This document shows positions 1 to 64,000 of a DNA stretch of 64,000 bases, in pieces. The translations under genes and the position numbers were made by a program. The stretch spans positions 124,001 through 188,000 of the forward strand of contig CALVED010000004.1 in NCBI GenBank assembly GCA_944326485.1. Reading direction: 5' to 3'. Positions within the stretch are counted from its first letter, which is position 1; every line of letters begins with the position of its first letter. This DNA is from Candidatus Gastranaerophilales bacterium. GTDB lineage: Bacteria; Cyanobacteriota; Vampirovibrionia; Gastranaerophilales; Gastranaerophilaceae. Below the pieces are notes generated by a model that ran no database searches, was not told the origin of the DNA, and worked only from the letters and a program-made list of their open reading frames with translations.

Positions 1-314
1 CTTATTATTTTAACAGAAGGGGATTTTTTTTCTATTAACTCTTTTGTTATAGTAACAAGTAATCTTTGTTTATAAACCATTTCCTCTAGAGTTGCGTTAA
101 AATTTTCTTCGATAAAACTTAGCATTTTTTTACTATATATCGGTTCATTATTGATTACATCTTCTATATCTACCATATGAGACAGGTTAACTTCACATTC
201 ACCTATAAAAGATATAATTGAATTCCCTTTAATTTTAAAATTTTTATATATCCAATGTGGACTTAATTGTTCTCCAGTATATTTTATTTCTTTATCTATA
301 AATAGTGTTTTCAT
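1..314 (-). CDS. DUF366 family protein, partial (C-terminus beyond the window)
   Basis: The frame opens at an ATG at 314 and stays open to the window edge, so only the N-terminal 104 residues are visible. They begin MKTLFIDKEIKYTGEQLSPHW and include a GECEVNLSHMVD segment and a NNEPIYSKKML segment. I recognise these as the DUF366 family, which has no firm biochemical role. It starts 2 nt after the queC stop, so it is almost certainly the last visible gene of the same transcript. That context suggests a link to 7-deazaguanine/queuosine metabolism, which is inference. Family assignment is from memory of the conserved N-terminus. Confidence 0.75.
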   Translation of the reverse strand, partial: MKTLFIDKEIKYTGEQLSPHWIYKNFKIKGNSIISFIGECEVNLSHMVDIEDVINNEPIYSKKMLSFIEENFNATLEEMVYKQRLLVTITKELIEKKSPSVKII

Positions 315-316
315 AT

Positions 317-1015
317 TTAATCCTGTTCAAAAATCTTGTCTATAATATCTTTTCTATTATTTAACTCTAATGCTCTTTTTAGTCTTTGGCAAGATTCACA
401 AAAACCACAATGTTTTTCTTCTGAGATATAACAACTGTGAATTAATTCTAAAGGTACTTCTTTTTGAATTGCCAGTTTTACTATTTCTTCTTTTGTCATG
501 TTAATTAATGGAGCAATAAGTTTAATATTTGTATTTGTTGAGTTTTCAAGTGATGAATTAATTGCATTTACAAATTGTATGGAATTATCTTTAAATGTTG
601 TACCTTCTTCTTTATTTGCTCCAAAAACAATTGTATTAAAATTATAAGATTCTGCAAAACAAGCAGCGATATTTACAAACAATCCATTTCTATTTGGAAC
701 CCATACTGATTTTGCACTGTTCTGTGCTATTGATATATTATTCAAATTTTCTTTCGATATATATGGGATAGTTTCATTTGTTGTTAATGAAGATGTTGAA
801 ATTATAGATAACCAATCTAAGTCAATTATTTTATGTTCTGTTTTATAATATTTAGAAATAATTTCAGATGCTTTTTTTTCAGCTAAATATGATTTTTGTC
901 CATAGTTAAATGTTAAACAAATAACTTCAGAACACGTTTCTCTAATAACAGCCAAGCTGACAACAGAGTCAAGTCCTCCTGATAAAAGTACTATTGCTTT
1001 ATTCATATTTTCCAT
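317..1015 (-). CDS. queC: 7-cyano-7-deazaguanine synthase QueC
   Basis: QueC converts 7-carboxy-7-deazaguanine to preQ0 with ATP and ammonia, in the cytoplasmic pathway to queuosine. The 232-aa product has the PP-loop motif SGGLDS at residues 12-17. It has a C-terminal zinc site formed by C195, C203, C206 and C209 (HSCYIS..., then CGFCESC). Length is normal for the family. A second ATG at 1006 (MNKAIVLL) is also plausible. I kept 1015 because a weak GAAGAG lies a few bases upstream, whereas the purines before 1006 are too close. It overlaps the end of the HEAT-repeat gene by 17 nt and is followed 2 nt later by the DUF366 gene. queH, a later step, is at 59680 on the other side of the window. 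Confidence 0.95.
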   Translation of the reverse strand: MENMNKAIVLLSGGLDSVVSLAVIRETCSEVICLTFNYGQKSYLAEKKASEIISKYYKTEHKIIDLDWLSIISTSSLTTNETIPYISKENLNNISIAQNSAKSVWVPNRNGLFVNIAACFAESYNFNTIVFGANKEEGTTFKDNSIQFVNAINSSLENSTNTNIKLIAPLINMTKEEIVKLAIQKEVPLELIHSCYISEEKHCGFCESCQRLKRALELNNRKDIIDKIFEQD

Positions 1016-1997
1016 TTGTCTCTTCGTCTTCTTCCTCTTCTTCTTCTAAAATGTCTTCTTGTAATTTTAATGCTTCTGTTTTTGCTTTGTCTGAGAATTC
1101 TTCTCCATTAATTATTTCTTTTAAAATATTATCACCAAGCATATTATATAAAGCAATAACTGCATTTTGAACAACTTCTCGATTATTATCATTAAGCATA
1201 TTTCTTATCAATTCTTCTGCTCTTTCATCTTCAGAGTTCATTAAAACTTCTATTGCATTTATTCTAACTTGAGGAGATTCATCTCTTAGTGATTTTACTA
1301 ATGCATTATGAATCCGTTCATTTCTGTAGTTATAATTTAGTTTATTTAATGCTTCAAGAGCTCGCTCTTTTAAAAATGTAAATTTATCTAAAAATCCCTT
1401 TTTACTTTCTAAAATAGAAACTAAAGAATCAACTGCTTTATCATCTCCAATCATTCCAAGTGCTGATACTGCAGATTCTTTTACGTAAACCGAAGATTCT
1501 GATTCATCTTCTACTATTTTCATTAATGGTAATACAGCATATTTATCCCCAATTTTACCCAATGCTTCAGCACATGATAGTTTTACTTTGTAATTTTCAT
1601 CCTTGCTGTTAAGGCAGTATAATAAAGGGTAAACAGCTTGAGAATCTTTGGTATTGGCAAGAGCTTTTGTTATATTTACTCTGATTCTTGTAAGATTATC
1701 AGGATCTGGTATTCTTTGGGCCAGTTTTGATTTCATTAATAAAGAATCTATTAGTAATGCTCTGCTTGATTTATCTTTATATTTATCTATTTTGTGTAAT
1801 AAAAACATTAAAACTTCATAGGAGTTAGAAACTTCAAAGAAATAATTATATATTAAAATTAAATGTTCACTTGGAAAGTCGACGCTTAGCCCTGTGATTT
1901 TATCTATTGTTTCTTTCGGGTCATGCGGATTTATTACATCACACTTATTTGCCAATTGTTCAAGAGGTAAATTAATTTTTTCTTCCATAGCTTGCAT
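999..1997 (-). CDS. HEAT-repeat protein with acidic tail
   Basis: This 332-aa protein has tandem helical repeats of the HEAT/PBS-lyase type over roughly residues 110-300. Repeated units resemble CAEALGKIGDKYAVLPLMKIV, SAVSALGMIGDDKAVDSLVSI and NAIEVLMNSEDERAEELI. The C-terminus is a strongly acidic run (EEEEEEDEE). No signal peptide or membrane segment is visible, so it is probably a cytoplasmic scaffold or protein-interaction factor. A start at the second Met (MEEKINLP) is possible; neither start has a good Shine-Dalgarno. Its end overlaps queC by 17 nt, which suggests translational coupling. No catalytic motif is visible, so substrate and partner are unknown. Confidence 0.8.
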   Translation of the reverse strand: MQAMEEKINLPLEQLANKCDVINPHDPKETIDKITGLSVDFPSEHLILIYNYFFEVSNSYEVLMFLLHKIDKYKDKSSRALLIDSLLMKSKLAQRIPDPDNLTRIRVNITKALANTKDSQAVYPLLYCLNSKDENYKVKLSCAEALGKIGDKYAVLPLMKIVEDESESSVYVKESAVSALGMIGDDKAVDSLVSILESKKGFLDKFTFLKERALEALNKLNYNYRNERIHNALVKSLRDESPQVRINAIEVLMNSEDERAEELIRNMLNDNNREVVQNAVIALYNMLGDNILKEIINGEEFSDKAKTEALKLQEDILEEEEEEDEETNGKYE

Positions 1998-2040
1998 GTA
2001 TTAGTACACATGTATAGGATAAATAAAAAACAAAACTATA

Positions 2041-2640
2041 TCAAGATAAAAAGGTTAAATTATCAATATTCATTAAGATTTCAAGGTCTTTTTTTTCGAT
2101 TGCTTCTTCTATTACGGAATTAATATTAATATTTATAGATGCATCTTTTAGCTTTTCAGGAAGTTTAATGTCTTTAGTTGTTTTAGTATTAACAAAACCT
2201 TTATTTAAATCAAGAAATTCTTTATATAACTTGACAATATTCTTCCAGATTATCGGTATTTCAAATTTTTTACCTGTATAATATAGAGTATCCCTTTCAT
2301 AACAGTCAATGTAATTTTCAATAAAATTTATTTGCATCATGTAGTCATATTTTTCTTTTTCTTCATTTTCCATATTAAGAAAAATATTTCCTTCAATGTC
2401 TTTTGGTGAATTCATATTATTTTTGTATATATAGTATGCCCACAAAAGGCATCCAAGATAAAATGCAATGTTATTTTTTATATATTTTTGAATTTTAACC
2501 GTATATAATTTAAAGCGAGCTCTTTTTTGATGTATTGTTTGAAATGACATTAATTGAGAATATACATTGTTTACAAAATCATTTAAATCTAATACAAGAT
2601 TACCAATTCCAGGATCAAACTTAACTGTTTCATTAATCAT
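2041..2640 (-). CDS. Hypothetical 199-aa protein
   Basis: I do not recognise this family. The protein is predicted soluble and largely helical, with one hydrophobic aromatic stretch (FYLGCLLWAYYIY, about residues 60-72) that could be a buried helix. There is no signal peptide and no recognisable catalytic motif. Its ATG overlaps the hisF stop by one base (TAATG), so it is probably translationally coupled to hisF. It is followed after 43 nt by the HEAT-repeat gene. The coupling makes it a real gene, but its position next to histidine biosynthesis says little about function. Confidence 0.7.
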   Translation of the reverse strand: MINETVKFDPGIGNLVLDLNDFVNNVYSQLMSFQTIHQKRARFKLYTVKIQKYIKNNIAFYLGCLLWAYYIYKNNMNSPKDIEGNIFLNMENEEKEKYDYMMQINFIENYIDCYERDTLYYTGKKFEIPIIWKNIVKLYKEFLDLNKGFVNTKTTKDIKLPEKLKDASINININSVIEEAIEKKDLEILMNIDNLTFLS

Positions 2641-3398
2641 TATATTCTTACCTCAATTTCTGCTTTTTTTAATGATTTCTTTAACGTTGGAATATTAAGA
2701 GTATTAAAGTGGAAAATAGAAGCAGCTAAAGCGGCATCTGCAAAACCTAATTTAAAAATATCTATAAAATGGTTCTCATTAGGACCTGCACCACCAGATG
2801 CAATTACCGGTATATTTAAATTTAATGATGCAAGTTTTGTCATTTCTATATCAAACCCATTTTGTGTTCCATCTGCATCCATTGACGTGAGTAATATTTC
2901 ACCGGCACCTCTTTTTTCAACTTCTATTAACCAATCATATAATTTTATTCCACTGTTAACTTTTCCGGCATTAGTATGAACATAAAAATCATTGTTTTCT
3001 CTTTTTGCATCAACAGCAACTACTATACATTGTGAGCCAAAATATTTTGATGCAGTACTTATTAATTCAGGATTTTTTACTGCTGCAGAATTTATAGCTA
3101 CTTTATCAGCACCTGCCAGTAAAAGATTTTTCATATCTTCAATTGATTTAATTCCGCCACCAACTGTAAATGGAATAAAAACTTGTTTCGCAACTTTTTC
3201 TACCATTTCTATGGTTGTTTTTCTTCCTTCATTTGTTGCTGTTATATCAAGAAAAACAAGCTCATCCGCACCTTCATCCGAATATTTCTTTGCTAAACTC
3301 ACAGGGTCACCTGCATAACGTAAATTCTCAAAATTTACGCCTTTTACAGTCTCTCCGTTTTTTACATCTAAACAAGGTATAATTCTTTTTGCAAGCAT
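2640..3398 (-). CDS. hisF: Imidazole glycerol phosphate synthase cyclase subunit HisF
   Basis: HisF is the (beta-alpha)8 cyclase subunit of IGP synthase. With HisH-supplied ammonia it turns PRFAR into imidazole glycerol phosphate and AICAR. The 252-aa protein starts [12 protein letters not shown] and carries both catalytic aspartates at the canonical positions, D11 (PCLDVKNG) and D130 (VVAVDAKR). The phosphate-binding VGGGIKS loop and the ASGGAG loop are also present. No other his gene lies in the window. It starts 2 nt after the pheS stop and shares one base with the next gene, so it sits inside a pheS-led run. Confidence 0.97.
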
Positions 3399-3400
3399 AA

Positions 3401-4435
3401 TTAAAATTGTTTCAAAAACCTAATATCATTATTAAAAAATAATCTTATATCATTTATAGCATATTTCAGCATTGTAAGTCTTTCAACACCCATACCAAAT
3501 GCAAATCCTGAATAAACTTCAGGGTCAATACCTACATTCCTCAAAACATTTGCATGAACCATTCCTGAGCCCAATACCTCTAACCAACCGGTTCCGCTAC
3601 AAGTTCTACAGCCTTTACCACCACACATTATACATTGTACATCTACTTCTGCACTTGGTTCTGTAAATGGAAAATAACTTGCTCTAAATCTTGTTGGTCT
3701 GTTTGATCCAAAATATATTCTTACAAACTCATTTAAAATACCTTTTAAGTCACCAAAAGAAATATTAGTATCAACTAATAATCCTTCTATTTGATGGAAA
3801 AGATTATTTTTTCTTGCACTTACAGATTCACATCTATATACTCTTCCGGGAGAAATAACTCTTACCGGTGGCTTTTGATTTAACATTTGTCTTATTTGTG
3901 CGCCTGATGTCTGACTCCTTAATATAACATTTGGTGCAACTTTTGTGTAAAAAGTATCTTGCATATCTTTTGCAGGATGATCCGGAGGAAAATTCAACAT
4001 ATCAAAGTTTATATATTCAGTTTCAACTTCCGGGCTATTTTCAGGTCTTACGAGAGAAAAACCCATTCCTTGAAAAATTTCAACTATTTCGTTTACTGTT
4101 TGTGTTAGGGGATGAACTTTTCCTTGAGGTCTATAATCAGAAGGCAATGTTATATCTATTTTTTCCTGATTTAGTTTTATATTTAACTCTTTTTTATAGA
4201 TTTCTTCATTCTTATTTGTTATTAATTCTTCCAGCTCATTTGAAACCTTATTTGCTAATGCACCAATGATTCTTTTATCTTCGTCTGATAAGTCCTTCAA
4301 ATTTTTCTTTATTGAATTTAATTCACCTTTTCTGCTTAAATATTTTAATTTTATGTCTTCTAGATTTTGCATTGATTGTGCATTATTTATTTCTTCTGAT
4401 GCATTTCTTAAAATAAGTTCCAAATTCTCTTTCAT
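3401..4435 (-). CDS. pheS: Phenylalanyl-tRNA synthetase alpha subunit PheS
   Basis: PheS is the catalytic alpha chain of the (alpha-beta)2 phenylalanyl-tRNA synthetase. The 344-aa length is normal. The N-terminal 90 or so residues form the tRNA-binding coiled coil. The class II catalytic core follows, with [14 protein letters not shown], motif 2 around [13 protein letters not shown] and RVYRCE, and motif 3 [13 protein letters not shown] near the end. [17 protein letters not shown] is the usual cysteine-rich insertion. pheT does not follow; hisF does, after 2 nt. I see no T-box-like leader upstream. Confidence 0.97.
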
Positions 4436-4539
4436 AAAAGCCTCATTGTATATCTACTAAAAAAATTATATGACAAAGATAATTACATGTCATTGAATTT
4501 TATAATGGAAATTTATGATATACTCAAAATAGTGCAAAA

Positions 4540-4577
4540 GAAAATTTACAATGAACTATAAATCTAAGTAAATTTTC
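4540..4577. repeat. 10-bp inverted repeat upstream of the GH13 gene
   Basis: GAAAATTTAC at 4540-4549 is perfectly repeated in inverted orientation at 4568-4577, with an 18-nt spacer. It lies in the 235-bp gap between the divergent pheS and GH13 genes. It could be a hairpin in the leader or an operator, but at this A+T content a chance match is possible. Confidence 0.3.
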
Positions 4578-4670
4578 TAGTGATATTTTAAAAGTGTATT
4601 ATTTGTTAAAAATATAGTTTTCTTACAAAGAATGTAATAAGTTTTATTTAAATAGTTGAGGAATTTGTGT

Positions 4671-6212
4671 ATGCGTTTTAAAAAAATATTTTTGTTAAGT
4701 ATTTTATTTTTGTTTCAATGTAACTATGTATTTGCACAAGAAAATACTGATAATAAAACTGATTTAAGAGAATTGTTTCAAAATAATAAAGCAGTAATCT
4801 ATTCGATAAATTTAAGAACTTTTAATGCAAATGATAAAAATGGAAATGGTATAATTGATTTTTATGAAGGAGAAACACCAGGCTCATTTATTAATGCTAT
4901 TGATAGATTAGATGAATTAAAACAACTTGGAGTAAATACTATTCACCTTCTTCCAATAACTCCTGTCGGGAAAATAAAAGCACTTGGAACTGCGGGTTCT
5001 TTGTACGCTCTTGCAGATTTTCATTCTGTTAATTTGCAGCTTGTTGATGTACAAAGTGATTTATCTCCAAAAGAACAAGCAAAGAAATTTGTTGATGAAT
5101 GTCATAAAAGAGGTATCAAGGTAATTGTTGATTTACCTAGTTGTGGTGCTTATGATTTATATATTAACAGTCCGGATTTATTTGTTTTAAGTGAGGATGG
5201 TTCACCTTTTATTCCAGCAGATTGGATGGATGTTAGATTGTTTAAAGTATCTGATAAATATCAGGAACTCATAAATTCAGATATATTTGTTCTTCATAAA
5301 ATATTTATAAATTACATGCTTAGCATTGGAGTTGATGGTATTAGAGCTGATGTAGCTACTTTAAAACCTTATATTTTTTGGAAAGAGTTAATTAAGTATG
5401 CAAGAACAAAAAAAGAAGGATTATTATTTCTTGCTGAAGCTTCTGAAAGTTGGACTAAACCTGCATCAGACAGGGCTTATTTTACTGATTACAAAAAACT
5501 TTTAGAAGCAGGATTTGATGGTTATTATGGTGATTTCTTTGAACTGAAAAATTGGAAAAGTATGGAAGATCTTTCAGATTCTGTACAAAATCGTCAAAAA
5601 ATATTGAAAAAGTATTCTGATAAAAAATCTGTTATAGGTAGTTTTGAAACTCATGATGTTGTAAGTCCTCTTTTAATTGGCGGTGAAGGTTTTTCTAAAA
5701 TTATTATTTGGTTAAATGCAACTTTACCTTTAAATCCATACTATGTTGACGGCTTTTTACAAGCTGATGATTATATGTATGAATATTCAAACAAGAAAGC
5801 AAATGAAACTTATACTGATGACGAGTTTTACTATGTTCATCAAGGCCAAATTGATATTTTTAATTTTTCAAGAAAACCAGGTACTGATTCTAAAATTTTA
5901 ATTGATGAACACATTTTAGCAATGAATTTAAGAAATAATTATCTCGATGTTATAACAAAAGGTAAATTTATTCCTCTTAAATCTGATAATGAAAAAATAT
6001 TTGCTTATCAAAGAATATATAAAGATAAATCTATTGTTGTTATAATTAACAGAAACCTTATTAATAGTGAAGATGTAAATGTAAAAGTAAGGAAAATATC
6101 AAAAAAATCAAAGATTAATTTTATTAAAGAAATAGATGATGGAAAGCTTGTAAAGTCAACATATAGTGCCAAAATGAAGCCAGCTTCAATTGTTATTTTT
6201 ACTATAAATTAA
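4671..6212 (+). CDS. Exported GH13 alpha-amylase-like glycoside hydrolase
   Basis: This 513-aa protein has a signal peptide (about residues 1-22, ending VFA) and a GH13 (beta-alpha)8 domain. The calcium-loop-like DKNGNGIIDFYEG lies near residues 55-67. The catalytic triad is visible: nucleophile D227 in DGIRADVAT, acid/base E256 in LFLAEASE, and D329 in FETHD. The usual region I His (DxxxNH) is absent; here the segment reads VDLPSCGAYD. The frame is open from a TTG at 4656, but GAGGAA at 4658-4663 sits 7 nt before the ATG at 4671, so I chose that ATG. It probably acts on alpha-glucans or oligosaccharides in the periplasm, as hydrolase or transferase. Exact specificity cannot be read. Confidence 0.85.
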   Translation: MRFKKIFLLSILFLFQCNYVFAQENTDNKTDLRELFQNNKAVIYSINLRTFNANDKNGNGIIDFYEGETPGSFINAIDRLDELKQLGVNTIHLLPITPVGKIKALGTAGSLYALADFHSVNLQLVDVQSDLSPKEQAKKFVDECHKRGIKVIVDLPSCGAYDLYINSPDLFVLSEDGSPFIPADWMDVRLFKVSDKYQELINSDIFVLHKIFINYMLSIGVDGIRADVATLKPYIFWKELIKYARTKKEGLLFLAEASESWTKPASDRAYFTDYKKLLEAGFDGYYGDFFELKNWKSMEDLSDSVQNRQKILKKYSDKKSVIGSFETHDVVSPLLIGGEGFSKIIIWLNATLPLNPYYVDGFLQADDYMYEYSNKKANETYTDDEFYYVHQGQIDIFNFSRKPGTDSKILIDEHILAMNLRNNYLDVITKGKFIPLKSDNEKIFAYQRIYKDKSIVVIINRNLINSEDVNVKVRKISKKSKINFIKEIDDGKLVKSTYSAKMKPASIVIFTIN

Positions 6213-6252
6213 TTTTTTGTTGAAAAAAATAAAAAAAAATATATTAAAAGTA

Positions 6253-6280
6253 TTGCCAAAACTTGAAATATAAGTATAAT
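6253..6280 (+). promoter_or_regulatory. Sigma-70-type promoter of the HU gene
   Basis: TTGCCA (6253-6258) and TATAAT (6275-6280) are separated by 16 bp. A strong ribosome-binding site AGAGGAGG at 6296-6303 precedes the HU ATG by 5 nt. This is one of the cleanest promoters in the window, as expected for an abundant nucleoid protein. Confidence 0.75.
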
Positions 6281-6308
6281 AATCTTTGTAATACAAGAGG
6301 AGGTTCTC

Positions 6309-6581
6309 ATGAACAAAGAAGAATTAGTAAAAGAAGTTGCAAAAAAAGCAAAAGTTTCACAAAAGGCAGCAGCAGATGTTTTAAGTGCTACAATTGATAC
6401 TGTACAAAAAACAGTTGCTAAAGGTAAAAAAGTTACTTTAGTTGGTTTTGGTACTTTTGAAGCTCGTAAAAGAAAAGCTAGAACAGGTCGTAACCCTCAA
6501 ACAGGTGCTGCTATTAAAATTGCAGCTAAAACTGTTCCTGCATTCTCTGCTGGTAAAAAATTCAAAGATGCTGTGAAATAG
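6309..6581 (+). CDS. hup: HU-family DNA-binding protein
   Basis: HU is a small dimeric nucleoid protein that bends DNA non-specifically. The 90-aa product begins MNKEELVKEVAKKAKVSQ and has the GFGTFEARKRKARTGRNPQTG segment, in which the RNP tip of the DNA-binding arm is conserved. It ends in AFSAGKKFKDAVK, also typical. Length is exactly that of the family. It is monocistronic, with its own promoter upstream and a strong hairpin terminator 20 nt after the stop. IHF cannot be fully excluded, but HU is the default. Confidence 0.95.
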   Translation: MNKEELVKEVAKKAKVSQKAAADVLSATIDTVQKTVAKGKKVTLVGFGTFEARKRKARTGRNPQTGAAIKIAAKTVPAFSAGKKFKDAVK

Positions 6582-6600
6582 GCTTTATCTTTATAAAAAA

Positions 6601-6630
6601 AACCGTTTGAGTAATCAAACGGTTTTTTTT
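6601..6630 (+). terminator. Rho-independent terminator of the HU gene
   Basis: A perfect 10-bp stem AACCGTTTGA (6601-6610) / TCAAACGGTT (6615-6624) with a GTAA loop is followed by a run of T to 6630. The A-run before the stem would allow it to act for the convergent gene at 6644 as well. Confidence 0.9.
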
Positions 6631-6643
6631 ATTTTATCTCTTT

Positions 6644-6928
6644 TTAATTTAATGCATGTTTACAAACCGGGCATGTCGCAGCTGTTACTTTTACTTTCGT
6701 ATTGCAATAAGGACATACTTTATAAACTTCGCCCATTTTTGGTTGTGATGTTTCTTTTTCTATTGTTTCTTTTATGAAAAATATTTTATAAATTAATCTT
6801 GCATAATATAATACTATTAATATTATTATAATTCCTACAATTAACCACCATAACTCTTTTATCAAGAATAATATTAAAAATAATATTAATAGTGTTGTCA
6901 GGCAACCTGAAAATTCTATTCTATACAT
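6644..6928 (-). CDS. Small membrane protein with C-terminal zinc ribbon
   Basis: This 94-aa protein has two hydrophobic helices (about residues 10-24 and 27-52). A C-terminal zinc ribbon follows, made of CPYC and CPVC separated by about 12 residues. The ribbon should face the cytoplasm or periplasm depending on topology, which I cannot settle. It overlaps the end of tsaB by 8 nt and is the last gene of the bamA-tsaE-tsaB run. The family is not recognised; similar two-helix zinc-ribbon proteins are usually annotated only as hypothetical. Confidence 0.75.
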   Translation of the reverse strand: MYRIEFSGCLTTLLILFLILFLIKELWWLIVGIIIILIVLYYARLIYKIFFIKETIEKETSQPKMGEVYKVCPYCNTKVKVTAATCPVCKHALN

Positions 6929-7595
6929 TCTTTATTTCCTTAGGTTTTGTTATTGATGGTTGTTGAATATATAATGGTTTTACTTTCGCCCAGTTGAAGT
7001 CTTCTTTATTTTCCTTAATTTTATTATATGTAATTTCAGATAAATATAATCCGAAATTTTCATCGTTTTCTTCATAAATTGTACTTTCAATATTTAATTC
7101 ATTTAAGTATTTATTTATGGTTTTGTCTGAAATTATATAAGTGTTATTATCTATATATTTTATTATGTTCTCTTTATCTTCTAATTTTGGCTTGATTAAA
7201 GTATTTTGTTTGTCATATAAAGCTGTATAAACTTTGTTCTTTCTTGCATCAGTAACAATTAAAGACTTTTTTTCTGTTTTATTTAATTTTGAAAGAATCA
7301 TCAAAGATTCTATGCCAATAAGCTTTAAATTTGTTTGTTGTGCTAAAACTCTTGCTATTGTTATTCCGGCTCTTATTCCTGTAAAACTTCCTGGACCAAT
7401 GTTTATTCCTATTGCTTCTAAGTCTTTTATTTGAATATTATTATCTTTTAATATATTTCTTATTTCAGGTATAACATATGCACTATGATAGTTATCTTCT
7501 GTGCTATTTATTATTTTCGAAGACAAAATTGTATTATCTTCTCGTAGTACAATATATGATTTATTAAAACAAGTATCAAAAACAAGTATTTTCAT
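6921..7595 (-). CDS. tsaB: tRNA threonylcarbamoyladenosine biosynthesis protein TsaB
   Basis: TsaB is the non-catalytic ASKHA-fold partner of TsaD in making t6A37 on ANN-decoding tRNAs. The 224-aa product starts MKILVFDTCFNKSYIVL and has the signature GINIGPGSFTGIRAGITIA near residues 64-82. Length is normal. Its start overlaps the end of tsaE by 20 nt, which is a common tsaE-tsaB arrangement. tsaD and tsaC are not in the window. Confidence 0.93.
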   Translation of the reverse strand: MKILVFDTCFNKSYIVLREDNTILSSKIINSTEDNYHSAYVIPEIRNILKDNNIQIKDLEAIGINIGPGSFTGIRAGITIARVLAQQTNLKLIGIESLMILSKLNKTEKKSLIVTDARKNKVYTALYDKQNTLIKPKLEDKENIIKYIDNNTYIISDKTINKYLNELNIESTIYEENDENFGLYLSEITYNKIKENKEDFNWAKVKPLYIQQPSITKPKEIKNV

Positions 7596-8058
7596 ATTTT
7601 AATCCATTAATAATTTCTATGTTATTATCTCCAACAGGCGTAAAAATAAATTCTCTTTTGTTGTCATCAATATAATTTATATTAATATCTATCCTTTCAA
7701 AAGGAAGTGCATTTTGTGAAAACTCAGCCCACTCAACAAATGTTAGAATTTTACCTTCAGAATATTCTTCCAGTTCATTTATTATAGTGCTAATACCTTC
7801 TTTTTCAAGACGATATAAATCAAAATGATAAACAGGAATTTCTCCTGTTTTATATTCATTTAAAATCACAAAACTAGGACTTGTTACTTTCTCTTTTACC
7901 CCCAGATATTTACAAACATATTTTGTAAATGCAGTTTTACCTGCGCCAACATCTCCGTATAGGCATACAAACGCACCTTTATTTTTTACTAATTTTGCAA
8001 ATCTTTTAGCAAGATTTTCTGTTTCATCAATGTTTTTACATAATATACTAACTTGCAT
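7576..8058 (-). CDS. tsaE: tRNA threonylcarbamoyladenosine biosynthesis ATPase TsaE
   Basis: TsaE is the small P-loop ATPase needed for turnover of the TsaBD complex in t6A synthesis. The 160-aa product has the Walker A motif GDVGAGKT at residues 35-42, followed by the family's TKYVCKYLG. VTSPSFVILNEY, the YHFDLYRL segment and FVEWAEF (Walker-B-like) are also typical. It shares one base with the end of bamA and overlaps tsaB by 20 nt, so the three are co-transcribed. Confidence 0.95.
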   Translation of the reverse strand: MQVSILCKNIDETENLAKRFAKLVKNKGAFVCLYGDVGAGKTAFTKYVCKYLGVKEKVTSPSFVILNEYKTGEIPVYHFDLYRLEKEGISTIINELEEYSEGKILTFVEWAEFSQNALPFERIDININYIDDNKREFIFTPVGDNNIEIINGLKYENTCF

Positions 8059-9923
8059 TAGAATATATCTCCAACTCCGAATGAGAATGCACCTCTTCTG
8101 TTTCCTTCGCCTACGTTTGTAAAAGGAATACCATAATCTATAGATAAAGGTCCAACACCAGGTATAAATAGTTTTACACCAATACCACCCGCTATACCAT
8201 ATTCAGGTCTGTTATATAGTTTGTTTGTAATTGTTCCTCCAAATACTTGACCTGCGTCAATAAACATTGAAAATTTAATATTATCTAAGAATTTTGCTTT
8301 CTCAATTCTATCTAAGAAAAAGAAAGGAGTTGTTAATTCTGCTGAGGCTAACATAAATCCTTCACCGGTACCAACTGTACTCATTCTGTAACCTCTTACT
8401 GTATAAGGACCACCTAAGCTAAATGCCATAACTTCAGGCATATCTCCGTGAATTTTTCCTCCTGCTCTTGCTAAGAGAGAAAATGATGATTTCTTCATAA
8501 CAGGAAAATATCTTTTTATTCCTGCTGTTAAAGTGCCATGTGTATAATCAAAGTCTGTTACATTAACATTTTCGTTAAATCTTAATGTTGCTAATACACC
8601 ATTTCTAGGACTTAAGACATTATCTCTTGTATCATATACAAGACTTGGACCAAGAGTAAAATATGTACCTCCTTGTAATTGCTTAGAACGTTCTGAAATT
8701 GGTATATTATGTTGGTCATATAATTGAGAAATTTTGTTGAAGTCGCCTTCTTTTACTTTTATATATTCACCACCAAATTTGATTGAACCAAGTAAATTTT
8801 TATATTTTTTAAATGGCCTTGATAATACCACTTCTGCACCATATCTTCTTTCTATTGCAAGAGGTACTTGATAACTGCCGAAATCTCTTCCAAAAGCTTT
8901 TACTAATAAACCGTTATCTGTTCCTTTCAACCTTGGTTCAAAAAAGCTTACTTCAGCCTGTAAGTTCGCATGATCTAATGTTGAACTGTCTGACATAATT
9001 ACACCAGTACCTGCCATAAAGTTTATTCCAACTCTTTGTCCATTACCTAAAAAGTTATTTTCAACAAATCCTGCTTGTCCGAATAAACCTGTTGCAGTAT
9101 CGACACCACCACCTAACGAAATTGTTCCGGTTCGTTGTTCTTCAAGCATTATTGTTATATCATAAGAATTTGGATCATCATTACTTCTTTCAATTGCTCT
9201 GTTTACATCTTTAAATGCTTGTGTTGAATATAATCTCATTAAGTCTGCTTTTAAAGTATTTTCGTTATATACACTACCTGGTGTTGATAAAATATTTCTT
9301 TCAATAACAAAATCTTTTGTCTTTTTATTTCCTTCAAATGATATTGAATTTATTTTCCCTTCTGCTATTGCTATATTTACACAACCATCTGGATCATCTT
9401 GAACATCAGATACATTGGCTAAAACATACCCTTTTGAAGCATATAAATCTTCAACCTGACTTACTGCTTCAGATAATGTATTTAAGTTTTGAGGTTGTCC
9501 TTCTAAGTTACTTAGTATATCTAGTATCTCTCCTGTAGATACAACTGTATTACCTGTTATTGCAAATCCTGTTATTGGTATATTCTCTTCAAGATATATT
9601 CTTAACGTTAATGAATCTGGCGATGTTGGTATTGGAATTGCTTTCATTTTTTCTGAAAAATACCCGGTTTTGTATATTGCTTTTAGGTTTTGTTGTACCA
9701 TCTCTTTACTGTATACATCACCAATCTGCATATTCATTACTTTTACAATATCAGAGTCGTTAATTAAGTGATTTCCTTCAAACTCAATTTTTGTAATTTT
9801 TGAATCATCAGAAATCTCTGATATGTTATTTTCTTCAATAGCATAAGAAATATTAAATGCTGAAATAGCAAAAAGACTTAATATTAATATAAATTTGAGT
9901 ATCTGTTTTGTTATTACTTCCAT
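8058..9923 (-). CDS. bamA: Outer-membrane protein assembly factor, BamA/Omp85 family
   Basis: This 621-aa Omp85 protein inserts beta-barrel proteins into the outer membrane. An N-terminal signal sequence (about residues 1-28) is followed by three POTRA-like domains, roughly residues 42-270. Typical POTRA phrases include ITKIEFEGNHLINDSDIVKV and INSISFEGNKKTKDFVIERN. The 16-stranded barrel follows, with the conserved GGPYTVRGYR (the VRGY lock motif of loop 6) and a C-terminal strand ending in F. Three POTRAs rather than five matches cyanobacterial-type Omp85. It is strong evidence for a diderm envelope. A terminator at 10011-10040 isolates it from the upstream gene, so its promoter lies in 9924-10010. 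Confidence 0.93.
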   Translation of the reverse strand: MEVITKQILKFILILSLFAISAFNISYAIEENNISEISDDSKITKIEFEGNHLINDSDIVKVMNMQIGDVYSKEMVQQNLKAIYKTGYFSEKMKAIPIPTSPDSLTLRIYLEENIPITGFAITGNTVVSTGEILDILSNLEGQPQNLNTLSEAVSQVEDLYASKGYVLANVSDVQDDPDGCVNIAIAEGKINSISFEGNKKTKDFVIERNILSTPGSVYNENTLKADLMRLYSTQAFKDVNRAIERSNDDPNSYDITIMLEEQRTGTISLGGGVDTATGLFGQAGFVENNFLGNGQRVGINFMAGTGVIMSDSSTLDHANLQAEVSFFEPRLKGTDNGLLVKAFGRDFGSYQVPLAIERRYGAEVVLSRPFKKYKNLLGSIKFGGEYIKVKEGDFNKISQLYDQHNIPISERSKQLQGGTYFTLGPSLVYDTRDNVLSPRNGVLATLRFNENVNVTDFDYTHGTLTAGIKRYFPVMKKSSFSLLARAGGKIHGDMPEVMAFSLGGPYTVRGYRMSTVGTGEGFMLASAELTTPFFFLDRIEKAKFLDNIKFSMFIDAGQVFGGTITNKLYNRPEYGIAGGIGVKLFIPGVGPLSIDYGIPFTNVGEGNRRGAFSFGVGDIF

Positions 9924-10010
9924 TTATGCTACCAAGATTATCTCTTTAAAATTATATCATATATAAAAAAAATTATTGTTATTAAACTTGATAGGTAAAA
10001 ATTTTTTATA

Positions 10011-10040
10011 AAAAAAGGGGAACAATTTGTTCCCCTTTTT
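10011..10040 (-). terminator. Rho-independent terminator downstream of the coiled-coil gene
   Basis: GGGGAACA (10017-10024) pairs with TGTTCCCC (10028-10035), with a 3-nt loop. An A-run at 10011-10016 reads as the U tract on the minus strand. It lies about 18 nt beyond the stop of the gene at 10058-10501. Confidence 0.85.
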
Positions 10041-10057
10041 TATTATTAAAACTAACC

Positions 10058-10501
10058 TTAGCCAACGCCATTGAATTTCGGTGTAGCTCTGTCGATTGCA
10101 CTTCCTTCGGCTTCTTCTACTGCTTCTAATTGTTGTTGAAGTGTTGTTACCATTGTATCTAGTCTTTTTACTTCCATTTCTATTGCATTTTCTTTGACTG
10201 ATACTTCATATATTTCTCTGTTTATACTATCAATTTCTGCTTCAAATTCTTGTTCTTTTTGTCTTATTTGTGCATTTATCGAATCTCTTGAGTTTGAGTT
10301 TGTTGTACTTGCTAACAGTCCGTATAAGTCAGCTAATTCTCCTGATTGTGCTGAATTCATACTGGTTAGTTGTTGCTGTAAACTCAAAGTTTGTGTTGCT
10401 AATGCATATTGTTCATTTGACCTTTGCGTTTGTTGCAATTGTGCATTATTTAATTGTCCGTCTAATACTATTTTTCTTTGAGCAAATAATGCGTAGCCCA
10501 T
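10058..10501 (-). CDS. Hypothetical coiled-coil protein
   Basis: This 147-aa protein is rich in Gln, Ala, Leu and Glu. It has heptad-like runs over about residues 10-60 and 75-130 (SLQQQLTSMNSA; AQIRQKEQEFEAEID; VTTLQQQLEAVEEAEG). It has no cysteine, signal peptide or membrane segment. The short C-terminal TPKFNGVG resembles the F-x-G tags seen in other unknowns of this window, which is a loose similarity only. It is monocistronic, with a clear terminator. The composition would fit a filament, needle-like or scaffold protein; that is inference. Confidence 0.65.
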   Translation of the reverse strand: MGYALFAQRKIVLDGQLNNAQLQQTQRSNEQYALATQTLSLQQQLTSMNSAQSGELADLYGLLASTTNSNSRDSINAQIRQKEQEFEAEIDSINREIYEVSVKENAIEMEVKRLDTMVTTLQQQLEAVEEAEGSAIDRATPKFNGVG

Positions 10502-10602
10502 CTCTTTATCCTCGATAAGTTCCCCTTACATACATGAAAACTTTTTATCTTCAATTCATGACTTTTTTTGACATTTTTTGTAACATTTCTTAATATGATT
10601 TG

Positions 10603-11457
10603 TTATATGTTTAATGAGAATAAGTAATTATTGTGTTTTATACATTGAGTACAATAATTTGTTTCCATATAGCTTTTTGTAGAATAGTCATTTAAATCAT
10701 TTCCACATTTTCCTCTATTATCTGTAGATAATAATGGGCAGGAAAATATACCGTTTATTGTTATTGTTCTACTATTTGAGCATTCTGTTTTTAGATTGTT
10801 GAAGTTTATTTCATTTTGAAGATCATAGCTTGTTTCTTTTTTAATTAATGGAATTATTTTAAAATTTAAATCACTAGTTTCAAAATTTAGAGACTTACAT
10901 AATTCTTTAAAATTTTCTTTTAGTTCAATTTCATTTATATTTTTGTGATTTACAATTGCTAAAATTGGATTAAATTCATATTTATTTAAACTTTGAATTG
11001 CGTGAATAGCTTTTCTAAATGATCCTCTTCCTCGTAATGAGTCGTTTTCTTTTTCATTATAGTGATCAATACTTATCATAAAAATAATTTCGTGTCCTAA
11101 ATTGTTTTCTTCTTCTACTTTTCTTAAAAATCTTGCTTTTTTATCGTTTATATTCATTGCATTTGTATGTATTACAACAGATGAATATTTTAAACATAAT
11201 CTTAATATTTGATTAAAATCAGGATGAAGCATTGGTTCAGCACCTGTTAAATGTATGTATTTTAGTTGTTTTCGGTCTGCTATAGATAGATTCTGTTTTA
11301 TTTTTTCTATGGGAATATAATCTTTAACTTTTTTATCTTTAAAATTAATGTAACAATAATTGCATCTTAGATTGCAATTTTGCGCTGTCATTTCTATAAA
11401 TATTGATTCAAGTTTTGTCATATTTATAAATGGGGCTTTAATAATTGTATTATTCAT
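10603..11457 (-). CDS. Radical SAM protein with C-terminal cysteine cluster
   Basis: This 284-aa radical SAM enzyme has CNLRCNYC (C28, C32, C35), which binds the SAM-cleaving [4Fe-4S] cluster, and HLTGAEPMLHP as the GGE-like SAM motif. The C-terminal region has five further cysteines (SCPLL, GKCGN, YCTQC), suggesting a SPASM/twitch-type auxiliary cluster. Such enzymes often modify peptides or proteins. The frame is open from a TTG at 11481, but AGAGGA lies 6 nt before the ATG at 11457, so I use that start. A 57-aa gene is transcribed divergently 172 nt away. Substrate unknown. Confidence 0.8.
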   Translation of the reverse strand: MNNTIIKAPFINMTKLESIFIEMTAQNCNLRCNYCYINFKDKKVKDYIPIEKIKQNLSIADRKQLKYIHLTGAEPMLHPDFNQILRLCLKYSSVVIHTNAMNINDKKARFLRKVEEENNLGHEIIFMISIDHYNEKENDSLRGRGSFRKAIHAIQSLNKYEFNPILAIVNHKNINEIELKENFKELCKSLNFETSDLNFKIIPLIKKETSYDLQNEINFNNLKTECSNSRTITINGIFSCPLLSTDNRGKCGNDLNDYSTKSYMETNYCTQCIKHNNYLFSLNI

Positions 11458-11628
11458 TTTTTTTCCTCTTCTTTGCTTCAATGAATAATTTTTATCATCT
11501 ATATTTTTTAAGTTGAATTAGACAACTGTATATAATCTTAATGAACATATGTACATTAATTAGTTGATATTTTTAAAGTTCTAAATAATAGTTCCGAAAC
11601 TTATTTTGTTAAGAAAGAGAGGATGTTT

Positions 11629-11802
11629 ATGGCACAGATTATTGAAAATTTTAAAGGAAGAAGAACTATTAGGTTAAATACAGATGATATTATAAATATC
11701 GTTAGAGAATATCAAAATATATCTTTAGGTGCTGGTAATTATAATGAAATACGTGAAAGATTAAATAAATTTGAATTATATCTTCCCGAAGATTTAATTT
11801 AG
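11629..11802 (+). CDS. Small hypothetical protein (57 aa)
   Basis: A 57-aa frame starting MAQIIENFKGRRTIRLNTDD and ending LYLPEDLI is preceded by GAGAGG at 11617-11622, 6 nt before the ATG. An upstream in-frame ATG at 11623 would directly abut that site, so 11629 is preferred. The product is charged and predicted helical, with no cysteine, signal peptide or hydrophobic segment. It is divergent from the radical SAM gene. It could be a small regulatory or binding protein; a role as radical SAM substrate is speculative. Good ribosome-binding site and a protein-like composition support it as real. Confidence 0.6.
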   Translation: MAQIIENFKGRRTIRLNTDDIINIVREYQNISLGAGNYNEIRERLNKFELYLPEDLI

Positions 11803-11924
11803 AATAGTTATTTTTTTAATTTGTTATGATTTTTTCTAGCAAAATTTATTTTAATAATATGCCTATATAGAGAATTTAGTTTATACTTGCTTAGTGTATT
11901 GTGTTTATCAAAAGGAGAATTTTT

Positions 11925-12317
11925 ATGAAAAACATAATTACTATTGCACTTATATTAATACTTCCAATTTTAGTATATTCAATATTGTCTAAAGGAACTT
12001 CTGATATTAGTGCTGTTGCAAAAAATAAAGATTTACCTACATTGATGATTTTCTCTTCATCTATGTGTATTGACTGTCAAAAAATGAAAAGCGTATTGAA
12101 TGATGTTCAAGGTGATTATAAAGATAAAATTAATTTTATTTCTATAAATGCAACTGAAAAGGATAAAAAAGTTAAAGAGTTAGTGAAAAAATATAATGTA
12201 GTTCTCGTTCCAACTATTGTTTTCCTTGACTTGAATGAAAATGAAGTAAATCGAATTGAAGGATATATTCCTAAAGAGGAATTTGTTTCAGAAATAGAGG
12301 AAGTTATAAATGGATAA
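11925..12317 (+). CDS. Membrane-anchored thioredoxin-like protein
   Basis: This 130-aa protein has an N-terminal hydrophobic anchor or signal (residues 5-21) and a thioredoxin fold with the redox motif CIDC at residues 48-51. The cis-Pro-like segment VPTIVFLD lies about 43 residues later. A GTG at 11901 extends the frame, but AAAGGAGAA at 11911-11919 points to the ATG at 11925. It overlaps the ccdA-like gene by 8 nt. This pairing means electrons probably pass from the cytoplasm through the CcdA protein to this thioredoxin in the periplasm, for disulfide reduction. Confidence 0.88.
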   Translation: MKNIITIALILILPILVYSILSKGTSDISAVAKNKDLPTLMIFSSSMCIDCQKMKSVLNDVQGDYKDKINFISINATEKDKKVKELVKKYNVVLVPTIVFLDLNENEVNRIEGYIPKEEFVSEIEEVING

Positions 12318-13023
12318 TATAATACAAATAATTTCATCATATTCTGAAACGAATAGCTTTTTTGTTCCTTTATTGTTTATAGGTTCATTTCTAGCCGGTA
12401 TATTAGCTTCATTATCTCCCTGCAGTTTAGGAATTCTTCCTTTAATAATTGGTTATGTTGGAGGATATTCTAAAGGAAGTAATAAAAAATTGTTTATTCA
12501 GATGATATCTTTTTCTGTAGGATTATCATTAGTTTTAAGCATCATTGGAGTTTTATGTGCGATTTCCGGTCGTGCTTTTATTTCAATAGCATCGCCAATC
12601 GTGATACTATTATTTGCATCTGTAATTATAATTTTAGGGCTAAATCTTATAGGAATACTTGATATCCATTTCCCGGCAATTATAAAAAAGATGCCTCAAA
12701 ATAAAAATGGTGGATTATTTATTTTTCCGTTTTTAGTAGGTATGTTTTTTGCTTTGGCTGCAAGTCCTTGTTCTTCTCCAATCCTTGCAAGCATTATGGC
12801 AGTTGCAACAATTTCAAACAGTATATTTTTTTCTATTATGCTTCTATTTTCTTTTGCTTTAGGACAGTGTGTTATTATAATAGTTTTTGCAATGTTTACA
12901 TCAGTTTTAAAGCATTCAGCAACTTTTGCTAAATTTTCAGAAATATTGATAAAATTTAGCGGTATATTATTGATTCTAGCCGGACTTTATATATTCTATG
13001 TTATTTTTTCTAATATTATGTGA
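12310..13023 (+). CDS. ccdA: CcdA/DsbD-type thiol transmembrane transporter
   Basis: This 237-aa integral membrane protein of the CcdA/DsbD-beta family moves reducing equivalents across the inner membrane. Six hydrophobic segments are visible. The two family cysteines lie in matching SPC motifs: SPCSLGILPL (C38) and SPCSSPILAS (C154). It overlaps the thioredoxin-like gene by 8 nt, so the two form a small operon. The partner could serve cytochrome c maturation or a general periplasmic reductase; no c-type cytochrome genes are visible here. The stop codon lies inside an inverted repeat. Confidence 0.9.
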   Translation: MDNIIQIISSYSETNSFFVPLLFIGSFLAGILASLSPCSLGILPLIIGYVGGYSKGSNKKLFIQMISFSVGLSLVLSIIGVLCAISGRAFISIASPIVILLFASVIIILGLNLIGILDIHFPAIIKKMPQNKNGGLFIFPFLVGMFFALAASPCSSPILASIMAVATISNSIFFSIMLLFSFALGQCVIIIVFAMFTSVLKHSATFAKFSEILIKFSGILLILAGLYIFYVIFSNIM

Positions 13024-13041
13024 TATTTTCACATAATATTA
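13011..13041. repeat. 13-bp perfect inverted repeat spanning two convergent stop codons
   Basis: TAATATTATGTGA (13011-13023) and its reverse complement (13029-13041) flank a 5-nt loop. The TGA stop of the ccdA-like gene and the TAA stop of the minus-strand gene at 13039 both lie in the arms. There is no T-run after the stem on either strand, so it is not a classic intrinsic terminator. It may still protect or terminate both transcripts. Confidence 0.6.
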
Positions 13042-13452
13042 GGCAGTAATGTATAAATTTTTAGATAATAAATCTTTAGTTCGGTTTTTACCCATAATTG
13101 CAAAATGATTTTTACCTAAAGCATCTCTTGTTCTTACTGCATACAATTTATCCGAGAGTATAGAATGAATTTCAGTTTCTTTAATGCCATCTTTAATTGT
13201 GGCACCTTTAAACTTACTCGTAGAATCTTTTGCATCTATTTTTAATAAATTAGATAAAATATCTGCTTTTGCTGCATCTGGTGATATTGTATCAAGTTGA
13301 TTAATTTTTAGGATTGGAGAACTTATAAAATTTCGGTTATACTCGCCTTCTTGGTTTATCTTATGAATTATACAAGTATAATTTTTACCACGTAATGGTT
13401 TTTTGCCTTTTATTACATCTTGAAATAAAAAGCCAACTGCAGAGACCTTCAT
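13039..13452 (-). CDS. Hypothetical lineage-type protein (MKVSA...FKG)
   Basis: This 137-aa protein has no family I recognise. It begins MKVSAVGFLF, similar to the MKISAI start of the protein at 21415-22308. It contains SKFKGATIKDG about 80 residues in, echoing the FKG motif of that group. It has no clear membrane segment. A GAGGTG lies 5 nt before the ATG. It is convergent with the ccdA-like gene, with a shared hairpin between them, and stands alone. Function unknown. Confidence 0.65.
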   Translation of the reverse strand: MKVSAVGFLFQDVIKGKKPLRGKNYTCIIHKINQEGEYNRNFISSPILKINQLDTISPDAAKADILSNLLKIDAKDSTSKFKGATIKDGIKETEIHSILSDKLYAVRTRDALGKNHFAIMGKNRTKDLLSKNLYITA

Positions 13453-13767
13453 AACACCTCGCTTTCCATATTATTATTTTATACTTTTTTTGAGTGTTTG
13501 TCTAGATAAAAATCTAAAAATTGACTAAATTTAATATATAAAAATTAAAAAACGCACAAAAACATTTCTATTTTTCTAAAAATACATATTAAAAAAATGG
13601 TTTTTGCTATAAAAAAGTTGATTTCTTCATTTTTTTGCAAAAATTGGGTTAAATTTACTCCAGTTTTATAACTTTTTAGGAAATTTTGATATTTGATTTT
13701 ATTTGTTAGTCTACAATTACATAAAAAAATTTTTGATTTATAATTAAATAAAAGCCGGAGTTAAAGT
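13453..13767. other. 315-bp intergenic region with no recognisable gene
   Basis: Very A+T-rich spacer between two divergent genes. I found no open frame with a ribosome-binding site, no tRNA-like fold and no member of the dispersed repeat family. The promoters of both flanking genes must be here, but no pair of -35 and -10 boxes stands out enough to call. Confidence 0.6.
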
Positions 13768-15060
13768 TTGAAGAAGATTATTATTGTACTAGTTTTTTTT
13801 ATATTTACCCCAGTATGTTTTGCTATGGTAGATACTACTAAAGTTTCAATAAATGAAGCTGTTTCTATTGCTGAAAAAAATAATCTTGATATTCAATCAT
13901 CAAGATTGAATATTAATATAGCAGAAAATAATATAAAAACGGCAGATAGACTTCAGAATCCGGGAGTTGGAGTTTTTTATAATTTTGGTCAGGCAGGAAA
14001 AGGTAATCCGCAACAAGTGGGCGTATCTCAAACAGTTGAGATAGGGAAAAGAGGCGTTAGAAAAAGTTTAGCAAAATCAGATCATAATCTTTCAATTAGA
14101 AATGTTGAATATCTTGAGTTTGATTTAAGGATGGATGTTCGAGAGGCTTATACAAATCTTTTGGCTAAAAAGTCTGTTCGTACTACTATGAGAGAACAAG
14201 AAGAGTTATTAACAAAGTTGCTTGAACAGGCTAAATATAAACATGAAGGCGGCAAAGTAGATAAAATAGATGTTCTTCAAGCTCAATTATTATTAAATCA
14301 AATTATTACAGAAGTAAATTCTGCAGAGTATGAAGTTAAAACAGCCTTATATGATTTTAATAGAGTTATTAATTCTCCTGATGGTTTTTATGATACAGTA
14401 GAAGATAGTTTTACTAAAGAATATAAACCTCTATTAATTCCTAAACCTGATGCCAAAATGCCTGATTTTGAATCTATTTCGAATGAGGCTATAAATAACA
14501 GATATGATATAAAAATTGCACTTCAAGAAATAGAAGTTGCTGAAAAAAATCTTTTAGTTGTTTTAAGGCAAAAGGTTCCTGATTTTGAGGTTTCTGCAGG
14601 CTATAGTTATCAAAATCCGGGTCAGTCAGGAGAACCTATATTTAAAAATGGTGCTTATTTAGGGGTTAGTTTAGTTAATATTCCTCTTTTATATAATTAT
14701 TCACCTGAAATTAAAAATGCTAAAATTAAATTAGAGCAAGCTCATCTAAACTATGCATCTGTTGAAAATAAAGCTATGAATGATTTAAGAAAAGCTTATG
14801 AAAAATTTTTAACAGCTCAATTAAATCTTAGAACTTATAATGAACAATTGCTTTCTAATTCAAAAGAATTGATTACAGAATCAAGAAAAAGTTATAAAGA
14901 AGGCGATACTGATTTAACTACACTTGTTACAATGGAAGAATCTTATAGAATGATTACAGTAGCTCATACTTATGCTCTAGCAGATTATTACAATGCTTGG
15001 AATGCTTTTATTCGTGAAGTTAATAATGAACAATTTACTGTTGAGGCTGAAACAATTTAA
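13768..15060 (+). CDS. TolC-family outer-membrane efflux protein
   Basis: This 430-aa protein has a signal peptide (MKKIIIVLVFF...VCFA) and two halves of the outer-membrane efflux protein domain. Examples are SINEAVSIAEKNNLDIQSSR near the N-terminus and FESISNEAINNRYDIKIAL in the second half. Long amphipathic helices form the periplasmic tunnel. The start is TTG at 13768, with CCGGAG ending 7 nt upstream; no ATG competes before the signal peptide. No periplasmic adaptor or inner-membrane pump gene is adjacent, so the partner must lie elsewhere. Related CusC/CzcC-type channels are in the same family. Confidence 0.9.
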   Translation: MKKIIIVLVFFIFTPVCFAMVDTTKVSINEAVSIAEKNNLDIQSSRLNINIAENNIKTADRLQNPGVGVFYNFGQAGKGNPQQVGVSQTVEIGKRGVRKSLAKSDHNLSIRNVEYLEFDLRMDVREAYTNLLAKKSVRTTMREQEELLTKLLEQAKYKHEGGKVDKIDVLQAQLLLNQIITEVNSAEYEVKTALYDFNRVINSPDGFYDTVEDSFTKEYKPLLIPKPDAKMPDFESISNEAINNRYDIKIALQEIEVAEKNLLVVLRQKVPDFEVSAGYSYQNPGQSGEPIFKNGAYLGVSLVNIPLLYNYSPEIKNAKIKLEQAHLNYASVENKAMNDLRKAYEKFLTAQLNLRTYNEQLLSNSKELITESRKSYKEGDTDLTTLVTMEESYRMITVAHTYALADYYNAWNAFIREVNNEQFTVEAETI

Positions 15061-15084
15061 TTTGTTTTTGCACTCCGTTATATT

Positions 15085-15203
15085 TTGATCTAGTATCATA
15101 ATTTTTACCGAGTCATCCTTGCTAATGAAGTACTCGCATTTTGAAAATTCCTCTCAAAAAAATACGATAAGCTAAATGTGTTGGTAAATTTTTTCTCGGA
15201 CAA
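15085..15203 (-). repeat. Dispersed intergenic repeat, copy 1 (rearranged)
   Basis: On the minus strand this begins TTGTCCGAGAAAAA and ends ATGATACTAGATC, the two termini shared by all copies. Near the 3' end, GCGAGTACTTCATTAGC and GGATGACTCG match the corresponding part of copies 2 and 5. In the middle (about 15151-15174, plus strand) is a second 5'-end-like segment, CTCAAAAAAATACGATAAGC, in the opposite orientation, so this copy is rearranged. It lies between the convergent ends of the tolC-family gene and alr. Confidence 0.8.
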
Positions 15204-15220
15204 TTTTTGGACAATAAAAA

Positions 15221-16357
15221 TTATCTTGTATATACCCTCGATAGACGAGCTTTTAACCTGCATATAAGTTCGTAGTTAATTGTGCCTAATTTTTCTGCCC
15301 ATTCATTAATAGAAATGTTTTCATTTCCATCTGAACCAATAAGAGTTATAATATCACCTTCATTTGCTTCTATTCCAGTAATATCAAACATCATTTGATC
15401 CATTGTTATGTTCCCTATTTGTGGAACTTTTTGTCCATTAATTATGCCATATATTTTATTTGACAGGCGTCTGTCTACACCGTCGGCATAACCTATTGGA
15501 ATTGTTGCTATTTTTGTTTCTTTATCAGTTGTGTATGTATGAGAGTAGCTTACTCCGGAATTTTTATGTGCAATATGTATATTTATAATTCTTCCTTTTA
15601 GACTCATTGCCGGAGTAAGGTTTGGTATTGTTTTAGCAAAATCAGGTAAATCAGGAATTAATCCATATAAAGCAAGACCTAATCTTACCATATTATAATT
15701 TTCTTCTTTATATCCGGCTATTGTTGCTGCCGTATTAAAACAATGAAGTAATAATCCATTTGTATTTACTTTGCTTATAATATCATTCCAAATTTTTAAT
15801 TGTTCTTTTGTTTTAGATTCTATTTCTGCACAAGCGAAATGTGTGAATATGCCTTGTAGTTCTATTGATTTATTATTTTGTACTCTTTTTATAAAATCAA
15901 CGGCATCTTCTTTTTCAACACCTATTCTATTCATTCCTGTATCAAGCTTTATATGTGCTTTTGTTTTTATACCTGTTTTATTAAATGTAAGTTCTGCTGC
16001 TTCAATATGATTTTCTAAAAACATTGATAATGAAATATTATTTTTTGCTGCATAATCAAAAGCCCAAACGGGAGCTGCCCCCAGAACTAAAATAGGGCAA
16101 GTGAATTTATTATTTCTTAATTCCATACCTTCATCAATAGAAGCTACTCCTAAATAATCAACACCTGAAGCTAATAGTGTAGGTGCTATCATTGTACTTC
16201 CATGTCCATATGCATCTGCTTTTACTACTGCAAGTATTTTTGTATTTGGTCTTACAAATGACTTTAATTCAAGTATATTATGTTCTATTGCATCAAGGTT
16301 TATCTCAACCCAAGCATCTCTTTTTGTATTTATATTTGATAATCTCTGAAATTTCAT
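15221..16357 (-). CDS. alr: Alanine racemase
   Basis: Alr interconverts L- and D-alanine with PLP and supplies D-Ala for peptidoglycan. The 378-aa protein has the PLP-binding lysine K46 in VVKADAYGHG and the second catalytic base Y271 in SGVSYSHTY at the expected spacing. A conserved GMNRIGV segment and the C-terminal beta domain are present. Length is normal. It appears monocistronic. The dispersed repeat copy 1 lies just beyond its stop. Confidence 0.97.
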   Translation of the reverse strand: MKFQRLSNINTKRDAWVEINLDAIEHNILELKSFVRPNTKILAVVKADAYGHGSTMIAPTLLASGVDYLGVASIDEGMELRNNKFTCPILVLGAAPVWAFDYAAKNNISLSMFLENHIEAAELTFNKTGIKTKAHIKLDTGMNRIGVEKEDAVDFIKRVQNNKSIELQGIFTHFACAEIESKTKEQLKIWNDIISKVNTNGLLLHCFNTAATIAGYKEENYNMVRLGLALYGLIPDLPDFAKTIPNLTPAMSLKGRIINIHIAHKNSGVSYSHTYTTDKETKIATIPIGYADGVDRRLSNKIYGIINGQKVPQIGNITMDQMMFDITGIEANEGDIITLIGSDGNENISINEWAEKLGTINYELICRLKARLSRVYTR

Positions 16358-16424
16358 ATTTACATTTTAGTTTAAAAATGATAAACATGTTACACTTTAT
16401 CATAAAAGAAAATAAAAAATTATT

Positions 16425-18242
16425 ATGGGAAAATTAAAACAGATAAAATTACTTAAAAAATTTTTAGTTGGTAATTTAAAAGATTATCAAATACTTTTGT
16501 TATTATTCTTTATTAATCTTATATTTTTTTATGTTTTTTATAGTAGTGTAATGATTTTCTCTGATTCATCAAGAGAAATATATGTACCTATAGCAATGAA
16601 TAATGGAGATGTTCTTTATAAAGATATTTTTAATGTATATGCCCCATTGGGGTATCAATTAAATGCTTTTTTAATAAAAGTATTTGGTGAAAATTTAAGA
16701 ACATTTTATTTTGCAGGTTTTATAAATTCAACATTAATTTTGTTCGGATTGTTTTATATTCTAAAGTTATTTATTAAAAAAGGCTCAATATTAGTTTTTA
16801 GTATTTTGTTAGCTATAATGACTATGTGTATATATACAGTAACTCAGACTAATTATATTTTCCCTTATTCTTATTCTTTAGTTTATGCTTTAAATTCTTT
16901 TATTTGGTCATTAATTTGCCTTTTATGTTTTATAAAAAATGATAATAGATTATTTTTATATTTATCTTTTTTCTTCTATGGAATGAGTATTTGTTTTAAA
17001 TATGAGTTTATTTCTTTTGGAATCGTACTATTTTTATTTTTGATATTCAAAAAAGTAAACTTTAAAACTGTAGCTTTGTGTATTCTTTCTTTTCTTATTA
17101 TTCCTTTTATTTCTCTTTCATTTTTATTCATACAGGGGGTATCTTTTTATGACTTAAAACAAGCAATGATATACATGATAATGCTTTCAAAGGCAAAAAG
17201 TGTTAAAATTTTATATACTTATCTTGGATTTATCCCAACTATTTCTTCTATTGAAGTGTTGTTATTATATTTTATTCAAACAACATTATTTGTTTTTGTA
17301 ATATCTTTATATGTTTGTTTCTTTATAAAATTTTCTAAATTATTTTTAAGAATTAATAAGATCATTATGTTTATCTTATTTATATTATACTTATTATTAT
17401 TTTATTTCTTTATCTCTATTGTTGTGAAAAACCTTGTTATTAGTAATGCTTTTTATTTTAATTGGATTGGAGTTTTTTCTTTAATCTTGTTTTTTGTTTT
17501 ATGTATTAATCTGGTAAAAAAACATAAAGAAAAAACAGTCTGCATTCAGGATATATTGTTTTTTACGTTATTTTTATCTGTAATTTTATGTTCTTTAAAA
17601 TGTATATTCAATATAAGTTTTAACTCGTATGGAACTTATTATTTTCCATTATTATTTATATGTTCTGTTTTATATTTGTATATTTACAAAATAAACTTAG
17701 CTGAAAGAATAAAAATAAAAAAATTAATATATATTCAGCTAATTACAATACTTATCTTTCTTATCGGTACAATGTATTATGTATCAAATGTTGAAAAATT
17801 AAAGATAGTATATGGTTTTCGTTCTGTAAACGTTGATAAAGGTCCTTTAATGCCGGGTTTGGAACAAATTGAGTCTATATATGATACTGTAAATTATATA
17901 CAGAATAATACAAATAAAGATGATACTATACTTGTCTTACCTGAAGGAGCTGCAATTAATTTTCTTACCAATAGAAAATCAAATAATAAATATTATTACT
18001 TAATTCCGCCCAATATAGAAATATTTGGCGAGGAAAATATTGTTAAAGATTTAGAAAATGATTTGCCGGATTATATTGTTATTCAACCTATGTCTTATAT
18101 TAATTTTAAAGAAACATTTTTCTGTGAAAGTTTTGGACTTAAAATTTGTAATATTATTCCTAAGTATTATAAAAAACCAGTAGTTTTTGGTAATGATTTT
18201 TGGATAGCAGTCTATGAAAGAAAGAATAATGATGAAGAATAA
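16425..18242 (+). CDS. Polytopic membrane protein, GT-C glycosyltransferase-like (first of a tandem pair)
   Basis: This 605-aa protein has about 11-13 transmembrane helices and a C-terminal soluble portion. The first extracytoplasmic loop carries DSSREIYVPIAMNNG and an aspartate-containing LYKDIFNVYAPLGYQ, as in GT-C enzymes that use polyprenyl-phosphate sugars. The C-terminal domain has LVLPEGAAINFLTNRKS and YYYLIPPNIEIF. These features are shared with the next gene, so the two arose by tandem duplication. The start is an ATG at 16425; spacing to the divergent alr gene is 67 nt. Donor and acceptor are unknown. Confidence 0.75.
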   Translation: MGKLKQIKLLKKFLVGNLKDYQILLLLFFINLIFFYVFYSSVMIFSDSSREIYVPIAMNNGDVLYKDIFNVYAPLGYQLNAFLIKVFGENLRTFYFAGFINSTLILFGLFYILKLFIKKGSILVFSILLAIMTMCIYTVTQTNYIFPYSYSLVYALNSFIWSLICLLCFIKNDNRLFLYLSFFFYGMSICFKYEFISFGIVLFLFLIFKKVNFKTVALCILSFLIIPFISLSFLFIQGVSFYDLKQAMIYMIMLSKAKSVKILYTYLGFIPTISSIEVLLLYFIQTTLFVFVISLYVCFFIKFSKLFLRINKIIMFILFILYLLLFYFFISIVVKNLVISNAFYFNWIGVFSLILFFVLCINLVKKHKEKTVCIQDILFFTLFLSVILCSLKCIFNISFNSYGTYYFPLLFICSVLYLYIYKINLAERIKIKKLIYIQLITILIFLIGTMYYVSNVEKLKIVYGFRSVNVDKGPLMPGLEQIESIYDTVNYIQNNTNKDDTILVLPEGAAINFLTNRKSNNKYYYLIPPNIEIFGEENIVKDLENDLPDYIVIQPMSYINFKETFFCESFGLKICNIIPKYYKKPVVFGNDFWIAVYERKNNDEE

Positions 18243-19920
18243 ATTTGATATAATTAATATTTTTTTGATTCTATTCCTATTAGTTGTTGGGTTTATTTTT
18301 ACTTATGGACATATTACTTCAATATATTCAGATATAGGCAGAGAATTTTATATACCTTGGCAAATGAATGAAGGTAATGTTCTATATAAAGATATTTTCA
18401 ATGTATATTTCCCTTTGGGATATCAATTAAATGCATTTTTATTAAAGATTTTTTCTAATAAATTGTCTGTATTTTATTTTGCAGGATTTGTTGTTTCTTA
18501 TTTATCATTAATAGCTATATATTTTATTTCCAAACATTTTACAAATAGACTTTGTTCTTTATTGGCAGTTTTTTTAGTAATAGTTTCTTGTGTTTTTTAT
18601 CAAAGTATTTCAAATTATATTGTGCCTTATTCTTATTCGTTATTATATGCAATGTGCGCATTTTTATGGTCTTTTTTAATGTTGATTCTTTATTTAAAAA
18701 ATGAAAAGTTTAAATATTTTTTATTATCTTGTTTTTTAATGGGAATATCTTTTGCCTCTAAGTATGAGTATTGTTTATTTTTATTTGTTATCATTTTTGT
18801 TGCAATATACAAAAAAATAGAAATTAGAAAATGTTTATTATCTGTTGTAAGTTTTTTAATTGTTCCTTTATTTTCTATTTTTTTACTTTTTATACAAGGA
18901 GTTTCTTTAGAAGATATATATAAGTCTGCAAAATATATGATAGAACTATCTGATTCAAACAGTGTTAAGTATTTTTATTCTTATACTGGATTTATTCCTT
19001 CAGTTCCATCTATATTAAGATCATTGTATTGTTTTATTGAAACATTAATATTTGCAGGTATATTTTTTGTTATTCCATATTCTGTCTTTAAATACTTAAA
19101 AAAGTTTGATTTAAAAATACAAATAATAACTATTTTAGTTCTGCTCTTTATAATATTAAATGTATTAAAAAATATCTTCTTCGTTAATATTTCAATGCAT
19201 TTTGTTTTTATGGGCTATTTATCTGTTTTAATATTTTTATTAAGTTTAAAGAAAAAAAATATACTGTTCTCTATTTTGTGTATTAGTGCTTTATTATCAT
19301 CAATAAAGGTAATAGGTTCAATTGCACTTGAATTATATGGCACATTTTTTCTACCTATATTTATAGTGATTATTGTTACTTTAGTATATTCACTTAGAGA
19401 TAAAAAAGAAATTTATATTTCATTACTTTTTGTACTTTGTTCATTTATTTATCTATATCTAAATATGGATATTATTCAGATTCTTAAATATAAAGAAAAT
19501 AAAATTACAACATTGAACAATGAAGCTATATATACGAACAACAGCTATTTTTCAGAAAGATATAATAAAATTATTTCTTATATAAATGAAAAAACATCTA
19601 CAAATGATACTGTATTGGTCCTACCGGAGGGTGTTATTTTAAACTATCTTACTCAAAGAAAATCAGATAATTTCTATTATTATTTAATACCGCCAAATGT
19701 TGAAATATTTTCTCAAAATTCAATAATAAATAATTTACAACAAGAATTACCAGACTATATTATAGTTTTTAATAATAAGTATAATTGGTATAATACAGCA
19801 TCTTTTACAACTACATTCGGAAGTAAAATACAAGGATTTATTAATAATAATTATGTACTAGAGGAAGATGTTTCATCTGAATATGATAAAATATATAAGT
19901 TGAAGGGTAAAAATAAATAA
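18214..19920 (+). CDS. Polytopic membrane protein, GT-C glycosyltransferase-like (second of a tandem pair)
   Basis: This 568-aa protein is a paralogue of the preceding one. Matching segments are DIGREFYIPWQMNEG, LYKDIFNVYFPLGYQLNAF and YYYLIPPNVEIF. The conserved loop Asp in YKDIFNVY is retained in both. It overlaps the first gene by 29 nt if the ATG at 18214 is used. In-frame ATGs at 18229 and 18232 (MMKNKFD) would shorten the overlap and may be the true start. Both copies look intact, so they may have split substrates. It likely adds a sugar to a lipid-linked or cell-surface acceptor. Confidence 0.75.
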   Translation: MKERIMMKNKFDIINIFLILFLLVVGFIFTYGHITSIYSDIGREFYIPWQMNEGNVLYKDIFNVYFPLGYQLNAFLLKIFSNKLSVFYFAGFVVSYLSLIAIYFISKHFTNRLCSLLAVFLVIVSCVFYQSISNYIVPYSYSLLYAMCAFLWSFLMLILYLKNEKFKYFLLSCFLMGISFASKYEYCLFLFVIIFVAIYKKIEIRKCLLSVVSFLIVPLFSIFLLFIQGVSLEDIYKSAKYMIELSDSNSVKYFYSYTGFIPSVPSILRSLYCFIETLIFAGIFFVIPYSVFKYLKKFDLKIQIITILVLLFIILNVLKNIFFVNISMHFVFMGYLSVLIFLLSLKKKNILFSILCISALLSSIKVIGSIALELYGTFFLPIFIVIIVTLVYSLRDKKEIYISLLFVLCSFIYLYLNMDIIQILKYKENKITTLNNEAIYTNNSYFSERYNKIISYINEKTSTNDTVLVLPEGVILNYLTQRKSDNFYYYLIPPNVEIFSQNSIINNLQQELPDYIIVFNNKYNWYNTASFTTTFGSKIQGFINNNYVLEEDVSSEYDKIYKLKGKNK

Positions 19921-19933
19921 TATAGGAATAAAA

Positions 19934-20254
19934 ATGAATAAAGAAGAACAAATAAAAATAATAGAAGATATGCAAGCTGTTGTAAGTCAAATGAAGATTG
20001 ATGATTTAGAAGAGGATCCATCACTGGAAGATGAACTTTTTGAATGCTCTTGTTGCGGAAAAACAAAGTCTTTAGCAGGGTCTATCCAATATGGTAAATA
20101 TAGATTATGTAATGATTGTGTGCTTCTTGCAGAAACGGGTTTGGCTATTGGTAAATTTAAAAATGTAGATGAATTAATAAAAGCAATGGAAGATACAAGA
20201 CTGGAAGAAATGTGTGAGTTCATAAAACAAGAAGAAAAAAGAGAAAATAACTAA
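19934..20254 (+). CDS. Stand-alone ClpX-type zinc-finger protein
   Basis: This 106-aa protein has an acidic helical N-terminus. It then has a C4 zinc finger, C38-x2-C41 (CSCC) and C59-x2-C62 (CNDC), 17 residues apart, close to the ClpX N-terminal zinc-binding domain. No AAA+ domain follows. The C-terminus is a charged helix. TAGGAA lies upstream of the ATG. The matrixin gene starts 1 nt after its stop, so the two are coupled. In ClpX this domain binds substrates and adaptors, so a role as adaptor or inhibitor for the neighbouring protease is a testable inference. Confidence 0.75.
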   Translation: MNKEEQIKIIEDMQAVVSQMKIDDLEEDPSLEDELFECSCCGKTKSLAGSIQYGKYRLCNDCVLLAETGLAIGKFKNVDELIKAMEDTRLEEMCEFIKQEEKRENN

Positions 20255-20255
20255 A

Positions 20256-21035
20256 ATGCATAGATTAACATATTTACAGCAACATTTAAAAAACGGTAAG
20301 TTAATAAGGTGGCCATCTCAGTGTTTTCCTTTAAATGTTTATATTGCCCCTTGCACCTGGTATTCTATGAGTGAAGCTGATAGATTCTTTTATAAAAGAA
20401 TGGTAATAGATGCATTAAATGAGTGGGAAAGAGTTGGTGCTGGTAAATTTTCTTTTAATATAATTGAGTCATTACACGATTCACAGATGAATGTTGAATG
20501 GCGACGAGTTGAAAGAAAATCTTTGGGTAATTGCTCTTTTAATTATGATAATGAATCAAGGCTATATTCTGCTGAGGTTTCAATAGGTATATCAGATGGA
20601 ATAATACATAGAAAATATATGGATGAAAATGAAGTATATCATACTATATTGCATGAGATAGGGCATGCTTTGGGACTGGGACATTCTACAAATCCTAATG
20701 ATATTATGTATACTCCTCATCAATATGGAGTTGTAAAATTATCTCAGAGAGATATAAATTCTGTTAGATGGTTATATTCTCTTCCATATGGGACATCGGT
20801 AAAGAGTTTAAATAGTACTTATTCCCTTAACTATAATAATATCGATGATATAATTATGAAAATTGTTTCGGGAGATGTAGAATCTGAATTTCAGAAGACA
20901 TTAAATAGTATAAAAATACCAAGAAGAAATTTAGAAGAAGAACAAGAAAAATTGGCTCAAATGAAAAAGTTTCAAATGTCTATACAAAATATAAAACTTC
21001 CGAAAGAAATTGCTGATAAGTTTAAAGAACGATAG
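20256..21035 (+). CDS. Matrixin-type zinc metalloprotease
   Basis: This 259-aa metzincin has the zinc-binding motif HEIGHALGLGH (H133, E134, H137, H143) and the Met-turn M151 in NDIMYTP. The catalytic domain spans about residues 20-175. About 80 residues of charged helix follow (RRNLEEEQEKLAQMKK). No signal peptide or pro-domain cysteine switch is evident: the start MHRLTYLQQH is not hydrophobic. It may therefore be cytoplasmic or exported by another route. It follows the zinc-finger gene by 1 nt. The function of this class in bacteria is poorly defined. Confidence 0.85.
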   Translation: MHRLTYLQQHLKNGKLIRWPSQCFPLNVYIAPCTWYSMSEADRFFYKRMVIDALNEWERVGAGKFSFNIIESLHDSQMNVEWRRVERKSLGNCSFNYDNESRLYSAEVSIGISDGIIHRKYMDENEVYHTILHEIGHALGLGHSTNPNDIMYTPHQYGVVKLSQRDINSVRWLYSLPYGTSVKSLNSTYSLNYNNIDDIIMKIVSGDVESEFQKTLNSIKIPRRNLEEEQEKLAQMKKFQMSIQNIKLPKEIADKFKER

Positions 21036-21078
21036 TTCGTAAATATTTAGAAATAGAAAATTTTTATGTAATAATGAA

Positions 21079-21416
21079 AAAGAGAGCAGACGAACAATCG
21101 CGTATAAGAAAACTTATATGAGGAAAGTCCGGACACCTTAGGGCAGAACGACGGATAACATCCGCCGAGGGCGACCTTAGGACTAGTGCCACAGAAAAGT
21201 AAACAACCTTTTTAGGTTCAGGTGCAACGGTAGTGTAAAAGACTACCAGAGGTATTGAGAAATACCTGCTCGGTAAACTCCGTTCGGGTGCAAGATTGAC
21301 TCAAAGGTTAAGGTGACCCGCCGTCTTTGGAAAAATCGCCGGAGGTGCAAGGTAACTTGCATCCCAGACAGATGATTGTTTAGAAACAGAATCCGGCTTA
21401 TGACCTGCTCTCTTTT
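21079..21416 (+). ncRNA. rnpB: RNase P RNA (type A)
   Basis: The ribozyme RNA that trims tRNA 5' leaders. The terminal stem P1 pairs AAGAGAGCAG (from about 21080) with CTGCTCTCTT (21405-21414). The universally conserved core is present: GAGGAAAGTCCGGAC at 21120 and GCCACAGAAA at 21188-21197. The 3' part has CCCAGACAGATGATTG, completing P4. Size, about 338 nt, is normal for type A. Its 3' end overlaps the stop codon of the convergent gene at 21415 by about 2 nt. A -10-like TAATAAT lies just before the 5' end. Confidence 0.95.
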
Positions 21417-22308
21417 AACCTAATATAATACCGTGATTTGCCATGTAATTAAGAAGCTTTTCATTTGCTTCTTTATTTTCGTTATAATCAGGGTAATTTT
21501 TCATTGCAAGTTCACATATATCAATTTTTTTAGTTGCATCTTCCGGATTTATTCTTGGAAGCTTTGCTGTACTTGTTGTTAAATCAAGTTTTCTTTTTTC
21601 ATCTAATCTTGATTGAACTTTAGGATAGTTTGATGCATAAATCTGACTTGCAGAAGCTCTATCTGTTAATGCTGCATAAGATGCTTCAAGCAAATATCTT
21701 TTAACAGCTTCTTCTACATCAGCAATAGCTTTATGTGCTTTTTGAACAAGTGTTTCTTCACCTAAATCAACGCTGTCAGAACGTCCAATTACTTCCATAA
21801 TTTGATATTTTTTCTCTAAAAGTTTTTTATGTAGTTCAAATCCTGCTTTTACAGTATATGGTAGTGATGGATTTAAGGAAATAAATGATGTCATACCTAT
21901 CATTCTGTTTAGATTTGAATCTGCATATAAAAGCAGTGGTTCGCAAGGATAATCTCTATCATCTGGATTTATTGAAACATTATATTGTTTAAATATTGAT
22001 GCTGTAAAATTTTGAACTTCAGGTGGTTTTTCTCTATATTCCAGTCTTGGAAGACCTGCATAACCTTTTCTTATAAAACAATCTTGATTTGGATAATCTT
22101 GTGCGATTTCATTTAATAATAATGCGTCTTTTTTCAAAAATTTAGCAGGTAGTCCTGATTCTGCTACTTCACCTAAATCGACGATGTCTTCAACATAAAT
22201 TCCTTTAAATGACACATTATTTTTATTTCTTTGGTTATTTGTATTGTTCGGAGAGTTTGTCTTACTTTTTACTTGGTTGAATACATTTGAAATTGCAGAA
22301 ATTTTCAT
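21415..22308 (-). CDS. Hypothetical lineage-type protein (MKISAI...SFKG)
   Basis: This 297-aa protein is of unknown family. It starts MKISAISNVFNQ. After an Asn-rich linker it has NVSFKGIYVED near residue 35, a pattern recurring in several unknowns of this window. The rest is soluble and mixed helical, with no catalytic motif I can name (SFISLNPSLPYTVKAGFELH; AKLPRINPEDATKK). It ends against the 3' end of the RNase P RNA, so one of the two transcripts must terminate inside the other gene. Its upstream neighbour is divergent and also carries the tag. Function unknown. Confidence 0.7.
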   Translation of the reverse strand: MKISAISNVFNQVKSKTNSPNNTNNQRNKNNVSFKGIYVEDIVDLGEVAESGLPAKFLKKDALLLNEIAQDYPNQDCFIRKGYAGLPRLEYREKPPEVQNFTASIFKQYNVSINPDDRDYPCEPLLLYADSNLNRMIGMTSFISLNPSLPYTVKAGFELHKKLLEKKYQIMEVIGRSDSVDLGEETLVQKAHKAIADVEEAVKRYLLEASYAALTDRASASQIYASNYPKVQSRLDEKRKLDLTTSTAKLPRINPEDATKKIDICELAMKNYPDYNENKEANEKLLNYMANHGIILG

Positions 22309-22462
22309 ACCTTACTCCTTTTGATATTATCTTCAAAAAAAAACAATTTAAAAATTGCTTTCAATTTAAAAGTTGTAAAGAAAATTTAACAATTTGCAAT
22401 ATATTGTCAATTATTTGTATTCATATATTTTATCAACTTGAGTAAAGCCGATAGTAGGTAAT

Positions 22463-23185
22463 ATGAAAATAAGTTCATCTTTCAATAATATAGATAGTAA
22501 ACAATCCTATCAATCATTTAAAGGTGTTCCTCCTAATCCCAAATATATTCCTGAAATAATTGGCAAATTGGGAAAAGTTGCTGGAGAATACATAAATACA
22601 CCAGAGCAAAAATTGTTTCTGGCAACTTCTGCATTAATGTTTCAACCTTTAATTGATTTAAAATATGCAAAAGAAGATCAAAATGTTGATTCTGCAATAA
22701 AATCAGCATCTAAAGCTATGGCTGGCGGCTTTACAGGGGTATTAATAAGAGCAACTTTTCTAAAAATTACTAATCATTTTATCGGCTTTCAAAAACATAA
22801 CAAATTGAACAAATTATTCTTCCCAGACACAGCTATTAGACTGAAAGAAGTTCGTCCTGAAATTGCAAAACTTAGAATGAAACAATATAGTCAAACTTTA
22901 GGTACACTTTTTGCTGTTTTATTTATGATTCTGTTCTCAAATTCAAATGTTGATGTTCCTTTAACAAGTGATCTGCAAGATTTAATTTCAGGTGTTGTTA
23001 AAGATAAGAAAAGCTGGTTAACATCTTTAAATGATGTTAAAAATAATAGGTGTAAAAAAATAGTAAATTGGTTTAAACGCAAAAAAGATATCTTAACTAA
23101 AATAAATAATAAAACAAAAAATGTTATTAAAGTAATTAGTGAAGATGATTCAGCTGCACATAAAAAAGAGGAGTCTAAGAAATGA
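22463..23185 (+). CDS. Hypothetical lineage-type protein with membrane segments
   Basis: This 240-aa protein begins MKISSSFNNIDSKQSYQSFKG, so the MKIS...FKG pattern is complete within 21 residues. A helix-rich middle follows, with hydrophobic stretches around residues 50-62 (LFLATSALMFQPL) and 147-160 (GTLFAVLFMILFSN), and a Lys-rich C-terminal tail. The next gene overlaps it by 4 nt (ATGA), so the products are probably made together. The general plan, with a GxxxRA-like helix after a conserved PxxDxxxA, resembles the protein at 51715. Function unknown. Confidence 0.7.
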   Translation: MKISSSFNNIDSKQSYQSFKGVPPNPKYIPEIIGKLGKVAGEYINTPEQKLFLATSALMFQPLIDLKYAKEDQNVDSAIKSASKAMAGGFTGVLIRATFLKITNHFIGFQKHNKLNKLFFPDTAIRLKEVRPEIAKLRMKQYSQTLGTLFAVLFMILFSNSNVDVPLTSDLQDLISGVVKDKKSWLTSLNDVKNNRCKKIVNWFKRKKDILTKINNKTKNVIKVISEDDSAAHKKEESKK

Positions 23186-24219
23186 AGACTCCCAAAAGTA
23201 TTATTCAAGATAATATATTAGTTCCTATTTATCAATTTAGAAAAAATTATGTAAGTAGGTCAGCTTTATATACTTGTTGTAATAAAGTAGCTAATTTCAT
23301 TTTTGATAAAAGTAAAGAAACTGCATTAATAATGTTGGTATTTAATGCTGTTTCAATTATTTCAAGTCATATTGCGCAAATTCAAGGACTTAGAAAAAGT
23401 AAAAGAGAAAGTAAAGATTATTTAGTTACTCAAGAATGGCAAGAACTTGGATTGGATTTGATATTTACAATAATTCCTCCCTTCCTTTTAAATAATTTTT
23501 TAATGAAAAAGCTAGATTCAGGTCAATGGACTACAAAATCTGCTAGAGATAATTTAATATATACTATTACACCTACTATTGGTGCTGCTAAAGATGAATT
23601 ATATAATATTGATCATATAAAACCAGTAAGAGAAACTTTAGGTTCTGTAGTTGCTCAGATTACAAATAAATTACATAAGGTTAAAAATTTACCAGCTTGC
23701 GTTGAAAAATTAATTAAATATATTGAAAAAAATCCAAATGTAAGACTTCCTGATCCTAATAAGGCAATTCCTATGGCAACAATGGAAGATATGACAACTG
23801 ACTTTGATGTTATTAGAAAAAAAGCATTTAAGAAGTTTTATAATGGCAGTGCTTATGATGAAATTAATGGTCAAAGAAATGGTATGCTAATTCTTGCTAC
23901 TCTTGGTTATACAATTCTTGCAAGTGCTATTATTACTCCTATTTTGAAAAATAAACTTGCTAATAAATCATATGAAAAAAGACTAAAAAAAATGGGAGAA
24001 ACACCTCAAAATATTGATAGAAAAAAAAGATTTGAATATGTAAATTATTCTGTATCAAATGAGTCAAATGTATTTGATACTTTTTCAGATGTTTCTAAAT
24101 TAGTTGATGAATCAAAAACTTTAATCGATAAGGCTGTTGAAAAAAATAAAAAAACAGATAATAATAATCCTTTTAATACATTTAGGACATATTATTCTCA
24201 AGGAAATATGAGAATTTAA
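23182..24219 (+). CDS. Hypothetical membrane-associated protein
   Basis: This 345-aa protein overlaps the previous gene by an ATGA. It has two or three hydrophobic helices: near residues 45-65 (ETALIMLVFNAVSIISSHIAQ), 95-110 (LIFTIIPPFLLNNFLM) and 235-255 (MLILATLGYTILASAIITPI). A charged C-terminal region follows. It shares the SxxIAQ...RKSKR and LDLIFTIIPP layout with lineage proteins of this type but has no recognised domain. The 4-nt overlap suggests a complex with the product of 22463. The next feature downstream is tRNA-Arg. Confidence 0.7.
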   Translation: MKTPKSIIQDNILVPIYQFRKNYVSRSALYTCCNKVANFIFDKSKETALIMLVFNAVSIISSHIAQIQGLRKSKRESKDYLVTQEWQELGLDLIFTIIPPFLLNNFLMKKLDSGQWTTKSARDNLIYTITPTIGAAKDELYNIDHIKPVRETLGSVVAQITNKLHKVKNLPACVEKLIKYIEKNPNVRLPDPNKAIPMATMEDMTTDFDVIRKKAFKKFYNGSAYDEINGQRNGMLILATLGYTILASAIITPILKNKLANKSYEKRLKKMGETPQNIDRKKRFEYVNYSVSNESNVFDTFSDVSKLVDESKTLIDKAVEKNKKTDNNNPFNTFRTYYSQGNMRI

Positions 24220-24248
24220 CTTTTATATGATAATATATTATAAGCCTT

Positions 24249-24322
24249 GTGTCCGTAGCTTAATTGGATAGAGCAAAGATCTCCGAAGTCTTTAGATGTG
24301 GGTTCAATTCCCATCGGGCACA
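24249..24322 (+). tRNA. tRNA-Arg (anticodon CCG)
   Basis: A complete cloverleaf. The acceptor stem is GTGTCCG (24249-24255) with CGGGCAC (24315-24321) and discriminator A. The D arm is GCTT...GAGC. The anticodon stem is AAGAT/GTCTT around the 7-nt loop CTCCGAA, giving anticodon CCG. The T arm is GTGGG-TTCAATT-CCCAT. The 3' CCA is not encoded. It reads the rare CGG arginine codon. Confidence 0.95.
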
Positions 24323-24512
24323 AAAATTAATCAAAAATATATAATCTTGAATTGAACAAATTGGTTATTTCATATCAAAAAATATCTTTAGTTGTTAATT
24401 TTGAACAGTCTCGGCTAGAAATTTAAATAGTTTAAAAGTGTAGTTTTATTAATCTATGGCATTAATTCAAAATTTATAATATAATCATCATATATTAAAT
24501 TGTAGGTGAAAG

Positions 24513-24860
24513 ATGGCAAAAGAATTAGATACAGTTCCAATAGAGGTTATTATTTTAACTGCTGATCATGAAATTAAAGGTACAGTTCATGTATCAAAAT
24601 ATACTAAAACGAACAGAGAATTAACTGATTTATTAAATGATAAGGAAAAGCGTTTTCTGGCAGTTACAAATGCAGAAATAATTGCAAGAAATTCAAATAA
24701 TCCTCCAAGAAGATATAATTTTCTTGAAATCCATATTGATTGTATAATGATGGTTCATCCTTCAAGTCAGGTTGTCTTTAGAGAGACTGGAAAAGCACAG
24801 GAAGATATCGCTCGTTTTAGAGAGCTTAGAAATAAATTAAATCAAACAAAGCCATTTTAG
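24513..24860 (+). CDS. Conserved hypothetical protein, possibly DUF6812
   Basis: This 115-aa soluble protein has a beta-rich first half (PIEVIILTADHEIKGTVHVSK). It continues DLLNDKEKRFLAVTNAEII and ends in a charged helix (AQEDIARFRELRNKL). It resembles small proteins annotated DUF6812, which I give as a possible match only. No catalytic residues stand out. The GT9 glycosyltransferase starts 1 nt after the stop, so they are co-transcribed. The upstream 190 bp after tRNA-Arg holds the likely promoter but no other gene. Confidence 0.65.
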   Translation: MAKELDTVPIEVIILTADHEIKGTVHVSKYTKTNRELTDLLNDKEKRFLAVTNAEIIARNSNNPPRRYNFLEIHIDCIMMVHPSSQVVFRETGKAQEDIARFRELRNKLNQTKPF

Positions 24861-24861
24861 T

Positions 24862-25857
24862 ATGAATTCATATAAAAATATTTTATTAATAAATTTTGGC
24901 GGTATTGGTGATGAAATTCTTTTTATGCCTGTAATTCAAGGATTAAAAAAAGAATTTCCCAATGCTAAATTGACACTATGTCTTGAAGGCAGAAGTTCTG
25001 CTTTTTTAAAACTTACTGATTTATTGGATTCATATTTTTTTGTTGATATTAAAACGAGTAATAAATATATAGAAATGCTTAAATTGTATTTTAAGTCATT
25101 AACAGGTAAATATGACTTAGTTGTATCTTCGGGTTCAAATCCATTAATTTCAATACTGTTATTTTGTACAGGAATTAAAACCAGAGTTGGTTATGCTAGT
25201 TCTACAATATCTAAAAAATTACTAACATATCCTGTTAGACTCAATAAAAATCAATATGCTTCAATGATGTATTTTGATTTAATAAGACCTTTGGTTGATT
25301 TTGAATATGAATTACCTCATATAAAAGTTGCAGAACATGTAAAAATGCCCAATTCGGTATTGGTTCACCCTGGTGTAAGTGCAGTTAGTATTTCAAAAAA
25401 TATAATAAAGACAATAACTGCAAAGAAGTGGGCTGAAATTATTAAAGGGCTTTTAAAAAAAGGAAAAAAAGTTCATTTGGCCGGTGGACCTGATGATAGT
25501 GATTGTATTACTCAAATTAGAGAAGAATTAAGAAGTGAAGATTTAACTAATTTCACAGATATGTATGGAAAAACAAAAAATATATTTGATTTGGCAGAAT
25601 TAATAAAGAAATCTGAAATTTTAATTTGTTCTGATTCCGCACCAATGCATATTGGAGTTGCTACAAATACAAAAACATTTGCAATATTTGGTCCGACGGA
25701 TGATAAAAAGCTTTTACCGGACTCAGATAATTTTACTGCAATAAAGAATGATGTTGATTGTCGTCCTTGTCTTTGGGAAAAAAGACAAACTACTTGTCAA
25801 AATCTTTCTTGTTTAGATATTAGCGTTGATGAGATTGTAGATAAAATTTGTTTATAG
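24862..25857 (+). CDS. Glycosyltransferase family 9 (heptosyltransferase-like)
   Basis: This 331-aa GT9/GT-B protein is related to ADP-heptose:LPS heptosyltransferases. The N-terminus has NILLINFGGIGDEILFMPVI, the family's acceptor-domain signature. The C-terminal nucleotide-sugar domain has VLVHPGVSA, KVHLAGGPDD and ICSDSAPMHIGVATNTKTFA. A CRPC...C segment near the end is also typical. It probably adds a sugar to an outer-membrane glycolipid. Donor sugar unknown; few other LPS genes lie nearby. Dispersed repeat copy 2 begins at its stop codon. Confidence 0.88.
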   Translation: MNSYKNILLINFGGIGDEILFMPVIQGLKKEFPNAKLTLCLEGRSSAFLKLTDLLDSYFFVDIKTSNKYIEMLKLYFKSLTGKYDLVVSSGSNPLISILLFCTGIKTRVGYASSTISKKLLTYPVRLNKNQYASMMYFDLIRPLVDFEYELPHIKVAEHVKMPNSVLVHPGVSAVSISKNIIKTITAKKWAEIIKGLLKKGKKVHLAGGPDDSDCITQIREELRSEDLTNFTDMYGKTKNIFDLAELIKKSEILICSDSAPMHIGVATNTKTFAIFGPTDDKKLLPDSDNFTAIKNDVDCRPCLWEKRQTTCQNLSCLDISVDEIVDKICL

Positions 25858-26026
25858 TTCGTCCGAAAAAAATACACTATAAACTGAAAGTGAGAGTGCG
25901 TTCAAACCAAATCTTTATTTTTGAGTGAGCTTGTATCCGTAATGAAACTGATGAAAACAGCGTTTTTAATGAGGGAGTACTTTGTTAGCGAGGATTACTC
26001 GGGAACATAGTGCGATACTAGATTAA
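25858..26026 (+). repeat. Dispersed intergenic repeat, copy 2 (full-length type)
   Basis: Starts TCGTCCGAAAAAAAT and ends TGCGATACTAGATTAA, about 169 bp. Internal landmarks are AAAGTGAGAGTG, TGAGTGAGCTTGTATCCGTA, GGAGTACTTTGTTAGCGAGG and TTACTCGGG, all matched in copy 5. The GAGTA...TACTC arms can form a hairpin. No open frame. It fills the gap between the convergent GT9 gene and the gene at 26038. Confidence 0.85.
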
Positions 26027-26037
26027 ATTTATATCAT

Positions 26038-26352
26038 TTATGATATGGCTTTTTTATATTCGGATTTGATTTTTGCAATTTTTCTTTTTAATTGTCTGTT
26101 TTTATATTCAAGCCTGTTTATTTTACTTCTTTTCTCACTCTTGCTCAAAGAAGTTGACCTTTTTATTCTTTTTATTTGATATTCATTTTTTCTAATTTGT
26201 TTGTTTAATGAGTTTAATTTATATTTTAATGAACTTGCAGAACTATAGCTTATCAAATGATTATTATTGTTAAAATCACTTGCAAAACAAGGAAATGTTA
26301 AATTTAAAATAAATAAACTAATTATAATACATACAATCTTCTTTGTTCTCAA
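26038..26352 (-). CDS. Small exported basic coiled-coil protein
   Basis: This 104-aa protein has a signal peptide (IVCIIISLFILNLTFPCFA, about residues 6-24). The mature part is highly basic and helical, with runs such as LNKQIRKNEYQIKRIKR and NRQLKRKIAKIKSEYKKA. Heptad spacing suggests a coiled coil. With a net positive charge it could bind nucleic acid, peptidoglycan or anionic surface polymers in the periplasm. That is inference; I do not recognise the family. A GGAGAT-type ribosome-binding site precedes the ATG. Its 3' side abuts repeat copy 2. Confidence 0.7.
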   Translation of the reverse strand: MRTKKIVCIIISLFILNLTFPCFASDFNNNNHLISYSSASSLKYKLNSLNKQIRKNEYQIKRIKRSTSLSKSEKRSKINRLEYKNRQLKRKIAKIKSEYKKAIS

Positions 26353-26527
26353 AATTGTATCTCCTTTTTCTATATATTGGTTTTAATTATTATTTGTTTA
26401 AAGTCAATATAATTCATTCTCTTATTTTGTGGAGTATATTATATTCATTATTAATATAAAATTTTTATTTAGTTTTTTATGTTTAGTTTATAATTTATTT
26501 ATAAATATTTATTAGGAGAAAGTTGAA

Positions 26528-29014
26528 GTGATTAAAGATAGATACTATCCGCAAGAAATAGAAAAAAAATGGCAAAAGTACTGGGATGAAAAAAAATTAA
26601 ATAAAGTTTATAACGATAAAAATAAAGAAAAATATTATGTTTTATCAATGCTTCCATATCCATCAGGTAAATTGCATATGGGACACGTTAGAAATTATAC
26701 AATTTCTGATGTTATTGCACGTTATAAAAGAATGAATGGATATAATGTATTGCACCCTATGGGCTGGGATAGTTTTGGTCTTCCTGCTGAAAATGCGGCC
26801 ATTCAACATGGTGCAAATCCTAAGAAATGGACTTTAGATAATATCGCTTATATGAAACAACAATTAAAAGCATTGGGCTTAATGATTGATTGGGATAGAG
26901 AAGTTACTACTTGTCTTCCTGAATATTATAAATGGACTCAGTATTTTTTTGTTAAATTGTTTAAAAAGGGTTTGGCTTATAAAAAAGAAGCTGCTGTAAA
27001 TTGGTGTAACAATTGTGCTACTGTTCTTGCAAATGAACAGGTTATTGACGGAAAATGCTGGAGATGCGACGGGCAAGTTGAAAAAAAATATTTATCACAA
27101 TGGTTTTTAAAAATAACAGATTATGCACAAGAACTTTTAGATGATCTTGATAAATTAAAAGGATGGCCAGATAGTGTTAAAACAATGCAGAAAAATTGGA
27201 TTGACAGATCTACAGGTGCTATTCTTCGATTTAAAGTAAAAGAAATAGATGGACTTGAAGTTCCTGTCTATACAACAAGACCAGATACAGCATATGGTAT
27301 TACATATCTTGTTGTTGCTCCAGAATATAAAGACATTGAAAAATTAACTACTCCTGAAAATAAAGCAGCTGTTGAAGCATACAGACAAAATGCAAGAAAA
27401 ATGTCCGAAATAGAAAGACTCTCTACTGAAAGAATTAAAACAGGCGTCCCTTTAGGAACTCATTTAATTAACCCATTGAATGGAGAAGAATTCCCTATTT
27501 GGACTGCTGATTATGCTTTGGCAGAATATGGTACAGGTGCTGTTATGGCTGTTCCTGCACACGATCAAAGAGATTTTGATTTTGCTAAAAAATATAATTT
27601 ACCTATAAAAATAGTTATACAAAATCCGGAAACACCATTAACCGAGTTAAAAGAAGCATATACAGAAAAAGGTGTTTTAGTTAACTCTGGTGATTGTAAT
27701 GGACTTGATAATGAAACAGCAAAACAAGTTATAATTGATAAAGCTGTAAAAGGCGGTTTTGGTGAGGCAAAAGTTCAATTTAGACTTCGTGATTGGTTAA
27801 TATCAAGACAAAGATATTGGGGAACTCCGATTCCTATTGTATATTGTCCAAAATGTGGTACAGTTCCTGTAAAAGAAGAAGATTTACCTGTATTATTGCC
27901 TGAAGATGTTGATTTCTCTGTAAAAGGTAAATCACCTGTTGCAACTTCAGAAACTTTCAAACATACAACTTGTCCTATATGCGGTGGACCTGCTGAAAGA
28001 GAAACCGATACAATGGATACATTTATGTGTTCAAACTGGTATTTCTATCGTTATACGGATGCAAGAAATGATAAAGCTCCATTTGATAAAGATATTCTTC
28101 ATTATTGGGCTCCAATTGATCAATATGTAGGTGGTATTGAACATGCTATTTTACATTTATTGTATTCAAGATTCTTTACTAAAGCTCTTAGAGATTTAGG
28201 TATTATTAATATTGATGAACCGTTTAAAAATCTTTTGACTCAAGGTATGGTTTTAAAAGATGGTTCTAAAATGTCAAAATCAAAAGGTAATACAGTAGAT
28301 CCGGATGAAATATTTAGAAACTATGGTGCTGATACTGCAAGGTTATTCATTCTTTCTGATTCTCCGCCAAATAGAGATTTTGATTGGTCTGATGCCGGTG
28401 TTGAAGGATGCTATAAATTCTTAAACAGGTTATGGCGTATTTATTCGGAATATCAAAAAGACATTGTTCTTGATTATAAACTTCCAGATATTTCTTCTTT
28501 ATCTAAAGAAAACAATGATCTTGTAAGGGAAGTTCATATGATGATTAAGAAAGTGTCGCAAGATATTGCTAATGAATTCCAGTTTAATACTGTAATATCT
28601 AAATACAGAGAATTTGCCAATGTTATTTATAATTATTTAAATAATAAAAAAGAATTCAATGATGAAGATAAAATGGTATTTAGCTTTGCAACAGTTACAT
28701 TTTTAAAGCTGTTTGCTCCTGTTCTTCCTCATATGGCAGAAGAAATTTATGAAGGTCTTGGTGGTAAAGATTCTGTTCATAAACTAGAATGGCCAAAATA
28801 TGAAGAAGCTTTGGCTAAAACAAGTACAATTACTTTAGTTGTTCAAATTAACGGTAAAGTTAAAGATAAAATTGAAGTTGATTCTGAATCATCTAAAGAA
28901 GAATTGGAAAAATTTGCTTTAAACAGTGAAAGAATTAAGGAACTTATCAAAGATAAGCAAGTTGTTAAAGTAATTGTTGTTCCTTCAAAGCTTGTAAATA
29001 TTGTAGTTAAATAA
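26528..29014 (+). CDS. leuS: Leucyl-tRNA synthetase
   Basis: Class Ia synthetase charging tRNA-Leu, 828 aa, a normal length. HMGH (residues 50-53, in PYPSGKLHMGHVRNY) and KMSKS (581-585) are the two ATP-binding signatures. The CP1 editing domain is present, with TRPDT and the GTGAVMAVPAHD segment. The start is GTG at 26528 with AGGAGAA at 26514-26520, 7 nt upstream; a nearby TTG is out of frame. It is monocistronic and ends in a strong terminator. I see no T-box-like leader. Confidence 0.98.
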   Translation: MIKDRYYPQEIEKKWQKYWDEKKLNKVYNDKNKEKYYVLSMLPYPSGKLHMGHVRNYTISDVIARYKRMNGYNVLHPMGWDSFGLPAENAAIQHGANPKKWTLDNIAYMKQQLKALGLMIDWDREVTTCLPEYYKWTQYFFVKLFKKGLAYKKEAAVNWCNNCATVLANEQVIDGKCWRCDGQVEKKYLSQWFLKITDYAQELLDDLDKLKGWPDSVKTMQKNWIDRSTGAILRFKVKEIDGLEVPVYTTRPDTAYGITYLVVAPEYKDIEKLTTPENKAAVEAYRQNARKMSEIERLSTERIKTGVPLGTHLINPLNGEEFPIWTADYALAEYGTGAVMAVPAHDQRDFDFAKKYNLPIKIVIQNPETPLTELKEAYTEKGVLVNSGDCNGLDNETAKQVIIDKAVKGGFGEAKVQFRLRDWLISRQRYWGTPIPIVYCPKCGTVPVKEEDLPVLLPEDVDFSVKGKSPVATSETFKHTTCPICGGPAERETDTMDTFMCSNWYFYRYTDARNDKAPFDKDILHYWAPIDQYVGGIEHAILHLLYSRFFTKALRDLGIINIDEPFKNLLTQGMVLKDGSKMSKSKGNTVDPDEIFRNYGADTARLFILSDSPPNRDFDWSDAGVEGCYKFLNRLWRIYSEYQKDIVLDYKLPDISSLSKENNDLVREVHMMIKKVSQDIANEFQFNTVISKYREFANVIYNYLNNKKEFNDEDKMVFSFATVTFLKLFAPVLPHMAEEIYEGLGGKDSVHKLEWPKYEEALAKTSTITLVVQINGKVKDKIEVDSESSKEELEKFALNSERIKELIKDKQVVKVIVVPSKLVNIVVK

Positions 29015-29020
29015 TTATAG

Positions 29021-29049
29021 GGGGTGATTAAATATCACCCCGCTTTTTT
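29021..29049 (+). terminator. Rho-independent terminator of leuS
   Basis: GGGGTGAT (29021-29028) pairs with ATCACCCC (29034-29041) around a 5-nt loop, followed by GCTTTTTTA. It begins 6 nt after the leuS stop. Dispersed repeat copy 3 starts 5 nt downstream. Confidence 0.92.
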
Positions 29050-29053
29050 AATT

Positions 29054-29100
29054 TGTCCGAGAAAAATTCACGATAAGCTGAAAGTGCGATACTAGATTAA
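29054..29100 (+). repeat. Dispersed intergenic repeat, copy 3 (internally deleted)
   Basis: Only 47 bp: the 5' terminus TGTCCGAGAAAAATTCACGA joined to the 3' terminus AGTGCGATACTAGATTAA. Full copies carry AGTG both near the 5' end (GAAAGTGAG) and just before the 3' terminus (ATAGTGCGATAC). Deletion between the two AGTG copies gives exactly this junction. The last bases supply the TAA stop of the minus-strand radical SAM gene. Confidence 0.85.
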
Positions 29101-30452
29101 TAAAAGGATTTTTCGAAACTTTCATCAAAGCTTTTATTTATGTTGTAGTAGTCTAAAAATGTTTTAGGAATACTTCCAAGATTATACTTTTGTGGCTCTT
29201 TTGTCCAAGGTGAAGCGGGTACTATTATCATTTCGTAGTTATTTAATTCTGATATGCATTTGTATTTATTTTTCAGATATTCTCCATATTCTTTAGATCT
29301 CTCATTTTCTTCTTTATTAATTCCGGGAATATTAGAAAAATATATTTCTGTCTTTATGTTTTCTTTTTCAATATAGTCAAGAATTTCTTCCAATTGGGAG
29401 TTAGTATAATAAAATGATTTATATATTTTTCTTAAATTTTCATTATAACAAACAGGACTTATAACAAGTCTTGAATCTTGCGTGCAAGCTTTTTTAAAGG
29501 AATCTAAGAAATTTTTGCAAGGAAGTCCATCCATATTATATATAACATTAAGTTCACCTTTAAATTCTTTAGCAAGTTCATTGAATAAATTTATTAAATA
29601 TTTTCTATCTTTAGGATTTGGGTCAAAACTGAATCTAAATAAATTTATATTATAATTTTCTTTCATATTTTTTATTTCTGACATAACGCTTCTAGAACTT
29701 CTATAAGATAGGTATGTTCTTCCAGTAACTTCTTTTTCTGAATTATATCCTCCTCCACACCATATGCAGTTGCCAAGGCAACCTCTGCCTAAACATATAC
29801 CTTGTGTTGCAGATATTGCAGTTAATTGATTATTTTCTGAATAATTAAGTATATATGGAATTTTTGAATATTCTTTATAATGAAGCATATTATTAGGGTT
29901 AAAAAATTCAAATTTGTTTAAATCTTCAGAAGAAGCAACATATATATTTTTATTTAAAATTATTTTTGAATTTTTTCTCCAATATAAATTTGGGACATTT
30001 TTAAGTGATTTATTTTCATATATTGACTCAGCAAGTTTTACAATAGATAATTCACCTTCGCCTTTCATTATTGAATCTATGAAAGGAAAGTTTTCAAGGA
30101 TTTCTTCTGCAAAAAAAGATGCACTATAGCCTCCAAGCGTAATAAATACTTCAGGGCATTTTTCTTTAATTATTCTAGCTGTTTCTATTACATCGTAACT
30201 TGTTTGGTTCCAGTGAAGAGAAAAAGCTATAAGTTTTATATTATTTTCTTTAATATAATTGCTAAGTAAAAATTTTTTATTTAAATATTTTTCAATGCCT
30301 AAGTTTATGATTTTTGCATTAAAATTATTTTTTACAAGCTCTCCTGCTAATGAAAATAAACCCATTGCACAATAATTAATTTCTGATGTTATAGTTCCAT
30401 TTTTATTATGTAGTCTCGGAGTATGAATAAGCAGACATTTTAAATTTTTCAT
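29097..30452 (-). CDS. B12-binding-domain radical SAM protein
   Basis: This 451-aa protein has an N-terminal Rossmann-like B12-binding domain (about residues 1-140; LIAFSLHWNQTS, FITLGGYSASFFAEEIL). The radical SAM core follows, with C225-x3-C229-x2-C232 in CLGNCIWC, preceded by C220. A TTG at 30485 opens the frame, but AAGGA sits about 7 nt before the ATG at 30452, which I use. This also removes an overlap with the btuF-like gene. It closes the cobamide-uptake operon, fitting an enzyme that needs the imported cofactor. Reaction unknown; this family includes methyltransferases and cyclases. Its stop codon lies in repeat copy 3. Confidence 0.85.
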   Translation of the reverse strand: MKNLKCLLIHTPRLHNKNGTITSEINYCAMGLFSLAGELVKNNFNAKIINLGIEKYLNKKFLLSNYIKENNIKLIAFSLHWNQTSYDVIETARIIKEKCPEVFITLGGYSASFFAEEILENFPFIDSIMKGEGELSIVKLAESIYENKSLKNVPNLYWRKNSKIILNKNIYVASSEDLNKFEFFNPNNMLHYKEYSKIPYILNYSENNQLTAISATQGICLGRGCLGNCIWCGGGYNSEKEVTGRTYLSYRSSRSVMSEIKNMKENYNINLFRFSFDPNPKDRKYLINLFNELAKEFKGELNVIYNMDGLPCKNFLDSFKKACTQDSRLVISPVCYNENLRKIYKSFYYTNSQLEEILDYIEKENIKTEIYFSNIPGINKEENERSKEYGEYLKNKYKCISELNNYEMIIVPASPWTKEPQKYNLGSIPKTFLDYYNINKSFDESFEKSFY

Positions 30453-30462
30453 ATTTTTTTCC

Positions 30463-31254
30463 TTAATTTTCTCCAAGCTGTGCAAAAAATTCTATACTTT
30501 TATAAAATCTTGGTGATGGTCTATCTATGATATCGCTTTGTTGTTTTGTCATTTTTATTATTCTGGAATTTGGGAACAGTTTAGATATATTTTCGTTTTT
30601 ATTACAATGATAATCTAGAATAATTATATCCGGATTTTTATTGATTGCGTATTCTAAAGAAATTATTGGATAAGATGTATTTAATTCTGAAGTTATACTT
30701 ATATTCCCTGATTCAGTAATAATGTTTGTAATAAAACTATTCTTACCAATTGTTCTAAATGGTTTTGTTGAAATTATATATAGTACTTTTTTATTTGGAT
30801 GTTTGTTTAAACTTTTTGCTTTTTTTACTTTATTTTTTATGTCTGTAACTACATTTATTGAATTTTCTTCTTTATTTGTTAATTTACCAAGAAATAATAT
30901 ATTTTCATAAATTGAGTTTATATTTGTAAATTTTAGGCAGATAGGTTCTATGTTGTATTTTTTATATTTTTTTGCAATAAATGCAGATAAATCATCAGCT
31001 AGAATATAGTTTGGTTTGATATCAAGAAGCATTTGTTCATTTATATAATAGTAGTCGCCGATAATTGGCTTTTGTTTTGCTTCTTCTGGGAAATTACATT
31101 GAGTTGTTACTCCTTTAAGTTGGTCTTGTGTATCAATTGAATATATAATTTCGGTTATGGTCGGTGATATGCTAATAAATGAATTATTATTTGCATAGGA
31201 AGGATTTGAAATAATTAAAAATATAAAAAAAATACTAATCAAGAATTTGTACAT
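30463..31254 (-). CDS. btuF: Periplasmic cobalamin/iron-complex binding protein (BtuF-like)
   Basis: This 263-aa class III substrate-binding protein has a signal peptide (about residues 1-21, ending SYA). The BtuF/FhuD fold is evident from ISISPTITEIIYSI, LKGVTTQCNFPEEAK, IGDYYYINEQMLLDIKPNYI and SPRFYKSIEFF. It should deliver ligand to the BtuCD-like transporter encoded just upstream. The first 20 nt overlap the ATPase gene. The cobalamin-type leader of the operon argues for a cobamide ligand rather than a siderophore. Sequence alone cannot separate these two. Confidence 0.82.
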   Translation of the reverse strand: MYKFLISIFFIFLIISNPSYANNNSFISISPTITEIIYSIDTQDQLKGVTTQCNFPEEAKQKPIIGDYYYINEQMLLDIKPNYILADDLSAFIAKKYKKYNIEPICLKFTNINSIYENILFLGKLTNKEENSINVVTDIKNKVKKAKSLNKHPNKKVLYIISTKPFRTIGKNSFITNIITESGNISITSELNTSYPIISLEYAINKNPDIIILDYHCNKNENISKLFPNSRIIKMTKQQSDIIDRPSPRFYKSIEFFAQLGEN

Positions 31255-31954
31255 ATGTATTATTTTGTCCTTTTACTATTTCAAAATTCATATTGAAAAT
31301 TTCTTTAAGGTTCTCAGGGGTAAAAAAGTCAATAGAATTTTTTTGTATTATTTTATTTTCATTTGTAATTCCTATGAAATTATCTCCGTATTTCATTGCT
31401 AAAGATAAATCGTGCATAATAATTACAATAGTGATATTTTTAGATGTAAGTTCTTTTAGTAATTTTAAAATATTAACTTGATTATTTAAATCCATATTAG
31501 AAGCCGGTTCATCAAGTAATAGAACATCTGCACCTGAAATTAATCCAAGTGCTATATTTATTTTTTGCATTTCTCCGCCAGAAAGATTTTCTATTGATAT
31601 ATTTTTTTTATCATATAATCCAATTCGCATTAAAATATTATTTATCTTGTCTTTTTCTGTATTAGAGATAAACCATTTCCAATTATTTTTGAAGAATATT
31701 GAAGATAAATAATCAAAAGTAGTTATTGAAGAAGGATAATATGGGTTTTGAGGCAAATAAAATATATTCTTAAACGAATTTTCTATTTGTAGGTTAGTTT
31801 TTATATTCCCTGTAATTATTTTTAAAAGAGTAGATTTACCTGTCCCATTAGAACCTAAAATTACATTAACTTTATTTTCTTCAATATAAACAGATGTATC
31901 ATTAAATATTATTTTTTCATCAAAGCTAAAGTTTAAATTATTAATTTTAATTAT
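31235..31954 (-). CDS. btuD: ABC transporter ATPase (BtuD-like) with AUA or AUU start
   Basis: From an ATA at 31954 this is a 239-aa ABC ATPase beginning (M)IKINNLNFSFDEK. Walker A GSNGTGKST is at residues 34-42, the signature LSGGEMQ from 124, Walker B LLLDEP with D148-E149, and the switch H181. The upstream stop is TAA at 31957-31955. No ATG, GTG or TTG is in frame before Walker A; the first TTG is at 31756 and would remove it. GGAGGG at 31967-31962 is exactly 7 nt before the ATA, and ATT follows it at 31951. It overlaps the permease end by 8 nt. The frame is otherwise intact, so this is an unusual start, not a frameshift. Confidence 0.82.
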   Translation of the reverse strand: MIKINNLNFSFDEKIIFNDTSVYIEENKVNVILGSNGTGKSTLLKIITGNIKTNLQIENSFKNIFYLPQNPYYPSSITTFDYLSSIFFKNNWKWFISNTEKDKINNILMRIGLYDKKNISIENLSGGEMQKINIALGLISGADVLLLDEPASNMDLNNQVNILKLLKELTSKNITIVIIMHDLSLAMKYGDNFIGITNENKIIQKNSIDFFTPENLKEIFNMNFEIVKGQNNTYVQILD

Positions 31955-32882
31955 TTAAAATCCCTCCCTTCTTTAAAAGGAAAAATATAAAAAATGGAAC
32001 TCCAACAATTGAAATTACAATTCCTAATGGTATCTGAAGCGGATAAATTATATTTGTCGATATGAAATTTGAAAATAATAAAAGAGATGATCCAAGTAAT
32101 ATATTTGTAAAAAATAATAATCTTATATCATTTCCAAAAATCAATTTAGAAAGTAGTGGACAGATAATTCCAACAAAGCCTAATATTCCTGCACAATATA
32201 CACTTATTGATGTTAAAAAAGCTGCTAATATTACAAATATTATGTTGTATTTGTTTGCTGCTGACTGATTTTTGAATATAAGTTTATTATCAAGTCTTAA
32301 AGCATTTAGCTTAGGTATAAAAATTGAACAGATAATTAATGTTAATATAAATAAAATAACTAAGAATTTATCAGAAATTTCACTGCTTGAAAATCCCCCT
32401 GTTAAGATAAGAGTCATTTCATAAGATTTATCAGGGTTTTTCAGAATTAGAAATGAAATAATAGCTCCTGTAAATAAATTTAGTGATAATCCTATTAAAA
32501 TTAATTTTGTAATTGAAAATTTAGAGAAACCGCTTAATAATATAACCAGAAATGCTGTTATTATTGCTCCTATAAATCCAAATATAGAATAGTTGACGCT
32601 GTTAAATAGTAAAATTGATATTACTATACCAAACCCTGCTCCTGCAGATAAACCTGTCAGGTAAGGGTCTGCTAACGCATTTTTTGATATTGTTTGTAAA
32701 AACATGCCTGCTATTGCAAGACAAGAACCGGATATTATAGCTTTTATAATAGTAGGTATTCTTATATATGAGAGAATTAACTCTTTATTATTGATATCCA
32801 ATTTATAAAAAAGACATAAAAATAGACAAATAAAAAATAAAAATACTAACAGTATTATTGATAATATTTGTTTTTTAGTCAT
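31947..32882 (-). CDS. btuC: ABC transporter permease, FecCD/BtuC family
   Basis: This 311-aa inner-membrane permease has about ten hydrophobic helices. The FecCD signature is clear: RIPTIIKAIISGSCLAIAGMFLQTISKNALADPYLTG-type sequence near residues 40-75, and GAGFGIVISI next. CAGILGFVGIICPLLSKLI is the conserved segment near residue 225. It couples to the overlapping ATPase gene and the BtuF-like protein to carry a cobamide or ferric complex across the inner membrane. The gene begins 3 nt after the receptor gene stop. The leader argues for a cobamide. Confidence 0.9.
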   Translation of the reverse strand: MTKKQILSIILLVFLFFICLFLCLFYKLDINNKELILSYIRIPTIIKAIISGSCLAIAGMFLQTISKNALADPYLTGLSAGAGFGIVISILLFNSVNYSIFGFIGAIITAFLVILLSGFSKFSITKLILIGLSLNLFTGAIISFLILKNPDKSYEMTLILTGGFSSSEISDKFLVILFILTLIICSIFIPKLNALRLDNKLIFKNQSAANKYNIIFVILAAFLTSISVYCAGILGFVGIICPLLSKLIFGNDIRLLFFTNILLGSSLLLFSNFISTNIIYPLQIPLGIVISIVGVPFFIFFLLKKGGILNN

Positions 32883-32885
32883 TTT

Positions 32886-35021
32886 TTATAAACTTTCTAT
32901 TTTTTGCAATTTACTTAGCTCTTTTTCTTTTTTTATTTGAGCTTTTACAAGTTTTTGTTCATCAAGCATTTTCTGCTTTTCTCTATCATATTCAATAAAA
33001 ATACCTATTCTTGAATGTATTTTAGGACTGTAGTAATATACATTACCTTGTCTGTATACACAGTTATCTTGATTGAATAAGTTTAGTATATCAGCTTTTA
33101 AATATACATGAACACCTTTTAAGGAAAATAATCTGACTTTTGTTCCGATTTTTGCATCAAGGACACCGCCGACTCTATTATTAGCATCTGACCCTCCGGA
33201 TGCTCTTCTTGATGAAGTTGCAGTTAATCCTGCATATAAATCCCATCTTTCTTTTATAGGCGTATAATAAATCATTGCACTATATGCATTATTGGGAGCT
33301 TGAGGTAAATCTAGTCCTGTTGATTTATCTTCTGTATCAGTATATGTATAATTTAATACAAATTTGATAATTTCATTAGGTTCAAATGTAAATTTCCCTT
33401 CGTATCCATATATTTTTGCCGTATCAATATTTTGGTATTGATAATTCCAAGTACCATCAACAGCCGAGATTGCTATAAAATCCTTATAACTGCTGTTAAA
33501 GTAGCCAAATTCAAATTTGACTTTTTCCTCAAAGAAACTTTGTTCAATACCAACATCCCAACCTGTTAATTTTTCTGCGTCTAGTGAAGGGTTCGGTATG
33601 TATCCCCAAGCAGGAATATTAACAAATCTTTGAAAAGGTGAAGGGTTATTTACACTTTGCCCCCAAGATGAACGCAATTTTGTTTTCGCTCCTGATATTT
33701 TAAATGTCGGTAAAACTAAAGCTGCTGAACCATTTGGTGTTACATAATCACCATATTGGTTATTATGAATATATCTTACTCCGCCTCTTATGAATAGTTT
33801 GTCTTTAATGTTTATTGCATCATTAATATAAACATCATTTTGAAGGGTAGAATCCTTTAAATTATAAGAGGTAACAGAACCATAACCCACATCTCCCGAT
33901 GATAAAAAGTGAGCATATTCACGTTCTAAGTTATAGCCTACGGATAACTTATTCCAGTCTGCTAAATTAAAATTATGTTGAGTCATAAAGTTAATTCTGT
34001 TGCCTCTGTATTTTGCGTAGTCCCAAGCAACTGGGTCGAAACTATCCGGTACTAAATCATAGTTGTAATTATTATTTTGATAAATTCCAAAACGCACATT
34101 ATAGTCATAAAAATCGTTTACACTATGTTTAAATGAGATATTTTCCATAATATCAAGATTTCTTACATAGTTATTTGGGTCATTATATGGTGCTATACCT
34201 CTCCAAGAATCTCCATAGCCATAACCCAATCCTTTTTTCGCATTAGAAAATCTAAATATATTTCTAAACTCTGCTTTACCATCCAAAACTCTATAACCTA
34301 AGTTAGATACAAGATGAAAATTTCTATATCCGTCATTATAAAGTCTTCCTAAGTCAGAAGTCCTCATTCCTCCTGATGTTTTATAATATGTTGTTGATAA
34401 ATAGTAGTCCAGATTTTTATACTCACCCATAATGGCAGCTCGTTCTTTAAATAGTCCAAATTCTCCCATATCTGAACCAAGTTCAAATTTGAAAGGGCCT
34501 CTTCCTCTTCTTGTCTGCATGTTTATAGCTCCGCCAAGTGCATTTGTTCCAAGCACATTTCCCTGAGCTCCCTTTATAACTTCTATTGCTTCTAAATCGT
34601 CAGTGTTTATAAATTGAGTTTCAGCACTATATCCAATACCTGTTGTTCTATCTGCCCTAATTCCGTCTATAGTCATACGAACTCTATCCGTTCCTCTTAT
34701 TCTCACGTTACTTATATTTCCGTCGGAACCGTTGTTCGTATTTACAATTACACCTGTTGATTGCTGTATTATATCTTTTAACGATGGATTATTTTGTTTT
34801 TCAATATCTTCTCTTGTAAATTTTTCAATGCTTATACTACTGTTATCAATTGATTCGATATAATTATCCAATGTGTTTATTGAGTGTTTTTTTGCCTGCC
34901 CTAAAATTTTATAATTTCCTTTCTCGGGAATTATAAAATAATTTTCTTCCTCATCTATAGCATAGGCACAATTTGCTATAGAATGCAGCAAAATTACTGC
35001 AAGTAAAATATTCTTTTTCAT
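32886..35021 (-). CDS. btuB: TonB-dependent outer-membrane receptor (BtuB-like)
   Basis: This 711-aa receptor has a signal peptide (ending CAYA). The plug domain covers about residues 60-180, with LKDIIQQSTGVIVN, NVRIRGTDRVRMTIDG and a conserved IEVIKGAQGNVLGTNALGGAINM. The 22-strand barrel follows, with GYEGKFTFEPNE and VYLKADILNLFNQ near the end. An extra charged tail follows the barrel (about 25 residues; KAQIKKEKELSKLQK), which is unusual since barrels usually end in an aromatic residue. GGTG lies before the ATG. The cobalamin-type leader and BtuCDF neighbours indicate cobamide uptake; TonB and ExbBD are not in the window. Confidence 0.88.
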   Translation of the reverse strand: MKKNILLAVILLHSIANCAYAIDEEENYFIIPEKGNYKILGQAKKHSINTLDNYIESIDNSSISIEKFTREDIEKQNNPSLKDIIQQSTGVIVNTNNGSDGNISNVRIRGTDRVRMTIDGIRADRTTGIGYSAETQFINTDDLEAIEVIKGAQGNVLGTNALGGAINMQTRRGRGPFKFELGSDMGEFGLFKERAAIMGEYKNLDYYLSTTYYKTSGGMRTSDLGRLYNDGYRNFHLVSNLGYRVLDGKAEFRNIFRFSNAKKGLGYGYGDSWRGIAPYNDPNNYVRNLDIMENISFKHSVNDFYDYNVRFGIYQNNNYNYDLVPDSFDPVAWDYAKYRGNRINFMTQHNFNLADWNKLSVGYNLEREYAHFLSSGDVGYGSVTSYNLKDSTLQNDVYINDAINIKDKLFIRGGVRYIHNNQYGDYVTPNGSAALVLPTFKISGAKTKLRSSWGQSVNNPSPFQRFVNIPAWGYIPNPSLDAEKLTGWDVGIEQSFFEEKVKFEFGYFNSSYKDFIAISAVDGTWNYQYQNIDTAKIYGYEGKFTFEPNEIIKFVLNYTYTDTEDKSTGLDLPQAPNNAYSAMIYYTPIKERWDLYAGLTATSSRRASGGSDANNRVGGVLDAKIGTKVRLFSLKGVHVYLKADILNLFNQDNCVYRQGNVYYYSPKIHSRIGIFIEYDREKQKMLDEQKLVKAQIKKEKELSKLQKIESL

Positions 35022-35044
35022 AACTTCACCTTTTTCCCTAGGTA

Positions 35045-35134
35045 TTACATACTAAATAAGCATTCCGGCTAAACGGCTGTGGACCAGCAGGATATAAAAT
35101 TAAATTAATTTCTTAATCCTTTTCCTTATTTAGT
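35045..35134 (-). promoter_or_regulatory. Cobalamin riboswitch-like leader (class II type)
   Basis: On the minus strand a 10-bp stem, ACTAAATAAG (35134-35125) with CTTATTTAGT (35060-35051), encloses a core. The 5' strand is followed by GGAAAAGG, like the GGGAAAG of class II cobalamin elements. The 3' strand is preceded by AGCCGGAATGC, matching the B12-box pattern (CCGAATGCC in a known class II aptamer). Between them is a small hairpin GCTG-GTCCA-CAGC, the position of the P5/L5 kissing hairpin. The start of the stem coincides with the predicted transcription start. It lies 24 nt before the TonB receptor gene, so it probably represses translation or transcription when cobalamin binds. Confidence 0.8.
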
Positions 35135-35140
35135 AACTTT

Positions 35141-35169
35141 AAGATATCACTTATACTTTTTTCATGCAA
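35141..35169 (-). promoter_or_regulatory. Promoter of the cobamide-uptake operon
   Basis: On the minus strand TTGCAT (35169-35164) and TATCTT (35146-35141) are 17 bp apart. The expected start about 7 nt downstream is at position 35134, the first base of the riboswitch stem. Confidence 0.6.
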
Positions 35170-35196
35170 GTGATTTAATAAAATAATTTGTTGTCG

Positions 35197-35544
35197 TTAT
35201 CTGCTCTTATATTCTTTTATATTATCAATTATTGGTGTAAAGAAAGATAATATTAATGAACCTAATAGTGCGCTCCAAAATCCTTCTACTTCAAAACCCG
35301 GAGCAATTTTGCCTGCTAATAAAAATAATAATGCATTTATTATAAGTCCGAATAAACCTAATGTTAAAAAATTAATAGGCATGGAAATAAATTCAACAAA
35401 TGGTCTTAAGAATGTATTAATAAGTGATATTACTAGTACTACAAATAGAGCGCTAAAAAAGTTAGAAATTGTTATTCCTGGAATTATCCAAGCGATAAAT
35501 GATATTATTATTGCAGAAAATATCCATTTTATAATTTTATTCAT
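35197..35544 (-). CDS. Phage-holin-family-4-type membrane protein (YvlD-like)
   Basis: This 115-aa protein is four hydrophobic helices with short loops. Conserved phrases are LINTFLRPFVEFISMPINFLTLGLFGLIINALLFLLAG-like over residues 40-78, and the C-terminal GFWSALLGSLILSF. This matches small membrane proteins annotated as phage holin family 4 or YvlD. These are widespread on chromosomes with no phage context, as here. An AGGAGG lies before the ATG. It stands alone, with its own upstream region of 101 bp. Molecular role unknown. Confidence 0.8.
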   Translation of the reverse strand: MNKIIKWIFSAIIISFIAWIIPGITISNFFSALFVVLVISLINTFLRPFVEFISMPINFLTLGLFGLIINALLFLLAGKIAPGFEVEGFWSALLGSLILSFFTPIIDNIKEYKSR

Positions 35545-35645
35545 ATATCCTCCTTTGTTAATATGAATATCTTATAAAATATCCTGAAAATATATCATTG
35601 ATTGTCTTAGTCTAATTGGTTATTTTTTATATGAAAATAATTCAA

Positions 35646-36626
35646 TCACTTTCTTTTATTAATTAGGTCAGAGAGTATAACCCCTCTATCTATTAATTCT
35701 ATACCAAGATTATTTTCATGAATTTTATTCATCATATATTCAAAAATATTAAATAATGACTCTGGAAGATTATTTTTATTATCGTTAAACCAAAACATCT
35801 CTACATCAAATGCAAGATGTTTTACTCCTGCTTCGATAGATTTTTCAATCCATTTATCTATTTCTTCTTTTGAATCATTTATATTTGGAATTAAAATAAA
35901 TTTAGTTTTAACGCTGTCCGGTTTCTTTTGTACAGACGCATATTTTTTTATATTTTCCCAAACAGTGTCGTAAAAATCAAATCTTTTTACTTTAATAAAG
36001 GTTTCACGAGTTCCGGAATCAACAGAAATAACTGTATTAATTCTGCCTTCTTCAATACCTTTTTGAACAATAGGACTAAATTTAGTAGCATTTGTTAATA
36101 CTCTTATATTCTCCATTTTTTTATCAAGAAAAAGTTGTATTAAATCATTAAATTCAGGAGCAATACATGGCTCTCCGCCTGCAATTGTAATGTGTCCGCC
36201 TGCTTTTAAATAACCTTTATCTGTCATATCTTTTATTGCCGGATATACATTGTATTGTTTTTGTCTTGGTTTGTCTTCATCATTTAACCAACAGTATATG
36301 CAGTGTTCATTGCATATAGTCCAGTTATTAAAATTTATAAAGGAAATATAATCTTCATTGTCCCATTCTTTTTCTTGTAAATATATGCAATTTTTGCATT
36401 CCGGAACTATATCCCCTTTTTTCATTTGGTTTCTGTATTTTCTTTTTATTTTGAAGAATTCTTTCCAATTGATTTTTTCACCGTCATATTTTTCAATAAG
36501 TTTTTTATATCCGTGTTCTGTAGGAGGTATTCTGCAACAAAAATTTATGCTATCTGTAAAAAAATCCATACCGTGTTCTATTAAATCGCAGCTTATATAT
36601 TTATTTTTTTTCTTGAAAAAAAACAT
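35646..36626 (-). CDS. Radical SAM protein (twitch-type)
   Basis: This 326-aa radical SAM protein has the cluster motif CNEHCIYC (C105, C109, C112) and the SAM-binding GGEPCIAP. Four cysteines lie upstream of the core (C30, C31, and C77 and C80 in CKNC), so an additional cluster or metal site is likely. Downstream are VLTNATKF and VISVDSGTRETF, typical of the barrel. It follows recJ by 11 nt and is the last gene of the fixC-recJ run. I cannot name a substrate. Related proteins modify peptides, lipids or tRNA. Confidence 0.8.
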   Translation of the reverse strand: MFFFKKKNKYISCDLIEHGMDFFTDSINFCCRIPPTEHGYKKLIEKYDGEKINWKEFFKIKRKYRNQMKKGDIVPECKNCIYLQEKEWDNEDYISFINFNNWTICNEHCIYCWLNDEDKPRQKQYNVYPAIKDMTDKGYLKAGGHITIAGGEPCIAPEFNDLIQLFLDKKMENIRVLTNATKFSPIVQKGIEEGRINTVISVDSGTRETFIKVKRFDFYDTVWENIKKYASVQKKPDSVKTKFILIPNINDSKEEIDKWIEKSIEAGVKHLAFDVEMFWFNDNKNNLPESLFNIFEYMMNKIHENNLGIELIDRGVILSDLINKRK

Positions 36627-36637
36627 ATTTTCTCCTG

Positions 36638-39037
36638 TTATAATATTGATTTTATTTCATCTACTGTTGCAGTTAAATAAAATTTGCGGAAATTATTTAT
36701 TTCTTCAACTTCTTCTTCTATTTCTTTATAAAGCTCATTTTGCTTTATTATAGAAAGTTCTAATGGGTTTAAGTGAGTTATTTTATATGTTGTATCTGAA
36801 ATTTGTTCTAAATCTATCATTTCTATTTCATCAAATAAATTCAATATTTTTATAAGAAGTTCTTCGTTTAAATTTAAAGCATCAACTAGTTTTTTTATTT
36901 CAAATTCACCTTTTAAATTACTAATTGCATATTTTAACATTCCTGATAAAATTGCTAAAATATTATCTGTATTTAGCGTTTGTATGTCAAAATTCATAAG
37001 ATGAATAATACTTGCATTAGAGTTATATATTATTGCTCTGAAGTCTTCTTTTGTTTTAGGACAATCAAATAACATTAACTGTTCTTTATTATTTGGTATA
37101 TTTTCAGTATTAAAGCTATACTCAACTGCTTTCTTACAATTTTCTATGGCTTTTTTAATTTTTTTATTTTCTATAAAAATACAGGTATTTCTTTTTGTTG
37201 AGTTTACAAAATCCAGTACTTGAGAAAGAATATCTTTTTTATTTCTATGGTCTAATATTTTAATGTCTGAAGAAGTTTCATTTTCTTTTATAAAATCGCC
37301 GTGAATGTCTGAAATTATATATTGAATTGTTGTATTTCCGTTAAATTCATTTATTTGGGGCGTAAATAGAATATCAATTTTTGAAAAATCAGGTAAATTA
37401 ATTTTTTCTTCATTCCATTTTATACAATCGATAGATCCCATATTATTTTTAGAAGCAGTTATTTTTAAATGGTTGCTGTTTTGTCCTATTTTCTTTGATT
37501 GTTGAACAATTAAATCATTCATTATGAAGATAGGTTCAGGATTTGCACTCCCGAAGGGCTGAAGTTTATTTATTCTTTTTATAGTTTCAATTGTTATATC
37601 TTCAGGTTCAACAATCATGTCTGCATATATTTTTATTTCTGTAAAGTCATTTTCTTGAGTTGTTTCTTCAAGAGCTTTTATTAATTGTTTTTTGAAATCA
37701 TCAAATTTAATTTTATTCTCATCAAAAGAAAAACCAGCGGCCATTTTATGACCACCGAATCCTTCAAATAAATCTTTTAACTGAGATAATAACTCATGTA
37801 TATTTATTGTTGGAATACTTCTTGATGAACATCTTATTATATTTGGATTATTTCCATCTCTGGTCATTAAAAATACAGGACGATTGTATTCTTCAGCAAG
37901 TTTTGAAGCAACAATTCCAATTATGCCAATGTGCCAATTATCATTTAGAAGAATTATACATTTTTTATTTATATATTTTTCTTTTTCGTATTGTTCTTTT
38001 GCTGTTTCAAAAGTTTCATCACATAATTGTTGTCTTAATTGGTTTAAATCATTTAATTTTTTTATATTTTCATCTAATTCATTATCATCTTCGGAAATAA
38101 GAATGCTTATTGCGGTTTGAGGTGATTCTAATCTTCCTGCAGCATTTAATCTTGGTACTATGCCAAAAGCAATATTTTCAGAGGTTATTTTTGTTTTATT
38201 TGTATAACCAATTGCATCTATAAGTTTTTGAATGCCTTTATGACTTGAATTTCTTATTAATTCAAGTCCCATCTCAACTAAACTGCGATTTTCGTCTAAA
38301 AGTTCAACAACATCACCAATTGTTCCTATTGCAACTAGTGGTAAAAGATTATGTATAAAGTCTTTACAATTATAAATTTCCAGCAGCTTACAAGCTAGTT
38401 TAAAAGTTACACCAACTCCGGCTAAATAGCTTAAACTTTGCAGTTCATCTATTTCTAATGTTGAAATAATTGAATTTGGAGCTTTGGGATTTATTATTGC
38501 ATAAGCATCAGGTATTATTTCAGGTGCTTCATGGTGATCAGTTATTATAATATCTGTTTTCAAACTTTTTGCGAAATTAACTTCTTTAACATTACTGATA
38601 CCGCAATCTACAGTAATAATTAATCTTGTTCTATGTTTTGATATTATATTTACGAGCGCCTTTGTATTTAAACCATGGCTTTCTGTCATTCTATCCGGCA
38701 GATAATAATCAACATCAGCACCTATTTCTTTTAATGTTAGAAATAATAGTGCAGTTGAGGTTATTCCATCTGCATCAAAATCACCATATATTGTAATATG
38801 TTCTTTATTCTTTATTGCCTGACTTATTCTTTCTGTTGCTTTTTGCATATCAACAAAAACATCAGGTGAACTATGTTTTATTTTTAGTGGATTTAAGAAT
38901 GATTTAATTTTGTCTGCAGTATTGATGCCTCTATTACTTAATAAAACAGCAAGTACTTTGTCAGAATCACAAGCATTTATTATATTTTTTAAATCTATAT
39001 CACTTTTTTTTACTATCCAAGTTTTGTGTCCTGACAT
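36638..39037 (-). CDS. recJ: Single-stranded-DNA exonuclease RecJ, with C-terminal extension
   Basis: RecJ degrades single-stranded DNA 5' to 3' in recombination and repair. The 799-aa product has the DHH phosphoesterase motifs YGDFDADG (D86, D88, D90), VDCGISN near 143 and DHH at 167-169. The DHHA1 domain with GGHKMAAGF follows. Beyond the usual length of about 560-570 there are about 220 extra residues with no motif I recognise (CIFIENKKIKKAIENCKK; LMLFDCP; LSIIKQNELYKEIEEEVEE). Extended RecJ proteins are known elsewhere, but the role of this tail is unclear. Other DNA-repair genes here are ruvX and nth. Confidence 0.93.
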   Translation of the reverse strand: MSGHKTWIVKKSDIDLKNIINACDSDKVLAVLLSNRGINTADKIKSFLNPLKIKHSSPDVFVDMQKATERISQAIKNKEHITIYGDFDADGITSTALLFLTLKEIGADVDYYLPDRMTESHGLNTKALVNIISKHRTRLIITVDCGISNVKEVNFAKSLKTDIIITDHHEAPEIIPDAYAIINPKAPNSIISTLEIDELQSLSYLAGVGVTFKLACKLLEIYNCKDFIHNLLPLVAIGTIGDVVELLDENRSLVEMGLELIRNSSHKGIQKLIDAIGYTNKTKITSENIAFGIVPRLNAAGRLESPQTAISILISEDDNELDENIKKLNDLNQLRQQLCDETFETAKEQYEKEKYINKKCIILLNDNWHIGIIGIVASKLAEEYNRPVFLMTRDGNNPNIIRCSSRSIPTINIHELLSQLKDLFEGFGGHKMAAGFSFDENKIKFDDFKKQLIKALEETTQENDFTEIKIYADMIVEPEDITIETIKRINKLQPFGSANPEPIFIMNDLIVQQSKKIGQNSNHLKITASKNNMGSIDCIKWNEEKINLPDFSKIDILFTPQINEFNGNTTIQYIISDIHGDFIKENETSSDIKILDHRNKKDILSQVLDFVNSTKRNTCIFIENKKIKKAIENCKKAVEYSFNTENIPNNKEQLMLFDCPKTKEDFRAIIYNSNASIIHLMNFDIQTLNTDNILAILSGMLKYAISNLKGEFEIKKLVDALNLNEELLIKILNLFDEIEMIDLEQISDTTYKITHLNPLELSIIKQNELYKEIEEEVEEINNFRKFYLTATVDEIKSIL

Positions 39038-39061
39038 TCTGTTTACTTTCTGATTTGTTTG

Positions 39062-39508
39062 TTATTTTTTATCGTCTTTATCGTCATAAAAATCATCTTT
39101 TGAATCATCAAAGAATTCTTCTTGTTCTAGCTCTTTTTTTAATGCTTCAACATCTTTATCTTCTTTAATTTTATCAATAACAATTTTAGCCATTTCTTTT
39201 GCTATAATCTTTTGTGTTTCAGGTGGAGAATTTTGAAGCATATTAATGGCAGCTCTTACTGTTCTGTCTATATCATACCATCTGGAATTTGCTCTTGTAT
39301 CCATACCTTCTTCTACGGCTTCTATTATTTCATTTACATCTGTATATTCACTAAATGCAAGATTGTGTTCTACTATGATTTTTATAAGATTTAAAGCAAC
39401 CTTGATTTGTGTTTCATCATCAGAGGCCTCAAGTGTTTTCATTGAACGTGATAAAATAGGGTCTTTATCATACCATCTTCTTTGTTTATTATTGTATTCT
39501 TCACGCAT
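39062..39508 (-). CDS. Hypothetical protein with two internal repeats and acidic tail
   Basis: This 148-aa protein contains a tandem repeat. RRWYDKDPILSRSMKTLEAS (from residue 10) is matched by SRWYDIDRTVRAAINMLQNS (about residue 74), and both run into TQ-x-hydrophobic helices (ETQIKVALNLIK; ETQKIIAKEMAK). Each repeat is therefore a small helical unit beginning RWYD-x-D. The C-terminal 20 residues are almost all Asp, Lys and Phe. No signal or membrane segment. It lies between fixX (16 nt) and recJ (24 nt). The family is not recognised. Confidence 0.75.
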   Translation of the reverse strand: MREEYNNKQRRWYDKDPILSRSMKTLEASDDETQIKVALNLIKIIVEHNLAFSEYTDVNEIIEAVEEGMDTRANSRWYDIDRTVRAAINMLQNSPPETQKIIAKEMAKIVIDKIKEDKDVEALKKELEQEEFFDDSKDDFYDDKDDKK

Positions 39509-39524
39509 AAATAACCTCTCTTTA

Positions 39525-39812
39525 CTAGCCGTTTTTATATTTTACACCATATTCACAATTTGGATAACGCCATATTATATTTTTTTTATCGCATGCTATT
39601 TTACAAGCACCACACTCCAGACAATTTTCATACCTTATTGTCATTATACACTTTTCTTCATTCCATTCATAGACATTAGCCGGACAAATATATGTGCAAA
39701 CTTTTTCATTACATCTCATGCATACATCATTATCTACTGCTAAGTGACTTTCTTTATCTTTATTATATTTTAATGTAGCTAATTTTTCATTAATGTTCAT
39801 CTTTTTAAACAT
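39525..39812 (-). CDS. fixX: FixX-like ferredoxin
   Basis: This 95-aa ferredoxin-type protein has cysteines arranged as CMRCNEKVCTYICPA and CLECGACKIAC, separated by about 25 residues. That is the FixX pattern, which can hold one or two 4Fe-4S clusters. FixX accepts electrons from the flavoprotein FixC in the FixABCX bifurcating complex. It overlaps fixC by 16 nt. fixA and fixB are not in the window, so the partner flavoprotein must come from elsewhere or differ. The start gives MFKKMNINEK; an internal ATG (MNINEK) may be used. Confidence 0.88.
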   Translation of the reverse strand: MFKKMNINEKLATLKYNKDKESHLAVDNDVCMRCNEKVCTYICPANVYEWNEEKCIMTIRYENCLECGACKIACDKKNIIWRYPNCEYGVKYKNG

Positions 39813-41092
39813 TTCTCCATTGCAAGAATAGCTAAAGGTATACTTGAAGTTATTACCCCTTTTTTTATTATATCTTTTAAAAATTTTCTATATTTAACTT
39901 TCTTTTCTATTCCGTCAGCTTCCGTTAAAATTTCTATAAATTCACACGCTGTTTCTGGGTATATAGATGAAAGTGTATGAATATTCTTTTTTATAATCTC
40001 TATAGTATTTTTATGAGTTTTTAAGTCTTTTATAACAATACTTTCCTTAAGTTTTGTATAATATTTTGACAAACTTGAAGCAGAAAAATCTTTAGAGTTA
40101 ATTGCTTCAATTGCTGTTTCTGCGGCTATTTTCCCGCTAAGCATTGCTAAATTGGTTCCTTCAAAATGAACATTATTAACTAGCATTGCCGCATCACCTA
40201 CAATCATAACGCCGTTATCATATAGCTTGGGAATTGCCTTATAACCGCCTTCAGGTATAAGATGGGATGAATATTCTATTGTTTCTCCGTCTTTTATATA
40301 AGCTGAAATTGTTGGATGTGCTTTTAATTCATCTAATAATTCATAAGGTTTTATTTTATACTTTTTTATTTCATCAAGACTTATTGAATAACCTATAGAA
40401 ATAGTATCTTTATTTGTATACATAAAACCTAGGGCAAATTTATCTTTTAATGGACCACCTAATATTTTACAAGCACAGCCATCTTCTTCATCAACATTAA
40501 ATCGATCTTCCAGTTTTTCTTTATTTATTTTTATTACTTCTTTTACACTTAATGAAACATCAGTATCTTTTATATCTTTTCTTAGTCCGATTTGTTTTGC
40601 AAGTAAGGAATTAACTCCGTCCGCAATAATTACAATATCTGAATAAAATTCTTCAAATTCTGTTCTAATTCCTATAACTTTTCCATCTTTTAAAATCAAT
40701 TCTTTTACAAGAGTTTTAGGTGCATAATATGCACCTTCTTTTTCAGCTTGATTACAACACCATTTATCCCATTTTGCACGATTTACAGTAAAAGCTTTAT
40801 ATGCTCCTTTTGATGAATATTTGTAAGAAAATTGTGTGGAATTATAATCTGTTAATAGAAAAATTTTCTGTTCTGTAATTGCTCTTTCAATAGGACCTGT
40901 TAACCAAAACTTTGGGAATATTTCTGCAGTTTGCTTTGCGTATATTGTCCCTCCAAAGATATTTTTATCTCCGGCACAATCTCCTCTTTCTATTAGTAAT
41001 ACTTCTTTACCGGCTCTTGCAAGTGTAATTGCTGCACTTACACCGGCAGGTCCTGCTCCTACTACTATTACTTCTACTTTATTATTTTCCAT
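39797..41092 (-). CDS. fixC: FixC-like FAD-dependent electron-transfer flavoprotein dehydrogenase
   Basis: This 431-aa protein is in the FixC/ETF:quinone oxidoreductase family. The FAD-binding site is VIVVGAGPAGVSAAITLA (residues 9-26), with a second conserved GVMIVGDAAMLVNNV in the C-terminal half. It should pass electrons between an ETF (FixAB), FixX and quinone or ferredoxin. It overlaps fixX, and the pair heads a run that continues to the repeat protein, recJ and a radical SAM gene. No fixAB is present nearby. Roles outside nitrogen fixation are common in anaerobes. Confidence 0.9.
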   Translation of the reverse strand: MENNKVEVIVVGAGPAGVSAAITLARAGKEVLLIERGDCAGDKNIFGGTIYAKQTAEIFPKFWLTGPIERAITEQKIFLLTDYNSTQFSYKYSSKGAYKAFTVNRAKWDKWCCNQAEKEGAYYAPKTLVKELILKDGKVIGIRTEFEEFYSDIVIIADGVNSLLAKQIGLRKDIKDTDVSLSVKEVIKINKEKLEDRFNVDEEDGCACKILGGPLKDKFALGFMYTNKDTISIGYSISLDEIKKYKIKPYELLDELKAHPTISAYIKDGETIEYSSHLIPEGGYKAIPKLYDNGVMIVGDAAMLVNNVHFEGTNLAMLSGKIAAETAIEAINSKDFSASSLSKYYTKLKESIVIKDLKTHKNTIEIIKKNIHTLSSIYPETACEFIEILTEADGIEKKVKYRKFLKDIIKKGVITSSIPLAILAMEKCLKR

Positions 41093-41191
41093 AATGTTTA
41101 TTATACTATCTTTCTTTTTGTTATAGCAACATTGCTTTATATTGTAAATTAAATTGCTTATTTATTGAATATACACTAAACTATAATTGTT

Positions 41192-42595
41192 ATGAGGTTT
41201 ATATTTTTAATAATTTCTTTTTTTATTTTTACATTAAATTCTTCATTTGCACTTGATGTTGTTTATCCATCGTCAAAAGAATTTACTGTAAATGCAGCAT
41301 CTATTTATTTTTATGGTAACACTAATCCAAAGTCAATGTTAAGGATTAATTCCGAATCTGTTAAATTATTTGATGATGGTGTTTTTGTTCAGGTCGTACC
41401 TCTTTTTTATGGTGCTAATGATATTACAGTTGAGTCTGTTCATAATGGTAAAGTAGAAAGGCAAGTTTTTAAAATTACAAGAAATAAACCAATAGCAGAA
41501 AAGACACTACCGTTGTCTTATGTGCCAAGAAATAAAAATTATTTTTTATATACTAAAACAATTAATGCTAGATCTACAGTTAGAGAAAAACCATCTAAAT
41601 CATCAAAAAGAGTTATAGAACTTCCAAAAGGAGTTGTATTATATCTCGCAGGACAGAAGGGAGATTTTTATAAGATAGAAGAAAACGGTAAAACAGAATT
41701 TTGGATTCATAAATCCAACATTGAAGAACCGGTTATTGTATCTAAACGTTTTCAGGCAAAAATAAAACAGCCTGAAAATGAATCTGATAAGTTTTATAAC
41801 TATACAAAAATAGCATTATCTTATCCTGTAATGTATACAGTTGAACAGGAAGGTAAGAAATTAATTTTGACGTTATATGGTGTAAAAGATTCTAATAATA
41901 ATACAAATAATAGTGGAAATTTAGAATTTGTATTTGAAGATGATAATCAAGTCTTAGGTTATGATGGATTGTATGAGGAAGATAAATTTATTTTAAGACG
42001 AGCTAAAGTTGCAGATAAAATTAATCCTTACGCTCCTTTACATAAAGTTAGAATTTATATAGATGCAGGTCATGGCGGAAGTGAAAAAGGTGCTATTGGT
42101 CCGACAAGAGTTCCTGAAAAAGATATAAATTTGGCTATTTCTAAAAAACTTATACATTTATTAAAATATAAAGGCGCTATTGTTTCTTATTCCAGAATGG
42201 ATGATTCTAAAGTAAATTTATATGATAGAGTTGATAAAGCAAAAGAAAATAATGCTTTTATATCATTAAGTATTCATAATAATTCTTTGCCTCCTAATAA
42301 AAATCCATTTATTACTCATGGTTGTGAAGTATATTATTATAATGATAATGCAAAGGTTTTAGCTTATATTATTAAGAATAATTTATCTAAGGATTTAAAA
42401 ATAAAAGATAATGGTTTATATAAATCAAGTTATGCTTTAAATAGGTCTACTAACCCAATTTCAGTTTTAGTAGAAGTCGCTTATATGGTAAATCCAGATG
42501 AATATAAAAAATTAAGAAGTAATAAATTTCAGACGGAAGTTGCAAAGTCTATTGCAAAAAGCTTAGAACAATTTATGATTTTACTAAAAAAATAA
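41192..42595 (+). CDS. N-acetylmuramoyl-L-alanine amidase with SH3-like domain
   Basis: This 467-aa exported amidase cleaves the bond between MurNAc and the stem peptide. The signal peptide spans about residues 1-20 (LNSSFA). An N-terminal beta domain follows, then an SH3b-like region (INARSTVREKPSKSSKRV, residues 124-172). The amidase_3 catalytic domain has its zinc ligands H294 (DAGHGG), E309 and H362 (SIHNN), and the catalytic E428 (VLVEVAYM). It resembles AmiC/CwlD-type enzymes used in cell separation or remodelling. It is monocistronic and divergent from fixC. Confidence 0.92.
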   Translation: MRFIFLIISFFIFTLNSSFALDVVYPSSKEFTVNAASIYFYGNTNPKSMLRINSESVKLFDDGVFVQVVPLFYGANDITVESVHNGKVERQVFKITRNKPIAEKTLPLSYVPRNKNYFLYTKTINARSTVREKPSKSSKRVIELPKGVVLYLAGQKGDFYKIEENGKTEFWIHKSNIEEPVIVSKRFQAKIKQPENESDKFYNYTKIALSYPVMYTVEQEGKKLILTLYGVKDSNNNTNNSGNLEFVFEDDNQVLGYDGLYEEDKFILRRAKVADKINPYAPLHKVRIYIDAGHGGSEKGAIGPTRVPEKDINLAISKKLIHLLKYKGAIVSYSRMDDSKVNLYDRVDKAKENNAFISLSIHNNSLPPNKNPFITHGCEVYYYNDNAKVLAYIIKNNLSKDLKIKDNGLYKSSYALNRSTNPISVLVEVAYMVNPDEYKKLRSNKFQTEVAKSIAKSLEQFMILLKK

Positions 42596-42633
42596 TATAA
42601 AATATAAAAATTATATAAGCAAATAAAATATGA

Positions 42634-44061
<1,428 letters not shown>

Positions 44062-44073
44062 GTTTAATCATAT

Positions 44074-44106
44074 AAAAAAGACAGGCTTAAAGCCTGTCTT
44101 TTTTTA
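44074..44106 (+). terminator. Rho-independent terminator, probably bidirectional
   Basis: AGACAGGC (44079-44086) pairs with GCCTGTCT (44092-44099) around TTAAA, extended by the A-run and T-run on the two sides. It follows gdhA by 12 nt and faces the convergent DUF1292 gene. Confidence 0.92.
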
Positions 44107-44116
44107 TATCTTACTT

Positions 44117-44389
44117 TTATTCATCAATTTCGTTTTCTATTTCTTCTATGTATTGAGCTATTTTATTAAACTCATCATCATCTTCAATTACTTCAAAAAG
44201 AAATTCTTCACCATCCTTTTTTAATCTCATAACTAATATTTCTTTTTCATCTTCATTTTTTTCTTTGTCTACAGGAAGTAATAATGCATATTCTACATCA
44301 TCCACAGTTACTATATCTAATAATTCAAAAGAAACTTTATTCCCTTCTTCATCGAATGTTTCTATCAGTTGTTCATTTTCGATTGTCAT
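44117..44389 (-). CDS. DUF1292 family protein
   Basis: This small, very acidic 90-aa protein contains the DUF1292 (UPF0473) pattern. Typical phrases are VSFELLDIVTVDDVEYALLLPVD, EILVMRLKKDGEEFLFEVI and DEFNKIAQYIEE. The family's biochemical role is unknown. It follows ruvX by 14 nt, an arrangement also common in Firmicutes, where the two are usually next to each other. It ends against the shared terminator. Confidence 0.9.
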   Translation of the reverse strand: MTIENEQLIETFDEEGNKVSFELLDIVTVDDVEYALLLPVDKEKNEDEKEILVMRLKKDGEEFLFEVIEDDDEFNKIAQYIEEIENEIDE

Positions 44390-44403
44390 ATTTATCTCAC
44401 TTT

Positions 44404-44808
44404 CTACTTTCTATCTAAGTATTGTTGTAAAATTATGCAGGCACTTTTTAAATCTACTAATTTTTTATCTTTTGTATATTTTCTTCCTGTTTGGGCGAGA
44501 ATATATTCAGCCTGTTTGCTTGTTAATCTTTCATCTTCAAAAATAATTTTATATTCACTTTTAAAATTATCAGCAAATGATATACAATCTTGAGCTTGTT
44601 CTCCTATTGAATTGTTCATATGTTTAGGAAGTCCTGCTACAATAATTTTAATATTGTTATTTTGACAAATTTTTTTGATTTTTGCAATTGCTTCACTCTC
44701 TGGCTCTCTGGCTATTGTTTCAACGGGTTGAGCTATAATGCCAAGAGCGTCACTCATTGCTATACCTATCCTTTTTTTTCCTATGTCTAAACCAAGTATT
44801 CTATTCAT
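44404..44808 (-). CDS. ruvX: Putative pre-16S rRNA nuclease / Holliday junction resolvase YqgF (RuvX)
   Basis: This 134-aa RNase-H-fold protein begins MNRILGLDIGKKRIGIAMSD, with the catalytic Asp in LDIG. It has VAGLPKHMNNSIG and the FEDERLTSKQAE segment, both conserved in YqgF. The family is proposed to trim pre-16S rRNA or act on Holliday junctions; the rRNA role has the better genetic support. It overlaps the 545-aa upstream gene by 8 nt and precedes the DUF1292 gene by 14 nt. Confidence 0.94.
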   Translation of the reverse strand: MNRILGLDIGKKRIGIAMSDALGIIAQPVETIAREPESEAIAKIKKICQNNNIKIIVAGLPKHMNNSIGEQAQDCISFADNFKSEYKIIFEDERLTSKQAEYILAQTGRKYTKDKKLVDLKSACIILQQYLDRK

Positions 44809-46438
44809 AAATCCAATTCTTTTTTAATAAATTTATTATTTTATCAATTTTTTTTGTATCATAATTTTCTTTTTGTATTTGTTTCTTTCTGAATATGTTT
44901 GTTGTAAGTACATTTTCTTTTGATAGTTCTCTTTTTGCAATAAAGGAATTAAATATGCTTCTTTGTAGTATTACAAATTTGAATATTTGAAAATTATCAT
45001 TATTTGTTAAAATTGTATAAAATAACTTTGCATCATCTTTTTTATTATTTTCATATAATAAATATATGCATTGAGTTATTCTTTCTTTCCATGAGTTTAT
45101 TGTTTTTTCTTCAAAAACAATATTAATATTATCTTTAACTATCTTATTTATGTAATCAATCGTTATGTTGTCTTGTTTATATATTTTATTTATTATTTCA
45201 TCTAAAACTTTATTTTCAGATGGTTTTATATACCATCTGAATGTATATTCTTTTGTAAGAAGAGATAATATTTTATCTTTTGTTGTTGTTATTTTTTCGA
45301 TGTTATTTTCAATAATTTCTTCAATAGAATTGGATAATGGTAAAATATCTTTAGTAAGAACATCCCAACATATAAATTCATAAGGAAATGTTCTTTTGTT
45401 TTTAATGGTAAGTTCTACAGCATTGTTAATCCTTGTTTTAATGTATTGCGGTGAAACTTTATATTTACCTTCAGATTGATAGAACTTACTTATTACCTTT
45501 GTTAATTCATTTTGTGAAATATTAAAGAAACCAAAACAATCTATAACTCCTAGAATATCATTAATAACTACAGCTGAAAGAGAAAATTTATTTTTATCAT
45601 TTATTCTTGAAATTAATAAAGCCTGATTTCCATTTCCGTCAGGAATTGTTGTAAAAAATTCTGCAGGTTTTGAGTTTTTGATAATATTATAAAAATACTC
45701 TTCTGCTTTATTTTCATTAGCTCCTGAAAATCTTAATTTTTTTAAACCGGTACTACAAGCTGATATTATTTCTTTGTTATCACTAGTTTTTATTAAATAA
45801 TTGAATGGGGCAATTGCTAATGAAGATTTTGAATTTATTAATATTTCTATAATTTTTAATTTTAATTTGTCATCAAAATCAGAATATAAAATAGGATAAA
45901 TAATATTTGCAAGAGAATCGCCTTTATAGTCAATTTCTAATGATTGTATCAGAAGATTTCTATCATTTTCAGGAACTGCAGATACAAAGTCTAAAAAATC
46001 GAGCATAGCTTCAGGATTAAATATAGCTTTTTCCAGTAATTTTTTAGTATCTGTATCAAGTACCTCCTGAGGATTATCAAAATATTGCGGTAATGTATTA
46101 TAATCAAAATCATTTCCTGCAATTCTTAGTAATTGTACAAGTTTGTATTTTGACTCATCAGAATAATTATTTGATTTTAAAATATCAAAAACTTTTTCTT
46201 GTATGTAATTAATATCAATTAGTTCCTTAAGAAGACATCCTGAAAAGGTATATTCATTTTCATCCATTTTAATATATTCTTTGATAAATACATCAAAAAG
46301 TGAATGTCTATCTTCAATTTGTCTTAATTCTTCAATAAAAAAATTAAGTTTTTTTTCGTTTAGTTCTTTAGATGTTTTAATTGCTGAAATAATCGATAAA
46401 ACTTTAGCTCTTATTTGAAGTTTAGATAATTGAGTCAT
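44801..46438 (-). CDS. Hypothetical 545-aa helical repeat-like protein
   Basis: This soluble 545-aa protein is largely helical. Parts look like degenerate HEAT units (KLKLKIIEILINSKSSLAIAPF; NKEIISACSTGLKKLRF), followed by a globular middle with beta strands (LLISRINDKNKFSLSAVVI). No catalytic motif or membrane segment stands out. It shares one base with the zinc-finger gene upstream (its ATG overlaps that stop) and overlaps ruvX by 8 nt. The three are therefore translated as a unit. I do not recognise the family. Confidence 0.75.
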   Translation of the reverse strand: MTQLSKLQIRAKVLSIISAIKTSKELNEKKLNFFIEELRQIEDRHSLFDVFIKEYIKMDENEYTFSGCLLKELIDINYIQEKVFDILKSNNYSDESKYKLVQLLRIAGNDFDYNTLPQYFDNPQEVLDTDTKKLLEKAIFNPEAMLDFLDFVSAVPENDRNLLIQSLEIDYKGDSLANIIYPILYSDFDDKLKLKIIEILINSKSSLAIAPFNYLIKTSDNKEIISACSTGLKKLRFSGANENKAEEYFYNIIKNSKPAEFFTTIPDGNGNQALLISRINDKNKFSLSAVVINDILGVIDCFGFFNISQNELTKVISKFYQSEGKYKVSPQYIKTRINNAVELTIKNKRTFPYEFICWDVLTKDILPLSNSIEEIIENNIEKITTTKDKILSLLTKEYTFRWYIKPSENKVLDEIINKIYKQDNITIDYINKIVKDNINIVFEEKTINSWKERITQCIYLLYENNKKDDAKLFYTILTNNDNFQIFKFVILQRSIFNSFIAKRELSKENVLTTNIFRKKQIQKENYDTKKIDKIINLLKKNWIYE

Positions 46439-46722
46439 TATTTGATTTTACTCCAGAAAATATCTAGAATTTTTTGTGCTTCACTTGAAGGTAGTTTATC
46501 TTCTAATATAAGATATTGAACGGCAATCATAGTGCATTCTGAACAAATATTGACTCCAGGACCTTGTACCATTTTTACAACTTGGGTATTTGGTCTTCCG
46601 CAAAAGCTACAATAAACCGGCTCCGGAGTATTATTTTTTTCTTCTTTTAATTGCTCTATTTGTTTTTCTTTTGGCTTGTGCCTTGCACTCTTTAAAGATA
46701 CTATTTTTTCTGAATCGCTCAT
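46438..46722 (-). CDS. Stand-alone ClpX-type zinc-finger protein (second copy)
   Basis: This 94-aa protein has a basic N-terminus. Its C4 zinc finger CSFC-x18-CSEC (in VYCSFCGRPNTQ and GPGVNICSECTMIA) matches the ClpX zinc-binding domain in both cysteine spacing and the GP-x-V-x-I-C-x-EC tail. No AAA+ domain is present and the frame ends normally. It heads the run containing the 545-aa protein and ruvX. Like the gene at 19934 it may be an adaptor or dimerisation module. That is inference. Confidence 0.8.
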   Translation of the reverse strand: MSDSEKIVSLKSARHKPKEKQIEQLKEEKNNTPEPVYCSFCGRPNTQVVKMVQGPGVNICSECTMIAVQYLILEDKLPSSEAQKILDIFWSKIK

Positions 46723-46831
46723 TATACTTTATCTCTTTTTACTATTGTCCTCCAAATATTGTATACTATTTTAAAAATATTGCAAAATTTTCATTTTGAG
46801 TTTATAGTGTTAACACAAGTAGGGGATTATT

Positions 46832-47425
46832 ATGAAAAAAATACTTTTGTTATTAACACTACTATTTGTATCTGTGATGACAACAGCTTGTATAAATAAT
46901 CTTGCAGTACAAGAACTTAATAATAAAGCAGTTAAATATATGGATAATGGTGATAGCGAGACAGCAATATGTCGTTTAAAATCGAGTTTAGATTTAGATG
47001 ATGAAATATATCAAACTCATTATAACTTAGCAATAGCATATAATAATATAGAAAAATACGAAGAGGCTGTTATTGAATTGAATAAGGTTTTAGAATTAAA
47101 ACCGGATTTTTATGATGCTTTATATTCACTTGCTGTTGCAAAAGATGCTATTGCAATGAAAATTTTAGATAATACCAATGCTTCGGATTCTTCTGAAAAT
47201 TTAACTTACACAGCGGAACAAATGTCTGATTTTAATAATAAAGCTAGTGAAGTTATTGATCTTTACAATCAATATCTTGTTAAAAAGGTTAACGCAGAAG
47301 AGACTGATAAAATTAATGAAAGAATTCAAGAATTAAATTCTCAAATTAAAGAATTTACTATGAAACTTGAAAGTGAAGTGACAGTCGATAATTCTGTAAA
47401 AGAAGACAGTTCGATAGAAGAATAA
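46832..47425 (+). CDS. TPR-containing lipoprotein
   Basis: This 197-aa protein has a lipoprotein signal with the lipobox Cys at position 20 (MTTAC). At least two TPR units follow at about residues 27-100 (ETAICRLKSSLDLDDEIYQTHYNLAIAYNN; EEAVIELNKVLELKPDFYDALYSLAVAK). It ends with an acidic helical tail. It should be anchored to a membrane and mediate protein contacts. lgt, which modifies such lipoproteins, starts 4 nt after the stop. AGGGGA upstream is the ribosome-binding site. Confidence 0.88.
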   Translation: MKKILLLLTLLFVSVMTTACINNLAVQELNNKAVKYMDNGDSETAICRLKSSLDLDDEIYQTHYNLAIAYNNIEKYEEAVIELNKVLELKPDFYDALYSLAVAKDAIAMKILDNTNASDSSENLTYTAEQMSDFNNKASEVIDLYNQYLVKKVNAEETDKINERIQELNSQIKEFTMKLESEVTVDNSVKEDSSIEE

Positions 47426-47429
47426 TTTT

Positions 47430-48215
47430 ATGTTTACTTCTCCTGGTCATATTGCTTTTTCTTTTTTATCTATTGATATTTATTGGTATGGAATAATAAT
47501 GTCTCTTTCTATATTATCGGGGATTATTACAATACTATTTATCAAAAATAAATTTTATAAAGAAATTTCTAATGATAGAATCTTTGATATTTCTTTTTTA
47601 TTAATAATTGCGGGGATTATATTTGCAAGAATATATTATGTAATTTTAGATTATAGATACTTTCTTAATCATCCCTTTTTTATACCTTGCATTTGGAATG
47701 GAGGAATTTCAATACATGGGGCTATTATTGGCGGAATTATTGCCTTTTATTTTTATGCTAAAAAGCATAATTGTGATTATTTGAAATATGCTGATTTATT
47801 TTCTTTTGGGATAATAGTTGGTCAAATTATTGGAAGATGGGGGAATTTTTTTAATTCAGAGGCCTTTGGTTTGCCCTGTAATCTTCCTTGGAAACTTTAT
47901 ATACCCTACAATATGCGTCCTGTTGAATATAGAAATTATGAATTTTTCCATCCGGCTTTTTTATATGAATCAATGTTAAATTTCTTAATATTGATAATTA
48001 TGCTTTTTATTCTTAATAAAAAATCTGAAAAGAAAAATGGTATTATATTCTTTACCTATTTATTTTTATATTCACTAGTGCGAATTTTAATTGAAACAAT
48101 AAGACTTGATAGTGTTTTAAATATTTCTGTTGTTCATTTTGCACATATTGCAAGTTTAGCTTTTATGCTTTTCGCATTTTTTGGGCTATTATATGTTAAT
48201 TTAAAGAAGACGTAA
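47430..48215 (+). CDS. lgt: Prolipoprotein diacylglyceryl transferase
   Basis: Lgt transfers diacylglycerol from phosphatidylglycerol to the lipobox Cys. The 261-aa protein has seven membrane helices and the Lgt signature GQIIGRWGNFFNSEAFG (about residues 130-146). WNGGISIHGAIIGGI holds the essential His. It begins 4 nt after the TPR lipoprotein gene. Confidence 0.96.
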   Translation: MFTSPGHIAFSFLSIDIYWYGIIMSLSILSGIITILFIKNKFYKEISNDRIFDISFLLIIAGIIFARIYYVILDYRYFLNHPFFIPCIWNGGISIHGAIIGGIIAFYFYAKKHNCDYLKYADLFSFGIIVGQIIGRWGNFFNSEAFGLPCNLPWKLYIPYNMRPVEYRNYEFFHPAFLYESMLNFLILIIMLFILNKKSEKKNGIIFFTYLFLYSLVRILIETIRLDSVLNISVVHFAHIASLAFMLFAFFGLLYVNLKKT

Positions 48216-48269
48216 TTCTTATTTTTGTAAATATTTTTTTTATTAAATAATTTGGTTTATAATATAGTA

Positions 48270-48986
48270 ATGAAAATAAAAAATTTATATTTAGTTGAAA
48301 TTATAGTTTGGTTGATTATTCTGGGTTGTGCTTTTTATTTTTTTATATATAGTTCAACTATAAAAGAAAATGTACAAAATAGTTATTATCTATTTTTTGA
48401 TGATGCAGGCGGCTTAGTTAAAGGTTCTCCTGTCCGTTTGATGGGAATTAATATTGGTTATGTCAGAGATGTAAAAATATTTGATAATAAAGTATTTGTT
48501 TCTTTTTTAGTTACAAAAAATAATGTAAATATTCCTAGAAAAGCAAATGCGAGTATTGAGTTTTATGGACTTGGCGGCTCTACTTCGTTAGAGTTAAATC
48601 CGCGTAATTCATTAGATGATAATGATGATGAGTTAATTTTACCTGTTGAAGCATATCGTATTCAAGATTTTTGGGACGGACAAAAGCTGGTTGCGAATGT
48701 TATGATTGACATTTATGGTGGAGTTGGTAAAACTATGCAGTCTACCGGTTTATTGAATAATAAAAGTTTATTAAAACAAAGTAATTTGGTAAAAGAAATT
48801 TCTAATCAAGCTAGTGTTATTAATACTGTTCAATCTGTTATGATATATAAGCTTACTGAAGCTACTCTTAATTATTCAAATCAAAAAATAGAAAATAATA
48901 AAAATGATGATGCTGATGATAAAAAAATACAAGATAGTCAATTAGATAAGATTCAAAATCAGGAAGAGGTTAAAAATTATGAATAA
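48270..48986 (+). CDS. mlaD: MlaD/MCE-domain protein
   Basis: This 238-aa protein has one N-terminal membrane anchor (about residues 6-26). An MCE domain follows, with FDDAGGLVKGSPVRLMGINIGYV at about residues 43-65 and NARKANASIEF-like and GLGGSTSLEL segments after it. It then has a helical C-terminus and an acidic-basic tail. MCE proteins move lipids between inner and outer membranes. A TTG at 48252 opens the frame, but the first ATG is 48270, and TATAAT at 48258-48263 just precedes it. No MlaE or MlaF gene is adjacent. Confidence 0.88.
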   Translation: MKIKNLYLVEIIVWLIILGCAFYFFIYSSTIKENVQNSYYLFFDDAGGLVKGSPVRLMGINIGYVRDVKIFDNKVFVSFLVTKNNVNIPRKANASIEFYGLGGSTSLELNPRNSLDDNDDELILPVEAYRIQDFWDGQKLVANVMIDIYGGVGKTMQSTGLLNNKSLLKQSNLVKEISNQASVINTVQSVMIYKLTEATLNYSNQKIENNKNDDADDKKIQDSQLDKIQNQEEVKNYE

Positions 48987-49641
48987 ATATAATAATGTTT
49001 TTGTAGTTAATCATCCTTTATGTTGTCATAATTTGAGTATTATCAGAAATAAATATACAAATGCAGAAGTTTTTAGAAATGCAATAAGAAGAATTACATA
49101 TTTACTTTTTTATAAAGCAACAGAAGATTTAGAGTTGGAAGATGTTAATATTGAAACTCCGTTAGAGATGTGTCAGTCAAAAATGTTAAAGACAGATAAA
49201 GAAATCATTATTGCTCCAATTTTAAGAGCCGGTTTGATTTTTTCAGATATCGCAAATGAAATTATGCCATTTGCAACTGTAAGGCATATAGGAATGTATA
49301 GAGACGAGGAAACACTAACTCCTGTATGGTATTATAATAAAATTCCTGTTGAATTCGATAATCCGGAAAGTAAAATTATATTAATTCTAGATCCAATGCT
49401 TGCAACTGGGAATTCTGCAATTGAATCTATAAAACTTTTTACCAATAAAAATGTTCCGCAAAAAAATATTAGGTTTGTAAGTTTAATTAGTGCACCGGAA
49501 GGCCTTGATAATGTCCAAAAATATTATCCTGATGTAAAAATAATTACAGCTAGTATTGATAATTGTTTAAATAAGTCAGGATATATAAGACCTGGTCTTG
49601 GTGATGCCGGTGATAGAATATTTAATACGGTTGAAAATTAA
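48979..49641 (+). CDS. upp: Uracil phosphoribosyltransferase
   Basis: Upp makes UMP from uracil and PRPP in pyrimidine salvage. The 220-aa protein has the PRPP-binding motif LILDPMLATGNSA. The conserved APILRAGLIFSD and the C-terminal PGLGDAGDRIF are also present. Length is normal, with some N-terminal extension. It overlaps mlaD by 8 nt and shares its last base with the pgeF start, so the three are co-transcribed. Confidence 0.96.
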   Translation: MNKYNNVFVVNHPLCCHNLSIIRNKYTNAEVFRNAIRRITYLLFYKATEDLELEDVNIETPLEMCQSKMLKTDKEIIIAPILRAGLIFSDIANEIMPFATVRHIGMYRDEETLTPVWYYNKIPVEFDNPESKIILILDPMLATGNSAIESIKLFTNKNVPQKNIRFVSLISAPEGLDNVQKYYPDVKIITASIDNCLNKSGYIRPGLGDAGDRIFNTVEN

Positions 49642-50378
49642 TGTTTTATTTTGATAATTTCTATGGAAAAAAAATATTAAAGTCTTCTTTATTAGCCGAT
49701 TTTGATTGTTTTTTTACGACAAGAGAGTTTGTATTAACTTCTGCTCAGCGAGATGATTTAATTAAAGATGCTAGTTATAACAGGGCTTTACTTCTTGAAA
49801 AAACAAGTTGTGATGAAATATGTACAGCTAAGCAAATTCATAGTGCTAATATTTCAATTGTTGAAAATAATAAGTATTTTTATGATGAAACAGATGCTTT
49901 AATTTCAAATATTGAAAATTCTATAATGCTTTTGAATTTTGCTGATTGTGTACCAATAATATTGTATAGTCCCAAGGATAATGTAGGCGCAATTATACAC
50001 GCAGGATGGAGAGGTACTGCTTTAAATATTGCTTTTTTGTCTGCAGAAAAAATGATTGATAATTTTAATATAAAACCAAGCAATATTATAGCTTTAATCG
50101 GACCTTCTATTGGAAAATGTTGTTTTGAAACAGATTATGATGTTTTTGATAAATTGATTTTAGATAGGTTAGATAAATCTTTATATATTGAAAAAAATGG
50201 TAAATATTATATCGATTTAAAATTATTGAATAAAAATCAATTAGTAAAAGCAGGTATACAAAATATTGATATATGCGACTATTGCACATGTTGTATGTCT
50301 GATATATTTTTTTCTTATAGAAAAGAACAAGGGATAACAGCAAGGCATTCTGCCATAGTAAAAATAAAGAGGGGATAA
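49641..50378 (+). CDS. pgeF: Peptidoglycan editing factor PgeF (YfiH/laccase-domain family)
   Basis: This 245-aa multi-copper-oxidase-fold protein, formerly called laccase-domain, is DUF152. Conserved motifs are NFADCVPIILYSP, IIHAGWRGTALNIAF, GPSIGKCCFETDYDVF and FSYRKEQGITARHSA. The family supports peptidoglycan fidelity and has reported adenosine-related activities; metal ligands from the C and H motifs are present. It follows upp with a 1-nt overlap. Confidence 0.93.
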   Translation: MFYFDNFYGKKILKSSLLADFDCFFTTREFVLTSAQRDDLIKDASYNRALLLEKTSCDEICTAKQIHSANISIVENNKYFYDETDALISNIENSIMLLNFADCVPIILYSPKDNVGAIIHAGWRGTALNIAFLSAEKMIDNFNIKPSNIIALIGPSIGKCCFETDYDVFDKLILDRLDKSLYIEKNGKYYIDLKLLNKNQLVKAGIQNIDICDYCTCCMSDIFFSYRKEQGITARHSAIVKIKRG

Positions 50379-50380
50379 AA

Positions 50381-51688
50381 ATGTCTGTAATAGAAAAATT
50401 AGCAGTAATATCAGATACAATTACTAAATTAATGAATTTTGTTATATCTAATGAACTTGTCAAATCTGATTTTGATGAGTATCTTGCAACTTTATCTGCA
50501 AAAAATGCAGATAGTGCAAGAATGCAAGCGTTAATTATTCCTTATATTTTTGAAAGAAGACTAACCGAAAAAAGAAAAACCATTATTGAGTTATATGAAG
50601 ATAATAATTCAGATATTTCAAATGAAGAAAAAGAAATATTATCATGTTTATCAAAATCTTTTTCTTCTGTCTTTGAGGTTAAAAGAGTTTTGAGCAACGG
50701 CTTTGAACTATACAATTTGGTAAACGAAAAGAACTATAAAGTATTATCTCTTGTCAAAATGAATAATTTTAGAGGAATAACACCGGGGCAATTTACGCTT
50801 TGCAGAATATTTCCCATGCATGATGAGTATTACTTATTAGAAGTATCTAATGTTCTTTCAAGCATTAATAAAGATGAAGTATATAAATATGCAATTGCTA
50901 AAATAATTGAAAAACCGGAAGATGCATATGAACAAAATCCTAGGAAATTAGAACAAATAGAAAAAATAGTAAAAGATTTTGGTATTAAGTTCAATGAGTG
51001 TTTTGGAAGTAATGAAGTAATTACAACTAATTTGTATGCAGATAATTTAATTAATCTTTTTAATGTATATTGTGATGATGGAGTTATGCCTGATAAAAAA
51101 GAAATTGAAGAGAATATTCATCAAGTTGAAACTAACCGATATTTTACTGTTTCTGATTTTAAAAACTCATATTCAGATTTTATGGAAAAATCATTAGAAG
51201 GTTTTTCTTCTCATTCATCAATATATGATATTGGAATAATTTATGACGAAGAACTTGGTTTGTTTGTTCTACCTTTTTATCAAACGTTTTGTAAAATATA
51301 TGAAGTTGATGATTACAAAACAATTCAAGGCTATAAGGATTGTATAAAAAGTTTTCTTGAAAATGATAAAGTACCTGCAAATATAATTAAAAATATGTCA
51401 AGAAAGTATCCTTCTTTTATGGATATTACAAATAAAATATTAGAAACTAATTATTCGTTAGAAGAGTTACTAAATTATTATAAAGCAGATTCAGTTGAAA
51501 AAAAGATATATTCTTCAGCAAGTGTTTTATATGCATCAAAAATATTTGAGCAAATGATGAATTTAGTATCAACAAAAGAAGAAAGTAAGAAAAAAGAAGG
51601 AATAGATTATTCTAATGTTGGCAGAAATGATAAATGTCCTTGCGGAAGCGGAAAAAAATATAAAAATTGTTGTATGCCAAGAGAATAA
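50381..51688 (+). CDS. SEC-C-motif protein
   Basis: This 435-aa protein ends in a SEC-C zinc-binding motif, C419-x-C421...C430-C431 (NDKCPCGSGKKYKNCC), as at the C-terminus of SecA. The rest is helical and soluble with no enzyme motif I recognise, but the middle (RGITPGQFTLCRIFPMHDEYYLL) looks like a small beta domain. The gene begins 2 nt after pgeF. SEC-C can contact SecB or ribosomes, so an adaptor role is possible. Function unknown. Confidence 0.8.
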   Translation: MSVIEKLAVISDTITKLMNFVISNELVKSDFDEYLATLSAKNADSARMQALIIPYIFERRLTEKRKTIIELYEDNNSDISNEEKEILSCLSKSFSSVFEVKRVLSNGFELYNLVNEKNYKVLSLVKMNNFRGITPGQFTLCRIFPMHDEYYLLEVSNVLSSINKDEVYKYAIAKIIEKPEDAYEQNPRKLEQIEKIVKDFGIKFNECFGSNEVITTNLYADNLINLFNVYCDDGVMPDKKEIEENIHQVETNRYFTVSDFKNSYSDFMEKSLEGFSSHSSIYDIGIIYDEELGLFVLPFYQTFCKIYEVDDYKTIQGYKDCIKSFLENDKVPANIIKNMSRKYPSFMDITNKILETNYSLEELLNYYKADSVEKKIYSSASVLYASKIFEQMMNLVSTKEESKKKEGIDYSNVGRNDKCPCGSGKKYKNCCMPRE

Positions 51689-51714
51689 TATAGATTTATA
51701 TTTTGGAATTAATA

Positions 51715-52722
51715 ATGAATTTAGTAGATATTTATACAAAGCCGATAACAGTTTCTTCGTCAAATCAGGCGAAAGCAAATTTCAAAGAAGATAGTAAAAA
51801 CTTATATAAGGATCCTTTAAGGAAATGGCCAATAAAAGGATTGGCTTATTCAAATGAATTAGGTGCAGTTGTAAGTGGTATTACTCCCAAATTAGGTACT
51901 GCTTTATGGGTTCCTGCATTAATGTATTTTGGTGCAGATATATACGATAAGTATAAGAATGATAAAACAGAATATAATCCTAGTAAAAGACGCGGTTTAA
52001 AAGAGGCAATATTTCAAGCTATGGCTAGTGTTGTAATGCCAACAATTGCAGTTAAAATGGGACAAAATACTATTTCTTCTTTAAATCGTTTTACTCCTGA
52101 AGGCCTAACTACAACAACTAAACAGACAGTTATAGAAAAATCATTGGCTTATATGCAGTCAAAAAGTTTACATACTTATGTTGATAAGCCGGCTGAATAT
52201 GCAGAAGGATTTAAAAATGCAATTTTAACAATAGCTGGTGATATGAGAGGTGACTTTAAAGCATTATCAACGAAGAAAAAAACATTTGCTTTGTTAAACC
52301 CATTGAAAAATATTGATTCTATTTCTTTCGCTAATGAAGAAAAATTATCTAATTATGCTCAAAAACAAGCATTACTTATAATGGAAATGCGTTCAAAACT
52401 AATGAATAATGAAAAACCTAAACAATTATCTGCTAAATTATTTAAAAAATTCCAGAATATTAAAGGTGAGTATAAGAAAATATATCCTGCTGACAGATAT
52501 ATGGGAAAAGCGGTAAAAAGTATATTGAAAGATTTTCATAAACAGCAAATATTTAAAAATAAAATGATAAAAACACTTGGCGGATTTATCGCATTAGCAC
52601 TTATGTTAAAACCTATAGATGAATTTGTTGAGCATTTTATAATAAAGAAAACTGTAGAACCTGGATTAGACTATATTTCCAATGGTCTATCAAGTAAGAA
52701 TAAAAATAAAATATCAAGATAA
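51715..52722 (+). CDS. Hypothetical lineage-type protein
   Basis: This 335-aa protein begins MNLVDIYTKPITVSSSNQAK and then has ANFKEDSK, a degenerate form of the F-K-G pattern seen in other unknowns here. It has a hydrophobic segment near residue 55-70 (VSGITPKLGTALWVPALMYFG) followed by a Gly/Ala helix like that in 22463-23185. The rest is basic and helical. TTGGAATTAATA gives GGAA 9 nt before the ATG at 51715; the TTG at 51703 is less likely. It overlaps the convergent nth gene by 9 nt. Function unknown. Confidence 0.7.
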   Translation: MNLVDIYTKPITVSSSNQAKANFKEDSKNLYKDPLRKWPIKGLAYSNELGAVVSGITPKLGTALWVPALMYFGADIYDKYKNDKTEYNPSKRRGLKEAIFQAMASVVMPTIAVKMGQNTISSLNRFTPEGLTTTTKQTVIEKSLAYMQSKSLHTYVDKPAEYAEGFKNAILTIAGDMRGDFKALSTKKKTFALLNPLKNIDSISFANEEKLSNYAQKQALLIMEMRSKLMNNEKPKQLSAKLFKKFQNIKGEYKKIYPADRYMGKAVKSILKDFHKQQIFKNKMIKTLGGFIALALMLKPIDEFVEHFIIKKTVEPGLDYISNGLSSKNKNKISR

Positions 52723-53358
52723 TTGTTTTTTATAGTAATCGCAGTAAGAATTTAAATTGCAGATTTTACATTTAGGATTAATTGGTTTACATATATTCTG
52801 ACCAAGCGTAACAAATAATGTATTAATTTCAGACCAACTTTTTTTAGGAAGATTTTCTTTGAGTGCAAACTCTGTTTCTTCAGGTTCTTTAGTACAAACA
52901 AGACCTAATCTGTTAGAAATCCTATGTACGTGAACATCTACACATATACTTGGAAGATTATATCCTTTTGCTTGAACTAAATTTGCGGTTTTTCTTCCAA
53001 CACCTTTGAATTTTATTAGTTCATCAATGTCTTTTGGAACACAGCTATTATAATTATTGTATAGTTCATAGGATATATCTAGAATTTGTTTGGCTTTATT
53101 TTTATAGAAACCGACTGGAAATATTGCTTTTTCTAAATCTTCAAGTTTAACATTTAAAAAATCTTTTGGAGTTTTCCCCAGTTTTAACATCCTCATTGTT
53201 GCAGGATATGTTGTTTTATCGTTAGTTCTCAACGATAGTATACATGCAATTAAAACAATAAAAGGATCGTGTATCTCTTCCATAAAATTTACAAATTCAG
53301 TTCTCGGAAGATTCATTGCTTTTATGTTTTTTATTATTTTATTGAAATTTTTAATCAT
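52714..53358 (-). CDS. nth: Endonuclease III
   Basis: Nth is a DNA glycosylase/AP-lyase that removes oxidised pyrimidines. The 214-aa protein has the helix-hairpin-helix LIKFKGVGRKTANLV with the catalytic lysine K123, and the catalytic Asp D141 in VDVHVHR. The C-terminal 4Fe-4S cluster is CKPINPKCKICNLNSYC (C-x6-C-x2-C-x5-C). The first part IHDPFIVLIACILS is also typical. It is convergent with the gene at 51715 and overlaps it by 9 nt. Confidence 0.97.
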   Translation of the reverse strand: MIKNFNKIIKNIKAMNLPRTEFVNFMEEIHDPFIVLIACILSLRTNDKTTYPATMRMLKLGKTPKDFLNVKLEDLEKAIFPVGFYKNKAKQILDISYELYNNYNSCVPKDIDELIKFKGVGRKTANLVQAKGYNLPSICVDVHVHRISNRLGLVCTKEPEETEFALKENLPKKSWSEINTLFVTLGQNICKPINPKCKICNLNSYCDYYKKQLS

Positions 53359-53427
53359 ATTTTTATATTATCAAAAAATATATTGATTTTTTAGAAATTT
53401 TAATATAACTTGTTTCATTGAGGATTT

Positions 53428-54306
53428 ATGAAAAGAAAATTAGCCGGTACATTATATGGAATTATAGCTTCAACAAGTTACGGAACTAATCCGTTATTTG
53501 CCTTACCTTTATATTCTGCTGGTTTAGGAGTAAATTCTGTATTGTTTTATAGGTATTTTTTTGCTTGTTTAATTTATTATGTTTGGTTAAAATTTATAAA
53601 AAAAATAAATTTAAAAATAACGTTAAAAGAGTTTTTTCCTCTTATTTTTATTGCACTATTCTTTTCGTTTTCATCGTTAACTCTTTTTGATTCGTTTAAT
53701 TATATTGAATCAGGAGTTGCCTGTACAATTCTGTTTATATATCCAATATTTGTCACAATTATTATGGCTTTATTTTTTAAAGAAAGAATTTCTAAAACAG
53801 TAATTAGTGCAATTCTTTTAACCTCAATAGGTATAATTCTTTTATATAATGGTAAGGATAATATTAATTTAAATTTAAAAGGTATTGGTTTAGTTCTACT
53901 TTCCGCATTATTGTATGCTTTATACATTGTAAGTGTAAAAAAAATTAAGATACTGCAGCATATTAAAAGTGAAAAATTAAGTTTCTATGTGATGTTATTT
54001 GGTTTATGGGTTTATATAATAAATTTAAATTTTTGTACTAATTTACAAATACCGAATAAGCCATATTTATGGCTATTTACACTTGGGTTGGCTTTATTCC
54101 CAACTATAATATCAATAGAAACTATTACAATTGCTATAAAATTAATAGGTTCTACATCAACTGCAATATTGGGAGCATTAGAACCTTTAACAGCAATTTT
54201 CTTTGGAGTTATATTTTTTAGTGAAGAATTAACTTATAAGATAATTTGCGGAATATTTTGTATATTAACGGGCGTAATATTAATCGTTGTAAAAAAGATG
54301 AAATAA
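53428..54306 (+). CDS. EamA/DMT-family transporter
   Basis: This 292-aa integral membrane protein has ten hydrophobic helices in two EamA repeats. Each repeat carries the family's P-x-x-x-x-x-x-F-x-x-E-x-hydrophobic motif (IYPIFVTIIMALFFKERIS; LEPLTAIFFGVIFFSEELT). Members export amino acids or other metabolites. No specificity is evident. A GAGGA lies before the ATG. Gap to nth is 69 nt; the aminotransferase follows after 65 nt. Confidence 0.9.
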   Translation: MKRKLAGTLYGIIASTSYGTNPLFALPLYSAGLGVNSVLFYRYFFACLIYYVWLKFIKKINLKITLKEFFPLIFIALFFSFSSLTLFDSFNYIESGVACTILFIYPIFVTIIMALFFKERISKTVISAILLTSIGIILLYNGKDNINLNLKGIGLVLLSALLYALYIVSVKKIKILQHIKSEKLSFYVMLFGLWVYIINLNFCTNLQIPNKPYLWLFTLGLALFPTIISIETITIAIKLIGSTSTAILGALEPLTAIFFGVIFFSEELTYKIICGIFCILTGVILIVVKKMK

Positions 54307-54371
54307 TAATATAATTAATTTTGTAATAAATTGCCGAAGCAGATAAGTATGGGATAGATAAGGAAAAAGTT

Positions 54372-55544
54372 ATGTTTGAAAAATTTCTTACAAAAAGAAT
54401 AAAAAATACTCCGTCATCATTTATAAGGGAAATATTAAAAGTAACGCAGAATCCTGAGATTATTTCTTTCGCAGGAGGACTTCCAAATCCTATATCATTT
54501 CCGCAAGAGGAATTAAAAATCTCAATGAATAGAATTGCAGATAAGTATGGTGCAAAAATATATCAGTATTCAACTACATTGGGCTTGGATAGTCTAAGAC
54601 AATATATTGTTGACCGATATAAAAAAAATTGGTCAATGGATATAACTATAGACAATGTGATTATTACGACTGGTTCTCAACAAGCATTAGACTTGATAGG
54701 AAAAGTTTTTGTTGATGAGGGCGACTGTGTAATGGTTGAAAAACCTTCTTATCTTGGATTATTGCAAGCTTTTTGTATGTACAGAGCAAATTTTGTACAA
54801 ACAAAACTTAATGATGATGGACTTGATATTGAAGATTTAAAAAAGACTTTGAGCGCATATAATCCAAAAGTTGCATATTTGATTCCTAACTTCCAGAATC
54901 CTACGGGACTAACATATTCAAAAGAAAATAGAGAAAAAGTTTTTGAATGTATAAAAGATAAAGATATGATTTTAATTCAGGATGATCCATATGGTGAATT
55001 AAGATTTGAAAATGATGAAAAAATACCTTATATAGGAATGAATAAAAGTGATAAGAATATTTATTTGGGTTCTTTTTCAAAAATAGTTACACCAGGTATG
55101 AGACTTGGTTATGTGATTGCTCATAAGGAAATTATTAAACAATTAGAAACTGCAAAACAAGCATCTGACTTACATTCTAATATATTTGGACAATATTTAA
55201 TTGCAGATTATTTATTAAATAATGACTTAGATAAACATATAGAAAAAATAACACAGCTTTATAAAACTCAAGCTAATGCTATGGTTGATGCTATGAAAGA
55301 ATATTTCCCATCTAATGTAAAATTTACAATTCCAAAAGGTGGAATGTTTACTTGGGTTACTTTAGATGAAGATGCTGATGTATTAGATGTATTTAATAAA
55401 GCAATAGAGAAGAAAGTTGCATTTGTGCCTGGACATCCATTCTATGTAAATCCGGATAAAGTTAATACTTTAAGGCTAAATTACACTAATGCAGATGTAG
55501 AGACAATAAGAACTGGTATAAAACGACTTTCTGAAGTATTGTAA
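54372..55544 (+). CDS. PLP-dependent aminotransferase, LysN/MocR-type fold I
   Basis: This 390-aa class I/II aminotransferase has the PLP lysine K237 in SFSKIVTPGMRLGYV. NPTGLTYS and DDPYGELRFE hold the cofactor-contacting residues. It most resembles 2-aminoadipate/valine-type aminotransferases (LysN group). AAGGAAAAAG precedes the ATG. It lies upstream of the 2-oxoacid oxidoreductase, so the pair may process branched-chain or aromatic amino acids. This is an inference from proximity; the two are separated by 283 bp and repeat copy 4. Confidence 0.87.
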   Translation: MFEKFLTKRIKNTPSSFIREILKVTQNPEIISFAGGLPNPISFPQEELKISMNRIADKYGAKIYQYSTTLGLDSLRQYIVDRYKKNWSMDITIDNVIITTGSQQALDLIGKVFVDEGDCVMVEKPSYLGLLQAFCMYRANFVQTKLNDDGLDIEDLKKTLSAYNPKVAYLIPNFQNPTGLTYSKENREKVFECIKDKDMILIQDDPYGELRFENDEKIPYIGMNKSDKNIYLGSFSKIVTPGMRLGYVIAHKEIIKQLETAKQASDLHSNIFGQYLIADYLLNNDLDKHIEKITQLYKTQANAMVDAMKEYFPSNVKFTIPKGGMFTWVTLDEDADVLDVFNKAIEKKVAFVPGHPFYVNPDKVNTLRLNYTNADVETIRTGIKRLSEVL

Positions 55545-55561
55545 GTCGGTTGATAAAAAAA

Positions 55562-55733
55562 TGTCCGAGAAAAATTCATGATAAGCGGAAAGTCTTAGTG
55601 ATTTTTTTTACAAAACGAACCAAAAACTTTGTTTTGTATTTCTTTATGCTGCAAGATACGAAGTGAATGTCGTATATTTATAGGATTAATTTTTGTAAGG
55701 ATGACTTGCTAATAAGGTGTGATACCAGATTAG
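55562..55733 (+). repeat. Dispersed intergenic repeat, copy 4 (diverged)
   Basis: Starts TGTCCGAGAAAAATTCATGA and ends GTGATACCAGATTAG. It shares TTTTACAAAACGAACCAAAAA with copy 5 and AAGGATGACTTGCTAATAAG with copies 1 and 5. The middle differs. This is the only copy between two co-directional genes, the aminotransferase and korA. Confidence 0.8.
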
Positions 55734-55769
55734 ATATAGTAACTTATACTTTTCTTGTTAAAATTACTT

Positions 55770-55787
55770 AACTTTTTTTAAAAAGTT
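55770..55787. promoter_or_regulatory. Palindrome upstream of the oxoacid oxidoreductase genes
   Basis: AACTTTTT (55770-55777) and AAAAAGTT (55780-55787) form a near-perfect palindrome with a 2-nt centre. It is positioned about 12 bp before a possible -10 box TACAAT (55799-55804) and upstream of the strong AAGGAGG before the ATG at 55828. It could be an operator overlapping the -35 region. The A+T richness makes chance possible. Confidence 0.35.
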
Positions 55788-55827
55788 TAATTTAGTAATA
55801 CAATTATAAAAGGAGGCTATAGTTTTC

Positions 55828-57618
55828 ATGAAAGATTTAATAATAAAGATATCTGGTATTTCAGGTCAAGGAATAATCAGCTCAGGTGATATTTTGTCAT
55901 ACGCTACGGCAAGAAAAGGTTATTATGTAACAACATACAGGGCTTTTCCGTCAGAAATAAGAGGTGACGGAAAGTGTTATTATACGTTAAGAATAAGCGA
56001 GCATAAAGCTCTTACTGCAACGGGAACTACTGATATATTGGTTTGTCTTGATGAAGATACTATATATGAAGGTATAAATAATATTACAAAAAATGGTGTA
56101 TTAATCTATGATTGTGATATAGTATCAAGCTTAAAAGAGAGTAGAGAGGATATTACTATTTATGGAATACCTCTGACTCAAATTGCAAAAGAACTTGATT
56201 CTGAACGTTCACGAAATATGGTTGCACTTGGAATTGTTGTTGGTTTATTAAAAAATCTTCATTTGGAAGAACAAATATTGAAAGATATTGAATTAAGATA
56301 TAAAGCTAAACCAAAAGAAGTAATAGATTCAAATAAAAGAGCATTAAATTCAGGGCTTGAATATTGTTTAAATACATTAAAAAGAATAGACAACTTAAAT
56401 AGAATAGAAATGAAAACGACAGGATCTAAGCTTATCATGTCTGGTAATGAAGCAATAGGATTAGCAGCATTGGTATCAGGCTGTAGATTTTTCTCAGGTT
56501 ATCCTATAACACCTGCAACAGAAATAATGGAGTGGCTTGCAAAAGAGTTGCCCAAATTTGGTGGAAAAATGGTTCAGTGTGAAGATGAAATAGCTGCAAT
56601 AAATTATGCATTGGGTGCTTCATATAGTGGTGTAAAATCAATGACTGCTACTTCAGGACCCGGGTTTTCTTTAATGCAGGAAGCAATAGGGCTTGCATCA
56701 ATGGCGGAATTACCTGTTGTAATAGCTGATGTTCAAAGATGTGGACCAAGTACAGGAATTCCTACAAAAACTGAACAAAGTGATTTATTTGCGGCAATGT
56801 ATGGTACGCATGGTGATTGTCCAAAGATTGTTTTAGCACCGATGGATGTTGCAGATTGTTTTTATCAAACAATAAATGCTTTTAATTTTGCAGAACAATA
56901 TCAGGTTCCGGTTATTGTGCTTTCAGATGCTTCATTGGGTCCAAGGAGAGAATGCGTTGATTTAATTGATATTGATAATTTAAAAATTGTAAATAGAACA
57001 AAACCATCATTAAAAGAGGGTGATGTTTATAAAAGGTATGAAGATACAGCAAGCGGAATTTCTCCAATAACAAATCCTGGAGATTTGTACGGTGAACATG
57101 TTGTTACAGGTCTAGAACATACGGAAGAAAATGCACCAACACCTTCACCAGCAGTTCATAGACAAATGACTGAAAAACGTTTTAGAAAGTTAGAAACTGC
57201 TGCTGGTGAGTTTTCAAAAGCTAAAACTTATGGAGTAGAAGGTGCTTCTATTGGTATTATAAGTTGGGGTTCTACTTCTGGTGCAGTTTTTGAAGCAATA
57301 GATATGGCAAAAGAAAGAGGAATTGAAGTTCAAGCTTTATATCCAAGGACATTATATCCTCTTCCTACTGATTGGATTAAAGATTTTGTTAAAGATAAAG
57401 AAGTTATAATTGTAGTTGAAGCAAATTATAATGCGCAATTTAAGTCAACAATTGTAGAAAGGTGTACACATATTAATAAAGGTACAGAAGTATTGGAATT
57501 TCTGAAATATGACGGTACGCCATTTACGCCAGAAGAAATAATAGAAGAAATTATAAAAGTTGATAAATTACAATGCGCTAAAAAAGATATTTCAACTAAT
57601 AAACACACTCATTTTTAA
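55828..57618 (+). CDS. korA: 2-oxoacid:acceptor oxidoreductase, alpha subunit with fused gamma domain
   Basis: This 596-aa subunit joins a gamma (pyruvate ferredoxin oxidoreductase gamma) domain, about residues 1-190, to an alpha domain. The gamma part has KISGISGQGIISSGDIL. The alpha part has FSGYPITPATEIMEWL, EDEIAAINYALGASYSG, TATSGPGFSLMQEAIG and a transketolase C-terminal-type region. With KorB it oxidatively decarboxylates a 2-oxoacid to acyl-CoA, reducing ferredoxin. The substrate is uncertain (2-oxoglutarate or branched/aromatic 2-oxoacids). AAGGAGG upstream. Confidence 0.92.
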   Translation: MKDLIIKISGISGQGIISSGDILSYATARKGYYVTTYRAFPSEIRGDGKCYYTLRISEHKALTATGTTDILVCLDEDTIYEGINNITKNGVLIYDCDIVSSLKESREDITIYGIPLTQIAKELDSERSRNMVALGIVVGLLKNLHLEEQILKDIELRYKAKPKEVIDSNKRALNSGLEYCLNTLKRIDNLNRIEMKTTGSKLIMSGNEAIGLAALVSGCRFFSGYPITPATEIMEWLAKELPKFGGKMVQCEDEIAAINYALGASYSGVKSMTATSGPGFSLMQEAIGLASMAELPVVIADVQRCGPSTGIPTKTEQSDLFAAMYGTHGDCPKIVLAPMDVADCFYQTINAFNFAEQYQVPVIVLSDASLGPRRECVDLIDIDNLKIVNRTKPSLKEGDVYKRYEDTASGISPITNPGDLYGEHVVTGLEHTEENAPTPSPAVHRQMTEKRFRKLETAAGEFSKAKTYGVEGASIGIISWGSTSGAVFEAIDMAKERGIEVQALYPRTLYPLPTDWIKDFVKDKEVIIVVEANYNAQFKSTIVERCTHINKGTEVLEFLKYDGTPFTPEEIIEEIIKVDKLQCAKKDISTNKHTHF

Positions 57619-57630
57619 AAAGGGGATAAT

Positions 57631-58485
57631 ATGAAACAAATGGAAATTTCTGATTATAAAGGTAAAGTTAAACCATCCTGGTGTCCGGGATGTGGAAATC
57701 ATGCGGTTTTGATGGCGCTAAAAAAAGCAATGGCACAATTAAATTATCAAACCCATGAAACTGCAATAGTTTCAGGAATAGGTTGTTCAAGCAGATTCCC
57801 GTTCTTTATGTCTACGTATGGATTTCATTCAATACATGGACGTGCACTTCCTGTAGCAATAGGATTAAAACAAGCAAATCCTAAAATTAATGTAATTGCC
57901 GTTGGCGGGGATGGTGATGGTTTAAGCATTGGTGGTAATCATTTTATTCACGCAGGAAGAAAAAATCCTAATATTACATATATAATGATGGATAATGAAA
58001 TATATGCGCTTACAAAAGGACAATGTTCTCCTACATCAAGAATTGGCACAACAACAAAGTGCAATCCATACGCTTGGACTGCAGACAGAATAAATCCTGT
58101 ATTAATGGCGTTATCCTTTAATGCATCTTATGTCGCAAGAGGTTATTCAGGTGATGTAAAACAATTAGAAAAACTTATAATTGGCGGATTACAACATGAA
58201 GGTTTTTCCTTCATCCATATTATTTCACCTTGTGTCCAATACAATAAAGTATCTTCTTTTGAAAAAATAAAGGAAATAGTTCGTGAACTCCCTAATGATC
58301 ATGATTTAACAGATAGAGTTAATGCTATGAAATATGCATTTTCTTCTGATGGTTTATATACAGGAGTATTTTATAAAGTACAAAGACCTACTTATGAAGA
58401 AAGATATAAAGATGTTATAGCAAAAGCTAAACAGACCGTTAATAGTGATTTTTCTATAAAAGATGTAATAAAACAATTCCAATAG
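57631..58485 (+). CDS. korB: 2-oxoacid:acceptor oxidoreductase, beta subunit
   Basis: This 284-aa TPP-binding subunit contains SWCPGCGNHAVL near residue 15, GIGCSSRFPFFM, and GGDGDGLSIGGNHFIHAGRKN as the TPP/Mg motif (GDGDG...N). NPNITYIMMDNEIYALTKGQ follows. No separate ferredoxin domain is visible, so it depends on an external ferredoxin. It starts 12 nt after korA. Confidence 0.93.
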   Translation: MKQMEISDYKGKVKPSWCPGCGNHAVLMALKKAMAQLNYQTHETAIVSGIGCSSRFPFFMSTYGFHSIHGRALPVAIGLKQANPKINVIAVGGDGDGLSIGGNHFIHAGRKNPNITYIMMDNEIYALTKGQCSPTSRIGTTTKCNPYAWTADRINPVLMALSFNASYVARGYSGDVKQLEKLIIGGLQHEGFSFIHIISPCVQYNKVSSFEKIKEIVRELPNDHDLTDRVNAMKYAFSSDGLYTGVFYKVQRPTYEERYKDVIAKAKQTVNSDFSIKDVIKQFQ

Positions 58486-58493
58486 AGGTAATA

Positions 58494-59687
58494 ATGGGTA
58501 AAATAAAAAGAATAATATTAACAGTTTTAGTATTAATTGGATTAGCTCTTTCTATAGAATTGTGTGTTGTATACTATAATGCCAATTTTATTGTAGATGC
58601 AAGGCCAAGTATTTGTGCTATAAGTGAATCGATTGATTGTGATAGTGTTGCAAAAACTGCGTATTCTCAATTTTTTGGTATACCTCTATCTCTTTGGGGT
58701 GTGTTTTTCTATTTATTCGTATTATTTATGACATACGTTGATAAAATAAGAAAAGCAAAGTTTCTAAGTTTTTTAAATGTATTTAAAAATCAATCATCAT
58801 ATATATTTTGTGTTGGATTGATATCTTTTATAATTTCAATGATTTTAGGTTGTATATCTGTAAAAAAGATAAATTCAATATGCGTATTTTGTTTTATGAC
58901 ATATTTTATTGATTTATTAATAACTTTAGTATCGAAAAATTGGGGAAATGGCCTGTTTTATGAAGTAAAACAAAGTATACAAGATTTCGTTGACGCAATA
59001 AAAGTAAAACGATATGCATTTTGGTTTATATTAATAGTATTGTTTGCTTTTGCTTTTCTATCTTATACTACAGTTTCAAACATATTAACTCCTCAAATAG
59101 CAAAGAAAAAAGAGATGCTTAGTGCATTTAGTGAATATAGTAATTTAGTTGATGGAAACATAATGGGACCAAAAGATGCAAATGTTATTATTCACGAGTT
59201 TATGGATTTTAACTGCGGGGGATGTTTTCTGGCTAATTTATATTTGCATAGAATTATTAATGAATTTGAAAATGTAAAAGTTATACAACATAATGTTCCG
59301 TTAGATAAAACATGTAATCATAATATGAAATTTGACGGTCATAAAAATTCTTGTTTGAAAACCAGTTATGCTTTGGCTGCTGCTAAACAGAACAGATATT
59401 GGGAAATGTCTGATATATTGTTTGCTGAAAATCCTGAAACAGAGAAAGAAATAATTGAAAAAGCTCGATTAGTAGATTTTGATATAAAAAAATTAAAAGA
59501 AGATGCTCATAGTGCTGAGATAAAAGAAGAAATAAAAAAATCTATTGAATTTGCAGATTCAAAAAATGTAGATGGAACACCGACTTTCTATATTGGAATA
59601 AGAAGAATACTTGGTACAACATCATACCCTGCTTTTAAACAGATTGTTATAGAACAAGGTGGAAAAGAAAAAATAAATCATGATTAA
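58494..59687 (+). CDS. VKOR-thioredoxin fusion protein
   Basis: This 397-aa protein joins a vitamin K epoxide reductase domain (residues 1-145, four or five membrane helices) to a DsbA/thioredoxin-type domain. VKOR cysteines are the loop pair C41 and C49 and the active CVFC motif C130-C133. The thioredoxin-like domain has C241-G-G-C244 and a DGTPTFYIG cis-Pro region. Such fusions oxidise exported cysteines using quinone. It follows korB by 8 nt, though its job is unrelated. Together with the CcdA pair it gives the cell an oxidising and a reducing route in the periplasm. Confidence 0.92.
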   Translation: MGKIKRIILTVLVLIGLALSIELCVVYYNANFIVDARPSICAISESIDCDSVAKTAYSQFFGIPLSLWGVFFYLFVLFMTYVDKIRKAKFLSFLNVFKNQSSYIFCVGLISFIISMILGCISVKKINSICVFCFMTYFIDLLITLVSKNWGNGLFYEVKQSIQDFVDAIKVKRYAFWFILIVLFAFAFLSYTTVSNILTPQIAKKKEMLSAFSEYSNLVDGNIMGPKDANVIIHEFMDFNCGGCFLANLYLHRIINEFENVKVIQHNVPLDKTCNHNMKFDGHKNSCLKTSYALAAAKQNRYWEMSDILFAENPETEKEIIEKARLVDFDIKKLKEDAHSAEIKEEIKKSIEFADSKNVDGTPTFYIGIRRILGTTSYPAFKQIVIEQGGKEKINHD

Positions 59688-60216
59688 AGTATTACTACAT
59701 GCCTGCTGTGCTACTTGTAGTGCTTATCCTATTGATAAGTTGAGAGAAATGGGATATGAACCTGTTTTATATTTTTTTAATCCAAATATATTTCCTCCTG
59801 AAGAATTTGAAAAAAGATTAAATGAATTAATAAGATATTCAAAAAAGAAAAATGTTGAATTAATTATAGATAAGCAAGATTCCGAAGGTTGGTATAATTG
59901 TATAATAGGGCTTGAAAATGAGCCGGAGCGTGGTAAAAGATGTGCAAGATGTTTCGAATACCGGTTGCTTTTTACTGCGTTAAAAGCATTTAAGCTTGAA
60001 TATCAATATTTTTCAACAACGCTTACTGTAAGTCCTCATAAACAATCTAAAGTAATATTTGATATTGCTAAAGAAATAGCAAGAAAATATGAATTAACTT
60101 TCTTAGACATTGATTTTAAAAAGCAAGATGGTTTCTTAAAAACTATGAAAATAGCAAAAGAAGAGAATTTTTACAGGCAGAATTATTGTGGCTGTGAATT
60201 TAGTATGTTAAATTAA
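59680..60216 (+). CDS. queH: Epoxyqueuosine reductase QueH
   Basis: QueH reduces epoxyqueuosine to queuosine in the last step on tRNA, replacing QueG. The 178-aa protein starts MIKVLLHACCATCSAYPI, with the family's paired CC at 9-10. CARC and the near-terminal NYCGCEFS supply the other metal/cluster ligands. It overlaps the VKOR gene by 8 nt. The window has queC but no queA or tgt, so the pathway is spread. Formerly DUF208. Confidence 0.95.
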   Translation: MIKVLLHACCATCSAYPIDKLREMGYEPVLYFFNPNIFPPEEFEKRLNELIRYSKKKNVELIIDKQDSEGWYNCIIGLENEPERGKRCARCFEYRLLFTALKAFKLEYQYFSTTLTVSPHKQSKVIFDIAKEIARKYELTFLDIDFKKQDGFLKTMKIAKEENFYRQNYCGCEFSMLN

Positions 60217-60276
60217 TATAAATTAATAATATTCTTTAATTTAACAATAAAAATATTGGTTAGTTTTATTTATAGT

Positions 60277-60723
60277 ATGATAAATTTTTTTAATACAAAA
60301 AACATAAATACTCAAAATGTTTCTCCAATAGTGAAACAAAATGTTCCTATTTGTATATCACATAAAGGTACATTATCTGATGAATTTGTTAGAACTACTG
60401 CTGATTATGAAACAGTAAAAGATTGTGCTAAATCTTTTAGAAAATATATAATAGAGCCATTTCAAGACTGGAAAGATAAATCTTTACCGGAAGATGGAGA
60501 AAAAGGCTGTGATTTGTTAAATAGATTATTAATGCCATATATTGAGGCAATAAAGAAGTATTCTAATTATGAAGCAGAGGAATTTGTAAAATTAACTTTC
60601 GGAGAAGATACATTGAAGGTTTTAGAAGATTCTTGTTTAAAAAATTCTTCCCTTAGATCATTAAAAGAGATTTTAGAAGAAAAAACAGAAAAAAGACTAT
60701 TAGATATAGTTTCTACAAAATAG
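60277..60723 (+). CDS. Hypothetical 148-aa protein
   Basis: The frame is open from a TTG at 60256, but the ATG at 60277 (MINFFNTKNINTQN) is the more likely start, without a clear Shine-Dalgarno. The product is soluble and helical, with paired charged helices (EKGCDLLNRLLMPYIEAIKKYS; EKRLLDIVSTK). CISHKGTLSDEF near residue 28 echoes the F/H-K-G pattern of other unknowns. No domain recognised. Repeat copy 5 begins 3 nt after its stop. Confidence 0.6.
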   Translation: MINFFNTKNINTQNVSPIVKQNVPICISHKGTLSDEFVRTTADYETVKDCAKSFRKYIIEPFQDWKDKSLPEDGEKGCDLLNRLLMPYIEAIKKYSNYEAEEFVKLTFGEDTLKVLEDSCLKNSSLRSLKEILEEKTEKRLLDIVSTK

Positions 60724-60725
60724 CT

Positions 60726-60909
60726 TGTCCGAGAAAAATTTACGATAAGCAGTGAGTGTGAGTGAATTTTTTTACAAAACGAACCAAAAATTTTGTTTTT
60801 GAGTGAGCTTGTATCCGTAGTGAAACGAAGGTGAGTAGCGTTTTGTTTTTAAAAGCTGAGTATTTTCTTATCGAGTATGACTCGCTAACAAAGTACGATA
60901 CTAGATTAA
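60726..60909 (+). repeat. Dispersed intergenic repeat, copy 5 (full-length type)
   Basis: Starts TGTCCGAGAAAAATTTACGA and ends ACGATACTAGATTAA, about 184 bp. It shares GAGTGAGCTTGTATCCGTAG with copy 2, TTTTACAAAACGAACCAAAAA with copy 4, and GAGTATTTTCTTATCGAG plus ATGACTCGCTAAC with copies 1 and 2. No open frame. It fills the gap between convergent genes. Confidence 0.87.
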
Positions 60910-60911
60910 TT

Positions 60912-61163
60912 TTATTTAATTAATTTTTCTTTTTCTTTTCTAGTAAGTTGTTTAATTCTATATTCTTCTTTTTGTGCTTCTTGCTTTGTATCGAATTCTT
61001 TTGTATATACTATCTTTAAAGGTTTATTTGCTTTGGTATATTTAGCACCTTTTCCTTCCATATGCAAGTTAAATCTTTTTTCAACATTATCAGTATAACC
61101 GCAATATAGTTTATTGTTTACTGTAAGTATAATATATACATAATATTTTTTATTGATTTCCAT
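60912..61163 (-). CDS. GIY-YIG domain protein (YhbQ/UPF0213-like)
   Basis: This 83-aa single GIY-YIG domain has YYVYIILTVNNKLYCGYTDNVEKRF (the GIY and YIG strands, with Arg of the catalytic set) and the conserved KYTKANKPLKIVY. EEYRIKQLTRKEKEKLI completes it. Such stand-alone proteins are called YhbQ or UPF0213; a nicking activity on DNA has been suggested but the role is unclear. It overlaps dus by 14 nt. Its end lies beside repeat copy 5. Confidence 0.92.
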   Translation of the reverse strand: MEINKKYYVYIILTVNNKLYCGYTDNVEKRFNLHMEGKGAKYTKANKPLKIVYTKEFDTKQEAQKEEYRIKQLTRKEKEKLIK

Positions 61164-62142
61164 AATTATTACAAATTTCTTTTAGAATTGAAATTATATT
61201 ATTATAATTAAGTTCGGTAACAAGTCTGTGTCTTAATTCTGCACCACCTCTTATATTTCTAATATAACAAGGATAAAACTTTCTAAAAAATTTTATGCCA
61301 TTTAATTCACCTCTAAAAGCAATTTCTGCATCAAGATGATTTTTTAGCAAAGTTATTTTATTATTTAAATCAGGTTCCTCTATTAGAATATTTTCATTAA
61401 GGAATTTTTCTACTCTATATATTAATGTAGGATCCCCCATTGAAGCTCTTCCAATGGAAATGCCGTCAGCTTTAGATATTTCAAGGCATTGTTTTGCAGT
61501 TTCTGGATTTATTATATCTCCATTTGCAAAATAAGGAATATCAATTTCTCCTTTTAGTTTTGCAAGTTCATGCCAATCGGCATTTCCTGAATATAATTGA
61601 GAACGAGTTCTGGCATGAATAGTTACTGCAGAAGCACCGGCTTCTTGCATTAATTGTGCAAATTCTATAAAATTTTTGGAATCCTGACTCCAGCCAAGAC
61701 GAAATTTACAAGTGACAGGTTTATTAACAGCTTCTTTTACCGCAACTACAATATCTGATGCAAGTTTAGGGTTTTTCATTAAAGAGCATCCATCATTACC
61801 TTTAACAATTTTATTTATGGGACATCCCATATTAATATCAATAATATCAGCTTTTTTTTCAAGAATTTTTGCAGATTTTGACATTAATTCAGGTTTATGT
61901 CCTTCAATTTGAAAAGATATAGGTGATTCTTTCATATTTGAAAAAGCAATATTAGCATCATTTTTTTGGACTAATGCTTCTGAGCTAATCATTTCAGTTG
62001 TTAATAAACAAGTTTTTGAGTATTTTCTAATTAATTCTCTTAAAACAAAATCAGTAATACCAGCTAAAGGAGCAAGTGCGACTTTACTATTTAATTTTAA
62101 TTGACCAATTTGAATGAAACTTTCTTTTTGTGTTTTATTCAT
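61150..62142 (-). CDS. dusB: tRNA-dihydrouridine synthase (DusB-type)
   Basis: This 330-aa FMN enzyme reduces uridines in tRNA with NADPH. The Dus fold is seen in VALAPLAGITDFVLRELI, DINMGCPINKIVKGNDG (catalytic Cys), VTCKFRLGW and ISIGRASMGDPTLIYR. Length is normal. It shares one base with the TPR gene upstream and overlaps the GIY-YIG gene by 14 nt, so the three are co-transcribed. DusB is the most common single paralogue. Confidence 0.94.
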   Translation of the reverse strand: MNKTQKESFIQIGQLKLNSKVALAPLAGITDFVLRELIRKYSKTCLLTTEMISSEALVQKNDANIAFSNMKESPISFQIEGHKPELMSKSAKILEKKADIIDINMGCPINKIVKGNDGCSLMKNPKLASDIVVAVKEAVNKPVTCKFRLGWSQDSKNFIEFAQLMQEAGASAVTIHARTRSQLYSGNADWHELAKLKGEIDIPYFANGDIINPETAKQCLEISKADGISIGRASMGDPTLIYRVEKFLNENILIEEPDLNNKITLLKNHLDAEIAFRGELNGIKFFRKFYPCYIRNIRGGAELRHRLVTELNYNNIISILKEICNNYGNQ

Positions 62143-64000
62143 TATTTTATTTCATCGTATCTTTTCTTAGCATATTGTCTGTATTCATTATCTTCTATGC
62201 TCATATCAATATATTTTTTGTAATTTTCTTTTGCAAGCGGATAATTTTTTAGTGAATCATAATCTACAGCTAAAGAATAGTATGCTATAACCATTTCAGG
62301 TGCATATTTAATTGTAGATTTGTAATCTTCAATAGCTTTTTGATAATTATTTAATGCATCAAAAGATAAAGCTCTATAGTAATATACAGTAGCATTTTGT
62401 GGGTTTGTATTGATTATTTTATCAAAAATTAAAATTGCTTCATTATATTTTTGTGTATCATACAATTTTACAGCTTCAGATAGTAAATCTTCAGTTTTCT
62501 TATCTGAGATATATTGCAATAAATCTTTTGCTTGTTTGTTATTTGGGTTTAAACTAATAGATTTATCTAAATAGTTTTTTGCATTTTCAAGGTCATTTGA
62601 ATTTACATAAATAGATGCAATATAAAAAGGAATTTCATCATTTTTATTATCAAGTGACATTGCTTTTTTATAATAATTTATTGCTTCAATATTATTATTT
62701 AAAGCTTGAAATGAGGCAGCAATACCAATTAAAGAGTCAGCTGTAGGAGGATTTATTAATTGATATTCAGCTATGGCTTTTCTATAGTCTCCGCTTTGAA
62801 AAGCATTTGCTGCTGTTGTGTACTTATTTGAAGCAAATTCTTTTGCTACTATATCAAATTGTTTCAATACTTGTTCATTGTTTGGTTCAAGCATTTTGGC
62901 TTTTTGTATTACCTGATATGCATCTAAATATTTCTTTTTTTGTCTGTAGGCTTGTGAAAGGTTAATATAAGCATCAATTTTTTTGTTATCAAGTTTTATT
63001 GTTTCAAGATAATATACAATTGCATCATCTATTTTATTAGCTTTGTGAAGTTCATAAGCAAATTCATAGTAAGAATCAGCATTCATAGGGCTATTTTGTA
63101 CATTTTTATACAAAAACGATAATAGTTCTTCTGTTGACATTGTATCTTTTAATAAATCATAAAGTTGCGCTTTTATTTGCGTATTTTTTGGTTCAATGTT
63201 TAGTGCTGTTTTATACAAATTAACAGCTTCTTCATTCCTGTTTAGTGCTTTTAAACATTCAGCTTTGTATACAAGAACTTTTGCATTATAAGGTTGTATC
63301 TTTAAAATATTATTATAGGTATTAATTGCTTCATTATATTTTTTTTGTTCTTGAAAAAGAGTTCCAATATTAATTTTGGTATTCAAATTTGTTGGATTTA
63401 ATTGTTCTGCTTTTTGATATTCAGTTAAAGCTTCAATATACCTTTTTTGTTTTTGAAGAACAACACCTAAATTTGCGTGAGCTTCTGCATCTTGAGGGTA
63501 TTCATCTACTTTTTTTTGCCAAATTCTTTCGAGGGAATTTAAAATGTCTTCTCTTTCTGATGAACTTGCAAGTGCATAATCATATTCTTTTAATGAAGAG
63601 TTAAAATCATTCATTTGCTCATAAGTTCTTGCTAATTTTAAGTGAGTTTCAGTGCTGTCAGGTTTTACGGCAAGGGCTTTTTGATAAAAAATTAAAGCTT
63701 TATCCGGTCTGTTAAATATTTTATAAATATCACCTAGTGAAGAGTTTGCTTCAAATGCGTATTTCGAATCATTTATTAATTGATAATAATCATAGGCAGA
63801 AGCAGCAAATTCTCCTTTTATTCTTGAATTTTTTGCCATAGAAAGTCTTTCTGATTGTGCAATTGTTTTCTTATTTGAATTTTCAAGAGTATTTAAATTT
63901 TTTTCCATTCCAAGAATTGTTTGTGATGATGCAAAATTTTGATCGTTTGCTGAAAAATATTTTAGAAAGAATAAGGCTGATTTTAAATCTGATATTGCGT
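62142..64000 (-). CDS. TPR-repeat protein, partial (N-terminus beyond the window)
   Basis: At least 619 codons are visible. An internal ATG at 63908 begins MEKNLNTLEN, but the frame stays open upstream to the window edge. The added residues (SDLKSALFFLKYFSANDQ) look like another TPR helix pair, so the true start is probably outside. There are about 14 TPR units, for example ALIFYQKALAVKPDSTETHLKLA and AINYYKKAMSLDNKNDEIPF. It has no catalytic domain in view and is likely a scaffold. Its stop overlaps the dusB ATG by one base. Confidence 0.85.
   Translation of the reverse strand, partial: AISDLKSALFFLKYFSANDQNFASSQTILGMEKNLNTLENSNKKTIAQSERLSMAKNSRIKGEFAASAYDYYQLINDSKYAFEANSSLGDIYKIFNRPDKALIFYQKALAVKPDSTETHLKLARTYEQMNDFNSSLKEYDYALASSSEREDILNSLERIWQKKVDEYPQDAEAHANLGVVLQKQKRYIEALTEYQKAEQLNPTNLNTKINIGTLFQEQKKYNEAINTYNNILKIQPYNAKVLVYKAECLKALNRNEEAVNLYKTALNIEPKNTQIKAQLYDLLKDTMSTEELLSFLYKNVQNSPMNADSYYEFAYELHKANKIDDAIVYYLETIKLDNKKIDAYINLSQAYRQKKKYLDAYQVIQKAKMLEPNNEQVLKQFDIVAKEFASNKYTTAANAFQSGDYRKAIAEYQLINPPTADSLIGIAASFQALNNNIEAINYYKKAMSLDNKNDEIPFYIASIYVNSNDLENAKNYLDKSISLNPNNKQAKDLLQYISDKKTEDLLSEAVKLYDTQKYNEAILIFDKIINTNPQNATVYYYRALSFDALNNYQKAIEDYKSTIKYAPEMVIAYYSLAVDYDSLKNYPLAKENYKKYIDMSIEDNEYRQYAKKRYDEIK

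What the first reader, a model, noticed from the sequence alone, without database searches (positions are those of the whole stretch)
19934..21035. Coupled stand-alone ClpX-type zinc finger and signal-less matrixin
A 106-aa protein carrying only a ClpX-like C4 zinc finger precedes, by 1 nt, a metzincin with HEIGHALGLGH and a Met-turn. The protease lacks an obvious signal peptide, which is unusual for matrixins. In ClpX this domain dimerises and binds substrates and adaptors. The pair might be a protease with its adaptor or inhibitor, or a cytoplasmic proteolysis module.
Basis: partly seen in the sequence, partly recalled or inferred. Interest (0 to 1): 0.6.

Follow-up and report, generated by a model that had tools for sequence, protein, structure and literature searches.

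The report
Cytoplasmic matrixin beside zinc-finger gene
A gut relative of the cyanobacteria keeps a collagenase-type protease inside its cell, and in this genus its gene sits directly behind a small zinc-finger gene, but most relatives keep the two genes far apart, so they are probably not obligatory partners.

Summary
The two genes exist as described: a 106-aa C4 zinc-finger protein (19934-20254) and, 1 nt later, a 259-aa matrixin (20256-21035) with HEIGHALGLGH and a Met-turn. The matrixin has no signal peptide. Only 10 in-frame codons lie upstream, several congeners have none, and the whole family lacks one. It is a new variant: a catalytically intact, single-copy matrixin predicted to be cytoplasmic, core to Gastranaerophilales and also present in class-level outgroups.

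The pairing claim holds only locally. All 38 genus genomes with both genes have them adjacent (spacing usually -1 to +4 nt), as do a few nearby genera, next to alr. Elsewhere in the order both are usually present but far apart: the protease faces ybaB-recR, the finger follows pdxJ or guaB. No excess co-evolution was found, and AlphaFold gave no confident interface.

'ClpX-type' is weak: no family member reaches Pfam's ClpX-finger cut-off. The real stand-alone ClpX finger in this window is a different gene (46438-46722), coupled to an unknown ~545-aa protein across the order.

Most likely: two independent cytoplasmic core genes that share an operon in this lineage; the matrixin is an ATP-independent intracellular peptidase. 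An adaptor or inhibitor relationship is possible but unsupported.

The parts
19934..20254 (+). 106-aa C4 zinc-finger protein (ZF), Gastranaerophilales-specific family; predicted helix 3-27, treble-clef-like zinc site 35-62, helices 60-72 and 78-104
20045..20119 (+). C4 zinc site CSCC-x17-CNDC; C38, C41, C59 and C62 invariant in 31 diverse homologues
   Evidence: direct reading
20252..20258 (+). coupled junction TAAAATG (stop, 1 nt, start); spacing usually -1 to +4 nt in the genus, commonly 0
20256..21035 (+). 259-aa signal-less matrixin (MX), predicted cytoplasmic metzincin protease
20652..20684 (+). HEIGHALGLGH zinc-binding catalytic motif (aa 133-143), H133 E134 G136 H137 G140 H143 invariant
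   Evidence: direct reading
20700..20708 (+). Met-turn DIM (aa 149-151), D149 and M151 invariant
   Evidence: direct reading
20793..21032 (+). C-terminal helical extension (aa 180-259) beyond the matrixin domain, no Pfam match over cut-off

Best explanation
The window encodes two small, independent cytoplasmic core genes of the Gastranaerophilales that share a translationally coupled operon in this genus and a few near genera. The second gene is a catalytically intact, matrixin-fold metzincin without a signal peptide. It most likely works as an ATP-independent intracellular zinc endopeptidase on specific cytosolic substrates, with a helical C-terminal extension that probably helps choose them. 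The first is an order-specific C4 treble-clef-like protein that most likely binds protein or nucleic acid in a separate process. Shown by computation: the genes, the motifs, purifying selection, the fold, the absence of a signal peptide, the distribution and the separate loci elsewhere. Inferred: cytoplasmic location, proteolytic activity, the substrate role of the C-terminal extension, and the binding role of the finger.
For: MX: PF00413 over cut-off in the members checked and matched by all 28 family members; Foldseek best hits are karilysin and MMP catalytic domains (probability 1.00, E 6e-8); all catalytic residues invariant in 28 diverse homologues; no upstream room for a signal peptide; one clear copy per genome in most of the order, plus homologues in class-level outgroups. 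ZF: single copy in 129 of 131 order genomes sampled and none outside the order, invariant C4. Independence: most genera have MX divergent from ybaB-recR and ZF after pdxJ or beside guaB; MX without ZF in the 99%-complete G063, G070 and G174, also with a profile search, and ZF without the orthologous MX in G201 and G268; divergence correlation ZF-MX 0.76 is not above ZF-RecR 0.79. Coupling in the genus: 38 of 38 adjacent, spacing -1 to +4 nt in 36 of 37 distinct junctions measured, two of them from other genera.
Against: Tight stop-start coupling kept across all 38 congeners is what a protein pair with fixed stoichiometry would show. The paired arrangement, with alr next to it, occurs in g1, g13, g19, g31 and g61, so it is not a one-genome accident. 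The few genomes lacking one gene are near the number expected from incomplete assemblies. Export without a signal peptide is not excluded, and no activity has been measured.
Confidence: 0.6

Rival explanations
1. ZF is a dedicated partner of MX (adaptor, chaperone or inhibitor): it is made first and, by translational coupling, in fixed ratio, then binds MX to deliver substrates or keep it latent in the cytosol.
For: 38 of 38 adjacency in the genus with -1 to +4 nt spacing; pair also in g13, g19, g31 and g61; a cytosolic protease would need control (inference).
Against: Separate loci in most of the order; MX family older and wider than ZF; some genomes have one without the other; no excess co-evolution; no confident placement in the joint model (pTM 0.62, both parts well folded); no fused ORF in the 325 sequences held.
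Confidence: 0.17
2. ZF is a diverged copy of the ClpX zinc-binding domain that docks on ClpX or its adaptors and tunes ClpXP; the matrixin next door is incidental.
For: Weak PF06689 matches aligned on the four cysteines; hhalign aligns the C4 positions; predicted topology, with the second CxxC at the start of a helix, resembles a treble clef. In E. coli the free ClpX ZBD blocks RssB-dependent degradation (PMC7226468).
Against: 0 of 31 members reach the PF06689 cut-off; hhalign probability 18.7%; no ClpX among PDB profile or Foldseek hits; long N- and C-terminal helices absent from the ClpX domain. Every one of the 58 relatives already has ClpX or a bona fide stand-alone ClpX finger at another locus, usually both.
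Confidence: 0.12
3. MX is not a working protease: like CarG, an archaemetzincin-fold subunit of a transcription regulator, it uses the metzincin fold as a structural or regulatory scaffold, perhaps with ZF.
For: CarG and native archaemetzincins show that metzincins without an export role can lack activity (PMC3427221). Weak helix-turn-helix-like matches (E 0.02-0.06) in the C-terminal module of one to two members only.
Against: The catalytic Glu and all three His are invariant in 28 of 28, unlike CarG, in which the Glu is replaced.
Confidence: 0.11

Closest known systems
Matrixins / MMP family (PF00413, MEROPS M10), e.g. bacterial karilysin
   Same: Catalytic fold, HExxHxxGxxH, Met-turn, matrixin Pfam score over cut-off
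   Different: No signal peptide, no pro-peptide seen, no MMP-type HGD...H...H loop with structural zinc and calcium sites by direct reading of the alignment, extra helical C-terminus, core single-copy gene
Archaemetzincins (M54, AmzA)
   Same: Metzincin; a Cys4 zinc element accompanies the catalytic domain
   Different: In AmzA the Cys4 is in the same chain (HEXXHXXGXXHCX4CXMX17CXXC, PMC3427221); MX lacks it (H143 followed by S, no C4), and M54 is under cut-off (19.3 vs 24.4 bits)
ClpX zinc-binding domain (PF06689)
   Same: CxxC-x17/18-CxxC order and a helix beginning at the second CxxC
   Different: Below the Pfam cut-off in all members, extra flanking helices, no profile or fold match; the window has a different gene (46438-46722) that is a true member
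Membrane-anchored matrixin-TPR protein of the same genome (626 aa, contig C8)
   Same: PF00413 domain
   Different: Has a hydrophobic membrane segment before the protease domain plus TPR-like repeats; MX has neither

Membership tests
Matrixin (PF00413 / M10) | HExxHxxGxxH zinc motif with catalytic Glu | tested here: met
   invariant in 28 homologues
Matrixin (PF00413 / M10) | Met-turn after the zinc motif | tested here: met
   D149-x-M151 invariant
Matrixin (PF00413 / M10) | Pfam gathering score | tested here: met
   46.9 vs 24 bits; 30.0 for a class-level outgroup member
Matrixin (PF00413 / M10) | MMP catalytic-domain fold | tested here: met
   Foldseek to karilysin and MMPs, probability 1.00
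Secreted matrixin | signal peptide or membrane anchor | tested here: not met
Matrixin (PF00413 / M10) | proteolytic activity | not testable with these tools
   needs purified protein
Archaemetzincin (M54) | HCX4CXMX17CXXC after HEXXHXXGXX | tested here: not met
   H143 is followed by Ser, no such cysteines; PF07998 19.3 vs 24.4 bits
ClpX C4 finger (PF06689) | Pfam gathering score | tested here: not met
   best member 19.3 vs 27 bits, 0 of 31 reach it
ClpX C4 finger (PF06689) | two CxxC pairs 17-18 residues apart | tested here: met
   C38/C41 and C59/C62 invariant
ClpX C4 finger (PF06689) | profile or fold similarity to ClpX ZBD | tested here: inconclusive
   hhalign 18.7% aligned on the cysteines; no ClpX hit by Foldseek, which is weak on such small domains
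ClpX C4 finger (PF06689) | dimerisation and binding of adaptors or substrates | not testable with these tools
   biochemistry
Conserved protease-partner gene pair | genes are neighbours across relatives | tested here: inconclusive
   38 of 38 in the genus; 2 of 18 other genomes in the family and 1 of 22 elsewhere in the order in the first sample; G338 in the wider sample

The most novel reading that the evidence does not exclude
Vampirovibrionia use a matrixin as a housekeeping intracellular protease, and in one lineage a separate C4 zinc protein was recruited into its operon as its regulator: a two-chain counterpart of the archaemetzincin arrangement, in which the Cys4 zinc element and the metzincin are in one chain.
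Probability: 0.14. Interest if true: 0.65.

Novelty: new variant of a known kind. Interest (0 to 1): 0.4.

Why it matters
Matrixins are usually thought of as exported or membrane-bound enzymes (general knowledge). A single-copy matrixin without an export signal, conserved through a whole order of gut bacteria and into class-level outgroups, implies a basic intracellular role for this fold. It also raises how the cell keeps a metzincin from damaging its own proteins. The finger-protease pairing is a lineage-specific clue rather than the rule. The better candidate for a conserved stand-alone ClpX-finger module is another operon in the same window.

Tried and rejected
Alternative upstream start with a signal peptide: rejected. 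Hydrophobic in-frame stretches upstream of MX in L118 and L216 lie in the intergenic space facing ybaB and differ between close relatives. ZF as a PF06689 member: rejected by the cut-off. ZF among phage genes: no tblastn hit. ZF-MX fusion proteins: none in 325 sequences held. Mirror-tree co-evolution: no signal above RecR. Joint AlphaFold model, made from a congener (L007) whose ZF stop is followed in frame by the MX start, with the stop read as Gly: both parts confident, relative placement not (pTM 0.62, about what MX alone would give by my estimate). The 1-residue linker and shallow paired alignment limit that test. Paper searches found nothing on a stand-alone ClpX finger or a cytoplasmic matrixin of this kind. 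HTH/IF2_N-like hits in the MX C-terminus are sub-threshold and in one or two members only. The tree label for L025 ('other') is an artefact of the ORF-overlap rule; G003 is paired by coordinates.

Full report
What is there. The window lies in a 1.9-Mb genome (97% complete, 15 contigs). Its genus contains a genome matching the record 'Candidatus Avigastranaerophilus faecigallinarum' (L152 has the same 3012-nt contig as G011:C132), and its named relatives are Candidatus Gastranaerophilales. ZF (106 aa) ends TAA, one base follows, then the ATG of MX (259 aa). MX scores 46.9 bits on PF00413 (cut-off 24). ZF scores 19.3 bits on PF06689 (cut-off 27). RNase P RNA starts 47 nt after MX. Within the genus both genes evolve under purifying selection, with median dN/dS about 0.07 (ZF) and 0.10 (MX) where dS is defined.

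No signal peptide. The in-frame stop is 10 codons above the MX ATG, and several congeners have no in-frame codon at all between the ZF stop and the MX start. The N-terminus is hydrophilic (0.69 against 2.4-3.1 for secreted and membrane controls). The alignment of MX across the class starts at the same place, with the conserved segment TYLxxxLKxGxxxRWPxxxxPLxVYIAP. The genome's other matrixin is a 626-aa protein with a hydrophobic membrane segment before the matrixin domain and TPR-like repeats after it, so the two differ in predicted location.

What MX is. In 28 diverse members the zinc motif, catalytic Glu, Met-turn and a further Cys (C93) are invariant. The AlphaFold model is confident over the catalytic domain (most blocks above 90) and its nearest solved structures are karilysin and MMP catalytic domains. 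By direct reading, MX lacks the MMP loop that holds the structural zinc and calcium. A helical extension (aa 180-259) follows the domain, without a Pfam match over cut-off. Nearly every genome of the order has one clear copy, and the family continues in class-level outgroups, in two of which it lies directly upstream of rsmH.

What ZF is. A family restricted to the order (129 of 131 order genomes in the phylum sample, none outside), with C38, C41, C59 and C62 invariant. The model (pLDDT 88) has a long N-terminal helix, a four-strand zinc site with the second CxxC at the head of a helix, and a long C-terminal helix. That is treble-clef-like, but no statistical test ties it to ClpX: no member reaches the PF06689 cut-off, hhalign probability is 18.7% although the cysteines align, and neither the PDB profile search nor Foldseek returns ClpX.

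Are they a pair? In the genus, 38 of 38 genomes with both genes have them adjacent and co-directional. In 36 of 37 distinct junctions spacing is -1 to +4 nt, most often 0 (the exception, L057, is at a contig end). Outside, the rule fails. In most genera MX is divergent from ybaB-recR, and ZF follows murT-pdxJ, or neighbours guaB, or faces alr. Adjacency reappears only in g13 (G052), g19 (G058), g31 (G072), g61 (G338) and the named record L197. In all of these but L197, where it is not confirmed, alr lies beside the pair. The shared flank argues for one old arrangement rather than repeated invention, but the protein tree places the paired lineages apart, so loss, transfer or contamination (G072 carries two copies of each gene, 4% contamination) cannot be separated. 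MX persists without ZF in three 99%-complete genomes and in the outgroups. ZF persists without the orthologous MX in two 99%-complete genomes. These few cases are near what assembly gaps would give.

Tests of interaction. Divergence rates of ZF and MX correlate at 0.76, no more than ZF with RecR at 0.79. A joint model from L007, where the ZF stop is followed in frame by the MX start, gives two well-folded parts (mean pLDDT 89) and pTM 0.62, about the value expected if only MX is placed (the expectation is my estimate). This is absence of support, not disproof.

Comparison. MX meets every sequence and fold criterion of matrixins tested and fails only the export signal expected of secreted ones. 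Archaemetzincins are the closest analogue in spirit: metzincins with an in-chain Cys4 zinc element and, for the enzymes studied there, no activity in the assays tried (PMC3427221); MX lacks their cysteine motif. The ClpX zinc-binding domain dimerises and docks adaptors, and the free domain blocks adaptor-dependent degradation (PMC7226468), but ZF does not pass as a member.

The better ClpX-finger candidate. All 58 relatives searched have at least one PF06689 match over cut-off, and most have exactly two: ClpX and a short stand-alone protein. The latter is window 46438-46722. Across the order loci examined it is followed on the same strand, usually within about 60 nt or overlapping, by a 545-600-aa protein; the window's copy of that protein has no Pfam match.

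Verdict. Observation confirmed; interpretation partly supported. The new element is the order-wide signal-less matrixin; the pairing is lineage-specific.

Noticed in passing
window 46438-46722 (-) and 44801-46438 (-): A true stand-alone ClpX C4 finger (94 aa, 51-52 bits vs cut-off 27) overlapping by 1 nt a 545-aa protein with no Pfam match, followed by a RuvX/YqgF-like gene. The finger and the long protein are neighbours in all order loci examined.
   Followed up: partly
window 16425-18242 and 18214-19920 (+): Two similar, overlapping multi-pass membrane proteins; the second matches PMT_2. ZF starts 13 nt after the second, so all four genes may be one transcription unit here; in several congeners alr lies there instead.
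   Followed up: partly
window 21082-21416 (+): Bacterial class A RNase P RNA starts 47 nt after the matrixin stop.
   Followed up: no
G000 contig C8 (L139:739-2619): Second matrixin of the genome: 626 aa, hydrophobic membrane segment, matrixin domain, TPR-like repeats. Similar long proteins occur in most relatives.
   Followed up: partly
loci L099-L128 and others: MX is divergent from ybaB/ebfC-recR in most genera of the order; in class outgroups L135 and L136 it lies directly upstream of rsmH (mraW). The reason for either conserved context is unknown.
   Followed up: partly
window 21415-22308 (-) and 22463-23185 (+): Two proteins of unknown function share a short N-terminal SFKG motif (NNVSFKGI / SYQSFKGV), possibly a sorting or localisation tag.
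   Followed up: no
L116, L118, L212, L216, L219 upstream of MX: In-frame residues (L)LYNKNM just before the MX start suggest a conserved TATAAT-like stretch a few bases before the ATG, as in leaderless mRNAs. Not checked at DNA level.
   Followed up: no
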